This document shows positions 1 through 64,000 of a stretch of DNA of 64,000 nt, one piece after another; within the stretch, counting starts at the first letter, position 1; every line of letters starts with the position of its first letter. Below the pieces are notes generated by a model, which saw only the letters and a list, made by a program, of their open reading frames with translations, was not told the DNA's origin and made no database searches. Both the position numbers and the translations under genes were made by a program. The DNA is from Coniferiporia sulphurascens (Eukaryota > Basidiomycota > Agaricomycetes > Hymenochaetales > Hymenochaetaceae), in assembly GCA_002794785.1 (NCBI GenBank), contig NBBA01000009.1, positions 1-64,000 of the forward strand, given 5' to 3'.

Positions 1-2
1 TT

Positions 3-353
3 CCTAAAGACAACATTACATCGGATCTATGGAAAATTCCTAGATCGTCTTCTGTGGAATCTGTCTTTGGTTGCGGTCAGTCCTTCTCGCACCACAGGAG
101 CTCTAATGCCAGTGTTCCAACCCTTATATCGGACATAGATCTCTCAGAATAATCGGAGGACATAGATCCCTTTGGCGTGGATGATGACAATGTAGATGAT
201 GCCTCCCTTGAACCTTCCTCTAAGAACGCCACTGGGGCTGTGAATGAAAAGGCCAAGGAATCAACCACCAACTCTTCTGAAGTAGTCGTCAAGAAGAAAG
301 CAATCACAGAGCAGAGCGCCCAGGCAAAGAAGGGCTTCAGCTGGTTTGGCTGA
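3..353 (+). pseudogene. C-terminal fragment of an unrecognised acidic, Lys-rich protein
   Basis: One frame runs from the window edge to a TGA at 351-353, broken once by TAA at 150-152. It reads as a polar, acidic tail: a Ser-rich part, then a run rich in Asp (DPFGVDDDNVDD), then Lys-rich sequence ending in KKGFSWFG. Composition changes to non-coding immediately after the stop. I do not recognise the family. An overlapping minus-strand frame at 77-412 looks like the shadow of this one. The stop may mean a dead copy or an unrecognised intron; the true start lies outside the window. Low confidence that it was ever one exon. Confidence 0.3.
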
Positions 354-1041
354 TGACTAAAAAGTAAGAAAGGGCTCACCACCCCCAGTAGGCGCAGCAG
401 TGGCTGTACCAAGAAGCTTGGTGATGCTGTAGGAGATGGACCCGAGTCGCATCCTACCCGTCTATTTTCTTCCGTCTACGGTGGATGCGGGAGTCGAGCA
501 TCGCCTTCGCGATGAATTGACCGATAATCTTGAATACATAGGTACACTTTTCTCCACAGTCAGCTGTGGTATCAGATGGCCCCACTGGGGCGGAAAAGAG
601 ACCGGTGGGGTGCAGAACATAAACACCAGGATGAGTAGTGTCAGCGTCTCGTCAAATCTTCAAGTCCCGCCTTGCGAACTCCTTGGACACCGTGGAATAG
701 AATTCAAGTTTTGGACCTAATCCAGTTCCAACCTCATCAAAGTACTCGACCTCCAGAATCGATGAAGATGACCCGTAAAGCTCGAACACTTTGAAAGCGG
801 ATTCAAGTATTCAAGTATATGCTTTCTTGATATCCGAACCTTTTGCCTCTGCAAGCGCCTGAGGAAAGTAAATGTGTCATCTCTCCAAGACATCTCCTGG
901 GCATGATTTTGGCTCTGTCATTTTAAAATAAGGCATGCATAACCGAAGGATGTTGACTGTAGGAATGAGAAGCATGTAGAGAACGGGAATAAGAAAGGGA
1001 AATGAAGTGGGAGATCCAAGGCCCACTCCAGAATGCAGGAG

Positions 1042-1093
1042 CTGAAAACAAAATGAGAACACATAGCTAAAGCAATGTCAAATTACACCACAC
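1042..1093 (-). other. Probable spliceosomal intron in UFD4-like pseudogene
   Basis: On the minus strand it starts GTGTGG and ends in a T-rich tract plus TTTTCAG. Splicing joins LEEPMIVA to SCILEWALDL in one frame. 52 bp. Confidence 0.55.
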
Positions 1094-1710
1094 CTAGCTA
1101 CGATCATCGGCTCTTCTAGCTGACAAGTCAACTTAGTGGTCAATCTATTATTAATAAAAGCTGTCTCAGGAAGTAGCTGGGCATCGAAAAGCTATTGTCA
1201 TTAATGTCTGCATTCAGTCTGTGTAGGATGCACAAAAGCTTGAGAATTTTCGAGTACAATGCCTCATCATGAAGGGAGGCTAGCAAAGAGACAGGTGATC
1301 TTGCCCACAATGGGGAATCAACTGCAGCTTATGAGGATTGAGTCGAACGTAAATCAGGCCGAAGGGCACACCAGACTTACTTTTGGCAACCCATCAAGGG
1401 CTGGTTACTTTCTTGTATTTCACAGTATACACTCCTTGCCAGATCATATTTGATGGGACGGTGCCCCCTGGAGACTTGCGAGCCTCATGTTGGTGTACAG
1501 CCCCATAGATACTCATATCCAAAGGGAGAATATGACCATCCATGTTGAATTCCAGATGCCAATTGCTGCCTTTGTTCTTGAGTGCAGCTGCGTAAGAAGG
1601 CTTCCAATCTGACAAGCCAGACATTGGTCCCAGGCCTGTAGCACCCAATGCAGGATTAGGCATTGCCACACAGGTTCTGTCCGGCATCTACACCTCCACC
1701 TTTGAACCAT

Positions 1711-1767
1711 CTGTCAAGAAGACAGATCAGATATGACACAACTTATTTTGGGCCATATAAGCCATAC
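1711..1767 (-). other. Probable spliceosomal intron in UFD4-like pseudogene
   Basis: On the minus strand it starts GTATGG and ends CTTGACAG. Removing it joins the acidic linker to the NGSKVEV block in frame, as expected for UFD4-type proteins. The 57-bp length is typical for fungi. Confidence 0.5.
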
Positions 1768-1850
1768 TGGCAGCTACTGAGAGTGTGTCAGTCTTTTCTA
1801 CAGAGCCATCGGAATCATCATCCAGATCCTCCTCAAATACCTGAGCACTA

Positions 1851-2834
1851 TAAGTTATACTAGAAGAGTGAGTTATTTGGGGACTGGTCAACTCCCAGAA
1901 AATATCCCAAAAGTAAAATGTCTATGTGAGGTAAGTCCCCAGTGAAGCAAGGAATTGAGGGCTTGCAGAGGCAATAAACAAGCTGGGCAGGTTTATGCAA
2001 TATGTGAGAAATATTTCCTTATATATCTCTGTTTGTGGATATTTGCCTGTCATGTGACAAACTTCTATAAATCTGACTCAGGGTCTCTTGCTTCTTTTCC
2101 TTTTACCACCATCATCCTATTTGCAAATATTCCACATTTGGGACTTTGGTCATCCTAGATCATAAAAATATGTCTTAGGAAGTGGAGAAGGAGACTGATA
2201 GATTATCCTACTTTCTCTTCTCCATATTCACTCCCACATATTATGTCTGCAATGCATCATCTCTTAATTTCAGATTTCTACATCATTACTTCTTCCTCCC
2301 ACAAGGACCCAATGCCTATCATGCTTGTTGATTTGCATGTCCTTGGGAGTACATCATTCATGCCATATCTGGCCTGTCCCTCATTTGACTTTGGCATTGC
2401 TTTCTCAAATAGCCTTGCCATTGTCACCAGTGCATATCACATTTTTCAAACATTCTATGATGTAATTCTTTCCATTTATTTTGACTGACTTATAGATTCA
2501 TCCACCATTCCAGTTGAACATCTAGGAGGTCTACCCATATAGGTGAGTAATGTTTCACAGATCTGATGAACATCTCTTTGTAGCTGAGTTATTTATGCTT
2601 TCACTAACAAGACTCCTGCTACCATGCCCATAGAGTGTTTCTTTTTTTTAATTGCTTAGGATGTTTTGGTCCCACTGACCACTGATTTGCCAGTTTTATG
2701 CTTCTCTTCAGTCATACTTACATACACCTGACTTGAAGAATAAGATGTCTATATACTATAACCAATAGAACATATTTTCTCTGAAAGGAATAGACAAAGA
2801 ATGTGATCAACCATATGGCCAGGGAGATTATCAG
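1851..2834. other. AT-rich stretch without a recognisable gene
   Basis: No frame here has a credible start, motif or coding composition. The small plus-strand frames (1955-2158 and 2243-2488) are hydrophobic by base composition only. It is probably ancestral intergenic sequence upstream of the UFD4-like pseudogene. Confidence 0.5.
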
Positions 2835-3147
2835 TCAGAGATAGTGGGAAATAGTCAAATATAGTCAGAAATAGCCAGAAAATAGTAGTAGATAGCCATA
2901 AATAGTGAGAAAATAGTTGAAAATAGACACAGTATAGTGAAAAATAGTTGGAAAATAGTACAAAATAGTGGAGAAAGGGGGCTATATAGCATTATATAGT
3001 GCTATATAGTAAGGAGGCCTACTATATAGTACTATATAGTACTATATATGACCAAGAAGGGCTGGATTAACCTATTTTACCTATGGGCCCTATTTTAATT
3101 ATATAGTGTTATATAGTACTATATAGCATTTTGGGTTTTTCCTGATG
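2835..3147. repeat. ATAGT-rich degenerate repeat ending in a MITE-like terminus
   Basis: The stretch consists of spaced ATAGT, AAATAG and TATATAGT units, densest from 2985 to 3130. Its right end, GGGTTTTTCCTGATG at 3133-3147, is the inverse of the terminus of the palindromic element at 43387-43515 (CATCAGGAAAAACC), and both share the CTATATAGT core. It abuts LINE L1 inside the LINE 3' UTR, so the LINE stem-loop and tail are lost. No clear matching left terminus was found. Confidence 0.5.
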
Positions 3148-4680
3148 GAAGTGTGAAGGGCCCCTATTAGTACACGACAAAAGAAGAGGGAGGAATACAT
3201 ATTACTATGACGAAACCAAGCGGACGAATGCAGGCAAAGGAGGTAGCTTAGAATGGAGAAAGGGAGGGTGAGAGCACTGGCCAGGACATATGAGTAGGAG
3301 TCCGAACAGCAGTCATAGATCAGAGGGGAAGGGTGGGAGTGCACCTGAAAGCTCCAAGAGAGCCGGGTCCGAGTCCTGGGTGCGGGGTCCAAGCATACAA
3401 CGCATGTAGTCCTGAAGGAGGTCCAAGTCCATGTCCTCATCAGTAGGGTGGCTGTCGAGTTCCATCATGGCAAAAGCTAGACAGATGGTGCTCACAGTTC
3501 TGTCAGAGAGGCAGTTCAAGTGCCCCGTTAGCCTAAGCCAGTGGCGCAGAACCGGAATAAGGTTCTCCTCAGCCCATTCTGAGTGGTGGGCTGGGAGGGG
3601 GATTTTGGCTGGCCAAATGCGCCGAATCCATGGTCGGAATGTGCTGCACCTGCCCAAAATGTGGGCAGTCGTCTGCACTGGCCATGGTGGGTGGTTATGC
3701 CACCTGCAGTGGGAGATCAGGCCATGCCTGCACCGGTAGGCTGAGTCGAAGCTCAGCCAGTAGCCCCCATAGGGACCAGCATGGCAGAGGACCTGTGCTA
3801 CTGCAGAGAGATGATGGCGAGGGTGGTCTGCAGAGTGGGTGAGCAGTTTCCGTGGGTGGCGAGAGGGAATGCTGTGCACTGCCAGGTATTTGTCAGCTGT
3901 GGAGGCGAGAGGGCAGGCCAATGATAGTGTCCACCATTCGACAAGGGTCTTGGTGGCCACTTCCTTGAGGGCGGAGATGGAGGGCACAAGTTGCAAGGGG
4001 GGGAGCTCCGTGGCAAGTTTCGCTTCATCATCGGCCCATTCATTCCCGGGGACATCCGAGTGACCTGGACACCACACGAAGTGGATGGTGATATCTGGAT
4101 GCGAGTCCAGAAGCGTCTCGACCCCTGCCTTCCAAAGGTGGAGGAGATGGGTGCCTGGTATGGTGGCCCAGCTGCGGAAAAGGTTTAGTGCCATCAGCGA
4201 ATCGGACAGGAAGAACAAGTCTGATGCGACAGGTAGGTGGGTGAGGAGGCGATGCGTGGCCCAGCAGGGGGCAGTGGCAAGAGAGAAAATTTCCGCGTCC
4301 ATGGCCGTGGCGCAGGTGGGGGAGGCAAGTCGGCGAGACCATATTTTGGTGAGGCCGCCCATGGCACAGATGGCGGTTCCTGAGGCGGTTCCAATGCGAG
4401 AGCCACCAGTGAAGACCTGGAGGTGGGGAGTGGCTCTGAGGTCTAGGGCAGCCTGTACAAACTTGTCGCGTGTGTCACCTGTGACCGGGAGGGAGGGGAG
4501 GGTGAAGGTGGCCCATCCGCCTGTAAAGGCCAGAGGATCCATCCAGGGGGGATGTGTGTATGCAGGGACCAGTTGTACCTGAGGGACTCGGACCTGCAGA
4601 GAAAGGGAAAATGGTCTATTAGTTACATTGTGAAAGCATTTGTGGCCAATAGAGTGGGGGGTGCGCCATAGGCACAGAAG
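3148..4680 (-). mobile_element. LINE copy L1 (RNase H end, 5'- and 3'-truncated)
   Basis: Minus-strand LINE fragment from the 3' UTR to just before RNase H. Its 3' end is cut at 3147 by the ATAGT repeat. Its 5' end meets the oppositely oriented L2 head to head near 4680 with no visible target duplication. It belongs to a subfamily with WPAKIPLPAHHSEW in the C-terminal domain, shared with L10. Confidence 0.85.
3313..4672 (-). pseudogene. LINE ORF2 C-terminus: RNase H domain and C-terminal domain
   Basis: Open frame for the last ~450 residues of ORF2. The linker SLSLQVRVPQVQ is followed by an RNase H fold with SDSL, WCPGHSDVPGNEWADDEAK and the HFVW strand, then the C-terminal domain with CRWHNHPPWP and DEDMDLDLLQDYM, common to all copies here. 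RNase H removes the RNA template strand in target-primed reverse transcription. The first catalytic Asp of RNase H (VFTDGS in L8 and L12) is Gly here (VFTGGS), so this copy would be inactive even apart from its truncation. No start codon of its own. Confidence 0.8.
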
Positions 4681-4686
4681 CCGGCA

Positions 4687-7275
4687 CCACTGCCCTAGCA
4701 TACATTGACGACCACCTACTAATAAGTGTTGGCCCCTCTGTAGCATCCAACTGCTGCTCTCTCGCCAGCACTTACCACCAACTTGACACCCTCTTCGGCA
4801 CCATTGGTCTCAACATTGAAGCTGCCAAGACAGAGTACCTCCACTTCCACCCCCCCAGCGACATACTGGCTACAATGGCTGGGACATGGCTGGGGTCCAG
4901 GTCGACCCCAACACCCTGATCCGCCCCTCAATCCTGCTAAGATGGCTTGGGATTTGGTGGGATCCAGGCCTCACCTTCAAGCCCCATGTTGAGTGCATGC
5001 ACTCCAAGGGGCTCTCCACCCTTGCCGCACTCCACATTCTGGGCAACACCCAATGCGGCATCTCGGCCCTCCTCCTCCACCGCCTCTATACCTCCTGTGT
5101 CCGCTCAGTCCTGTCATGGGGGGTACCAGTCTGGTATCACAGCTGCCGCCAAAAAAACACTGGTAAACTGCCTTCAGGCCGTGCAAAACACGGCCTGTCG
5201 CTGGATCCTAGGTGTCTTTAAAGGCACCTCCCCCCATCCCACCAATTTCCTTTGCTCCGTTCCCCCTCTCTCTTTCTACTTCGAATACATAAAGACCACC
5301 CATTCTCTGTGCCTCTAGTGCACCCCACACTCCATTGGCCATAAACTTTTTAAAAACATAGCTAATAGACCTTTCTCCCTTTCTTTGCAGGTCTGAGCCC
5401 CTCAGGTTCAACAAGTCCCTGCATACATGCATCCCCCATGGATGGACCCTCTGGCCTTTGCTCAGGGCTGTGTATGCTTCACCACCCCCATCACCCCAGT
5501 TAGCGCCGACACCCGCAAATCATTTGTGACAGCTGCACACAAACTCAGATCCACTCTCCACATCCAAGTATTCACCAATGGCTCCCGCATTGACAATAAG
5601 TTGGGCTCAGCCATCTGTACAATGTTAGGCCACACTCATCTCCAGTCACACTGACTGGAGTCCCCCTCCTGTGCCACAGCCACAGACGCCGAAGAGTTCT
5701 CTCTCGCCACAGCCCCTGGCCGGGTAGCATGCCGCCTCCTGGCACAATTGCGTGTCGCATCGGACATCTTTTTTCTATCCAATTCACTGACTGCACTCCA
5801 CCTTTTCTGCACCTGGGCCGCTGCTCCTGGTGCCCACCTCCTCCACATCTGGAAGGTGGGTGTGGAGACCCTGCTGGACTCATACCCCCAGCTCACCATT
5901 CACTTTGTATGGTGTCCTGGTCACTCAGACATCCCTGGCAATGAATGGGCTGACAAGGAAGCGAAAACTGGTGACAGAGCTCCCCCCATCTGACTTAAAA
6001 CCATCCACCTCCATACTAAAGGAAGTCGCAGTCCGCACCCTAATGGACCGATGGACCCTCACGCTTGCCCACCCCCTCGCCTCCATGGCCAATAAATATC
6101 TGGCGGTACATGGTGTCCCTTCTCACCGACCTCGAAAGCTCCTTATGCATTTGGTCGACCACCCATGCCACGAGTTATCCGCAGTTGCACAGGTCCTCTG
6201 TCATGCCGGTCCCTATGGGGGCTACTGGCTGATGTTAAGCTCAACGGTTACATGATGATTGATCATCAAGGCTGGTAGTACAGCAATGGGGCTTCTTAGA
6301 TGTCGTAAGTCGAGGGTGATTGGTGAGGCTGGTAGTATGGCAACAGGGCTTCCTAGATGTCGTAAGTCGAAGGTGATTGGTGATGGGGCTTCCTGATCGG
6401 CGATGTAGATGCGGTAGGCTTCGTAGGCGAGTCGGGTTACGATGAAGCGACTGGTGACTCAGTAGACACACAGTAGACTGGTGGTAGCAGATAATGGGCT
6501 TGTATGAACAAAGAGCACAAGCTTAGGACTTGTGCTACTGAAGTTACATGCTTATATGCTACTCTATGTGTTTACTACTGTAGCAGCCTGTGTAAGGTAG
6601 TTTACCAGACTATGGAAGGTCATGGAAACCCAAGGAATACCTTGGTAATACAAGTAGGGCTATCAGTGAGCAAAGCACGTCATGGTGATGTGAGATGGCG
6701 TCATCATGGCATCTTATGGTGCAAGGTGAATAAGGATGAGTAAGGAAGAGAAATGGGGGAGTTGCACTGACTGATGATGACGAAGAGGAAGTGAGTCAGC
6801 ACAGTAAGGGGAAAGTAAAGGAAAATTGTAACAGCTGAGTTTTGACTCAGTCTACTGGTGCAGGCACAGCCTGATCTCACACTGCAGGTGGCACAACCAC
6901 CCCCCCTGGCCAGCACAGTCAACTGCCCACATCTTAGGCAGCTGTAGCACATTCCACCCATGGATATGACACATATGGCCACCTTGGGACCCTCTCCCAG
7001 TCCACCACTCAGAGTGGGCTGACAAACACCACCTCCTGGTTTTGCGCCATTGGCTCAAGCTGACATGGCACCTAAACCGCCTTTCCGACCATGCTGCAAG
7101 CGCCATCAGGCTGTCATTCGCCACGATGGACCTAGATGGCCACCCAACTGATGAGGATATGGACCTGGACCTCCTACGGGACTACATGCGTCATATGCTT
7201 GGACCTCAAACCCAGGACTTGGACCCAGCCCTTTTGGAGCTCTCAGGTATGCTTCCTCCCTTTCCCTCTGATTAG
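4687..7275 (+). pseudogene. LINE ORF2 fragment: RT C-terminal half and RNase H, frameshifted
   Basis: Shows the RT motif C box YIDDHLL, the thumb region, the SLSLQV linker (with TGA in place of the Arg codon, 5396-5398), an RNase H domain (VFTNGS, SNSLTALHLF, WCPGHSDIPGNEWAD) and the C-terminal CRWHNHPP and DEDMDLDLL blocks. Several shifts between frames (about 4850, 5280 and 5990) and the LTR insertion destroy the frame. VFTNGS in place of VFTDGS is a loss of a catalytic Asp. Confidence 0.8.
6233..6833 (-). mobile_element. Solo LTR 1 of the element-A family (601 bp)
   Basis: Bounded by TG...CA and flanked by GCTGA at 6228-6232 and 6834-6838. Removing it with one GCTGA restores the LINE reading GGCTGAGTTTTGACTCAG. 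It is about 40 bp longer than the usual 559 bp, mainly through a ~57-bp internal duplication near 6290-6385. The strand given is the sense strand deduced from element A. Confidence 0.92.
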
Positions 7276-7587
7276 CGCCCGTCTTTCAGATTCCTATGGA
7301 TATGTCCTGGCCGGCACTCTCACCCTCCCTTTCCACTTCTAAGCTTCTTACTTTAAACCCGCCCCCACCCACTTGGTTGGTTCATAGTGATATGTATCCC
7401 TCCTTCTTTCTTTTCCCATACTAAATAGGGACTCTTCACACTTTGGCACCCCTTGGGGAGCAGAGCCCCTGCCCAGTTTCATGCGATGCATGATGACGGG
7501 CGCCTCCATTGTTATGTAATTAGGGCCCCCCCTTCGGGGGGGCAGCTTGTAATTATGTAACACTGCAGGAATAATAATAATAAAAAA

Positions 7588-8527
7588 GATGCGACAGGCA
7601 GGAGCTCCCATAGGTGGTGTGCAGCCCAGCTCGGCACAGAGGTAAGTGAGAAGATCTCTGTGTCCGTGGTGGTTGTGCAGGTGGGGGAGGCAAGTCGTCG
7701 GGACCTGATGCGGGTGAGGCCCCTCATGGCGCAGACGGCTGATCCAGACTTCGAGCCCATGTGTGAGCCATTGGTGAAGACCTGGAGGTGGGGGAGGGTG
7801 CTCAGGGAGCATGTGGCACCCACAAATTCCTTGTGGGTGTCCTCGCTGACTGGAGTGATAGGGATGGCAAATGGGACTCTTCCATTTGTAAATGCCAGAG
7901 GATCCGTCCATGGGGGATGAGTGTATGCAGGGACTGGTTGAACCTGAGGGACCCACGGCAGTTAGTTATGGTTTTATGATATCGTTTTCTACCGACAGAG
8001 TGCAGGGTGCACCAGAGACACAGAGAGTGAAGGGTCTTAGCATATTCGAAATAATAAGAAAGGGGGGGAAGGGAACAAAGAAAATTTGTAGAGAAGGGGG
8101 AGGTGCCCTTGTAGACACCAAGAATCCATCTGCATGCCATGTTTTGCGCAGCCTGCAGGTGGCTTACTGAGGTTTTTTGGCATCAGCTGTGATACCACAC
8201 CAGTGCGCCCCATGTGAGAACTGAGTGTATGCAGGCGGTGTACAGCTGACGGAGGAGAAGGGCCGAGATGCCGCATTCGGTGTTGCCAAGGATGTGGAGG
8301 GCAGCAAGGGTGGAGAGGCCTTTGGAACGCATGTGCTCAACGTGAGCCTTGAAGGTGAGAGTGGGATCCCACCATATCCCTAGCCAGCAGAGCAGGATGG
8401 AGGGTCGGATTAGTGTGGTGGGGGCAACCCATACCCTGGTGGTGTCCCAGTTTGTGTAGGCAGCTGATCATTGATGGGGTGGGTGAAAGTGGAGGTACTC
8501 CGTTTTGGTGGCTTCAATGTTGAGACC
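7588..8527 (-). pseudogene. LINE copy L3: RT thumb to RNase H fragment
   Basis: Minus-strand ORF2 piece of the variant subfamily with ILGVYKGTSPFSTNFLCSLP and YYFEYAKTLHSLCLW, followed by the PAYTHPPW-type linker and the RNase H start (VFTNGSHMGSKSGSAVCAM). It stops at LLPVAS, where the L2 tail begins, and at the other end meets the L4 tail at 8528. It therefore has neither its own 5' nor its own 3' end. Frames shift near 7820 and 8060. Confidence 0.75.
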
Positions 8528-9360
8528 TTTTTTATTTATTTTTATTATTATTATTCCTGCAGTATTACATAATTACAAGCTGCCCCCCCAAAGGGGGGGC
8601 CCTAACTACATGACAACAGAGGCGCCCGTCATTGCACATCGCACAAAACTGGGCAGGGGCTCTGCTCCCTGAAGGGTGCCGAAGTGTGAAGAGCCCCTAT
8701 TTAGTAAGAGAGAAGGGGAGAAGGAGGGATACATATCACTATGAACAAACCAAGCGGATGAGGGCAGGTTAAAGTAAGAAGCTTAGAAGTGGAAAGGGAG
8801 GGCGAGAGCGCCGGCCAAGACATATCTTGTAGGAATTCAAAGGATGGGCGCTAGTTGGAAGGAAAAGGAGGGAGCATACCTGATAGCTCCAAAAGGGCTG
8901 GGTCCGAGTCCGGAGTTCGAGGTCCAAGCATACAACGCATGTAATCCTGTAGGAGGTCCAAGTCCATATCTTCATCGGTTGGGTGGCCATCTAGGTCCAT
9001 TGTGGCAAATGACAGCCGGATGGCACCTGCGGCACAGTCAGAAAGGCGGTTAAGGTGCCCTGTCAGCTTTAGCCAACGGCACAAAACTGGGAGTCGGTTT
9101 TCATCAGCCCACTCCGAGTGGTGGACTGGGAGAGGGTCCCAAGGTGGCCATACGCATCGTATCCACAGGTGGAAGGTGCTACAGCCGCCTAGGATGTGGG
9201 CGGTTGACTGTGCGGGCCATGGGGGGTGGTTATGCCACCTGCAGTGCGAGATCAGGCCGTGCCTGCACTGGTAGGCTGAGTCAAAACTCAACCAGTAGCC
9301 CCCATAGGGACCGGCATGGCAGAGGACCTGGGCGACTGCTGATAGCTCAGTTCATGGGTG
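8528..9360 (-). mobile_element. LINE copy L4 (short 3' fragment)
   Basis: The minus-strand tail begins at 8528 (T-rich with ATT repeats when read on plus). Next come GCAGTATTACATAATTAC, the stem-loop at 8582-8600 (7 C, AAA, 7 G on plus) and the 3' UTR, then coding sequence at 8851-9360. Its 5' truncation meets L5 head to head near 9360. Confidence 0.85.
8851..9360 (-). pseudogene. LINE ORF2 extreme C-terminus (L4)
   Basis: Open frame of ~169 codons with AVAQVLCHAGPYGGYW, CRWHNHPPWPAQS, WADENRLPVL and PTDEDMDLDLLQDYM, ending GMLPPFPSN. This C-terminal domain lies after RNase H in every copy of the window. Its CX6H-like and HX3H-like residues (HCRWHNHPP) may bind metal, but I know no defined role. 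Confidence 0.75.
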
Positions 9361-10963
9361 CTCCATCCGCCTCTGGTCACGCCAACTGGAGTCCCCTACC
9401 TGTGCCACTGCTACGGATGCCGAGGAGTTCTCCCTCACAACGGCCCCCAGCTGGGTAGCATGCCACCTCCCAGCACAACTGCATGTCACATCAGATATTT
9501 TCTTTTTATCTGATTCGCTGACTGCACTCCACCTCTTCCGCACATGGGCCGCCGCTCCAGGTTCCCACCCCCTTCACATTTGGAAAGCGGGTGTGGAAAC
9601 TCTGCTGGACTCATACCCCCAGCTCACCGTTCACTTTGTATGGTGTCCCAGCCACTCGGACATCCCCGGAAATGAATGGGCTGACATGGAAGCGAAACTG
9701 GCAATGGAGCTCCCTCCATCCAACCTCAAACCGTCCACCTCCGCTCTCAAAGAAGTCACAGTCCGCACCCTCATGGACCGCTGGACCTTCTCGCTTGCCC
9801 GTCCCCTAGCCTCAACTGCTGACAAATACTTGGCAGTCCATGGCCTCCCCTCCTGCTGCCCGAGGAAGCTGCTCATGCACTCAGTCGACCACCCCTGCAG
9901 CAAGCTATCTGCAGTCGCTCAGGTCCTCTGCCATGCCAGTCCCTATGGGGGCTACTGGTTGAGCTTTGACTCAGCCTACTGGCGCAGGCATGGCCTGATC
10001 TCACATTGCAGGTGGCACAACCACCCCCCCTGGCCTGTGCAGTCGACTGCCCACATCCTTGGTGTTACAATTTTCCTTTACTTTTCCTTACTGTGCTGAC
10101 TCACTTCCTCTTCGTCATCATCAGTCAGTGCAACTCCCCCATTTCTCTGCCTTACTCATCCTTATTCACCTTGCACCATAGGACGCCATGATGACGCCTT
10201 ATTGCACCATCATGACATGCTTTGCTTACTGATCACTGTACTTGTATTACCAAGGACTTCCTTGAGTTTCCATGACCTTCCATAGGCTGGTAAACATACC
10301 TAACCAAGTTGCTACAGTAGCAAACACATAGAGTAGCATATAAGCATGTAACTTCAGTAGCACAAGCCTTAAGCTTGTGCTCTTTGTTCATACAAGCCCA
10401 TTATCTGCTACCACCAGTCTACTGTGTGCCACTTGGCCATTAGTTGCTTTGTCGTAACCCGACCCTGCTAAGAAGCATTTCGCATCCACATCGCCGATCA
10501 GGAAGCCCCATCGACAATCACCTTCGACTCACGACATCTAGGAAGCCCCGTTGCCGTAACCATCAGTCCCGACAATCAGGAAGCCCCGACATCAATCACT
10601 GCATAATCATTGAGCTTAACACTTGGCAGCTGCAGCTCCTTCCATTCATGGATACGACGTGTATGGCCACCTCGGGACCCTCTCCCAGTCCACCACTCAG
10701 AGTGGGCTGACGAAAACTGCCTCCCGGTTCTGCGCCATTGGCTTAGGCTGACGGGGCATCTCAACCGCCTCTCTGACCACGCTGCAGGCACCATCAGGCT
10801 AGCTTTTGCCGCAATGGACCTCGATGGCCACCCAACTGACAAAGATATGGACCTGGACCTCCTAAGGGATTACATGTGTCATATGCTCAGACCTCGGACC
10901 CAGGACTCGGACCCAGCCCTTTTGGAGCTATCAGGTATGCTTCCTCCCTTCCCTCACGATTAA
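9361..10963 (+). pseudogene. LINE ORF2 C-terminus (L5): RNase H and C-terminal domain
   Basis: Apart from the LTR, the frame is nearly open: AEEFSL, SDSLTALHLF and WCPSHSDIPGNEWADMEAK (RNase H core residues), then the C-terminal domain through DKDMDLDLLRDYM to GMLPPFPHD. The upstream TDGS strand of RNase H is missing because of 5' truncation. Confidence 0.8.
10063..10621 (+). mobile_element. Solo LTR 2 of the element-A family (559 bp)
   Basis: Reads TGTTACAATTTTCC... to ...GAGCTTAACA on plus, the sense orientation of the family. Flanked by CTTGG at 10058-10062 and 10622-10626. Excision restores CACATCCTTGGCAGCTGCAG of the LINE C-terminal domain. Contains the TATAAGC box and the AAGCTTGTGCT predicted start. 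Confidence 0.93.
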
Positions 10964-11286
10964 GTGTCTGCCTTTCGGATTCCTACGGATATGTCTCGGC
11001 CGGCACCCTCACCTCCCCATCCTCATTTCTAAGCTTCTTACTTTAACCTGCCCTCACCTGCTTGGTTTGTTCGTAGCGATATGTATCCCTCCTTCTCCAG
11101 TTTCTTTCCTTTAATAGGGACTCTACACATGTCGGCACCCCTTGGGGAGCAGAGTCCCCACCCAGTTTTGTGTGATGCGCAATGACAGGCACCTCCGTTG
11201 TTATGTAGTTAGGGCCCCCCCTTCAGGGGGGGCAGCTTGTAATTATGTAATACTGCAGGAATAATAATAATAATAATAATAATAAA

Positions 11287-11847
11287 GACTACCTTTTTGG
11301 CCAAAACAGCCACACCATCACCCCCAAGGCCCTCATGGCTGAAGTCAGGCACAACCCAGCGCTCTGCCTCCTCAACTTCATCATTGACCCCCACTTCGCT
11401 GCCACCGATGATCACCTCCTGACCCTCGATAGGTGCCCCATGGTGTTCTCCTTCTCCGACCCCGATGGATCCATCCAGGCACAGCTCCTTAAGCGCCCAC
11501 AAGTATGGATGTTCAGAGCCTCTCTCTCCCTCTCAGTCCCCCCCTTCTGCCCCAGCCTCATGCAATGCGAGCGCTGCCAGGGTCTAGGACATGGAATGAA
11601 AGGATGCTGAGCCCAGCCGTGCTGTGCCGAATGTGGAGGAGGTCACCTCACCCACAACCACCATAAGTCATGCACATCTTGTGCCACCGAAGCCATCAAG
11701 GGTGACCACTGCCCTCACCATCACTACTGCACAAACTGCAAGGGCGACCACCCTGCCACCTACCCCCAGTGCCCCAAGAAAGGGCGTTACCGCCAGATCG
11801 AGGCAGCCATTGATGGGCCTGAAGACGAAACAATGGAGGACTCATGA
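11287..11847 (+). pseudogene. LINE ORF1 (gag-like) C-terminus with zinc knuckles (L6)
   Basis: Reads FGQNSHTIT-like, ALMAEVRHNPAL and VFSFSDPDGSI, then CERCQGLGHGMKGC (CX2CX4HX4C) and two further Cys/His clusters (CAECGGGHLTHNH and CTNCKGDHPATYPQC). A TGA at 11608-11610 lies just after the first knuckle, at a position where other copies carry Arg or Ala (R in L9 and L16). The ORF1 stop TGA overlaps the ORF2 ATG at 11844. ORF1 proteins of this kind bind the element RNA. Confidence 0.8.
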
Positions 11848-14453
11848 ATAGAGACATCTCTATTCTTCAGTGGAATGCTGCCCGCTCTCTAGCTGCGGTC
11901 CATTCCCTTATTCTGATCCTCACCACTGACCCGTCCCCACCCACTGTCATTTTAATCCAGGAACCACCCTGGTACCAAATTGGCCTCCAGCCCTCCCTTA
12001 CAGACCCCACCAGCATGCCAGTCCTCAATGTACCATCCCTCCCAGGGTACACAGCCATCCTTCCCCCAGCCACTCGGCCGAGGGTCATCACATATGTATC
12101 CTGCGCCATCCCCTCAACCGCTTGGTCAGTCCTAGGTGCCGCCTCCTCCGGCACTGACGTCCTCACCATCAAAATCCGCTCCCACCTGATGATCTGCCTG
12201 TGCAACTATTACGGCATGCATGCCCCAGACTGCACCACCGCCACCCCCCTCTACCCCAGTGAGCTGTTTCTCTTCACAATGCCACCAGCATTAGCCTCCA
12301 CTCTACTGGTGGTGGGCAACTTCAACCATCGCCACCACTTGTGGTCCGAACTCCTCGCCACATGGCAGGAGGACTTGAGGGCCCAACCCCTCGACAACTT
12401 CTTCCAGGAGCACAGCCTTGCGCCAGCTCACCTTCCAGATTCTGACTCACAGCCTGTTGACAATCGTCAACGGTGCCCAATTGACATGATCTGGTCCCCC
12501 CCCACAATAAACCCCAACACAATTATAGACTCGGGCACCTCAACCACCTCCCCTCTGTCTGACCACACCATCCTGCATTGGTCCCTGCCTTTTCGGCCCC
12601 CAGCCCCAGTCATCAAAACACACCGGTTACTCCCAGCTGACAGGGAAGAATGGTCTGACATTGCCTTTCCTTTACTCAAAACTGCCTTTCACCTCCCAGC
12701 GGACAGCACCCTCACCCTCGATGTCAAAGTGCTGGCGGTGGTCGACTCTATGATCGCAGCCCTCGCACCCTTCACCTGACTCACCAAGCTGTCAAAAACC
12801 GAGGTCCCCTGGTGGACCCCAACTGTTAAGCTCAACGGTTACACGATGATCGATGTCGGGGCTTCCTGATCGTCTAGTCTGATGGAACGACAACGGGGCT
12901 TCCTAGATGTCGTTAGTCGAAGATGATCGTTGGCGGGGCTTCCTGATCGACAATGTGGACGCAGTAGGCTTCTGTAGCGAGTCGGGTTACGACGAAGCGG
13001 CTGATGTCCAAGTGGCACACAGTAGGCTTGGTGGTAGCAGATAATGGGCTTGTATGAACAAAGAGCACAAGCTTAGGGCTTGTGCTACTGAAGTTACATG
13101 CTTATATGCTACTCTATGTGTTTGTTACTGTAGGGTCATGTATCAGGTCGTTTACATGGCTTATGGAAGGTCATGGAAACCCAAGGGAGGTCTTGGTGAT
13201 ACAAGTGAAAGTATCAGTAAGCAAAGCACATCATGATGGTGCAATAAGGCGTCATCATGGCATCTTATGGCGTAAGGCGAATAAGGATGAGTAAGGCAGA
13301 GAAATGGGGGAGTTGTGCTGACTGATGATGACGAAGAGGAAGTGAGTCAGCACATAAGGGAAAGTAGAGGAAAATTGTAACACCAACATGTAAGGCTCTC
13401 CTCCAGGGGATCTCGATGGCCACCACCCCCCTTCAGCATGCAGCAGCCCGCTGCACATTCAAACACAGTGTTTGGGTGGCAAAGTGACAGTTTTATGCTG
13501 ACCAAGCAGATCAAGCAGACGCCTCCAAGATCTGGAGCTGGGCCAAGTGCGGCCTTGGCAACTGACCTACCCCAATCCCCTTGCTCAAAAAGTGCAATGG
13601 CACCTTCACCCAAATGGATGACGAGAAAGGTAAGCTCTTCCACACCACTTTCTTTATGCCCCCTCCACTCCACCAAGCAGCCGACACCCCACCGCCTCCC
13701 CCCCAACCAGCTGCCCCACCCATACTCCTCTCAGAGCTTACAGAGGCACTGTCTGACACCTCCAACTTGTTGGCTCCAGGCCTCTTGGGCATTGGCTACT
13801 GCCCCCTGAAATGGGTGGTGGACGCCTACCCCAACAAGATTCTCACCCTTTTCAATGACTGTCTGTGCATGGGGCACCACCACAAGTGCTGGTGGGCGGC
13901 AAAAGTGGTGATGCTCTGGAAGCCAAACAAGATCCCTTCTTGCCAAGATCATATCAGCCCATCACCCTTGAGGAGACCCTAGGGAAACTCCTTGAAAATA
14001 TTATTGCTAACCAGCTCCAATTCCTCACGAACACGAGGGACTGGCTGCCACCTAACCAATATGGGGGGCATCAAGGACACTCTGTCTACAATGCTGCCCA
14101 ACACCTCCTACAGATTGCAGAGTGCGCCCATGCCGAGGGCAGTGTTTGTTCGGTCCTCGTGGTCAACATACAGGGCTTCTTCGACTCAGTCCACCCGCAA
14201 CTCCTCCACTGGCAACTTTTGGACCTCCAGTGCCCACCCAACATGGCGGACTGGTGTCTGTCCTTCATGATGGACTGGCAGGTCGCCATTGCCTTCAATG
14301 GCACCACCCTCCCAACTGCCCAGAAACCCGACCTTGGCACCCCACAAGGGTCCCTGGTATCCCCGATCCTCCTGACCATATTTGTGGGTGTGGTCCTCCA
14401 GAAATTTCACCAAACCGGCACCACTGCTCTCACATATGTCAATGACCACCTCC
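11844..14453 (+). pseudogene. LINE ORF2 (L6): endonuclease and RT, broken by LTR and frameshifts
   Basis: MNRDISILQWNAARSLAAVH opens the AP-type endonuclease: LQWN, the catalytic Glu in LIQEPPWYQIG, NYYG, VVGNFNHRH (GDFN equivalent with D to N), and the C-terminal SDH. The first 311 codons are open to a TGA at 12777-12779. Past the LTR the sequence shifts frame several times, then RT is recognisable at 13865-14453: LGKLLENIIANQLQFL, VVNIQGFFDSVHP (motif A), GTPQGSLVSPI (motif B) and YVNDHLL (motif C with D to N). Confidence 0.82.
12824..13382 (-). mobile_element. Solo LTR 3 of the element-A family (559 bp)
   Basis: TG...CA termini; CCAAC duplicated at 12819-12823 and 13383-13387. Sits in the ORF2 linker between endonuclease and RT of L6. 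Confidence 0.93.
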
Positions 14454-14454
14454 T

Positions 14455-16670
14455 TTTTATTATTATTATTATTATTCCTGCAGTATTACCTAATTACAAG
14501 CTGCCCCCCCAAAGGGGGGGCCCTAACTACATAACAATGGAGGCGCCTGTCATTGCGCATTGCACAAAACTGGGCAGGGGCTCTGCCCCCCAAGGGGTGC
14601 TGAAGTGTGAAGAGCCCCTATTGAGTTAGAAAGACCATAGAAGGAGGGATACATATCACTACAAATAAACCGAGTGGGCAAAGGCAGGCAAAGTAAGAAG
14701 CTTAGAAGTGGAAAGGGGATGGCGATGGCGCCGGCTGGGACATATTCATGGGAATTTGAAAGGCAGGCGCTAGTCAGGAGGAAAAGGCGGAAGTGTACCT
14801 GAGAGCTCCAAAAGGGCTTGGTCCAAGTCCTGGGTTCGGGGTCCAAGCATATGACACATGTAAACCCATAGGAGGTCCAAGTCCATATCCTCATCAGTTG
14901 GGTGTACATCTAGGTCCATCGCAGCAAAGGCTAGCCGGATAGTACCCGAGATTCTGTTGGAGAGGTGGTTTAAGTGCCCCATCAGCCTAAGCCAGTGGCG
15001 CAAAACTGGGAGGCAGTTTTTGTCAGCCCACTCTGAATGGTGGACTGGGAGAGGGTCCCGAGGTGGCCATACACGTCATATCCATGAATGGAAGGTGCTG
15101 CAGCCACCAAGGATGTGGGCAGTCGACTGTGCAGGCCAGGGGGGGTGGTTGTGCCACCTGCAGTGCGAGATCAGGCCATGTCAGCACTGGTAGGATGAGT
15201 CAAAACTCAGCCAGTAACCCCTGTAGGGACTGGCTCAGCAGAGGACTTGAGCGACTGCAGATAGCTCGCTTCGGGGGTGGTCGACCGAGTGCATGAGCAG
15301 CTTCCTCGGGTAGCAAGAGGGCAGGCCATGTACTGCCAAGTATTTATCGGTGGTTGAGGCTAGGGGGCAGGCAAGTGAGAAAGTCCACTGGTCCATGAGG
15401 GTGCGGATGGCGCCTTCTTTGAGTGCGGAGGTGGAGGGCTTTAAGTCGGATGGGGGGAGCTCAGTTGCCAGTTTTGCTTCTGTGTCAGCCCATTCATTGC
15501 CGGGATGTCCAAGTGTCTGGGGCACCATACGAAGTGAACGGTGAGCTGGGGGTATGAGTCCAGCAGAGTCTCCACACCTGCCTTCCAGATGTGAAAAAGG
15601 TGGGCACCAGGAGCGGCAGCCCAAGTGCGGAAAAGGTGTAGTGCGGTCAGCAAATCAGAGAGAAAGAAGACATCCAATGCGACACGCAGTTGCGCAGGGA
15701 GGCGGCATGCTACCCAGCCCGGGGCCGTGGCAAGGGAGAACTCCTCAGCATCCATGGCAGTAGCACAGGTGGGGGACTCCAGCCGGCGAGACCGAAGTTG
15801 GGTGGAGCCAAGCATAGCGCAGATGGCTGAGCCCAACTTATTGTCAATGCGGGAGCTGTCAGTGAAGACCTGGACATGGGGGGTGGATCCTAAGTCCCGC
15901 ATGGCGTTCACAAATTGCTTGTGTGTGTCGGCACTGACTGGGGTGACTGGGGTGGTGAAATGGACTCGGCTGTTGGTGAAGGCCAGGGGGTCCGTCCATG
16001 GGGGATGCATGTATGCAGGGACTTGCTGAACCCGGGGGGCTTGGACCTGCAAAGAAAGGGAGAAAGGTCTGTTAGCTACATTTTTAAATAATTTATGGCC
16101 AATAGAGTGAGGGGTGCACCAGAGGCGCAGAGAATGGGTGGTCTTTATATATTTGAAATAGAAAGAGAGAGGGGGAATGGAGCAAAGAAAATTAGTTGAA
16201 TGTGGGGAGGCGCCTTTGAAGATGCCCAAAATCCAGTGGCAGGCCGTGTTTTGCACAGCCTGGAGGCAGTTTACCAGGGTTTTTTGGCAGCAGCCATGAT
16301 ACCAGACTGGTGCCCCCCATGACAGGACGGAACGGACACAGGAGGTGTACAGGCGGTGGAGGAGAAGGGCCGAAATGCCGCATTGGGTGTTGCCCAGAAT
16401 GCGGAGGGTGGCGAGGGTGGAGAGTCCCTTGGAGCGCATGTGCTCAACATGGGGATTGAAGGAGAGGCCTGGGTCCCACCATATCTCCAACCATCACAAT
16501 GGTATTGAGGGGCGGATCAGGGTGTTGGGGTCGACCTGGACCCTGGCGGTGTCCCAGCCATCATAGCCGGTGCATTGCCGAGGGGGGTGAAAGTGGAGGC
16601 ACTCTGTCTTGGCAACTTCGATGTTGAGACCAATGGTGCCAAAGAGGGTGTCGAGTTGGTGGTAGGCGAC
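14455..16670 (-). mobile_element. LINE copy L7 (5'-truncated, inserted in L6)
   Basis: Minus-strand LINE with its tail (seven ATT repeats) at 14455-14476, stem-loop 14503-14521 and a 5' truncation at 16670 in the RT thumb. It is bounded by the 11-bp duplication GACCACCTCCT within L6, direct proof of target-primed insertion into an existing LINE. Confidence 0.9.
14770..16670 (-). pseudogene. LINE ORF2 (L7): RT thumb, RNase H, C-terminal domain
   Basis: Reads YHQLDTLFGTIGLNIEVAK, then WWDPGLSFNPHVEHMRSKGL, the LYTSCVRSVLSWGAPVW region, the linker SLSLQVQAPRVQQ and RNase H (VFTDSSRID, AEEFSL, SDLLTALHLF). A frameshift near 15510 breaks the RNase H WCP-H-SDIP motif. The linker Arg codon CGA is CAA here (Q), a CpG change on the other strand. 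Confidence 0.8.
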
Positions 16671-16839
16671 GACCACCTCCTAGTGTGTGTCGGACCCAGT
16701 GTGGCATCCAACTGCCAGCAACTGTCTAATGCCTACCACCAACTCAATGCCCACTTCAGCGCAATCGGTCTCAACATCAAACATCCTTCTTGACCAGTAA
16801 CCACCACCATTGACTAGTGTGGGCAGCTAAAACTCCCCC

Positions 16840-19405
16840 ATGTCAAACCCTAGTGACTACCAGAATGCTCTACATTGTACTTGACAACCCCTCCCACCTC
16901 CCTCCTCGGCCAGCGACGCTGCCGATCGGGCTGCCAGAGCCGCCGCCAACTGGGTGGCCGCTGGCACCACCGCTGCCACCCTTCACAGAACAGCCCCTAC
17001 CACCCCCAACACAAACCCCCCCCAGGCCCCAACCTCCTCCCCAGCCATTGGCGACTCGCAACTGGTGTCAGCCTATGACTTCACCACCCAAGTGCACATA
17101 GAATCAAGGCAAGCATCCCGAGCCGGCTCCCCAGCCGCCTCGGTAGGGTCGTTCCACGGCTCCAACGAATTCGGTGAGACAGCCCCAGAAATGGTGGTTG
17201 ACCCCCATACCCCCCCTCAACAGGTGGGAGGCACAAGCCTCGGGCAGAAGCGCTCCTCTGCCGCTATGTTGCCTCTCACTCCAAGAGGACCCCCACCCAG
17301 GCTCAGCACAAACCCCATACCGCAGGGTTCATGCATGCCCTCTCCTGCACCCTGGACAACTTCAACCAGAATACCAGGGAAGCCACCACTGCCAACATCG
17401 ACATCAAGGTGGCACAGCTTGTGGGCAACCTCCTTTGGAACATCCAGCTAACTCTGGCCAACATAGCACAAGAAAGGAAAGATCCCCAACACATCATCTA
17501 CCACAATGTGGTGATGGCCTACAACTTTGCAAGGGAGGGGGCGGAAATCGCCCCCCCCAAAGGGCCCCGGCCACCACCGGGACCCCAGGCACCGCCCCTG
17601 TCACCCTGGAAATGAGGGCGCTGACTGATGCAGTCAAGCGCCTGACTACTGACATAGCTTCTATTTCATGTCAGATGGCCTCCATCAGTTCTAGGCCTCC
17701 TGTTAGGCACAGCAGTTATGCGGTGATCGATGGAGGGGCTTCCTGATCGTCAGGGCTAATGGTGATGACAATGGGGTTTCCTAGATGTCGTAAGTCGAAG
17801 GTGATCATTGGTGGGGCTTCCTGATCAATGATGTGGACACGGTGGGCTTCTTAGCGGAGTCGGGTTATGACGAAGTACTTAGTGGTGCAGAGGCACACAG
17901 TAAACTGGTGGTGGCAGATAATGGGCTTGTATGAACAAAGAGCACAAGCTTAGAGCTTGTGCTACTGAAGTTACATGCTTATATGCTACTCTAATGTGTT
18001 TGCTATCGTAGTGGCTTGTGTAGGGTAGTTTGCCAGACTATGGAAGGTCGTGGAAACCCAAGGAGTGCCTTGGTAATACAAGTAGGACTATCAATAAGCA
18101 AAGCACATCATGATGGTGCAATAGGGCGTCATCATGGTGTCTTATGGTGCAAGGTGAAATGAGGATGAGTAAGGTAGAGAAGTGGGGGAGTTGCACTGAC
18201 TGATGATGACAAAGAGGAAGTGAGTCAGTGTAATAAGGGAAAATAAAGGAAAATTGTAACACCTCCCCCTTGCCAACAACAGCAACAACAACAGCAACCC
18301 GCCCCCCAGGCAGCCATCACCACTGCCCCCACCTCCTATGCAAGTGTAGCTGCATCAGCGGCACCACCAACAACCACCAACCCCTCCCCAGTAGCCCCAG
18401 CTGCTGGGGTGGTCATCGTCCCAGTGCAGAAAAAGAAAAAGTGCACACAGAAGGTGCCCCCTCCACCCACAATGTATGCCAAGGACCCAACCTTGGTCCT
18501 CACCCCAACCATCAGCATTCATGCCAAAAACCAGAAGTCTGCGATGGCCCTTATCAAGTGTCACATGAGTTCTTTGCCTCCCTCCCCACTGCAGACCAAG
18601 TCCCGGTCCTCTCCTCTTCATACAATGTGAAAGGAAATATCGTGACCATGTTTGCAGCGCACCTATCATCAGCTAACCCGACCACAGAAATGATCATTGA
18701 TTGTCACTCCGTGGCCTACACTTCCCACATGTGCACAGAGTGCATTGCGACAGGGATTAACATCCTGACAGCCTTCTCTCTAACCCCCTCCAGAGTCCGC
18801 CCCTGGTCCACCCTCCGCATCTCTATGGTGCCCTGCAAGGACTTCCTGTCCAGCCAGAACAGACATACCATCACTGAGAAGGCCCTCATGGCCGAAATCC
18901 GGCACAACCCGGCACTCCGCGACCTCGACTTTGTTGTCACCCCCCACTTTGCCGCCACCGAGGACCACCTGCCGACTCTCAACAGATGCCCCATGGTCTT
19001 CTCCTTTGTCAACCCCAATGGATCTATCTGGGAGCGCCTCCTCAAGAGGCCTCGTGTCTGGATGTTCGGGTCTGCCCTCCGACTCTCAGTCCCCCCTGTA
19101 CGCCCCACCCTCACCCAATGTGAGCGGTGCCAAGGCCTCGGCCATGGGACCAAGGGCTGCTGCGCCCAACCCTGCTGCGCTGACTGCGCAGGTGCCCACC
19201 TGACTCGCAACCACTGCAAATTGTGCACCCACTGTGCAATGGACGCAGTGCCCGAAGGCGACACATGTCCCCACCCCCGCCTCTGCAACAACTGCAAGGG
19301 CGACCACCCTGCCACCCTGCCGGCCTGTCCTAAGAAGAAGCACTACTGCCAAATCGAAGAGGCCCTTGCTGCTGACCCCCTGACAAACAGATGGAGGAAA
19401 TATGA
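16840..19405 (+). pseudogene. LINE ORF1 (gag-like) of L8
   Basis: Starts MSNPSDYQNALHC, with TGA after 14 codons. A low-complexity Pro/Thr/Ala-rich N-terminus follows, then FTTQVHIESRQASRAGSPA, VDPHTPPQQVGG, the MRALTDAVKRLTTDIASIS helical segment, the solo LTR, a degraded Gln-repeat, a core domain (ILTAFSLTPSRVRP, ISMVPCKDFL, ALMAEIRHNPAL) and three Cys/His clusters starting CERCQGLGHGTKGC. Frameshifts occur near 17290 and 17560. Family: LINE RNA-binding ORF1 proteins. Confidence 0.8.
17701..18261 (-). mobile_element. Solo LTR 4 of the element-A family (561 bp)
   Basis: CCTCC duplicated at 17696-17700 and 18262-18266. Its terminus reads TGTTAGGCACAGC instead of TGTTAAGCTCAACG, so this copy is more diverged at that end. 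Interrupts L8 ORF1 just before the Gln-rich tract. Confidence 0.92.
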
Positions 19406-19739
19406 TAGAGACACTCTCTATCTTGCAGTGGAATGCCGCCCGCTCACTAGCGGCGATACACTCCCTAATCCCTGTCCTTACAACTGACCCCTCCCTCCTG
19501 CACCTAATTCTTATCCAGGAACCGCCCTGGTACCAAATAGGCCTGCAACCCTCACTCACCAACCCAACTGGTACCCCAGTCCTCAATGTCCCCACCATCC
19601 CAGGATACGTACCTGTTCTACCACCAGAGGTTCGCCCTCAGGTAGTCACATATGTATCCAGGGCCCTCCCTCCTACCTCCTGGTCGATCCTTGGAGCTGC
19701 ATCACATGGCACCGATGTACTGACAGTGGAGTCCGATCC

Positions 19740-20280
19740 TGTTAAGCTCAATGGTTACGTGGTGGTCAATGTCGGGGCTTCCTGATCATCGGTACTGGTG
19801 GTGATGACAACAGGGCTTCCTAGATGTCATAAGTCGAAGGTGATCATCGGTGGGGCTTCCTGATCGACGATGTGGATGCGGTAGGCTTCTTTAGTGGAGT
19901 CGGGTTATGACGAAGCGACTGGTGACTCAGTAGACACACAGTAGACTGGTGGTAGCAGATAATGGGCTTGTATGAACAAAGAGCACAAGCTTAGGGCTTG
20001 TGCTACTGAAGTTACATGCTTATATGCTACTCTATGTGTTTGCTACTGTAGCGGCCTGTATGCAGTCGTTTACATGGCATGGAAGGTCATGGGAACACAA
20101 GGAATGCGATCAGTAAGCAAAGCACGTCATCATGGTGTGATAAGGCATCATCATGGTGTCTTATGGTGCAAGGTGAATAAGGATGAGTAAGGGAGAGAAA
20201 TGGGGGAGTTGCGCTGACTGATGATGATGAAGAGGAAGTGAGTCAGCGCAATAAGGGGAAAGTAAAGGAAAATTGTAACA
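19740..20280 (-). mobile_element. Solo LTR 5 of the element-A family (541 bp)
   Basis: GATCC duplicated at 19735-19739 and 20281-20285; splits the endonuclease domain of L8. About 18 bp shorter than typical, with a deletion around 20065-20110. Confidence 0.93.
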
Positions 20281-23146
20281 GATCCCAACTCACCCTCTGG
20301 GTGTGCAACTATTATGGCATGCACCCCCTGGATTGAGAGAATGCCTCCTCCCAGTACCCAGGTGAGTCCTTTTTGTTTTCACTCCCCTTGGTGCTAGCCA
20401 CCACTCTACTCATGGCAGGCAACTTCAACCGTCACCACCACATGTGGTCCGAATTCTCAGTCCCATGACAAGACAATTTGGGGGCACAACCCCTTGATGA
20501 CTACTTCCGTGGACATGGCCTGGCCCCTGCCCACCTCCCTGACTCTGACTTGCGGCCCAATGGCACTCAACGTTGTTGCCCCATTGACATGATCTGGGCC
20601 CCACCTGCAGTTAACCCCGACTCTATTCTAGACTCGGCTACCTCCGACCCTTCACCATTGTCCGACCACGCCATCCTGCGATGGTCACTGCCATTTCGGC
20701 CCCCCCCTCCTGCCCTAAAGACACACTGGCTGCTACCAGCTGACAAGGAGGAATGGACTGACATCGCCTTCCCTCTACTCGAAGAAGCCTTCTGCCTACT
20801 GGGGCTTGACACCCATGCCCTAGACATCAAAGTGAAGGCGGTCGTTGACTCTATGGTCGCTGCCCTACAGCCGTTCACCCGCCTCTCCAAGCCATCGAAA
20901 ACGGAAGTCCCATGGTGGTCAACCCACTGCAAGACCCTCCTATCCGCCATTACAACGGCCACCACCCCCCTCCAGTGCTCCTCAGCTAGACGCACCTTCA
21001 AAAGAGGCATTAGGACGGCCAAACAGCAGTTCTACACTGACCAGGCAGTGGAAGCGGACGCCTACAACATCTGGAACTGGGCCAAGTGCGGCCTTGGAAA
21101 CCGACCCACCCCTATCCCCTCACTAAAACGACATGACGGCTCCTTCACCCAGACGGACGAGGAGAAAGGTGAGCTATTCCACAATACTTTCTTCATGCCC
21201 CCTCCACCTCAGGCAGTGGCCAACACCCCACCGCCACTGCCCCAACCGGCTGCCCTGCTCATCCTCCTCGCAGAGCTTACAGGGCCACTGGCCGACACAT
21301 CCAACTTGTCAGCTCCAGGCCTCTCAGGAATAGGTTACTGCCCCCTTAAATGGGTGGTGGACGCCTACCCCGATGAGATTCTCTCGCTTTTCAATGACTG
21401 TCTTCGCTTGGGGCACCACCTCGAGTGTTGGTGGATGGCAAAGGTGGTGATGCTCAGGAAGCCAAACAAGAAGGACCCCTTCTCGCCATGCTCATACCAG
21501 CCCATTACACTCGAGGAGACCCTAGGGAAACTCCTCAAAAAGATTATTGCTAACCAGCTCCAGTTCCTCACTAACATGTGGGACTGGTTGCCACCCAACC
21601 AATATGGGGGGGCGTCAAGGCCATTCGGTCTATGATGCCACCCAACACCTTTTACAGATTGCGGAACGAGCCCACTCAGAGGGCCTTGTCTGCTCGGTCC
21701 TAGTGGTCGACATCCAGGGCTTCTTTGACTTGGTTCACCCCCAACTCCTCCACCAGCAATTGCTGGACCTTGGTTGTGCACCCAACATGGCCAACTGGTG
21801 CTTGTCCTTCATGACGGATCGGCAGGTCGTGGTCACTTTCGATGGCACCACCCTCCCTACCACACCCAAACCTGACTTCGGAACCCCCCAAGGATCGCCA
21901 GTCTCCCCCATCCTGTCAATGATATTCGCAGGTGTGGTCCTCCGGCGCTTTCAACAAGCCGGCACCACCACCTTAGCATATGTCAACAACCATTTACTAA
22001 TCTGCATAGGTCCCTCAGTGGCATCCAACTGCTGCACCCTCACCTGCGCCTACCACCAACTCGACACCCTCTTCGGCACCATCGGTCTCAACATCAAAGC
22101 AGCCAAGATGGAGTGCCTCCACTTCCATCCTCCTTGGCAATGTACCAGCTATGACAGCTGGGACACTGCCAGGGTCCAGGTCGACTCCAACACCCTGATC
22201 TGCCCCTCAATCCCATTAAGATGGCTGGGGATATGGTGGGACCCAGGCCTCTCCTTTAAGCCCCATGTTGAGCGCATGCGCTCCAAGGGGCTCTCTACTC
22301 TCGCCGCCCTCCGCATTCTTGGCAACACACAATGCGGCATCTCGGCCCTCCTCCTCCGCCACCTATACACCTCCTGTGTCTGCTCAGTCCTTTCCTGGGG
22401 AGCACCAGTCTGGTACCATGGCCACCACCAAAAAACCCTGGTAAACTGCCTACAGACTGTGCAAAACACAGCCTGCTGGTGGATTCTGGGAATCTTCAAA
22501 GGTGCCTCCCCCCATTCCACCAATTTCCTTTGCTTGGTTCCCCCTCTCTCTTTCTATTTTGAATATATAAAGACCACCCATTCCCTGTGCCTTTGGCACA
22601 CCCCTCACTCTATTGGCTGAAAACTTTTTAAAAACGTAGCTAATAGACCTTTCTCCCTTTCTCTGCAGGTCTGAGCCCCATGGATTCAACAGGTCCCTGC
22701 ATACACGCACCCCCCATGGATGGACCCCCTGGCCTTTACGAATGGCCAAGTCCATTTCACCACCCCCATCACCCCAGTCAGCGCCGACACCCGCAAACAA
22801 TTTGTGAGCGCCGCACGAGCCTTAGGCTCCACCCCACACATCCAAGTATTCACAGATGGCTCATGCATCGACAACAAGTCGGGCTCTGCCATTTGTGCAA
22901 TGCTGGGCCCCACCCGCCTCCAGTCACGCCAACTGGAGTCCCCCAACTGTGCTACAGCCATGGACACTGAGGAGTTCTCCCTTGCCACAGCCCTGGGCTG
23001 GGTAGTGCACCGCCTCCCAGCGCAATTGTGTGTCGCATCAGACATCTTCTTTCTGTCCGATTTGCTGACTGCTCTGCACCTTTTCCACACATGGACCACC
23101 GCCCCCGCGCCCACCTCCTTCACATATGGAAAGCAGGTGTGGAGAC

Positions 23147-23705
23147 TGTTAAGCTCAACGGGTACACGGTGATCAGCATCAGGGCTTCCTGATCATCAGG
23201 GCTGGTAGTATGGCAATGGGGCTTCCTAGATGTCATAAGTCAAAGATGATCGGCGATGGGGCTTCCTGATTGGTGATGTGGATGCGGTAGGCTTCTGTAG
23301 TGAGTTGGGTTATGACAAAGCAACTAGTGGCACACTGGCGCACAGTAGACTGGTGGTAGCAGATAATGGGCTTGTATGAACAAAGAGCACAAGCTTAGGG
23401 CTTGTGCTACTGAAGTTACATGCTTATATGCTACTCTATGTGTTTGCTACTGTAGCAACTTGGTTAGGTGTGTTTACCAGACTAAGGAAGGTCATGGAAA
23501 CTCAAGGAAGGCCTTGGTAATACAAGTACGGTGATCAGTAAGCAAAGCACGTCATCATGGTGCAAGAAGGCGTCATCATGGCATCTTATGGCGCAAGGCG
23601 AAATAAGGATGAGTAAGTCAGAGAAATGGGGGAGTTGCGCTGACTGATGATGACGAAGAGGAAGTGAGTCAGCGCAGTAAGGAAAAGTAAAGGAAAATTG
23701 TAACA
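23147..23705 (-). repeat. 3' LTR of element A (559 bp)
   Basis: Differs from the 5' LTR at about 21 positions by eye: 19 transitions, about 16 of them CG in one copy against TG or CA in the other. This implies an old insertion followed by CpG deamination. Confidence 0.92.
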
Positions 23706-23718
23706 TTGCCTCCTGTTT
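23706..23718 (-). promoter_or_regulatory. Probable polypurine tract of element A
   Basis: On the minus strand AACAGGAGGCAA directly precedes the 3' LTR, the place where plus-strand DNA synthesis is primed. It is purine-rich but short, so only a tentative call. Confidence 0.4.
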
Positions 23719-24175
23719 AGGATCGACAAGTCACCGAATTGTCAAAATAAAATATAGAGATGAGTTCAACAAAAAGAGGAAAAGAATCCAGGTGTATCAA
23801 GATGCCAGCTTGGCAGGTCTTTAAGTGTAATGCCAAGTTCACTGCAGAGTTTGTTACCATGCTCTTTGGTACCTAATCCAGGTCTTTCACCAAAATTAAT
23901 GGTATAATGTCTGAGGACAGTGAAAAAGTGGAAAAAAGATGCAAAAAGAATCCCTAACCTGGATTGCAAGTCATATTAACCTATAGGGCCAAGTGAAGGC
24001 CAATAAACGATAAGGAAAAGGCAAGCTGCCAACAAAGACAATAACAAGCAGGGAAATGGGTGTAAAAATTTGAAGAGAAACGCACTAGTGGGCCTTTTAA
24101 GGTCGTACCCAGGAGTAGTAGTTTAGGGTCGTTGCGGACACACGCTAGTTTTCTGTCATTGCGGACTAGGATCCC

Positions 24176-25472
24176 TCAGTTAGATTGGTCATTGTTATTT
24201 GACCCCATATCAACATCGTCAATGTTAATACCAGCTGCAATGTCGTCCATGTATGACTGGAGTAGAATGCGGGCCCCTAGATCAGAGAGGCATACCGTGC
24301 GTCTACCATTTGGTGCATTTGCTGGTGATGGTGGTCTGTTCTCATCCGGAGTGGGCGTTTGTTCTTGTCCATGTTGAGGACATTCGCCGGGAGGATGACG
24401 GGGTGTGGCCTTTTTGCACCATGGGCAGGTGTACTGCACACAGTGAGTGGTAAGGTGTGCAGGTGACAGACATGTGGAGCAATGTGTGCGTGAGGACGTC
24501 GAGGACGATGACTGGGACGGGGGTGGGGCTTGAACCGGGAGCGGTTCGGTCTGAGTTGTGGAGTTGCAACAAGTGACTGCCGGGGATGACGGAACCGTTG
24601 GGACGAGTGGGGGAGCTGGTGCAGGACGGTAGAGATGCGCTTGAGGATGAAGAGGAATGAGTATGGTGTGAATACCCTCTTCTTCGAGCGCCTCATAGTC
24701 TGTGTTGCATAGCAGTCGGAGATTGTCAACCAGATTACTTAGTCGTGAGTCCAGCATCTCCGTTATCTCCTGCGTGTGCCATGCCAGGCGTTGCATGTCC
24801 TCCAGTGTCCATAGGCGTTGGCGCATCCGGTTGATCTGGTGTGACCTGGGGTGGGTGGAGAGAATCCGGTTGACATCTGTATCCAGGTCTGGGGCTGCGA
24901 GTACGTGCTGGAGGATGGTACGCGGGAGGAGGGGTGCGGTTTGCCGGTTCAGGTTGTGTACTGGGTACCGACGACGGGTTGCCAGGTGGTGATGGCGTCG
25001 GTACTCGGCGCTGGTCCCGCTGTTCCTGGGCTGTGAGTGCGAGCTCATGGAAGAGAGTTGCCTGGTTATGCAAATTGGTGAGGTGAAGGAGTAAGTCGAC
25101 AGAGGGTAGGTCTGTGTGGCTTAGCTGGTTTTCTAGACCCTCAATTTCGAACTCAATTTCAGTGAGATCTGAGGGTTGGATGAAATCTTCTGGGAAGGTG
25201 CATCGGAGTTGTTTGATGATGTCCTGGCGAGTGGGAGCGGATCTGTGGGGTTGGTACTCCTGGTGACGGATTTCGATCGGTGGATTTTGAATCGGAAGAG
25301 TTGGAGAGAGCGGTCAGCGATTGGCAACGGTGGGGTATCGGATGTGTGGGGTGCGATGGGTGCGAGCCTGGATAGTGGTGGTGAGAGCACAGACGAAGAC
25401 GAATAGTCCGCTTGGTATGGCAATGGCAAGGTACCACAGGTGGTTGTTGGTGGTAATGTAGGCGGTGGGCAT
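24176..25472 (-). CDS. Third ORF of element A: predicted membrane-anchored, zinc-knuckle accessory protein (frame-broken)
   Basis: Lies between integrase/chromodomain and 3' LTR on the sense strand. The ATG at 25472 starts MPTAYITTNNHLW, followed by a hydrophobic span (about residues 13-31, LWYLAIAIPSGLFVFVCAL) and a basic stretch, the pattern of a single membrane anchor. After a TGA at 25314-25316 the same frame continues with an acidic, amphipathic part (LTEIEFEIEGLENQL; LHELALTAQEQRDQRR). Coding character then passes to the frame open from 25048 to 24176: INRMRQRLWTLEDMQRLAWH, LDSRLSNLVDNLRLL, a Pro/Ser linker, CSTCLSPAHLTTHC (CX2CX4HX4C), CPWCKKATPRHPPGEC (CX2CX6HX4C) and an acidic tail. 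The change of frame is either a mutation or recoding. No known family is recognised; an env-like role is only suggested by position. Confidence 0.6.
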
Positions 25473-25499
25473 AGAAGGGGAATGTAGAGCGGATGAGGT

Positions 25500-28400
25500 T
25501 TAGGTGATTTTCTTGAGGTTTTTATACATGTCTAGGATGTCGGAAGCATGTGAAAAGTCTTTTTCGGCGAGCCATTGATTTTCGGAAGACGGGTATCCGG
25601 TCCACTTGACTAGGAAACGCCGTCTGTTTCCAGCGCCCTTGTGTGAGAGAATAGCCTCGATTTCGTATTCCTGCTGATCTTCTATCAGGTCAGGTGGCGG
25701 TTGACTGAATGGAGGTCCGTGTGCGTTGGTCTCCGAGTATGCTGAAAGAAGTGAGGCGTGGAAAACAGGGTGTATACGCCATGCCTCGGGTAATTTGAGG
25801 CGGTAATTCAGGGGTGATAGTACCTGAATTATGGGAAACGGTCCCTCTCGTTTAGGTGACAATTTGCGGGATCGGTTGGGGAAATGCAAGTTAGTGGCTT
25901 CTAACCAAACTTTGTCGCTGAGTTTGAATGGTTTGAAGCCTCATGCTCCGAAACGTGCCATATGGGCGTGGGCTAAATCATGGGTGGCGAGTGCTTCCTT
26001 TCGGATTGATGAAAGGAGGCACAGGCGCTGTGAGAGAGACGGGAGATCGGTATCTTCTATCACCGCGGGAATGGGTATAGGGTTGTATCCTAGCATGATG
26101 GTGAACGGTGAAGTCTTGGTGACTGAATGGGTCTGGATATTGTGTGAGAATTCCAGGTCAGTGAGTGAGTCAGCCCATGAGTGAGGTGATGTGCCGCAAT
26201 AAATGCACAGATAAGCTTCGACTTCCTGGTTGGCGCATTCAGTTTGCCCATCGGTTTGAGGGTGATATGCCATGGATAGTTTCGATTTAATCCCGAGGCA
26301 TTTGCACAACATTTGGAAGACTTGTGATGCGAATTGGGGTCCTCTGTCCGAGATGATACGTTTGGGGAGTCCGAAACGTCGGTAGACATTGTCATGGTAA
26401 CACTTCGCTGTTCCGAGTGCGTCAATAGTTTTGTGACAAGGAATGAGAATAATTCCTTTGGAGGCGTCATGATCTACGACTACCATGATGGAGTTGTATC
26501 CGTTTGACATGGGTAAGTCTGAGATGAAGTCCATGGATACCAATTGAAACGGGAGCATTGAGGCATCTGCGGGTATCGGGAGCATTGGTGGCTTGGTTGG
26601 ATGTGTGTTGATTTTCATCTGTTGGCACGCAGCGCATCCTTTGATGTAGTTTCCTACAAACACCATTAAACCGGGCCACCAATAGTGTTGTCACACCAAT
26701 TGGGAGGTTTTGAATACCCCTGGGTGTCCGAATAATGGGAGATCATGGAACATTTGTAAGATTTCCCGTTTGATTTCCGTGTTGCCTGGTATGTATACCC
26801 GTTTCTGGTATCGGAGGAGACCGGAGTCGATAGTCCAATCGTCAAGCGAGAATCGGAAAGGAGACGGGATTTTCAAAGCCCATGCGTCCTGAATCGTTTT
26901 TGCGAATGAATCCCCTTCCTGAGCTTCTCGAATGCAGTTCAGGAGATCCACATTGATTGTTCCGATAAACAAAGTTTTTGGTAGCATAATACGTTCTTCT
27001 AGTGGTTCTTCACCATGATCCGGGCGTCTGGATAGCGCGTCAGCGCCTGGGATGGATTTTCCTGGGCGGTGGGTGATTACACAGTTGAACTGTGAGAGGA
27101 ATAAATTCCATCTCGATTGTCTCGGGGTTAAGCGACATTCGGATCTGAAGTATGATAGATTTTTGTGGTCGCACCAAATCGTGGTTGTGTGTGGATTGCC
27201 GAGGAGGTAGTGGTGCCATGCTTCAAGGCCATGTATTATCCCTAGGAGTTCTCTGTCATAAACTTCATACTGCTGTTGGGCCGGTCCGAATGTTTCCGAA
27301 ATGTATCCGCATGGCTGTAAATCGCCATTTGAATTTGTCTGGTAGAGTACTGCTCCAGAGGCCACCTTCGATGTGTCTGTTTCGAGGATAAACGGTTTGG
27401 TGGGATCAGGTACGAGTAGGGCCGGTTTATCAAGGAAAAGTGTTTTAAGCTTTGTAAACGCTTGGTCCCGTTCAGGTGTCCATTTCCATTGCTCATTAGT
27501 GCAGGTGAGTTCATTGAGCAGGTATACAATATCCGAAAAACTGGGGATAAAATGTCTGTAGTAATTGCAGAATCCCATAAAGCTTTGCAGCTGTTTGACG
27601 GTGCGTGGGGTAGGCCAATCGGCAATTCCTGCTAATTTGACAGGGTCCATGTGGATGTTATCTGGGGTGATGATCATTCCTAGAAATTCGATGCATTGTA
27701 CCCCAAATAAGCATTTCTCCGGTTTGCAATAAAGATCATTGGCTGTGCAGATATCAAGAATGTGGCAAGTGCACTGGTAAAGTTCTTCCATTGAGTTGGC
27801 TAGGATGAGTATGTCATCCATGTATATCAAGGTTCCGTCTTCAAGAATTATGAAATGGAAGGTGTCGTCCATGAAGGCCTGGAATGTGGCAGGTGAGTTG
27901 CATAGTCTAAAGAACATAATGGTTGGTTCAAAAAGTCCTCGAGGAGTTTTAAAGGCGGCTTTCCATTGATCGCCATCTTTTATCCGAATGTTGTTATATC
28001 CCGATCTGAGGTCAAGTCTTGTAAAATACTTGGCTCCTTTGAGTTTGTCCATGAGATCGCTGATTAGAGGTAATGGGTACGCATTCTTAATGGTTCCTTC
28101 ATTTAGAGCTCGGTAGTCCTGACATCCTTGTAGGCTCATGTCCTTCTTTCCTACAAAGAAAAAAGGAGATGCCATGGGTGATTTGGATGGTTGAATGTAG
28201 CCTTTGTGTAGGTTTTCGTCTAGGAATTCATCCAGTGCTGCCAGTTCTTTAGGTGCCAGTGGGTAGACTTTACAGTCGTGTGGTATGAAATCCAGTTTGA
28301 GATCAATGGCGTGGTCATAGGGTCTGGAGATTGGGAATCATTCTGCCGATTTTTTGCGAAAGATGTCGAGGTACCGGTGGTATTCAGGGGGAATTAGTTG

Positions 28401-28847
28401 TTCCACAGGCTTTGTTTCTTTAACCTGTTCCTGAGCGAGTGAGGTAGCGGTAGTAACTTTTGCGATAGCAAGAGTGCCTTTTTGCCAATCAATAACCGGA
28501 TTATGGTTTTTTAACCATGGTAGGCCAAGGATAACGTCTTCCTTGCCTAGAGAAGTTACAAGTAACTTTAGGGGAAGTGATTTCCCTTTGATGCGAACCA
28601 GTCGCCAAGTGTACTTGGTGATGGTTCCATGTTTGTTGGTGGATCCATCTGCATTAAGAACTGTAATGGGATGAGCAAGTGTTCGTGTTGGTATGCGATG
28701 CTTGATGACGAATTTGGCATCGATGAACTGGCCTTCAGTGCCAGAATCGATGAGCGCATTGGTGGGGATGGTTTTGTCATAGACAATCATAGAAATTGGG
28801 ATCTTCATTGCAGGGAGTGAAGGATCGGAATTTACAATTGGAGACAT
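25500..28847 (-). pseudogene. pol: Element A pol: protease, RT, RNase H, integrase, chromodomain
   Basis: One continuous frame of 1115 codons, interrupted only by TGA at 28338-28340, 26691-26693 and 25941-25943. Order: aspartic protease (ALIDSGTEGQF); RT with LDLRSGYNNIRI, FRLCNSPATFQAF and catalytic IYMDDILI; RNase H (LETDTSKVASGAVL, YEVYDRELLGII, HKNLSYF, GADALSRR); integrase HHCC zinc finger (FHD..GHPG...GCAACQ) and DDE core ([25 protein letters not shown]); chromodomain (YEIEAILSHKG, FLVKWTGYPSSENQW). At the first TGA element B has Arg (CGA), at the second Arg (CGT). The start MSPIVNSDPSL is 38 nt after the gag stop and in another frame. Confidence 0.92.
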
Positions 28848-28885
28848 GGTAACAGGAAGACTTAATGTCCGTCTAAGCTTCCTCT

Positions 28886-30190
28886 TTAAAAACCCTGCTT
28901 GTCCAGGATGTCAAAGATCTCATCTTTCTTCATCTCGTCAAATTGATTGAGGAGATTATGGATGCTCACCGTGATATGTTCGGGAGCTTGGTTCTCCGGA
29001 TTGGACTCGTTTGTCTCGACAATTGGGAATGTGTTATTGATGGTACGGACCGTGCGTTGTTGGCTGGGTCCCTGTTGGTACTTGGTACAATCGCAAGCGT
29101 TATGGCCTTTCTCTCTACAGGCCAGACAACGTCCTTCGTGCATGCACTTTGCACGTTCCTCCTCGGAGAGGCGTGGTGGACGATTTGTAGTGTTTCCCTG
29201 TGCGCCACGTTGGTTTGGCTGGTAAGGTCGATGTTGCTGGTTGTTTCCGAGATTGCGGAAACGATTCTCTTGTTTAATGGGAGCTTGTCCCGGGCCACGG
29301 AGGGCCTTGAGTCTTTGGTAGACTGCGTCTTGTTTGGAGGCCTCTTGGTACCATTCTTCGATGGTAGAGGGTGTCTTGGTACTTGCTAGGACGCATGCGA
29401 GAAGGCCATGTCTGAGGCCTTTCTCGTAGATGGGGATGAGGTTGTTGTCCCCTGACATGCCTGCTCAGGTTATGAGGGACTGGAAGCGGCTGTTATAGTC
29501 GTCAGCCGACCCCGTTTGTTGGAGCGTCATGATCTCTTGGGAGGCTTCGGCAACATCATTGGTGGTGATGAACGTATTGCGGAAATCGCATTTGAAATCT
29601 CCCCACGTGCCATATCCGACGATGGTGGTGAGGGTCTTGCTGTTGGGGTCTTTGGCGAGGGCGGACACGAGTGTTTCGCGGTTGATGGCCCAATCTCCTG
29701 CAGTCCCTGTCTGCATATAGGAGAGGACAAAGTTGACTTTCAACTCATCGGTAGTGTATACGTGGTGGTTGATGTGGAGGTATGCTTCGCAGCTGGATAG
29801 GAAGCATCTAGCGTACTTTCGGTCCCTGTCGAAGATGTTGGGGCGGGCAAGGTTGATCTCCTTAGGTACTGGTTGTGACATTTGAGGAGGTGGTGTCTGA
29901 GTTTTCGGGAAGATGGTTCAGTAGTTGGGTACGTTTTGTACAAACGTAAGGTGTGCATCCTCAGCGTCGTTGGCTTTGAACCACTGAAAATCTCCATTGG
30001 TGTTTTCTAACCACAAGTAGTAGTCAAAATCGTTCGAGTTGGTCTGTTTCTTTTTAAAGCACTTGAGGTCGTGGTCCCAGGTTCCTCCTACGAGAGGGTA
30101 GACGGGCTGTAGTTGGGCTAGTTTCGACAGGTTGGGCAAAGGGTTTGGTGCTTGGACATTGGATACGTCAGCAAAAAAATTTGGGAAAGC
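28886..30190 (-). pseudogene. gag: Element A gag: capsid-like and zinc-knuckle nucleocapsid
   Basis: An N-terminal part (30190-29918, LQPVYPLVGGTWDHDLKCF, LWLENTNGDFQWF) resembles the start of element B gag. TGA at 29918-29920 is followed in the same frame by the capsid-like region (MSQPVPKEINLARPNIFDRD, GYGTWGDFKCDFRNTFITT, DDYNSRFQSLI) to TGA at 29465-29467. The remainder, to the true stop at 28886, has CLACREKGHNACDC (CX2CX4HX4C). Gag forms the particle and binds the RNA. No in-frame ATG is clear upstream of 29881, so the start is uncertain. Confidence 0.8.
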
Positions 30191-30197
30191 TTGTGCT
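30187..30197 (-). promoter_or_regulatory. Self-primer binding site of element A
   Basis: On the minus strand AGCACAAGCTT begins 2 nt after the 5' LTR. It is the exact reverse complement of AAGCTTGTGCT in the LTR at 30439-30449, the predicted 5' end of the transcript. This is the Tf1/sushi arrangement, where the transcript primes its own cDNA. The same site occurs in element B at 37392-37402. Confidence 0.7.
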
Positions 30198-30199
30198 AG

Positions 30200-30758
30200 T
30201 GTTAAGCTCAACGGGTACGCGGTGATCAACGTCGGGGCTTCCTGATCGTCAGGGCTGGTAGTACGGCAATGGGGCTTCCTAGATGTCATAAGTCGAAGAT
30301 GATTGGCGATGGGGCTTCCTGATCGGCGATGTGGATGTGGTAGGCTTCTGTAGCGAGTTGGGTTATGACAAAGCAACTAGTGGCACACTGGCACACAGTA
30401 GACTGGTGGTAGCAGATAATGGGCTTGTATGAACAAAGAGCACAAGCTTAGGGCTTGTGCTACTGAAGTTACATGCTTATATGCTACTCTATGTGTTTGC
30501 TACTGTAGCAACTTGGTTAGGTGTGTTTACCAGACTATGGAAGGTCATGGAAACACAAGGAAGGCCTTGGTAATACAAGTACAGTGATCAGTAAGCAAAG
30601 CACGTCATCATGGTGCAAGAAGGCGTCATCATGGCGTCTTATGGTGTAAGGTGAAATAAGGATGAGTAAGTCAGAGAAATGGGGGAGTTGCGCTGACTGA
30701 TGATGACGAAGAGGAAGTGAGTCAGCGCAGTAGGGAAAAGTAAAGGAAAATTGTAACA
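30200..30758 (-). repeat. 5' LTR of element A (559 bp)
   Basis: Sense strand reads TGTTACAATTTTCC... to ...GAGCTTAACA. Retains more CpG than the 3' LTR in its terminal ~210 bp. Contains the promoter elements listed separately. Confidence 0.92.
30439..30481 (-). promoter_or_regulatory. LTR promoter: TATA box and predicted transcription start
   Basis: On the minus strand TATAAGC (30481-30475) lies 32 nt upstream of AAGCTTGTGCT (30449-30439), a normal TATA-to-start spacing. The start is inferred from the 11-nt complementarity to the primer-binding site. The box and start are embedded in the inverted repeat AGCACAAGC / GCTTGTGCT and are kept in most or all solo LTRs of the window. Confidence 0.6.
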
Positions 30759-31072
30759 GAGACCCTGCTGGACTCATACCCCCAGCTCACCATTCATTTT
30801 GTATGGTGCCCCGGCCACTCAGACATCCCCAGCAATGAATGGGCTGACATGGAAGCGAAACTGGCGATGGAGCTCCCTCCATCTGACCTCAAGCCCTCCA
30901 CCTCCACACTAAAGGAAGTTGCTGTCCACACCCTCATGGATCGGTGGACCCTCTCACTCACACGCCCCTTAGCCTCAACCACTGATAAGTACCTGGTGGT
31001 CCACGGCATCCCCACACACCGACCTAGAAAGCTGCTCATGCATTTGGTCGACCACCCACGAACTGAGCTATC

Positions 31073-31630
31073 TGTTACAATTTTCCCTTACTTTCCCTTA
31101 CTGCGCTGACTCACTTCACCTTCGTCATCATCAGTCAGCACAACTCCCCCATTTCTCTACCTTACTCATCCTTATTCGCCTTGTGCCATAAGACGCCATG
31201 ATGACGCCTTATTGCACCATCATGACGTGCTTTGCTTACTGATCACCGTACTTGTATTACCAAGGCCTTCCTTGCGTTTCCATGACCTTCCATAGTCTGG
31301 TAAACACACCTAACCAAGTTGCTACAGTAGCAAACACATAGAGTAGCATATAAGCATGTAACTTCAGTAGCACAAGCCCTAAGCTTGTGCTCTTTGTTCA
31401 TACAAGCCCATTATCTGCTACCACCAGTCTACTGTGTGCCACTTGGCCATTAGTTGCTTCGTCGTAACCCGACTTGCTATAGAAGCCTACCGCGTCCACA
31501 TCGCTGATCAGGAAGCCCCATCGACGATCACCCTCGACTTACGACATCTAGGAAGCCCCATTGCCGTACCATCAGTTCTGACAATCAGGAAGCCCCGACG
31601 TCGATCACCACGTAACCGTTGAGCTTAACA
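31073..31630 (+). mobile_element. Solo LTR 6 of the element-A family (558 bp)
   Basis: Sense on plus. CTATC duplicated at 31068-31072 and 31631-31635; interrupts the RNase H/C-terminal junction of L8, only 310 bp from element A and in the opposite orientation to it. Confidence 0.93.
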
Positions 31631-32456
31631 CTATCAGCAGTCACCCAGGTCCCCTGCCACACCGGTCCCTATGGGGGCTACTGGTTGAGTTTTGACTCAG
31701 CCTACCGGTGCAGGCATGGCTTGATCTCGCACTGCAGGTGGCATAACCACCCCCCATGGCCTGTGCAGTCAACTGCCCACATCCTAGGCGGCTGTAGCAC
31801 CTTCCACCTGTGGATATGGCATGTATGGCCACCTTGGGACCCTCTCCCAGTCCACCACTCGGAGTGGGCTGATGAAAACCGACTCCCAGTTTTGTGCCGT
31901 TGGCTAAAGCTGACAGGGCACCTTAACCGCCTTTCTGACTGTGCCGCAGGTGCCATCCGGCTGTCATTTGCCACAATGGACCTAGATGGCCACCCAACCG
32001 ATGAAGATATGGACTTGGACCTCCTACAGGATTACATGCGTTGTATGCTTGGACCTCGAACTCCGGACTCGGACCCAGCCCTTTTGGAGCTATCAGGTAT
32101 GCTCCCTCCTTTTCCTTCCAACTAGCGCCCATCCTTTGAATTCCTACAAGATATGTCTCGGCCAGTGCTCTTGCCCTCCCTTTCCACTTCTAAGCTTCTT
32201 ACTTTAACCTGCCCTCATCCACTTGGTTTGTTCATAGTGATATGTATCCCTCCTTCTCCCCTTCCCTCTTACTAAATAGGGGCTCTTCACACTTTGGCAC
32301 CCTTCAGGGAGCAGAGCCCCTGCCCAGTTTTGTGCAATGCACAATGACGGGCGCCTCTGTTGTTATGTAGTTAGGGCCCCCCCTTTGGGGGGGCAGCTTG
32401 TAATTATGTAATACTGCAGGAATAATAATAATAAAAAATAATAAAAAATAATAAAA

Positions 32457-35242
32457 GGTGTCCCAGCCATCATAGCCAGTACATTGCCACAGGGGGTGGA
32501 AGTGGAGGCACTCTGTCTTGGCGGCTTCGATGTTGAGGCCAATGGTGCCAAAGAGGGTGTTGAGTTGTTGGTAGGCATGGGCAAGGGTGTGGCAGTTGGA
32601 TGCCACTGAGGGACCTACGCAAATAAGTAAATGGTCATCAACATATGCCAGGGTGGTGGTGCCGGCTTGGTGAAAGTGCCGGAGGACCACCCCCGCAAAT
32701 ATAGTTGACAGGATGGGGGAGACTGGCGATCCCTGGGGGGTGCCAAAGTCGGGTTTAGGGGTGGTAGGGAGGGTGGTGCCATCGAATGCGATGGTGACCT
32801 GCCGGTCCGTCATGAAGGATAAGCACCAGTCGGCCATGTCTGGTGCACAACCGAGATCCAACAATTGTCAGTGGAGGAGTTGGGGGTGCACCTGTTAAGC
32901 TCAATGGTTACTTGGTGATCGATGTCGGGGCTTCCTGATTGTCAAGGCTGATGGTGATGACAACGAGGCTTCCTAGATGTTGTAAGTCGAAGGTGATCGT
33001 CGGTGGGGCTTCCTGATCGACGATGTGGACGTGGTAGGCTTCTTAGCATAGTCTGGTTACGATGAAGTGACTAGTGGCTCAACGGCACACAGTAAACTGG
33101 TGGTAGCAGATAATGGGCTTGTATGAACAAAGAGCATAAGCTTAGGGCTTGTGCTACTGAAGTTACATGCTTATATGCTACTCTATGTGTTTGCTACTGT
33201 AGCAACTTGGTTAGGTGTGTTTACATGACTATGGAAGGTCATGGAAACTCAAGGAAGGCCTTGGTAATACAAGTATGGTGATCAGTAAGCAAAGCATGTC
33301 ATGATGGTGCAATAAGGCGTCATCATGGCGTCTTATGGTGCAGGGCGAATAAGGATGAGTAAGGCAGAGAAAATGGGGAGTTGCGCTGACTGATGATGAC
33401 AAAGCAGAAGTGAGTCAGCGCAATAAGGGGAAAGTAAAGGAAAATTGTAACAGCACCAAGTCGAAAAAACCCTGGATGTTGACTGCTAGGACTGAACAGA
33501 CAAGGCCCTCTGAGTGGGCATGCTCTGCAATCTGTAAGAGGTGTTGGGCGGTGTCATAGACTGAATGGCCTTGATGCCCCCCATATTGGTTAGGCGGCAG
33601 CCAGTCCCGTGTGTTAGCAAGGAACTGGAGCCAGTTAGTGATTATCTTTTTGAGGAGTTTTCCTAGGGTCTCCTTGAGAGTGATGGGCCAGTATGAGCAC
33701 AGTGAGAAGGGGTCCTTCTTGTTAGGCTTCCTGAGCATCACCACCTTTGCTGCCCGCTAGCACTCAGGGTGGTGCCCCAAGTGCAGACAGTCGTTGAAAA
33801 GCGATAGTATCTCGTTGGGGTAAGCATCCATGACCCGTTTCAGAGGGTGGTAACCTATTCCCAAGAGGCCTGGTGCCAACAAGTTGGATGTATCGGCCAG
33901 TGCCCCCATAAGCCCCATGAGGAGGATGAGCAGGGCAGCTGGTTGAGGTGGTGGCAGTGGGGTGGTGGCCGCTGCCTGGGGTGGGGGGGGGCATGAAGAA
34001 GGTTTCATGAAACAGCTCACCTTTTTCATTGTCCATCTGGGTGAAGGAGCTGTCTCGTCGTTCAAGCGGGGGGATAGGGGTGGGTCAGTTGCCGAGGCCT
34101 CGTTTGGTCCAGTTCCAAATGTTGGAGGCATCCGCTTCCGATGCCTGGTCAGCGTAGAACTGCTGTTTGGCCGTCCTAATGCCTCTTTTGAAGGTGCGTC
34201 TAGCTGAGGATCGCTGGAGGGGGGTGGTGGCCGTCTGTATGGCGGATAGGAGGGTCTTGCAGTGGGGTGACCACCATGGGACTTCCGTTTTCGATGGCTT
34301 GGAGAGGTGGGTGAACGGCTGTAGGGCAGCGACCATAGAGTCAACGACCGCCTTCGCTTTGATGTCTAGGGCATGGGTGTCAAGCCCCAGTAGGCAGAAG
34401 GCTTCTTCGAGTAGAGGGAAGGTGATGTCAGTCCATTCCTCCTTGTCAGCTGGTAGCAGCTGGTGTGTCTTTAGGGCAGGAGGGGGGGGCCGAAATGGCA
34501 GTGACCATCGCAGGATGGCGTGGTCGGACAATGGTGAAGGGTCGGAGGTAGCCGAGTCTAGAATAGAGTCAGGGTTAACTGCAGGTGGGGCCCAGATCAT
34601 GTCGATGGGGCAACAACGTTGAGTGCCATTGGGCTGCAAGTCAGAGTCAGGGAGGTGGGCAGGGGCCAGGCCGTGTCCACGGAAGTAGTCATCGAGGGGT
34701 TGCGCCCCCAAATTGTCTTGTCATGGGACTGAGAATTCGGACCACATGTGGTGGTGACGGTTGAAGTCGCCTGCCATGAGTAGAGTGGTGGCTAGCACCG
34801 AGGGGAGTGAAAACAAAAAGGACTCACCTGGGTACTGGGAGGAGGCATTCTCTCAATCCGGGGGGTGCATTCTGTAGTAATTGCACACCTGGAGGGTGAG
34901 TTGGGATCGTACCTCCACTGTCAGTACATCGGTGCCATGGGATGTGGCTCCGAGAATCGACCATGAGGTAGGGTGGAGGGCCCTGGATACGTATGTGACT
35001 ACCTGAGGACGGACCTCTGGTGGTAGGACAGGTACATAGCCTGGGATGGTAGGGACATTGAGGACCGGGGTGCCATTCGGGTTGGTGAGTGAGGGTTGCA
35101 GGCCTATTTGGTACCAGGGCAGTTCCTGGATAAGAATTAGGTGTGGGGGGGAGGGGTCAGTTGTAAGGACAGGAATTAGGGAATGTATCGCCGCTAGTGA
35201 GCAGGTGGCATTCCACTGCAAGATAGAGAGTGTTTCTATCAT
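32457..35242 (-). pseudogene. LINE ORF2 (L9): endonuclease and RT
   Basis: Opens MIETLSILQWNATCSLAAIH; endonuclease includes LIQELPWYQIG and AGDFNRHHH (catalytic Asp kept). TGA at 34853-34855 is shared in position with L8 and L16. The linker to RT shifts frame near 34090 and 33760. RT shows LGKLLKKIITNWLQFL, LAVNIQGFFDLV, the solo LTR, then DFGTPQGSPVSPILS and an intact YVDDHLL. Stops after the thumb start. Confidence 0.82.
32893..33452 (-). mobile_element. Solo LTR 7 of the element-A family (560 bp)
   Basis: GCACC duplicated at 32888-32892 and 33453-33457; in the RT domain of L9. Shares rare variants (TTACTTGGTGATC, GATTGTCAAGG, TTTACATGACTATGG) with the solo LTR at 54789, so the two form a subfamily. 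Confidence 0.93.
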
Positions 35243-37248
35243 ATTTCCTCCATCTGTTTGTCAGTGGGGTCGGCAGTGAGGGCCTCTTCGATTTGGCGGT
35301 AGCGCCTCTCCTTAGGGCAGGCCGGTAGGGTGACGGGGTGGTCGCCTTTGCAGTTAATGCATTGGCAGGGGTGGGGACATGTGTCGCCTTCAGGCACTGC
35401 GTCAGTTGCGCAGTGGGCGCATGATTTGCGGTGATTGTGGGTCAGATGGGCACCTGCACAATCAGCGCAGCAGGGTTGGGCTCGGCATCCCTTGGTTCCA
35501 TGGCCCAGGCCCTGACACCACTCACATTGGGTGAGGGTGGGGCAGACGGGTGGGACCGAGAGGCGGAGGGCGGATCCAAACATCCAGACACAGGGTCTCT
35601 TGAGGATGTGTTCACGGATGGACCCATCAGAGTCAACAAAGGAGAAGACCACTGGGCACCTGTTGAGTGTCGGCAGGTGGTCCTCAGTGGTGGCAAAGTG
35701 TGGGGTGACTACAAAGTCAAGGTTGCGGAGTGCCGGGTTGTGCCGGATTTCGGCCATGAGGGCCTTCTCAGTGATGGTGTGTCCATTTTGGCCAAACAGG
35801 AAGTCCTTGCAGGGCACCATAGAGATGTGGAGGGCAGACTGGGGATGGACTCTGGAGGGGGTCAGGGAGAAAGCAGTTGGGATGGTAATTTCCTCTGCAA
35901 TGCACTCTGTGTGCATGTGGGAAGTGTAGGCCACAGAGTGACAATCAATGATCATTTCCGTGGTCGGGTTAGCAGAAGATGGGCATGCTGCAAATGTGGT
36001 CACAATGTTCCCCTTCATGTTATATGAAGAGGAGAGGACCAGGACTTGGTCTGCAGTGGGGAGGGAGGCAAAGAACTCACAGGACATTTTTGTCAGGGCC
36101 ATTGCTGACTTCTGGTTTTTGGCCCGTATGCTGATGGTTGGTGTGAGGACCAAGGTTGGGTCCTTGGCATACATTGTGGGTGGGGGGGGGCACCTTACAC
36201 TGGCACTTCTTCTTCTTCTGTGCCAGGTTGATGACCGCTCCAGCAGCCAGGGCCACTGGGGTGGGGTTGGTGGTTGTCAGGGGGGCCACTGATGTGGCCA
36301 CTTGTGCATAGGAGGTGGGGGCGGCTGTGTTGGCGGTTTGCTGTTGTTGTTGTTGCTGCTGTTGTTGGGGGGTGGGCCTAGAACTGATGGAAGCCATCTG
36401 ATGTGAAATAGAAGCTACATCAGTAGTCAGGTGCTTGACTGCATCAGTCAGCGCCCTCATTTCTGGGGTCACAGAGGTGGTGGCGGGGGTCCTGGTGGTG
36501 GCCAGGGGTTCTGCTGGGGGCGAGTTGGGGCGAAGGGTTCTGGGAGGGCAATTACTTTCCCCCTCTTTGCGAAGTTGTAGGCCATCTCTGCGTTGTGGAG
36601 AATGAGGTGGTGGGGGTCCTTCTTTTCCTCTGCTAGGCGGGCTAGGGTCTGCTGTACATTCCAGAGGAGGTCGCCAACAAGCTGTGCCGCCTTGATGTCA
36701 GTATCGATGGTGGAGGCGTCTGCTGTTTCTTTGTCGAAATCTTCCAGGGTGTGAGAGAGGGAGTACATGAACCCTGAGGTGTGGGGTTCATAGTTTGAGG
36801 TACTGAGGGCTGCTCTTGGGGTGAGCGGCGACATGGTGGCAGAGGAACGTTTCCATCCGAGGCTTGCGCCTCCCACCTGTTGCGGAGGAGTATGGGGGTC
36901 GACCGCCATCTCTGGGGCCATCTTGCCGAATTTGTTGGAGCCGTGGATCGATCTGACTGAGGAGGCTGGAGAGCCTGCGTGGGATGCGTGCCTCGACTTG
37001 TTGGATACTTGGGCAGTGAAGTTGTAGGCCAACACCAATTGGGAGTCGTCAAAGGCTGGGGAGGGGGTGAGGATGTCCGGTGAGGATGTCGGGGCCTGGA
37101 GGGGGTTGGTGGTGGGGGTGGTGGGGGCTGTTCCGTGAAGGGCGGTGGCTCTGGCAGCCTGGTCAGCAGCATTGCCGGCCAATGAGGGTGGTGGGAGGGG
37201 TTGTTGAGTACAATGAAGGGCTCCATGGTAATCACTTGGGTTCGACAT
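35239..37248 (-). pseudogene. LINE ORF1 (gag-like) of L9
   Basis: MSNPSDYHGALHCTQQPLPP start, 260 open codons to 36469, then two frame changes (near 36470 and 36160) before the C-terminal 311-codon frame. Contains FTAQVSNKSRHASHAGSPAS, a ten-Gln run, a Lys-rich segment (QKKKKCQCKV), the core domain, CEWCQGLGHGTKGC and two further Cys/His clusters. Among the recognised ORF1 copies this is the only one without a stop in the first 20 codons. Confidence 0.82.
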
Positions 37249-37303
37249 GGGGGAGTTTTAGCTGCCTGCACTAGTCGATGGTGGTGGTTACTGGTCAAGA
37301 AGG

Positions 37304-37389
37304 GCATGTTGTCTTGTCTCTACCTCGTTTCTACTCGGTCGATCCTCATTGATCGCTTATTAAGCCTTACCTAATCAGTAGGCTTAACA
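37304..37389 (+). repeat. Truncated 5' LTR remnant of element B
   Basis: The last ~80 bp before the element-B primer-binding site, ending GGCTTAACA like the element-A LTR end (GAGCTTAACA). Its left part is lost at the L9 5' end. Most of the remnant does not resemble the A LTR, so B is a different family. Confidence 0.55.
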
Positions 37390-37391
37390 CT

Positions 37392-37402
37392 AGCACAAGC
37401 TT
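37392..37402 (+). promoter_or_regulatory. Self-primer-type binding site of element B
   Basis: AGCACAAGCTT, 2 nt after the LTR end, identical in sequence and spacing to element A although the LTRs differ. Confidence 0.6.
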
Positions 37403-37474
37403 TCCAATACCTCGCCAACACATCAGTGTTTAGGTGACCCCCAATAGCCCAACACAAGTTCAAAACCAATCCCA

Positions 37475-38707
37475 TTGCCTCCTGAAGATGTTGTTTGGGA
37501 TCCTGGTTTCGAAGTTTTCATCCTACCTAAAAAGGGAGCCTTAGGAATCAACAAATACTATTACTTTAACATCAAAGACAACAAGTGGAGATATCACAAC
37601 AACCCAAGTACCACCAGGAAGGACCTCCTCCTTCACACTCCAAACTACCAGGAACATTGGCCAGAAACCCAAACTATATCAGTACTCAGAGGAGGGAAAG
37701 GAAAAAGCGCACTCTCTAGACCACCATCACCTACACCACCGCCAACACCTCTGACTCGACCAACTACACCAGTCATGGCTGATAAAGAACTCAAAATTGG
37801 AGCTCCTAAAGCATTTGACGGAGTTAAATCCGAAGATGCACATGCATTCCTGCGCATCTGTCAAGATCAATTCTTACTAGCACCCAAAAAATTCAATGAT
37901 GACACCAAGAAAATTTTATATGCACAATCATACATGTATGATGGCAAAGCAGCCTCCTTTGTAAATGACATGTCAACTGTTGCCCATGAACTAGACGCAA
38001 ACAAGAAAGCGATTGGTTATGGCACATGGGATGCATGGAAAAAAGCATTTATGGACACATTTATCACCACCAGTGAGGCCGAAGACACCAGACAAGAACT
38101 TCTCCATATTAGACAAGGTCAAGATTTGGCAGACAACTATATCAGTCGCTTCAAATCTGCTGTAATCAAATCTGAGGTTAAAGACGAAAAAGCCCTCATT
38201 ACCATGTTTAAGGAAGGACTTAACAGAGGCTTGCGTATGTGCTTCTATAGTAGGGATACTCTCCCTGATAAACTTGCAACTTGGTACAAAATTTCATCTT
38301 GAATGGACAACCAGTGGCATCAAGGCACCACAGAGTGGAAATCGACCCAACCCAGGGAAAATTGTTTCCGAAAAGCATTTGACAAAACCAACCAACCTTC
38401 CAAGCTTACAGATGAAGAAAGAGCACGTTGCCTTGCTGAAGGCAGATGCCTCACTTGCAGGGAAAAGGGCCATAATGCAAAAGATTGCCCTAAGTACCCT
38501 CGTAACGGCAAATCAGCCGGAAACACCCAGACTGCGGTTCGAAAAGTGGAAGAACCCACTCCTCATATCGTCGAAACGCCTCCACCTCCACCCCCTAAAG
38601 AAGAAACCCCAGAAGACGTCGCTGCAACAATCAAGTGTCTCATGTCATCCCTTTCAAGGAAAGAACAAGAAAAGGTTTTTGAAGCCTTCAATGGAGAGGA
38701 TTTTTAA
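37475..38707 (+). pseudogene. gag: Element B gag with zinc knuckle
   Basis: A single frame of 410 codons with one TGA at 38300-38302. N-terminal MPPEDVVWDPGFEVFILPKK, a Pro-rich linker, a capsid-like domain (MADKELKIGAPKAFDG, GYGTWDAWKKAFMDTFITT, DNYISRFKSAVIKSE) and the nucleocapsid knuckle CLTCREKGHNAKDC (CX2CX4HX4C), ending EAFNGEDF. Alignable with gag of A along its length. The first Met is inferred from the open frame; the TGA aligns near Lys of A. Confidence 0.85.
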
Positions 38708-38727
38708 AGCGGAGGGTCAGACAGACA

Positions 38728-41304
38728 TTGTCCCCTCCAATTTTCATATCAACTGTAATTAATGTGGACCCAAATTCCAAATCAATAAAAATACCCATTG
38801 AAATTCAGTCATATGATAAACTCGTCCCCACACAAGCACTAATTGATTCTGGCGCTGAAGGGCAATTTATTAATTTGTCCTTTATCATTAAACACCAAAT
38901 CCCCACTCACAAACTCGCCAATCCCATCCCAGTCCTTAATGTGGATGGTACTCCCAATAAACAAGGACAAATTACGGACTATACATGGCGATGAATGGTT
39001 ATGGGCGATAAGATGTTCACAGCCAAACTCCTGGTTACAGTGCTTGGAAGCAAAGATCTTATTCTGGGCACCACATGGCTAAAAAATCGTAACCCCCAAA
39101 TTGATTGGCGACAGGCAATGCTTCAAATTGACAAAATTAATCCAGCAACCCAAATGGCACAACAAACTACAAAAAAGGAACTACCATTAGAACAACTGGT
39201 ACCACCACAATACCACGAGTTCCTTCCTTTGTTTGAGAAAAAGAAATCGGAACGATTCCCTCCTTCTCGGCCATATGACCATGCTATTGATTTGAAACCA
39301 AACTTCATACCTTGTGATTGCAAATTGTACCCTCTACCTGCACATCACCAGCAGGCTTTGGATGACTTTTTAGAGGAAAACTTGTGAAAAGGATACATCC
39401 AACCATCCAAGTCCAGAATGGCTTCACCATTTTTCTTTGTTGACAAAAAAGATGCATCATTGCGTGGTATCCAAGACTATCGAGCACTCAATGAAGGGAC
39501 CATTAAAAATGCATATCCCCTTCCCCTTATCTCGGACCTAATGGATCGGCTAAAAGGCGCGAAATACTTCACTAAACTTGATCTGCATAATGGCTACAAC
39601 AATATTCGCATTAAGGAAGGTGACCAGTATAAAGCTGCTTTTAAAACAAACTGTGGATTATTCGAGCCTACTGTCATGTTCTTCAGACTTTGCAATTCAC
39701 TGGCCACATTCCAAGCATTCATGAATGACATCTTCCATATTGTCATCATTGAAGATCTCATCTTGATCTACATGGATGATATCTTGATCTTTTCAGATGA
39801 TCTCGAAGATTTACGTCACAAAACCAGACGTGTTCTCCAGATACTAAAAGATAATGATCTCTATTGCAAACCGGAAAAGTGCCTTTTTGAAGTCAAAGAA
39901 GTCGAATTTCTTGGTGTTATCATTCGCCCTGATACTATTTCCACCAATCCCACAAAACTCACAGGAATTGTTGAGTGGCCCACACCAAAAATGGTCAAAC
40001 AATTGCAAAGTTTCCTTGGATTTTGCAATTTTTATAGACACTTTGTTCCGAATTTTTCGGAAATCACACACCCCCTACATGAGTTAACTTGGAAAGAGAC
40101 TCAATGGCAATGGACTCCAATTCGACAACAGGCATTTGATCAGTTAAAAAAGCAATTTTCCTCTCAACCCACCATCCTGATCCCTGATCCATCCAAACCC
40201 TTTATCATTGAGACAGATGCGTCCAAAGTTGCAACAGGCAGAACATTACTCCAAGCTAATAGTAATGGTGATCTACAACCTTGTGGATTCATTTCTGAGT
40301 CACTTGGTCCTGCGCAACAGCGATATGAAGTTTACAATTGGGAATTCCTTGGGATTATCCGAGCCCTCACGGCATGGCATCATTATCTCCTTGGATCACC
40401 TCATACCACAACCATATGGTGCGATCACAAGAATCTGTCATATTTCAGGGCAGCCAGATGCTTAACTCCTCGGCAATCTCAATGGAATCAACTTTTATCT
40501 GAATACAATGTTATTATAACGCATAAACCGGGTAAATCGATCCCAGGGACAGATGCATTATCTCACAGACCAGATCATGGTGAAGAACCCCCAGAAGAGA
40601 GTGTCCTTCTCCCAGATGCCTTATTCATTGGTGTAATTGATATATCACTTCGAGATGAAATCAAATGGGAACAAGAATTGGATTCACTGGCTAAATCGAT
40701 TTGGCTCGCAAAACAGCACAAACTACCCTCACCCTTTCATTTCTCCCTAGAAGAGTGGGAAGAGAACCAAGATGTTCTCACCTTCAGAGGGAAAGTATAT
40801 GTCCCAGACAATGCAGAATTAAAGTGAAAGATCTTGCAATTATTCCATGATTCGCCATCAATTGGACACTGTGGTGCCTTCCAAACCACCTCAGTCGTTC
40901 GTCAATACTACTGGTGGCCAGGTTTAACTGTCTTCACTCGAAATTACATTGCAGGATGCGCCTCATGCCAACAGATGAAGATCAATACCCATCCCACAGT
41001 ACCATCCTTGTCTCCAATTCCAGCTCATAAAGAAGCGCTTCCATTCCAACACATTGCAATTGACTTTATTATGGATTTACCAAGTTCCTGGTCATATGAT
41101 TCAATAATGGTAATTGTTGATCATGACTCAACAAAAGGCGTTATCTTGGTACCATGCAATAAGACAATCAATGCACTTGGAACAGCCAAACTCTACCATG
41201 ACAACGTGTACAAACACTTCAGATTACCTAAGACTATCATTTCAGATAGAGGACCACAATTCACTTCACAACTTTTCCAGAAGTTGTGTGAAAGATTGGG
41301 GATC
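38728..41304 (+). pseudogene. pol: Element B pol: protease, RT, RNase H, partial integrase
   Basis: One frame broken only by TGA at 38992-38994, 39385-39387 and 40825-40827. Protease ALIDSGAEGQF; RT LDLHNGYNNIRI, FRLCNSLATFQAF and catalytic IYMDDILIF; RNase H IETDASKVATG, YEVYNWEFLGII (catalytic Glu kept), HKNLSYF, GTDALSHR; integrase HHCC (FHDSPSIGHCG...GCASCQ) and core Asp residues in IDFIMDLP and IISDRGPQF. Lost beyond FQKLCERLGI, so the catalytic Glu and any chromodomain are absent. At 40825 element A has Arg (CGG). Confidence 0.9.
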
Positions 41305-42235
41305 TTTTTGTTTATTTATTTATTATTCCTGCAGTATTACATATTTACGGGCTGCCCCCCCAAAGGGGGGGCCTTAACTACATAACAACGGAGGCGCCCA
41401 TCATTGTGCAACACATGAAACTGGGCAGGGGCCCTGCTCCCTGAAGGGTGCCAAGGTGTGAAGGGCCCCTATTAGTACAAAGCCAGAGAGGAAGAAGAAA
41501 GAATACACATCGCTACGACAGTACCAAATGGACGAGGGCAGGCAAAGGAGGTAGCTTAGAATGGAGAAAGGGAGGGTGAGAGCACCAGCCAAGACATATG
41601 ATGAGGAGTCCGAAAGGCATTCACAAATCAGAGAGAAAGGGTGGAAGTGCACCTGAAAGCTCCAAGAGAGCCGGGTCTGAGTCCTGGGTACGGGGTCTGA
41701 GCATACAACGCATGTAGTCCCAAAGGAGGTCCAAGTCCATGTCCTCGTTGGTAGGGTGGCTGTCTAGTTCCATCACGGTGAAGGCCAGATGGATGGTGCT
41801 CATGGTTCTGTCAGAGAGGTGGTTCAGGTACCCTGTCAGCCTAAGCCAGCAGTGCAGAACCGGGATAAGGTTTTCCTCAGCCCACTCTGAGTGGTGGGCT
41901 GGGAGGGGGATTTTGGCTGGCCATACACACTGAATCCATGGGCGGAAAGAGGTGCACCTGCCTAGAATATGAGTGGTCGTCTGCGCAGGCCATGGTGGAT
42001 GGTTATGCCACCTGCAGTGGGAGATCAGGCTGTGTCTGCACTGGTAGGCTGAGTCAAAGCTCAGCCAGTAGCCCCTGTAAGGACTGGCATGGCAGAGGAC
42101 TTGCACTACTGCAGAGAGGTGATGGCGAGGGTGGTCCGTGGAGTGGGTGAGCAGTTTCCATGGGCAACGGGAGGGGATGCCATGTACCGCCAGGTATTTG
42201 TCAGCAGTGGAGGCGAGAGGGTGGGCCAGTGATAG

Positions 42236-42799
42236 TGTTAAGCTCAACGGTTACGTGGTGATCGACGTCGGTGCTTCCTGATCGTCAGGACTGGTGGTTA
42301 CGGCAACAGGGCTTCCTAGATGTCATAAGTCGAAGGTGATCAGTGAGAGGGGCTTCCTGATCGGCGATGTGGACGCAGTAGGCTTCTATAGCGAGTCGGG
42401 TTATGACAAAGCGACTGAGGGCTCAACGGCGCACAGTAGACTGGTGGTAGCAGATAATGGGCTTGTATGAACAAAGAGCACAAGCTTAGGGCTTGTGCTA
42501 CTGAAGTTACATGCTTATATGCTACTCTATGTGTTTGCTACTGTAGCAACTTGGTTAGGTGTGTTTACCAGACTATGGAAGGTCCTGGAAACTCAAGGAA
42601 GGCCTTGGTAATACAAGTACAGTGATCAGTAAGCAAAGCACGTCATGATGGTGTAATAAGGTGTCATCATGGCGTCTTATGGCGCAAGGCGAAATAAGGA
42701 TGAGTAAGGCAGAGAAATGGGGGAGTTGCGCTGACTGATGATGATGAAGAGGAAGTGAGTCAGCGCAAAATAGGGGAAGGGTAAAGGGAAATTGTAACA
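42236..42799 (-). mobile_element. LTR 8 of the element-A family with mismatched flanks (564 bp)
   Basis: TG...CA termini as in the others, but the adjacent pentamers are GATAG (42231-42235) and GATGG (42800-42804). They belong to LINE positions far apart (RNase H and RT). Best explained by recombination between two LTRs inserted at different sites of the same LINE, deleting what lay between. Confidence 0.88.
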
Positions 42800-43386
42800 G
42801 ATGGGGGAGATGGGTGATCCTTGGGGGGTGCCGAAGTTGGGTTTCAGGGCGGTTGGGAGGGTGGTGCCATCAAAAGCGACTGTGACCTGCCTGTCCATCA
42901 TGAAGGAGAGACACCAATCCGCCATGTCAGGTGGGCATTGGAGCTCCAGCAATTGTCGGTGGAGGAGGTGGGGGTGTACTGAGTTGAAGAAGCCCTGAAT
43001 GTTGACCACTAAGACTGAGCACACAAGGCCCTTTGCATGGGCATTCTCTGCTATCTGTAAAAGGTGTTGGGCAGCATCATAGACTGAGTGTCCTTGATGC
43101 CCCCCATACTGGTTAGGTGGCAGCCAGTCCTGCTTGTTAGCAAGGAACTGGAGTCGGTTAGCTATAATCTTTTCGAGGAGTTTCCCTAAGGTCTCCTTGA
43201 GGGTGATGGGCTGGTATGAGTGCGGTGAGAATGGGTCCTTTTTGTTAGGCTTCTGGAGCATAACCACTTTTGCCACCCGCCAGCACTTGGGGTGGTGCCC
43301 CATGCACAGACAGTCATTGAAAAGCATTAGAATCTTGTCAGGGTAAGCTTCCACCACCCATTTCAGGGGGCTGTAGCCTATTCCTG

Positions 43387-43515
43387 CATCAGGAAAAACC
43401 ATTAACCTATTTTTTGCTATTTTCTGCTATTTTTCACTATATAGTGCTATATAGTGAAAAATAGTAAAAAATAGTAAAAAATAGCAAAATATAGGTTAAT
43501 GGTTTTTTGCTGATG
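43387..43515. mobile_element. Palindromic miniature inverted-repeat element (129 bp)
   Basis: Nearly the whole element folds back on itself: left CATCAGGAAAAACCATTAAC, right GTTAATGGTTTTTTGCTGATG inverse, centre CTATATAGTGCTATATAG. It splits the LINE sequence that reads CCTATTCC(T/C)(G/A)AGAGGCC elsewhere, flanked by TG on both sides (43385-43386, 43516-43517). No coding capacity. It shares terminus and core words with the repeat at 2835-3147. Confidence 0.75.
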
Positions 43516-44807
43516 TGAGAGGCCTGGAGCCGACAAATTGGAGGTGTCGGCCAGTGCCCCCATAAGCTTGGTGAGGAGGATTGGCAGGGCAGCTGGTTGG
43601 GGGGGTGGTGGCAGGTCTTGGTCCACTGGCCTGGGGGGGGAGGCATGAAGAAAGTTTCATGGAATAGCTCACCTTTCTCGTCATCTGACTGGGTGAAGGT
43701 GTCATCTCGCCACTTGAGGGATGGGATGGGTGTGGGGCGGGTGCCGAGGCCACGTTTGGCCCATGACAAGATGTTGGAGGCGTCTGCTTCGGCCGCCTGG
43801 TCGGCATAGAACTGCCGCTTGGCCGTGTGTACTCCACATTTGAAGGTGCGGCGTGCTGACGCATGTTGAAGGGGGGTGGTAGCTGTCGAAATGGCGGTCA
43901 GCAGGTTTTTGCACATGGGCGTCCACCATGGGACCTCCGTTTTCTACGGTTTTGAGAGGCAGGTGAATGGCTCAAGGGCCGCCACCATGGCTGTTACCAT
44001 GGCGTCGGCCTTGTTGTCCAGGGTGAGGGTGTCATGGACCGGGAGGTCGAAGGCGAGGTCGAGTAGAGGGAAGGCAATGTCGGTCCACTCCTCCTTGTCA
44101 GCTAGTAGAAGCTGGTGGGTCTTGAGGACTGGAGGTGGGGGCTGAAAAGGAATAGACCATCACAGGATTGCATGGTCTGACAGTGGGGAAAGGTCGGAGG
44201 TAGCCGAGTCCAGGATAGCATTGGGGTTAATGGAGGGGGGGGCCCAGATCATGTCTATGGGGCACCTCAGGCGGTTGCCATCGGGCCTTGAGTCAGAGTC
44301 AGGTAAATGGGCAGGCACTAGGCCGTGCCCACGGAAAAAGTCATCAAGGGGTTGTGCCCTCAGTTCCTCTGGCCATGAGGCAGAGAGTTCGGACCATGTG
44401 GGGTGGCGATGGTTGAAGTCACCCACCACAAGGAGGGTGGTGGCTAGTGCCGAGGGGAGCGAAAAGAGGAATAGCTCACCTGGGTACTGTGGGGGGGCCC
44501 TGACATGGTCCGGGGGTGACATGCCATAGTAATTGCACACCCAGACCATGAGGGTGGATCGGATTTCCACAGTGAGGATGTCAGTGCCATGAGAGGCGGT
44601 TCTGAGGACTGACCATGAAGTTGGAGGGAGGGAGGGTGCCACATAGGTGACTACCTGAGGGTGGGAGTTGGGGGGTAGTACCAGTGTAGCCCGGGATATT
44701 TGGAACGTTGAACACTGGTGTACCAGTGGGGTCGGTGAGAGATGGTTGCAGTCCTATTTGGTACCAGAGTGGTTCCTGAATAAGAATTAGGTGTGGTGGG
44801 GAGGGAG

Positions 44808-45166
44808 TGTCCTCCTCCGTCGACTGTACACCGCCTGTGTTCGCTCTGTCCTCACATGGGGCGCCCCGGTATGGTATCACAGCCGGCACCAAAAAACCTT
44901 AGTAAGCTGTCTGCAGGCTGTGCAAAACACGGCATGTAGATGGATTCTGGGCGTCTATAAAGGCACCTCCCCCTTTTCCACAAATTTTCTTTGTTCCCTT
45001 CCCCCTCTTTCTTATTATTTGGAATATGCTAAGACCCTCCACTCTCTGCATCTCTGGTGCACCCCACACTCTGTCAGTAGAAAACATTATTATAAAACCA
45101 TAACTAACTGTCCCTTTTCCACTTCTCTGCAGGTCCGGGTTCCTCGGGTTCAACCAGTCCCTGCAT
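44808..45166 (+). pseudogene. LINE copy L11: RT thumb fragment
   Basis: Plus-strand ORF2 piece of the same variant subfamily as L3: LLRRLYTACVRSVLTWGAPV, ILGVYKGTSPFSTNFLCSLP, YYLEYAKTLHSLHLW, STSLQVRVPRVQPVPAYT. Bounded by L10 (head to head) and by L12. Confidence 0.75.
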
Positions 45167-47878
45167 ACACCACCCCAACCAGCTGCCCCACCTATACTCT
45201 TATCGGAGCTTATGAGGGCACTGGCCGACACATCCAACTTGTCAGCACCAGGCCTCTTGGGAATAGGCTATCACCCCCTGAAATGGGTGGTCGAGGCCTA
45301 CCCCAATGAGATACTCACGCTTTTCAACGACTGCCTCCGCTTGGGGCACCACCCCGAGTGCTGGCAGGTGGCAAAAGTAGTAATGCTCAGGAAGCCAAAC
45401 AAGAAGGATCCCTTCTCACCGCGATCTTACTGGCCCATCACCCTTGAGGAGACCCTAGGGAAACTCCTTGAAAAGATAATCGCTAACAGGCTCCAGTTCC
45501 TCGCTAACACGTGGGACTGGCTGCCACCTAATCAATATGGGGGGCATCAAGGCCATTCGGTCTATGATGCTGCCCAACACCTTTTACAGATTGCAGAATG
45601 CGCTCATTTGGAGGGCCTTGTCTGTTCGGTCCTAGCGGTCGACATTCAGGGTTTCTTCGACTCGGTGCACCCCCAGCTCCTCCACCAACAACTGTTGGAC
45701 CTCGGCTGTGTGCCAGACATGGCCAACTGGTGCCTGTCCTTCATGATGGACTGGCAGGTCACTGTCGCTTTCGATGGCACCACCCTCCCTACTGCCCCCA
45801 AACCAGACTTCGGCACCCCCCAGGGATCACCAGTCTCCCCCATCCTGTCAACGATATTCGCAGGCATGGTCCTCCAGTGCTTTCACCAAGCCGGCACCAC
45901 CACCCTGGCATATGTCGATGACCACTTACTTATTTGCATAGGTCCCTCTGTGGCATCCAACTGCCACACTCTCACCTGCGCCTACCAACAACTAGACACC
46001 CTCTTCAGCACCATCGGTCTCAACATTGAAGCAGCCAAGATGGAGTGCCTCCATTTCCACCCCCCTTGGTGACACACTGGCTATGACGGCTGGGACACTG
46101 CTGGTGTACAGGTCGATCCCAACACCCTGATCCACCCCTCCATCCCACTCTGGTGGTTGGGGATATGGTGGGACCCAGGCCTCTCCTTCAAGCCTCACAT
46201 CGAATGTATGCGTTCCAAGGGGCTCTCCACTCTCGCCACCCTCTGCATCCTGGGCAACACCCAACGCAGCATCTCGGCCCTACTCCTCCACTGCCTATAT
46301 ACCTCCTGTGTCCGCTCCGTCCTGTCATGGGGAGCGCCAGTATGGTACCATGGCCGCTGCCAAAAAACCCTGGTAAACCGCCTCCAGGCTGTGCAAAACA
46401 CGGCTTGTTGCTGGATTCTGGGCGTCTTCAAAGGCGCCTCCCCCCATTCCACAAATTTCCTATGCTCCATTCCCCCTCTCTCTTTCTATCTCGAATATAT
46501 AAAGACCACCCATTCTCTATGCCTTTGGTGCACCCCTCACTCTATTGGCCGTAAACTTTTTAAAAACATAGCTAACAGACCTTTTTCCCTTTCTCTGCAG
46601 GTCCGAGCCCCTCAGGTTCAACAAGTCCCTGCATACATGCATCCCCCTTGGATGGATCCTCTGGCCTTTACCAATGGCCGGGTCCGATTCACCACCCCTC
46701 CCACCCCAGTTAGTGCCGACACCAGAAAACAGTTCGTGAGTGCTGCACATGAGCTCAGCTCCACCCCCCATGTTCAAGTTTTCACGGATGGCTCCTGCAT
46801 AGACGATAAGTCGGGATCAGTCATCTGTGCCATGCTCGGCACCACCTGTCTCCAGTCTCACTGACTGGAGTCCCCCACCCACACTACTGCCACAGATGCT
46901 GAGGAGTTCTCCCTTGCCACAGCTCCGGGCTGGGTAGCACACTGCCTCCCGGCACAACTGCATGTCGCATCAGACATCTTCTTTCTGTCTGATTCGCTGA
47001 CTGCACTCCACCTATTCCACACATGGGCCACCGCCCCCAGCACCCATCTCCTACACATCTGGAAAGTGGGTGTGGAAACTCTGCTGGACTCATACCCCCA
47101 GCTCACCGTTCATTTCGTATGGTGCCCCAGACACTCGGACATCCCCAGGAATGAATGGGCTGACATGGAAGCAAAGCTGGCAACAGAGCTCCCCCCATCC
47201 GACTTAAAGCTGTCCACCTCTGCACTAAAAGAAGTCGCCATCCGCACCCTCATGGACTGGTGGACCCTCTCGCTCACCTGCCCCCTCGCTTCAACCACTG
47301 ACAAGTACTTGGCGGTACATGGTATCCCTTCTCACCGACCTCGGAAGCTACTCATGCACTCAGTTGACCACCCCTGAAGCGAGCTAGCTGCAGTCGCACA
47401 GGTCCTCTGTCGTGCTGGTCCCTATGGGGGCTACTGGTTGAGTTTTGACTCAGCCTACCAGCACAGACATGGCCTTATCTTGCACTGCAGGTGGCACAAC
47501 CACCCCCCATGGCCCGCACAGTCGACCGCCCACATCCTTGGCGGCTGTATCACCTTCCACCTGTGGATACAATGTGTATGGCCACCTCAGGACCCTCCCC
47601 CAGTCCACCATTCAGAGTGGGCTGATGAAAACTGCCTCCTGGTGCTGCACCATTGGCTCAAGCTGACGGGGCACTTGAACCGCCTCTCCGACAGGACCAC
47701 AGGCGCCATATGACTGGCTTTTGCTGCGATGGACCTGGACAGCCACCCAACTGATGAGGATATGGACCTGGACCTCCTTCGGGACTACATGCATTGTATG
47801 CTTGGACCACAAACCCAGGATTTGGACCCTGCCCTTTTGGAGCTATCAGGTACGACTCCTCCTTTTCCTTCCAATTAG
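45167..47878 (+). pseudogene. LINE ORF2 (L12): RT with intact YVDD, RNase H, C-terminal domain
   Basis: 45212-46072 is an open RT: LGKLLEKIIANRLQFL, LAVDIQGFFDSVHP (motif A), DFGTPQGSPVSPILS (B), LAYVDDHLLICIG (C, both Asp intact). TGA at 46070-46072, then 46157-46864 thumb, linker with an intact Arg (QVRAPQVQQ) and RNase H start (VFTDGSCID), TGA at 46862-46864, then SDSLTALHLF, WCPRHSDIPRNEWAD, and the C-terminal domain with shifts near 47390 and 47710. Confidence 0.83.
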
Positions 47879-48198
47879 AGCCTGCCTTTCAAATTCCCTG
47901 GAATACGTGCCAGCCGGCGCTCTTGCCCTCCCTTTCCAATTCTAAGCTTCTTACTTTGCCTGCCCTCACCCGCTTGGTTGGTTTGTAGCGATATGTATCC
48001 CTCCTTCTCTTGTCCATCTTACTCAATAGGGGCTCTTCACACTTTGGCACCCCCTGGGGAGCAGAGCCCCTGCCCAGTTTTGTGCGATGCACAATGATGG
48101 GTGCCTCTGTTGTTATGTAGTTAGGGCCCCCCCTTTGGGGGGGCAGCTTGTAATTATGTAATACTGCAGGAATAATAATAATAAAATAAAATAAAAAA
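45167..48198 (+). mobile_element. LINE copy L12 (5'-truncated)
   Basis: Begins in the ORF2 linker (TPTSCPTYT in one frame, PAAPPILLSEL-like in another), then RT, RNase H, 3' UTR, stem-loop 48126-48144 (7 C, TTT, 7 G) and tail 48170-48198. Free of LTR insertions. Confidence 0.87.
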
Positions 48199-48703
48199 CC
48201 CTCATCCACCCCTCTATCCCACTGTGATGGCTGGGGATATGGTGGGACCCAGGCCTTTCATTTAAGCCCTATGTCGAGCACATGCACTCCAAGGGGCTCT
48301 CCACCCTTGCCGCCCTCCGCATTTTGGGCAACACCCAACGGGGCATCTTGGCCCTCCTCCTATGCCGCCTGTACACCTCCTGCATCTGCTCCATCCTATC
48401 TTGGGGGGCGCCAGTATGGTACCATGGCTGCTGCCAAAAAACCCTGGTAAACCGCCTCCAGGCTGTGCAAAACATGGCCTGTCACTGGATTCTGGGCATC
48501 TTCAAAGGCGCCTCCCCCCATTCCACAAATTTTCTTTGCTCTGTTCCCCCTCTCTCTTTCTATTTTGAATATATAAAAACTACCCATTCCCTGCGCCTTT
48601 GGCATACCCCACACTCCATTGGCCATAAACTATTTAAAAACATAGCTAACAGACCTTTCTCCCTTTCTCTGCAGGTCTGAGCCCCTCAGGTTCAACAAGT
48701 CCC
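48199..48703 (+). pseudogene. LINE copy L13: RT thumb fragment
   Basis: Plus-strand piece from TLIHPSIPL through WWDPGLSFKPYVEHMHSKGL and ILGIFKGASPHSTNFLCSVP to the linker, with TGA in place of Arg (LQV*AP). It lies between the tails of L12 and L14 and has no ends of its own. Confidence 0.75.
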
Positions 48704-51700
48704 TTTTTTTTAATTTAAATTTAATTTAAATTATTCCTGCAGTATTACATAATTACAAGCTGCCCCCCCAAAGGGGGGGCCCTAACTACATAACAGTGGA
48801 GGCACCTGTCATCATGCATTGCATGAAACTGGGCAGGGGCTCTGCTCCCCAAGGGGTGCCAAAGTGTGAAGAGCCCCTATTTAGTAAAAAGGGAATGCAA
48901 GAAGGAGGAATACATATTGCTATGAACAAACCAAGCAGATAAGGGCAGGTTTAAAGTAAGAAGCTTAGAAGTGGAAAGGGAGGGCGAGAGCGCTGGCCGA
49001 GACATATCCGTAGGAGTCCGAAAAATGGGCACTAATCAGAAGGGAAGGGAGGGAGCATACCTGAAAGCTCCAAAAGGGCCAGGTCCGAGTCCTGGGTCCG
49101 AGGTCCAAGCACACAACACATGTAATCCCTTAGGAGGTCCAAGTCCATATCCTCGTTGGTGGGGTGGCTGTCTAGGTCCATCGCAGCAAAAGCTAGCCTG
49201 ATGGCGCCTGCGGCATGGTCAGAGAGGCAGTTAAGGTGCCCCGTCAGCCTAAGCCAACAGCGCAGAACTGGGAGGCGGTTTTCATCAGCCCACTCTGAAT
49301 GGTGGACTGGGAGAGGGTCCCACGGTGGCCATACATGTCATATCCATGAGTGGAAGGTGCTGCAGCTGCCAAGGATGTGGGCGGTCAACTGCGCAGGCCA
49401 GGGGGGGTGGTTGTGCCACCTGCAGTGTGAGATCAGGCCATGCCTGCACCGGTAGGCTGAGTCCAAACTCAACCAGTAACTCCTGTAGGGGCTGGCATGG
49501 CAGAGGACTTGAGCAACTGCAGATAGCTCGCATCGGGGGTGGTCGGCCGAGTGCATGAGCAGCTTCCTCGGGAGGCAGGAGGGGAGGCTGTGGACTGCCA
49601 AGTATTTGTTGGCAGTTGAGGCTAGGGGACGGGCAAGTGAGAAGGACCAGCATTCCATGAGGGTGTGGACTGCGACTTCCTTGAGGGCAGAAGTGGATGG
49701 TTTGAGGTTGGATGGAGGGAGCTCCGTTGCCAGTTTTGCTTCTGTGTCAGCCCATCCGTTTCTGGGGATGTCCGAGTGGCCAGGACACCATACAAAGTGG
49801 ACAGTGATCTGGGGGTATGAGTCCAGCAGAGTCTCCACCCCCGCTTTCCAGATGTGGAGGAGGTGGGTGCCTGGCGCAGCAGCCCATGTGTGGAAAAGGT
49901 GCAGTTCAGTCAGCAAATCAGACAGAAAGAAGATATCTGATGCAACACACAATTGTGCCAGGAGGTGGTGTGCTACCCAGCCGGGGGCCGTTGTGAGGGA
50001 GAACTCCTTGGCGTCCATGGCAGTAGCACAGGTGGGAGACTCCAATTGATGTGACCAGAGGCGGGTGGGGCCTAGCATTGCACAGATGGCAGAGCCCGAC
50101 TTGTTGTTGATGCATGAGCTGTCCATGAATACTTGGACATGGGGGGTGGAGCTGAGGGCTTGTGCAGTGCTCACAAATTGCTTGCGAGTGTCAGCACTGA
50201 CCGGGGTAACGGGGGTGGTGAAGTGGACTCGGCTGTCGGTGAAGGCCAGGGGGTCCGTCCATGGGGGGTGCGTGTATGCAGGGACCTGTTGAACCTAGGG
50301 GGCTCAGACCTGCAGAGAAAGGGAGAAAGGTCTGTTAGCTATGTTTTTAAATAATTTACAGCCAATAGAGTGGGGGGTGTGCCATAGGCACCAGGAATGG
50401 GTAGTCTTTATATATTCGAAATAGAAAGAGAGAGGGGGAACAGAGCAAAGAAAATTAGTGGAATAGGGGGAGGCGCCTTTGAAGATGCCCAAAATCCAGT
50501 GGCAGGCTGTGTTTTGCATGGCCTGTAGGCAGTTTACCAGGGTTTTTTGGCAGCGGCCATGGTACCAGACTGGTGCCCCCCATGACAGGATGGAGCAGAT
50601 GCAGGAGGTGTACAGGCGGCAGAGGAGGAGGGCCGAGATGCCATGTTGGGTGTTACCCAGGATGCATAGGGCGGCGAGGGTGGAGAGCCCCTTGGAGCGC
50701 ATTCGCTCAACATGGGGCTTGAAGGAGAGGCCTGGGTCCCACCATATCCTCAACCATTGCAGTGGGATTGAGGGGCAGATCAGGGTGTTGGGGTTGACTT
50801 GGACACTGGCAGTATCCCAGCCATCATAGCCAGTGTGTTGCCGAGGAGGGTGAAAGTGGAGGCACTCCATCTTGGCGGCTTTGATGTTGAGACCGATGGT
50901 GCCAAAGAGGGTGTCGAGTTGGTGGTATGCACGGGCAAGGGCGCGGCAGTTGGACGCCACAGAGGGACCTACACAGATTAGTAAATGGTTGTCAATGTAT
51001 GCCAGGGCGGTGGTGCTGGCTTGGTGAAAGTGCTGGAGGACCACCCCTGCAAATATCATTGACAAGATAGGGGAGACTGGCAATCCCTGGGGGTGCCGAA
51101 GTTGGGTTTGGGGGTGGTAGGGAGGGTGGTGCCATTGAAGGTGACAGCAACCTGCCAGTCCGTCATGAAGGACAGGCACCAGTCAGCCATGTCTGGTGTG
51201 CAACTGAGGTCCAACAGTTGTTGGTGGAGGAGCTGGGGGTGCACTGAGTCAAAGAAACCCTGAATGTCGACTGCTAAGACCGAACAAATGAGGCCCTCCA
51301 AGTGAGCGCACTCCACAATCTGTAGGAGGTGTTGGGCAGCATCATAGACCGAATGGCCTTGGTACCCCCCATACTGGTTGGGTGGCAACCAGTCCCATGT
51401 GTTAGCGAGGAACTGGAGCCAGTTAGCAATTATCTTTTCGAGGAGTTTCCCTAAGGTCTCTTCGAGGGTGATGGGCTGGTAGGAATGCAGTGAGAACAGG
51501 TCCTTTTTGTTAGGCTTCCTGAGCATCATCACTTTTGCCACCCACCAGCACTCGGGTGGTGTCCCAAGCAGAGGCAGTCGTTGAAAAGCGTGAGTATCTC
51601 ATTGGGGTAGGCATTGACCACCCATTTCAGGGGGCGATAGCCTATTCCCAAGAGGCCCGGAGCCGACAAATTGGATGTGTCAGCCAGTGCCCCTGTAAGC

Positions 51701-52318
51701 TCCGATAGGAGTATGGGCGGGGCAGCTGGTTGAGGTGGTGGCCGTGGGGTGGTGGCCGCTGCCTGTGGTGGGGGGGGCATGAAGAAGGTTTTGCGGAAGA
51801 GCTCACCTTTCTTGTTGTCCGTTTGGGTGAAGGAGCCATCTCGTCGTTTCAGCGAGGGGATGGGGGTGGGTTGGTTGCCCAGGCCGCGCTTGGCCCAGTT
51901 CCAGATGTTGGAGGCGTCCGCTTCTGATGCCTGGTCGGCGTAGAACTGCCATTTGGCCGTCCTGACGCCTCTTTTGAAAGCTTGTCTAGCTGATGAACGC
52001 TGGAGGGGGGTGGTGGCCATCGTGATGGCGGATAGGAGGGTCTTGCAGTGGGGTGACCACCATGGGACTTCCATTTTCGACGGTTTGGAGAGGTGGGTGA
52101 ACAGCTGGAGGGCGGCGACCATAGAGTCAATGACCGCCTTCGCTTTGATGTCCAGGGCGTGGGTGTCGAGCCCCGGGAGACGGAAGGCTGCTTCAAGTAG
52201 TGGGAAGGCTATGTCAGTCCATTCCTCCTTGTCAGCTGGTAGCAGCCGGTGGGTCTTTAGGGCCGGAGGGGGGGGCCGAAATGGCAGTGACCATCGCAGG
52301 ATGGCGTGGTCAGACAAT
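48704..52318 (-). mobile_element. LINE copy L14 (5'-truncated, minus)
   Basis: Unusual tail of TTTAAATT-type repeats at 48704-48735, stem-loop 48762-48780, 3' UTR, ORF2 from 52317 to 49032. The 5' truncation is in the endonuclease (LSDHAILRWSLPFRPP). The flanks (AAGTCCC and CCAGAATT) share no duplication. Confidence 0.87.
49032..52317 (-). pseudogene. LINE ORF2 (L14): endonuclease end, RT, RNase H, C-terminal domain
   Basis: 52317-51529 is open: the SDHAIL endonuclease end and linker to ILTLFNDCLCLGHHP. RT continues after a shift (51541-51056: LGKLLEKIIANWLQFL, LAVDIQGFFDSVHP), with another shift inside motif B (GTPRDCQS). 51179-50304 holds YIDNHLL (second Asp lost), thumb and linker (LQV then TGA). 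50174-49338 is open RNase H (VFMDSSCIN, SDLLTELHLF, WCPGHSDIPRNGWAD) to CRWHNHPPWP. C-terminal end at 49032. Confidence 0.82.
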
Positions 52319-53249
52319 GGCCAGAATTAAGAGCGCCCTTGCGGGACTCAAACAACATGTGTACCTTCCTTGGGATATGCAGCTGACTGAAACTGCTCCT
52401 GCTGTCCTCTACGACATATGGGCACTATATTGGAGCACTAGGGTAAGGCATGCTGTGCCAGGAGGCCATCCCAGGTGAGGGTCGCAGTGCCGTAGGCACT
52501 ACCCCACCCATATGGAACAACCCCCCTACCCTACACATTCCTTCCCTGACCATAGAGGTCCTGTAGAGTACCGTTGTGCTTCTGGGAATCAACTTAAGCC
52601 CATAGTGGGAATTACCCCCACATGAACCAACAGAGGATTTAGTCCTCTGGAGCCACTATGGGGTACTATCCCACAGCGCTACGGCCCAAGACACTACACT
52701 TCAGTGTGCCGGAAAGCCGATGCACACTCCATGCAGGCCCTTTCCCATGCCCTGGCACACACTTCAGAAACAGCTGTTACAGCTGGAATACTCAGGGACC
52801 GAGGTCATGGGACAAGTGCCCAGTCAACCCCCAGCCCTGCTTCTGGATCCATGATCATACCAGGATCTCCATCTCACATACTCGACCCCAGTGGCAAAGC
52901 CGTCCCAGGGAGTAAGGGATACTAACCACCTCAAGAGGGTCCAACCCACCCAAGAGGCCCATGGTGCCCTGTCGCCTTTCAGCGTCAGGTGGTTCTTACT
53001 GCCATGCCATGTGTTATGAGCCCCCTATCTCCTTTTAGCATGAAGTGCCATCATCAGAGACCCTTTTGGGAATTTGGGGGAGCAGTTTTTGGTTTGTCAT
53101 GCTAGGGACAACACGAGCCCCGAGGTACCCAGAGGGGCAGTGCTCAGCACCTGAAGGTGCGATCCGGGTTGCCCCAAACTGAGGTTTCCCAACCAAAGTC
53201 GCCCGCTGCGAGGCAGGGGGTTTCCCCCCCCTGTGAGGATGTTAACGTC
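52319..53249. other. Unassigned sequence, possibly the 5' region of LINE L15
   Basis: Not similar to any other part of the window. 52322-52478 reads as a plausible coding stretch (IKSALAGLKQHVYLPWDMQL, LYDIWALYWSTRVRHAV) without a start. The rest has short stops in all frames, a small hairpin GTGCC-GTA-GGCAC near 52487-52499 and a C-run at 53223-53231. It ends where the L15 ORF1 start is inferred. It could be the L15 5' UTR or unrelated sequence. Confidence 0.4.
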
Positions 53250-55661
53250 ATGTCCCCCCCCACCAAGCCCACATACAATGCAGGCCCAACAAGCACGCCA
53301 CCCTGAGAGAGCAGCGCAGATGCCAGAAGGATACAAGCTCACCGAGAATCCAACCAGTAGCAACATTTTCGACAGGTTGCCAAGACCGCCAGCGAGCTCC
53401 ATGCCCGTTCCCCACCGCATTATGGCGACTGATGACCAACCCCAGCGCACCAGGGTGAGTCGGAACCTTCTCTTGTACGATGCCCAGTCCCAGAGAGTCC
53501 AGACAAGGTCGGGTAGCTGCAACTTCCCCCTGCTGACCCCAGTTGCAAAACCGAGATGGTGGTGGTAAGAGGACAAGAAGGATGAGCCACGAAGCATTGT
53601 TGACAGCTTACCAGATGCAAGAACAGGATGACCCAGACCACATAGCCACCCACTCGGCAGAACAGGTCTATGCCCAGTCTACGATGGGTGCATGAATCTC
53701 CCTCAGTGCACCCTTTTCCTCAGCCTTCAAAGCCCCATTCGCCTTCAGCACAAGGACCAGACCGCAGGCTCAAGTCCAACCTACCCCTCCTGACTCACAG
53801 ATCGCAGCACTGGCAGATGTTGTTAAACACTTCTCAGTCGATGTCAGGAACCTCACCTGCCAGGTTTCCTCCTTGGCCTCTCACCCTGCCCCATGGCCCC
53901 AACAGGCCCTGCAGCAGACTCCCACCAATGTGGGAGGATCCAACCCCACTCCCACCACCATGGCACCGGTTTCCACAACCATTACCTCAGCTCAGCTGGA
54001 GGCCGTGGCGAAAGTCATGCCTGCAGGAGCTCCCATGACGTATGCACAGTTGGTGGCGATTGCAGCTAACCTCCCCCAGCCCCTGGCAGCCCAGACAGCC
54101 CCAGCAAAGAAGGCAAAGAAAGTCCGGCAACCACCACCACCACCCAAAATGTACGCCAGGGAACCCACCTTGGTTCTAACACTGCAGGACCTAGTTGCAC
54201 CTGCTGCTAGGCATAAGTCAGGTGCCTCCCTCACTGAACTGGCCTGGGGTTTCTTCCGGGCCCTGCCTACTGCTGACATGGTCACTGTGTTGTCCTCCAA
54301 GTTCAATGCGAAGGGCAACCTGGTGACCACCTTTGCAGAAAGACCAGCCTCCTCCACCCCCACCACATCGGCAATCATTGACCGCCATGCAGATGTGTTC
54401 ACGAAGTATATGCATGATCACTGCCTAGCCCGCCCAGTGGATCGGCCCATCTCGGACTGATTCCAACTAACCCCCTCCAGAGTTCGCCCCAGATCGACGT
54501 TGCACATCTCCATGGTGCCCTGCATGGATGTCTTCTTCGGGCAGAACCCCCACCCAATCACCGAAGCGACACTCCTTGAGGAGGTCTGACAAAACCCCTC
54601 CCTTCACCACCTAGACTTCATGGTGGCACCACACTATGCGATGCTACCAGAGAAGCTCCCCCTATTGAAGACTTGCCCAGTATCATTCACCTTTGTCGAC
54701 CCAGATGGGCAAACCTGTGCTCGCCTCCTCAAGAGGAACCAAGTATACCTTTTTGGATCCTCCCTCCGCCTTTTGGTCCCACCGGTCCTGTTAAGCTCAA
54801 CGGTTACTTGGTGATCGACGTTGGGGCTTCCTGATTGTCAAGGCTGATGGTGATGACAACGGGGCTTCCTAGATGTTGTAAGTTGAAGGTGATCGTCAGT
54901 GGGGCTTCCTGATCAACGATGTGGACGCAGTAGGCTTCTTAGCATAGTCGGGTTACGACGAAGCGACTAGTGGCTCAACAGCACACAGTAAACTGGTGGT
55001 AGCAGATAATGGGCTTGTATGAACAAAGAGCATAAGCTTAGGGCTTGTGCTACTGAAGTTACATGCTTATATGCTACTCTATGTGTTTGCTACTGTAGCA
55101 ACTTGGTTAGGTGTGTTTACATGACTATGGAAGGTCATGGAAACTCAAGGAAGGCCTTGGTAATACAAGTATGGTGATCAGTAAGCAAAGCATGTCATGA
55201 TGGTGCAATAAGGCGTCATCATGGCGTCTTATGGTGCAGGGCGAATAAGGATGAGTAAGGCAGAGAAAATGGGGAGTTGCACTGACTGATGATGACGAAG
55301 CAGAAGTGAGTCAGCGCAATAAGGGGAAAGTAAAGGAAAATCGTAACAGGTCCGGCCCGGCCTCACCCAGTGTGAGCGCTGCCAAGGACTCGGCCACAGA
55401 AAGAAGGGCTGCCAAGCCCAGGCCCGTTGTGCTGAATGTGCTGGACAGCACTTGATGGCCAATCATCATAAGTCATGCATGTATTGTGCAAATGACGCAG
55501 TCGAAGGAGACGCCTGCCCCCACCCCTGCCACTGCGCTAACTGCCAGGGCGACCACCCTGCCACCCTTCCCACCTGCCCGAAGAAGAAGCGCTTCTGCAC
55601 CATCGACTCCACCCTCCAGGTTGAAGAGGACACCAAAGCCTTCATGGAGGAGGATCAATGA
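53250..55661 (+). pseudogene. LINE ORF1 (gag-like) of L15
   Basis: MSPPTKPTYNAGPTS start with several early stops; a recognisable frame from 53873 on: AQLEAVAKVM, KKAKKVRQPPPPPKMYAREP, FFRALPTADMVTVLSSKFNA, PTTSAIIDRHADVF, TGA at 54458-54460, SRVRPRSTLHISMVPCMDVF, TFVDPDGQTCARLLKRNQVY. After the LTR: CERCQGLGHRKKGC (CX2CX4HX4C), CAECAGQHLMANH, CANCQGDHPATLPTC. Ends EEDQ with TGA overlapping the ORF2 ATG at 55658-55661. Confidence 0.8.
54789..55348 (-). mobile_element. Solo LTR 9 of the element-A family (560 bp)
   Basis: GGTCC duplicated at 54784-54788 and 55349-55353; within L15 ORF1, just before the first zinc knuckle. Ends TCGTAACA rather than TTGTAACA. Same subfamily as the LTR at 32893. 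Confidence 0.93.
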
Positions 55662-56053
55662 GTGCACAAATCTGTGTACTCCAGTGGAATGCCGCCCGCT
55701 CACTTGCGGCGATTCATTCCTTAATTCCCGTCCTTACTGATGAACCCTCCCCCCCTCACCTGATCTTGATCCAGGAGCCACTGTGGTATCAAATCGGGCT
55801 ACAGCCCTCCCTTACCAACCCAGATGGGGACCCAGTATTCAATGTACCAACAATCCCCAGCTACGTACCAGTTCTCCCTCCTGCCACCCGACCCAGGGTG
55901 GTCACCTACGTCTCAAGGACCCTCCCCCAGTCTTCATGGTCAGTCGTCGGCCCAGCCTCTAGCAGCACCAACATCTTGACAGTGGAGATCCAAGGCATCC
56001 TTCTTGACCAGTAACCACCACCATCGACCAGTGCAGGCAGCTAAAACTCCCCC

Positions 56054-58102
56054 ATGTCGAACCCCAGTGATTACAGGAATGCACTCCATCGGACACCCTG
56101 AACCACCCTCCCACCTGCCTCATCGGTTAGTGCCGATGCTGAAAGGGCCGCTAGGGCTGCTGCCAACTGGGTGGCCACTGGCGCCAATGCAGCCGCCCCC
56201 ACCACCCCCAACTGTCAACCCCTCACTGGATTCCCACCACTGACCTCCTCCCCAGATGTCCTGGCACCTTCCCCCAACATTGGCAACTCCCAGCTGATAT
56301 TGGCCTACAATTTCACCACCCAAGCATGCAACGAATCAAGGCACGCATCCCGAGCAGGCTCCCCAGCCTCCTCAGTGGGGTCGATCCACAGTTCCAACAA
56401 GTTCGGCAAGACGGCCCCAGAGATGGCGGTCGACCCCCACACCCCCCCACAACGGGCAGGAGGTGCAAGCCTCAGGCAGAAACACTCCTCAGCCGCCATG
56501 TCACCTCTCACCCTGAGAGGACCCCCGGCCCAAGCCCATTTTGAACCACACACCTCAGGGTTCATGTATGCCCTCTCCCGTGCTCTGGAGGACTTTGACA
56601 AAGAAACCCAGAATGCCTCCATCATTGAGACCAACAAGAAAGCGGCACAGTTTGTAGGGGACCTCTTCTGGCAGGCCCAACTGACGATTGCCTGCCTATG
56701 GGAGGAAAAGAAGGACCCCCACTTCATCATCTATTGCAACGCACAGATGGCCTACAACTTCGCAAAGGGGGGGGCGGAAATCGCCCTCCTGGAACCCTTC
56801 ACCCCAGTTCCCCCCCAGCAGAACCCTCCGGCCACCACCAGGACCCCTGCCACCGCCCCCGTGACCCCCGAAATGAGGGCGCTGACTGATGCAGTCAAGC
56901 ACCTGACTACTGATGTGGCTTCTATTTCACATCAGATGGCTTCTATCAGCTCTAGGCCCGCCCCTCGACAACAGCAACAACAACAACAGCAAACCACCGC
57001 CCAGGCCGCCATCACAGCGCCGCCCACCTCCTATGCCCAAGTGGCTGCAGCAGCAGCCCCCCCGACAACTGCCAACCCAGCACCGGTGGCCCCTGCCACC
57101 GGAATGGTCATTACCCCAGTGCCGAAAAAGAAGAAACGCCAATGCAAGGTGCCCCCACCACCCACCATGTATGCCAAGGACCCAACCTTGGTCCTCACCC
57201 CAACCGTCAGCATTTGTGCCGAAAATCAGAAATCTGCGATGGCCCTGACAAAGATGTCTCATGAGTTTTTCGCCTCCCTCCCCACCACAGACCAAGTCCC
57301 AGTCCTGTCCTCTTCCTACAATGTAAAGGGGAACATCATGACCACATTTGCGGCATGCCCATCCTCGGCTAACCCCACCACAGAGACGATCATCAATCGC
57401 CATGCCATGGCATATGCCACCCACATGCACACAGAGTGCATCACAGTGGGCATTAGTGTCCTGACTGCCTTCTCACTAACCCCCTCCAGAGTCCGCCCCC
57501 GGTCCGCACTGCACATCTCCATGGTGCCATGCAAGGATTTCCTGTTTGGCCAGAATGGGCACACCATCACCGAGAAGGCCCTCATGGCCGAAATCCGGCA
57601 TAACCCGGCACTCTGCAACCTGGACTTTGTAGTCACCCCCCACTCTGCCACCACCAAGGATCACATGCCGATGCTCGACAGATGCCCAGTGGTCTTCTCC
57701 TTTGTTGACCCTAACGGCTCCATCCGCGAGCACCTCCTCAAAAGGCCATGTATATGGATGTTTGGATCCGCCCTCCGGCTCTCGGTCCCGCCTGTATGCC
57801 CCACCCTCACACAGTGTGAGCGGTGCCAGGGCCTCGGTCATGGAACCAAGGGCTGCCGAGCCCAACCTTGCTGCGGTGACTGTGTGGGTGCCCACTTGAC
57901 CCACAACCACCGCAAATTGTGTGCCCACTGTGCAACAGATGCAGTGCCCAAAGGCGACACATGCCCCCACCCCCGCCTCTGCAACAACTGTAAGGGCGAC
58001 CACCCTGCCACCCTACCGGCATGCCCCAAGAAGAGGCATTATCAACAAATCGAAGAGGCCCTCGCTGCCGACCCCACCGATGAACAGATGGAGGAACTAT
58101 GA
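56054..58102 (+). pseudogene. LINE ORF1 (gag-like) of L16, one stop at codon 16
   Basis: 682 codons with a single TGA at 56099-56101; the remaining 667 codons are open. N-terminal MSNPSDYRNALHR; Ala/Pro-rich part; FTTQACNESRHASRAGSPAS; VDPHTPPQRAGG; a helical stretch FMYALSRALEDFDKE; MRALTDAVKHLTTDVASIS (repeated hydrophobics, a possible coiled coil); an eight-Gln run near 56968; Lys-rich PKKKKRQCKV; a core domain (PSRVRPRSALHISMVPCKDF, KALMAEIRHNPAL); then CERCQGLGHGTKGC and two Cys/His clusters (CGDCVGAHLTHNH; CNNCKGDHPATLPAC). Expected role: RNA binding and particle formation. ATG chosen by homology to L8 and L9. Confidence 0.85.
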
Positions 58103-59468
58103 TAGAGACACTCTCTATCCTGCAGTGGAATGCCACCCACTCACTAGCAGCGATAAATTCCCTAATCCCTGTCCTTACAACTGACCCCTCCCCCCCATAC
58201 CTGATTCTCATACAGGAACTGCTCTGGTACCAAATAGGGCTGCAACCCTCACTCACCAACTGGACTGGCACCCTGGTCCTCAATGTCCCAACCATCCCTG
58301 GTTACATACCTGTCCTACCACCAGAGACCTGTCCACAGGTAGTCATGTATGTATCTAGGGCCCTCCCCCCAACCTCATGGTCGATTCTTGGAGCCGCCTC
58401 CCATGGCACTGATGTACTGACAGTGGAGGTCCAATCCCAACTCACCCTCCGGGTGTGCAACTATTACAGCATGCACCCCCCAGACTGAGAGAATGCCTCC
58501 CCTCAGTACCCAGGTGAGTCCTTCTTATTCTCACTCCCCTTGGTGCTTGCCACCACATGTGGTCTGAATTCTCAGTCCCATGATGAGATGACTTGGGGGC
58601 ACAACCCCTCAATGACTTTTTCTGTGGACATGGCCTGGCGCCTGCCCATCTTCCTGACTCTGACTCATGGCCTGATGGCACCTGCCATCGGTGCCCCATT
58701 GACATGATCTGGGCCCCACCTGCAGTCAACCCCGACTCTATTCTAGATTCAGCTACCTCTGACCCCTCCCCTTTGTCTGACCATGCCATCCTATGGTGGT
58801 CACTGCCATTTCGGCCCCCCCCTCCGGTCCTAAAGACCCACCGGCTCCTACCAGCTGACAAGGAGGAATGGACTGACATCACCTTCCCCCTCCTTGAAGC
58901 AGCCTTCCACCTACTGGGGCTTGACACCCATGCCCTGGACATCAAAGCTAAGGCGGTCATCGACTCTATGGTTGCCACCCTCCAGCCATTCACCTGCCTC
59001 TCAAAACCATCGAAAACGGAAGCCCCATGGTGGTCCCCCCACTGCAAGACCCTCCTTTCCACCATCTCGACAGCCACCACCTCCCTCCAGCATGCCTCAG
59101 CACGATGTGCCTTCAAAAGGGGTGTGAGGATGGCCAAACAGCAGTTCTATGCTGACCAGGCATCAGAAGTGGATGCCTCCAACATCTGGAACTGGGCCAA
59201 ACGAGGCCTGGGCAACCAACCAACACCCATCCCCTCGCTCAAGAGGCGAGATAGCTCCTTCACCCAGACAGACGACAAGAAAGGTGAGCTATTCCGCAAA
59301 ACTTTCTTCATGCCCCCCCCACCACATGCAGTGGCCACCACTCTGCCACCTCCACCCCAACCAGCTGCCCTGCCCATACTCCTAATGGAGCTTACAGGGG
59401 CACTGGCTGACACCTCCAATTTATCAGCACCAGGCCTCTCGGGGATAGGCTACCGCCCCCTGAAATGA
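58099..59468 (+). pseudogene. LINE ORF2 N-terminal part of L16: AP endonuclease and linker
   Basis: Starts in the ATGA overlap. MIETLSILQWNATHSLAAIN, LIQELLWYQIGLQPSLTN, CNYYSMHPPD then TGA at 58486-58488 (shared with L8 and L9). A 37-bp deletion between CCACCAC repeats near 58556 removes the GDFN-equivalent catalytic segment and shifts the frame. 58593-59468 is again open (PIDMIWAPPAVNPDSILDSA, SPLSDHAILW, linker to YRPLK), ending in TGA where other copies have Trp (KWVVDAY). The endonuclease nicks the target DNA; this one cannot be functional. Confidence 0.85.
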
Positions 59469-59629
59469 GTGGTGGATGCTTACCCCATCGAGATTCTCTC
59501 ACTTTTCAATGACTGTCTTCGCTTGGGGCACCACCCCGAGTGCTGGCAGGTGGCAAAAGTGGTGATGCTTTGGAAGCCTAACAAAAAGGACCCTTCTCAC
59601 CGCATTCCTACCAGCCCATTACCCTCGAG

Positions 59630-62059
59630 GTGACCCTAGGGAAACTTCTTGAAAAGATAATTGCTAACCGGCTCCAGTTCCTCGCTAACACATGGGACTG
59701 GTTGCCACCCAACCAATATGGGGGGCGCCAAGGCCATTCGGTCTACGACACTGCCCAACACCTCTTACAGATTGCGGAGCAGGCCCACTCAGAGGGCCTT
59801 GTCTGTTCGGTCCTAGCGGTCGACATTCAGGGCTTCTTCGACTTGGTTCACCCCCAACTCCTCCACCGGCAATTGCTGGACCTTGGTTGTGCACCCAACA
59901 TGGCCAACTGGTGTCTGTCCTTCATGACAGACCAGCAGGTCGCTGTCGCCTTTGACAGCACCACCCTCCCCACCACACCCAAACCCGATTTCGGCACCCC
60001 TCAAGGATCGCCAGTCTCCCCCATCCTGTCAACAATATTTGCAGGGGTGGTCCTCCAGCACTTTCACCAAGCCAGCACCACCGCCCTAGCATATGTCAAT
60101 GACCACTTACTAATCTGCATAGGTCCCTCAGTGGCATCTAACTGCCGCGCCCTCACCCATGCATACCACCAACTTGACACCCTCTTCAGCACCATAGGAC
60201 TTAACATCAAAGCTGCCAAGACAGAATGTCTCCACTTTCACCCCCCTCAGCGACACACTGGCTATGATGGCTGGGATACTGCCAGGGTCCAGGTCGACCC
60301 TAACACCCTGATCCACCCCTCAATCCCATTGCGTTGGTTGGGGATTTGGTGGGACATGGGCCTCTCATTCAAGCCCCATGTCAAGCACATGCACTCCAAG
60401 GGGCTCTCCACTCTCGCCACCCTCCACATCCTGGGCAACACCCAATGCGGCATCTCGGCCCTCCTCTTCTGTCGCCTGTACACCTCCTGCATCCGCTCTG
60501 CCCTATCCTGGGGTGCACCAGTTTGGTACCACAGCTGCCACCAAAAAACCTTGGTAAACCGCCTCCAAGCTGTGCAGAACACGGCCTGTCACTGGATACT
60601 CGGCGTCTTCAAGGGCGCCTCCCCCCATTCCACCAATTTCCTTTGCTCCATTCCTCCTCTTTCTTTTTACTTTGAGTATATAAAGACTACCCATTCTCTT
60701 TGCCTCTGGTGCACCCCCCACTCTATTGGCTGTAAACTCTTTAAAAACATAGCTAACAGACCTTTTTCACTTTCTCTGCAGGTCCGAGCCCCCCAGGTAC
60801 AACAGATCCCTGCATACATACATCCCCCATGGATGGACCCCCTGGCCTTCACAAACAGCCAAGTCCACTTCACCACTCCCATCACCCTGGTCAGCGCCGA
60901 CACCTGTAAGGAGTTCATGAGCACCGCACAGGCCCTAGGCTCCACCCTCCACGTCCAAGTATTCACAGACAGCTCTCGCATCGATGACAAGTTGGGCTCT
61001 GCCATCTGCACAATGCTAGGCCCCACCCGCCTCCAGTCACACCGACTGGAGTCCACCACCTGCGCCACTGCCATGGATGCCGAGGAGTTCTCCCTCGCCA
61101 CAGCCCTGGGCTGGGTAGCATGCCATCTCCCGGCCCAACTGTGTGTCGCATCGGACATGTTCTTCTTGTCTGATTCGCTGACTGCCCTACACTTTTTCCG
61201 CACGTGGTCTGCCGCCCCCGGTGCCCACCTCCTTCACATCTGGAAGGCGGGTGTGGAGACCCTGCTGGACTTGTACCCCCAGCTCACCATTCACTTTGTA
61301 TGGTGTCCTGGCCACTTGGACATCCCCAGCAATGAATGGGCTGACACGGAAGCGAAACTGGCTATGGAGCTTCCTCCATCCGACCTAAAGCCCTCCACCT
61401 CTGCACTAAAAGAAGTCGCCATCCATACCCTCATGGACTGGTGGACCCTCTCGCTTGCACAACCACTTGCCTCAACTGCTGATAAATACTTGGCAGTTCA
61501 CGGCCTCCCCTCACACCGACCTCGAAAGCTGCTTATGCATTCGGTCGACCACCCACAATCTGAGCTATCAGCAGTCACTCAGGTCCTCTGCCATGCCGGT
61601 CCCTATGGGGGTTACTGGCTGAGTTTTGACTCAGCCTACCGGCGCAGGCATGGCCTGATCTCGCATTGCAGATGGCACAACCACCCCCCATGGCCCGCAC
61701 AGTCGACTGCCCACATACTAGGCGGCTGCAGTACATTCCACCTGTGGATACAATGTGTATGGCCACCTTGGGACCCTCTCCCAGTCCACCACTCCGAGTG
61801 GGCAGATGAAAACCGCCTCCCGGTTTTGTGCTGCTGGCTAAAGCTGACAGGGCACCTCAACCGCCTTTCTGACCACGCTGCAGGCGCCATCCGGCTGGCC
61901 TTCGCTGTGATGGACCTAGACGGCCACCCAACCGACAAGGATATGGACCTGGACCTCCTACGGGATTACATGTGTCATATGCTCAGACCTCGAACTCAGG
62001 ACTTGGACCCAGCCCTGTTGGAGCTCTCAGGTATGCTTCCCCCCTTTCCTTCTGATTAG
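59630..62059 (+). CDS. LINE ORF2 C-terminal part of L16: RT, RNase H, C-terminal domain (809 open codons)
   Basis: The longest open frame in the window. RT motifs: LGKLLEKIIANRLQFLANTW, LAVDIQGFFDLVHPQ (motif A), DFGTPQGSPVSPILS (B), LAYVNDHLLICIG (C; first Asp changed to Asn). Thumb WLGIWWDMGLSFKPHVKHMH; linker QVRAPQVQQIPAY with Arg intact; RNase H VFTDSSRID, AEEFSL, SDSLTALHFF, WCPGHLDIPSNEWADTEAK; C-terminal domain CRWHNHPPWPAQST, HHSEWADENRLPVL, DKDMDLDLLRDYM, GMLPPFPSD. It has no start of its own: a one-base loss near 59590 separates it from the upstream part. Confidence 0.88.
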   Translation: MTLGKLLEKIIANRLQFLANTWDWLPPNQYGGRQGHSVYDTAQHLLQIAEQAHSEGLVCSVLAVDIQGFFDLVHPQLLHRQLLDLGCAPNMANWCLSFMTDQQVAVAFDSTTLPTTPKPDFGTPQGSPVSPILSTIFAGVVLQHFHQASTTALAYVNDHLLICIGPSVASNCRALTHAYHQLDTLFSTIGLNIKAAKTECLHFHPPQRHTGYDGWDTARVQVDPNTLIHPSIPLRWLGIWWDMGLSFKPHVKHMHSKGLSTLATLHILGNTQCGISALLFCRLYTSCIRSALSWGAPVWYHSCHQKTLVNRLQAVQNTACHWILGVFKGASPHSTNFLCSIPPLSFYFEYIKTTHSLCLWCTPHSIGCKLFKNIANRPFSLSLQVRAPQVQQIPAYIHPPWMDPLAFTNSQVHFTTPITLVSADTCKEFMSTAQALGSTLHVQVFTDSSRIDDKLGSAICTMLGPTRLQSHRLESTTCATAMDAEEFSLATALGWVACHLPAQLCVASDMFFLSDSLTALHFFRTWSAAPGAHLLHIWKAGVETLLDLYPQLTIHFVWCPGHLDIPSNEWADTEAKLAMELPPSDLKPSTSALKEVAIHTLMDWWTLSLAQPLASTADKYLAVHGLPSHRPRKLLMHSVDHPQSELSAVTQVLCHAGPYGGYWLSFDSAYRRRHGLISHCRWHNHPPWPAQSTAHILGGCSTFHLWIQCVWPPWDPLPVHHSEWADENRLPVLCCWLKLTGHLNRLSDHAAGAIRLAFAVMDLDGHPTDKDMDLDLLRDYMCHMLRPRTQDLDPALLELSGMLPPFPSD

Positions 62060-62300
62060 CGCCCGCCTTTCGAATTCCTGTGATACATCTCAGCCGGCGC
62101 TCTTGCCTCCCCATTCTCAATTCTAAGCTTCTTACTCTTAACCTGCCCTCATCTGCTTGGTTTGTTCATAGTGATATGTATCCCTCCTTCTTGGTTTTCC
62201 CTCCTTCTTACTAAATAGGGGCTCTCCACACTTCAGCACCCCTTGGGGAGCAGAGCCCCCAATGTGCAATGATGGGCACCTCCGTTGTTATGTAGTTATG

Positions 62301-62319
62301 GCCCCCCCTTCGGGGGGGC
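62301..62319 (+). promoter_or_regulatory. LINE 3' stem-loop with UUCG-type loop (L16)
   Basis: G, seven C, TTC, seven G, C: foldable as a 6-bp stem closed by a cUUCGg tetraloop or an 8-bp stem with a three-base loop. It sits ~25 nt before the tail at the same place in all ten LINE 3' ends here, so it is a candidate signal bound by the LINE reverse transcriptase or a 3'-processing signal. Confidence 0.6.
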
Positions 62320-62715
62320 AGCTTGTAATTATGTAATACTGCAGGAATAATAAAAAAATAAAAAAATAAAAAAAAGTGGAGATCCAAGGCAACCTCCTGG
62401 TTAGAGTGTGCAACTACTACAGTATGCTGCCCCCTGATTGGGTGGATGCCAGACTGGGGTACCCAGGTGAGACATTCCTCTTCTCTCTCCCTTCGGCCCT
62501 CGCCTCTACCCTCATGGTGACTGGCGACTTCAACTGTCACCACCACTCATGGTCAGAACTCGACTCCACCCGAGAAGAAGATCACAGAGCGCAACCTCTG
62601 GATGACTTTTTCAGGGAACATGGCCATGAACCGGCTCACCCACCTGATTGCGACACTCGACCCCTCCCAGGGCATCGACACTGCCCAATCGACATGGTAT
62701 GGGCCCCACCATCAA

Positions 62716-63358
62716 GTCGCCATCTACACCCTCATGGACCAATGGACCCTCTTGCTTGCACGCCACTGGCCTCCACCACCAACAAATACTTGGCAGTTCA
62801 CGGCCTCCCTTCCTGACAACCTCGAAAGCTACTCATGCATTCAGTCGACCACCCACACAGTGAGCTATCCGCAGTCGCTCAGGTCCTCTGCTGTGCCAGT
62901 CCCTACAGGGGCTACTGGTTGAGTTTTGACTCAGCCTACTGGCACAGGCACAGCCTGATCTCGCATTGCAGGTGGCATAACCACCCCCCATGGCCCGCAC
63001 AGTCGACCACCCACATCCTCGGCGGCTGCAGTACATTCCACCTGTGGATACAATGTGTATGGCCACCTTGGGACCCTCTCCCAGTCCACCATTCAGAGTG
63101 GGTGGACGAAAACCGCCTCCCGGTTCTGCGCTGTTGGCTCAAACTAATGGGGCACTTGAACCGCCTGTCAGACAGGACCACGGGGCCATACGGCTAGCCT
63201 TTGCTGCATTGGACCTTGACGGCCACCCAACCGATGAGGATATGGACTTGGACCTCCTTCGGGATTACATGTGTCATATGCTCAGACCACAAACTCAGGA
63301 CTCAGACCCAGCCCTTTTGGAGCTAACAGGTACGCTTCCTCCCTTCCCTCCCGTTTAG
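62716..63358 (+). pseudogene. LINE ORF2 extreme C-terminus (L17)
   Basis: End of RNase H and the C-terminal domain in two frames: VAIYTLMDQWTLLLARH, then SAVAQVLCCASPYRGYWLSF, CRWHNHPPWPAQST and HHSEWVDENRLPVL; a shift near 63180; then IRLAFAALDLDGHPTDEDMD to GTLPPFPPV. 5' truncation removed the catalytic domains. Confidence 0.8.
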
Positions 63359-63675
63359 TGCCTGCCTTTCAAATTCCCCGCAATACGTCTTGGCTGGCAC
63401 TCTCACCCTCCCTTTCCATTTCTAAGCTTCTCACCTTAACCTGCCCTTAGCTGCTTGGTCAGTTTGTAGCGATATGTATCCCTCCTTCTCGTGTTTCCTT
63501 CACTAAATAGGGGCCCTCCACACTTCGGCTCCCCTCAGGGAGCAGAGCCCCCGCCCAGTTTTGTGCAATGTGCAATGATGGGTGCCTCCATTGTTATGTA
63601 GTTAGGGCCCCCCCTTCGGGGAGCAGCTTGTAATTATGTAATACTGCAGGAATAATAATTAAAATAAAATAAAAA
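62716..63675 (+). mobile_element. LINE copy L17 (960 bp, 5'-truncated, inserted in L15)
   Basis: Flanked by the 17-bp duplication ATGGGCCCCACCATCAA (62699-62715 and 63676-63692). Starts in RNase H (VAIYTLMDQWTLLLA); stem-loop 63607-63624 (one G to A in the right arm); tail 63650-63675. Confidence 0.92.
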
Positions 63676-64000
63676 ATGGGCCCCACCATCAACCAACCCA
63701 GAGTCCATTATGGACTCCTTTGTCAACAAACAATCACCACTCTCAGACCACCACATTTTGCGATGGTCCATACCAACAACTATACCCCAGCCCACACCAA
63801 CAACTTGAAAACTCGGTAATGAAGACAAAGACAGGTGGACTGAGGCCGCTTTCCCAGCCCTCACAGATGCATTCGCCCTCCCAGTGGTGGATGCTAACTC
63901 CCTAGACCTGAAAGCAAGTGCTGTCCTCAAAGCCATGATGGACACACTACAACCCTTCACCTCAATCCGGACTCCATCGAAAACAGCAGTCCCCTGGTGG

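What the first reader, a model, noticed from the sequence alone, without database searches (positions are those of the whole stretch)
30187..30481. Element A carries a self-priming signature coupled to a TATA-positioned start
The 11-nt site AGCACAAGCTT two bases inside the 5' LTR is the exact complement of AAGCTTGTGCT in the same LTR, and that 11-mer begins 32 nt after TATAAGC. In Tf1/sushi elements the first 11 nt of the RNA fold back and prime cDNA synthesis, so the spacing and length fit independently. Element B, whose LTR remnant is otherwise different, keeps the same site with the same 2-nt gap. No tRNA needs to be invoked.
Basis: partly seen in the sequence, partly recalled or inferred. 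Interest (0 to 1): 0.8.

Follow-up and report, generated by a model that had tools for sequence, protein, structure and literature searches.

The report
Self-priming jumping gene in a fungus
A fungal jumping gene appears to start copying itself into DNA by folding the first 11 letters of its own RNA back onto a matching site, without borrowing a tRNA from the cell; this trick is known from fission yeast, but here a hairpin next to the start may keep the second copy of those letters from interfering.

Summary
Confirmed. Element A (23147-30758, minus strand) is a Ty3-type chromovirus with a 5-bp target duplication. Its AGCACAAGCTT site, 2 nt inside the 5' LTR, is the exact 11-bp complement of AAGCTTGTGCT, which starts 32 nt after TATAAG begins. 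Of 47 A elements found genome-wide by anchors that leave both 11-mers free, 46 carry the exact pair; so do 5 of 5 elements of the B type (LTR plus leader about 56% alike). The 32-nt spacing holds in 51 of 51. No tRNA examined fits (16 distinct sequences from 30 of 61 matches). Self-priming as in Tf1/sushi elements is the best explanation (0.88). The RNA 5' end is unmapped; covariation could not be tested, because both 11-mers are nearly invariant.

Beyond the finding: the U3/R border is a 9-bp palindrome in A, a bulged stem in B. In silico it locks the 3' LTR's copy of the primer, and the primer of RNAs that start well upstream, leaving RNA that starts near +1 free to prime. This 'start-site lock' is a hypothesis that I did not meet in the few papers I could see; most core self-priming papers are not held. 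Verdict: new member of a known kind, with one interesting untested extra.

The parts
23147..30758 (-). Element A, Ty3-type insertion from LTR to LTR
   Evidence: LTRs of 559 nt each with 21 ungapped differences, TG..CA ends, GAGAC duplication; RT/RNase H, integrase, protease, gag and chromodomain pieces
30759..30763 (.). Target site duplication GAGAC, 5' side (partner at 23142-23146)
30200..30758 (-). 5' LTR of element A
30476..30481 (-). TATA box TATAAG, starting 32 nt upstream of the predicted RNA start
   Evidence: spacing 32 in 46 of 46 A elements with the pair and 5 of 5 B-type elements
30453..30461 (-). U3 arm AGCACAAGC of the palindrome at the U3/R border; pairs with the 11-mer when both are in one RNA
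   Evidence: folding only
30439..30449 (-). Self-primer AAGCTTGTGCT, predicted first 11 nt of the RNA
   Evidence: RNA end not mapped
30198..30199 (-). Two-base gap CT between LTR and primer-binding site
30187..30197 (-). Primer-binding site AGCACAAGCTT
   Evidence: predicted duplex with the 5' 11-mer, mean pair probability 0.95
23147..23705 (-). 3' LTR of element A, with the second copy of the 11-mer at 23386-23396 and its U3 arm
26691..28337 (-). RT and RNase H frame (RNase H is the activity expected to free the primer)
   Evidence: 26691-28175: RVT_1, RT_RNaseH; extent of the frame
25500..25940 (-). Integrase C-terminus: SH3_Tf2-1 and Chromo domains
   Evidence: 67.9 and 41.9 bits, above cut-offs
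37392..37402 (+). Primer-binding site of element B, same 11-mer and same CT gap after its LTR remnant

Best explanation
Elements A and B are Ty3-type LTR retrotransposons (A with a chromodomain) of a basidiomycete, nearest by protein to elements of Hymenochaetaceae, that prime reverse transcription with their own RNA. Transcription starts at AAGCTTGTGCT, placed by a TATA box that begins 32 nt upstream (inferred from spacing). The first 11 nt fold back about 250 nt (A) or 200 nt (B) onto AGCACAAGCTT, 2 nt inside the 5' LTR (the pairing potential is shown). The element's RNase H cuts after nt 11 and the freed 11-mer primes minus-strand DNA (inferred from Tf1). Plus-strand copying of the retained primer would rewrite the PBS from the RNA 5' end (inferred), which would keep the two 11-mers matched. 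A U3 arm just upstream of the start forms a hairpin with the 11-mer wherever both are in one RNA. This plausibly keeps the 3' LTR copy, and RNAs that start upstream, from engaging the PBS (in-silico folding only).
For: The exact pair and geometry are in the window. Anchors that leave both 11-mers free (TATAAG, a gap, LTR end TTAACACT, 11 free bases, TCC) find 47 A elements (controls 1+0), of which 46 have the exact pair, all at spacing 32. The matching test finds 5 B-type elements (controls 0), 5 of 5 exact at spacing 32; the window's own B, which lacks the TATA part, is not among them. LTR plus leader of A and B are 56% identical over 514 aligned columns; the longest unbroken identities are the LTR-end/PBS block (23 nt) and the 11-mer block (15 nt), the next being 8 nt. 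In 9 of 9 leaders folded (7 A, 2 B), all 11 pairs form, mean probability 0.94-0.95. Chromodomain and Tf2-1-like SH3 domain are present in A. No tRNA 3' end matches more than 5 of 11 positions (16 distinct sequences). Hairpin: 7-10 pairs between U3 arm and 11-mer in 32 of 32 copies examined; z -4.2 (A) and -4.5 (B) against dinucleotide shuffles. Start-site dependence: mean probability of the priming helix 0.94-0.97 for starts from -10 to +1, 0.19-0.97 at -14 and -12, 0.04-0.83 at -20 and 0.01-0.39 at -30, in 9 leaders.
Against: No RNA data: the start site rests on TATA spacing. No covariation, because there is almost no variation. The flanking 'pretzel' duplexes are absent or not significant in A (for the inner helix). 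An 11-bp perfect helix would form in almost any leader, so the folding adds little by itself. Within A the 11-mer is not uniquely conserved: its window ranks 30th of 550 along the LTR. Copies share descent, so 51 of 51 is not 51 independent tests; A against B is in effect one comparison. No clade tree with Tf1/sushi references was built. Only 16 distinct tRNA sequences were checked. Of 20 upstream pieces fetched, 8 hold the complete pair and 12 do not; some of the 12 simply miss the LTR, but two B-group ones (L071, L072) show neither site and were not explained.
Confidence: 0.88

Rival explanations
1. A host tRNA primes reverse transcription, by its 3' end or as a half molecule, at or near AGCACAAGCTT, and the match to the LTR 11-mer is incidental.
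For: [quoted passage not shown] Not all tRNAs of this genome were examined (30 of 61 matches fetched, 16 distinct).
Against: There is no TGG in the first 60 nt after the LTR of A or B. The best tRNA 3' end matches 5 of 11; the best internal stretch matches 8 of 11, reached by 201 of 300 permuted 11-mers. It would not explain why the LTR copy is locked to TATA and kept with the PBS in two diverged families.
Confidence: 0.04
2. The two 11-mers are kept for another reason, such as a protein- or Gag-binding motif present twice or a packaging or dimer signal (AAGCTT is self-complementary), and the priming mechanism is different.
For: The conservation is not confined to the 11-mer: in 30 distinct LTR copies, positions -48 to -33 and +12 to +36 are about as conserved (0.994 and 0.987 against 0.994). 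A also lacks significant pretzel flanks.
Against: The pairing is exact, antisense and 11 nt long with mismatches just outside in both families. One copy sits at TATA+32 and the other at the PBS position, where a primer must bind. Between A and B the LTR-end/PBS block and the 11-mer block are the longest unbroken identities.
Confidence: 0.06
3. Self-priming is right, but the U3/R palindrome is only a core-promoter DNA motif or a relic of a template switch that copied the PBS into U3, and has no role in RNA folding.
For: TAGCACAAGC is shared letter for letter by the U3 arm and the PBS region of A, as a copying event would leave. The arm (-12 to -4) is less conserved (0.952) than the 11-mer and the TATA region. 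Within A, changes both keep pairs (C to T at -4, A to G at -6) and break them (-5, -11, -12, and +7 in two copies), so pairing is not shown to be selected. 181 of 2000 shuffled upstream 20-mers give 8 or more pairs, and B has two other LTR regions with stems as stable or more so.
Against: B keeps a stem of the same energy (-14.4) with a different arm: one base gained as a bulge, one lost, and outer pairs added. The 40-nt U3/R segment is far more stable than its dinucleotide shuffles in both families, and in A no other 40-nt LTR window is as stable.
Confidence: 0.55

Closest known systems
Tf1 and Tf2 of Schizosaccharomyces pombe (Tf1/sushi group)
   Same: First 11 nt of the RNA complementary to the PBS, with RNase H cleavage between nt 11 and 12 described for Tf1 (PMC7175516, passage); chromodomain (PMC10085805, passage); Tf2-1-like SH3 domain in A.
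   Different: The three-duplex pretzel described for Tf1 (PMC10085805, passage) was not found consistently in A, and only one flanking duplex in B. No Tf1 sequence was compared here, so the two-base gap CT and the U3/R palindrome could not be checked against it.
Tj1 of Schizosaccharomyces japonicus
   Same: PBS complementary to the RNA 5' end, proposed self-priming (PMC4600332, passages).
   Different: Fission yeast element; no sequence comparison made.
Tcn1 of Cryptococcus neoformans and the plant Tcn1 clade
   Same: Self-priming proposed for Tcn1 (PMC7175516, passage) and for the majority of the moss and club-moss Tcn1 clade (PMC6317226, passage).
   Different: A is nearest by RT protein to elements of Coniferiporia weirii (80%) and Phellinidium pouzarii (71%); its relation to Tcn1 was not tested.

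Membership tests
Tf1/sushi group (self-priming chromoviruses) | Ty3-type pol with chromodomain at the integrase C-terminus | tested here: met
   For A: Chromo 41.9 bits (cut-off 25.1) and SH3_Tf2-1 67.9 bits (cut-off 30) at 25503-25940; RT, RNase H and integrase; best-scoring solved sequence is the Ty3 polyprotein. Not tested for B.
Tf1/sushi group (self-priming chromoviruses) | PBS complementary to an LTR segment at the predicted RNA 5' end | tested here: met
   11-bp exact pair at TATA+32 in 46 of 47 A and 5 of 5 B-type elements
Tf1/sushi group (self-priming chromoviruses) | RNA really starts at the self-primer; RNase H cuts after nt 11 | not testable with these tools
   needs RNA and cDNA
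Tf1/sushi group (self-priming chromoviruses) | Pretzel: two further duplexes between PBS-adjacent sequence and R/U5 | tested here: inconclusive
   B: upstream-adjacent duplex dG -14.3, p 0.010 and 0.000 in two copies, downstream one not significant; A: 7 copies, 14 tests, two at p 0.05 or below (L082, L088), at different places
Tf1/sushi group (self-priming chromoviruses) | RT/integrase tree places the element in the group | not tested
   no reference sequences at hand
tRNA-primed Ty3/gypsy elements | PBS complementary to a tRNA 3' end including CCA (TGG at its start) | tested here: not met
   no TGG within 60 nt of the LTR in A or B; best 3' end 5 of 11 among 16 distinct tRNA sequences

The most novel reading that the evidence does not exclude
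A start-site lock on self-priming. The element carries, just upstream of its RNA start, an arm complementary to its own primer. RNA that contains the arm (the 3' LTR copy, or transcripts starting well upstream) folds the primer away; RNA starting at about -10 to +1 frees it. The hairpin would thus pick the one correct primer out of two identical copies in the genomic RNA and disable wrongly started RNAs. In silico for A, with the arm the PBS pairs with the 5' copy (0.94) and not with the 3' copy (0.0); if the 3' piece starts at +1 without the arm, it pairs with the 3' copy (0.98) and not the 5' copy (0.002). For B, with its 5' LTR standing in for a 3' LTR, the figures are 0.94 and 0.0 with the arm, and 0.14 and 0.83 without it.
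Probability: 0.3. Interest if true: 0.6.

Novelty: new member of a known kind. Interest (0 to 1): 0.38.

Why it matters
It documents likely tRNA-free self-priming in abundant elements of a basidiomycete, with dozens of natural copies and two diverged families for comparison. If the hairpin lock is real, it would suggest an answer to a question self-priming raises: how the RNA uses its 5' copy of the primer and not the identical copy near its 3' end. It would also link choice of transcription start directly to whether an RNA can transpose.

Tried and rejected
tRNA checks: one search was spoilt by a parsing error and the tRNA part by wrong strand for loci on the minus strand (the 9-of-11 match there and is on the wrong strand). 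One search replaces them.

Covariation across further families: upstream pieces of the more distant RT groups (30-43% identity; L074-L081 and L089) showed no 11-mer of their own with a downstream complement at the TATA position, in the + (element) orientation scanned (L074 and L079 hold A-type LTR pieces). A hit in L089 (off 38-39, one mismatch) was not pursued. The LTR and PBS of those groups were not delimited, so this is no evidence that they prime differently.

Second helix between +12..+36 and the LTR end: not above shuffles as a rule (1 to 30 of 60 shuffles reach it in the nine leaders).

Patterns had a wrong anchor (one T too many); mostly matched an unrelated repeat. Searches replaced them.

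Papers: four core papers asked for by id (PMC109269, PMC1369541, PMC230564, PMC5341516) are not held, so nothing is claimed about what they print. Searches for self-priming, self-primer or hairpin listed no paper describing such a U3/R hairpin, judging from titles, abstract starts and the passages read in five papers. Figures and supplements were not seen.

Full report
WHAT IS THERE. The window is C9:1-64000 of a 39.3-Mb, 31-contig genome. The reverse transcriptase of element A is closest to proteins of Coniferiporia weirii (80%) and Phellinidium pouzarii (71%), both Hymenochaetaceae, so the host is probably a basidiomycete of or near that family (inference). Element A occupies 23147-30758 on the minus strand: two 559-nt LTRs with 21 differences, TG..CA ends, and a perfect 5-bp duplication GAGAC. 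It encodes gag, protease, RT/RNase H, integrase, an SH3_Tf2-1 domain and a chromodomain, in pieces. Further LTR copies lie in the window.

THE OBSERVATION. On the minus strand TATAAG starts at 30481, AAGCTTGTGCT is 30449-30439, the LTR ends at 30200, CT follows, and AGCACAAGCTT is 30197-30187. The complement is exactly 11 bp, with mismatches just outside on both sides in A and B. Element B at 37392 has the same site and gap.

LOCAL COPIES. Of 20 upstream pieces fetched, 8 hold the complete pair with TATA at 32 nt: L070, L073 (B type), L082, L084, L085, L086, L087, L088 (A type). L069 holds a B-type PBS with an A-type LTR beside it. The other 11 hold no pair; L083 starts past its element (one search finds the pair at C6:881496), L074 and L079 hold A-type LTR pieces, and L071 and L072, of the B group by RT, show neither site for reasons not looked into.

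GENOME-WIDE TEST. I searched with anchors that leave both 11-mers free: TATAAG, a gap, the LTR end TTAACACT, 11 free bases, TCC. This finds 47 A elements (26+21; controls 1+0). A second search for the exact pair (52 places; controls 0) overlaps 46 of the 47, always at spacing 32. The exception, C1:253338, reads GGCACAAGCTT in the PBS, which keeps a G-U pair. Six places lie outside the 47; I did not see why. B type: 5 elements (controls 0), 5 of 5 exact at spacing 32; the window's own B lacks the TATA part and is not among them. The span from the 11-mer to 2 nt past the PBS varies from 251 to 268 nt in A (46 elements) and 213 to 214 in B, so it is the distance to TATA that is fixed. Copies share descent; the independent weight lies in A against B, whose RTs are about 66% identical and whose LTR plus leader is 56% identical over 514 aligned columns. 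The longest unbroken identities there are the LTR-end/PBS block (23 nt) and the 11-mer block (15 nt); the next is 8 nt.

Among LTR copies with or without a PBS, 100 of 223 matches were listed (controls 22+17). Three A-type rows have a changed 11-mer (C1:4834257, C2:744131, C3:1464820), and none of the three has a PBS beside it. Two LTR copies in the window also have one change. In 30 distinct LTR copies from the window and loci, mean conservation is 0.994 for the 11-mer, 0.994 for -48 to -33, 0.987 for +12 to +36, 0.952 for the U3 arm and 0.884 for the whole LTR; the 11-mer's window ranks 30th of 550. So covariation could not be tested: where the PBS is present, both partners are nearly invariant.

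tRNA. 61 tRNA matches were found; 30 loci were fetched, giving 16 distinct sequences. The best 3' end matches 5 of 11, and the best internal stretch 8 of 11, which 201 of 300 permuted 11-mers also reach. The leaders of A and B have no TGG in the first 60 nt.

FOLDING. All 11 pairs form in 9 of 9 leaders (7 A, 2 B), mean probability 0.94-0.95. The three-duplex pretzel reported for Tf1 and other Tf1/sushi RNAs (PMC10085805, passages) is only partly present: B has a strong upstream-adjacent duplex (dG -14.3; p 0.010 and 0.000), the downstream one is not significant, and A shows no consistent flanking duplex (14 tests in 7 copies, two at p 0.05 or below, at different places).

THE U3/R PALINDROME. 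Just upstream of the predicted start lies AGCACAAGC, so AGCACAAGC-CCTAA-GCTTGTGCT straddles the start. In 32 copies examined (30 A-type, 2 B) the arm makes 7-10 pairs with the 11-mer. The 40-nt segment is more stable than dinucleotide shuffles (z -4.2 in A, 1 of 2000 as stable; z -4.5 in B, 0 of 2000). A weaker control: 181 of 2000 shuffled upstream 20-mers also give 8 or more pairs. B has the same stem energy with one base gained and one lost in the arm. Against selection on pairing: changes within A both keep and break pairs, the arm is less conserved than the TATA region, and B has two other LTR regions with 40-nt windows as stable or more so.

Consequences by folding: with the arm, the PBS pairs with the 5' copy (A 0.94, B 0.94) and not with the 3' copy (0.0). 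If the 3' piece begins at +1 without the arm, the 3' copy wins (A 0.98 against 0.002; B 0.83 against 0.14) (no B 3' LTR was at hand, so its 5' LTR stood in). For leaders starting at -30 the priming helix falls to 0.01-0.39, at -20 it is 0.04-0.83, at -14 and -12 it is 0.19-0.97, and for starts at -10 to +1 it is 0.94-0.97 (9 leaders). In L084 and L085 and in B the lock is weak unless the start is at -20 or -30. The joined test RNA is short, so the numbers show direction, not real rates.

HOW IT MOST LIKELY WORKS. Shown: anatomy, exact pair, conserved geometry, lack of a tRNA fit among those checked, chromovirus proteins in A. Inferred: transcription start at the 11-mer, RNase H cleavage after nt 11 (as described for Tf1: PMC7175516, passage), priming, and copying of the primer back into the PBS. 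Hypothesis: the hairpin acts as a start-site lock.

WHAT IS KNOWN. Self-priming is described for Tf1 and Tf2, inferred for Tj1, and proposed for Cryptococcus Tcn1 and the plant Tcn1 clade (PMC4600332, PMC7175516, PMC6317226, PMC10085805; passages only). This is a new member of that kind by mechanism. Formal membership in Tf1/sushi is likely, but the tree was not built and the pretzel was not met in full.

Noticed in passing
window 24176-25120 (minus): An extra 314-aa frame between the chromodomain and the 3' LTR of element A, with a Cys-rich stretch in its second half and no Pfam match.
   Followed up: partly
G000, RT copies: In-frame stops in RT copies are almost all TGA (hand tally: roughly 169 TGA against 6 TAG and 2 TAA), as expected if CGA codons decay by C-to-T change at CpG (inference).
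   Followed up: no
e.g. G000:C3:1887052-1887351, C7:745415-745714, C2:790157-790456: A dispersed repeat with TATAAGTAAGCTGATTTTATATC..., about 290-303 bp between the anchors, found by accident with the LTR patterns; not identified.
   Followed up: no
window 45212-46072 and 59630-62059 (plus): RVT_1 frames, the second with RNase H, unlike the Ty3 RT of A; related copies recur through the window and are interrupted by A-type LTRs.
   Followed up: no
L089 about 620-1210 (C12:576500-577110, minus): Another LTR-like unit, starting TGTCAGGAATCC and ending TACCTGACA on the minus strand, followed by GTTTCTGATC and an ATG frame; no self-primer of the A type seen (read by eye).
   Followed up: partly
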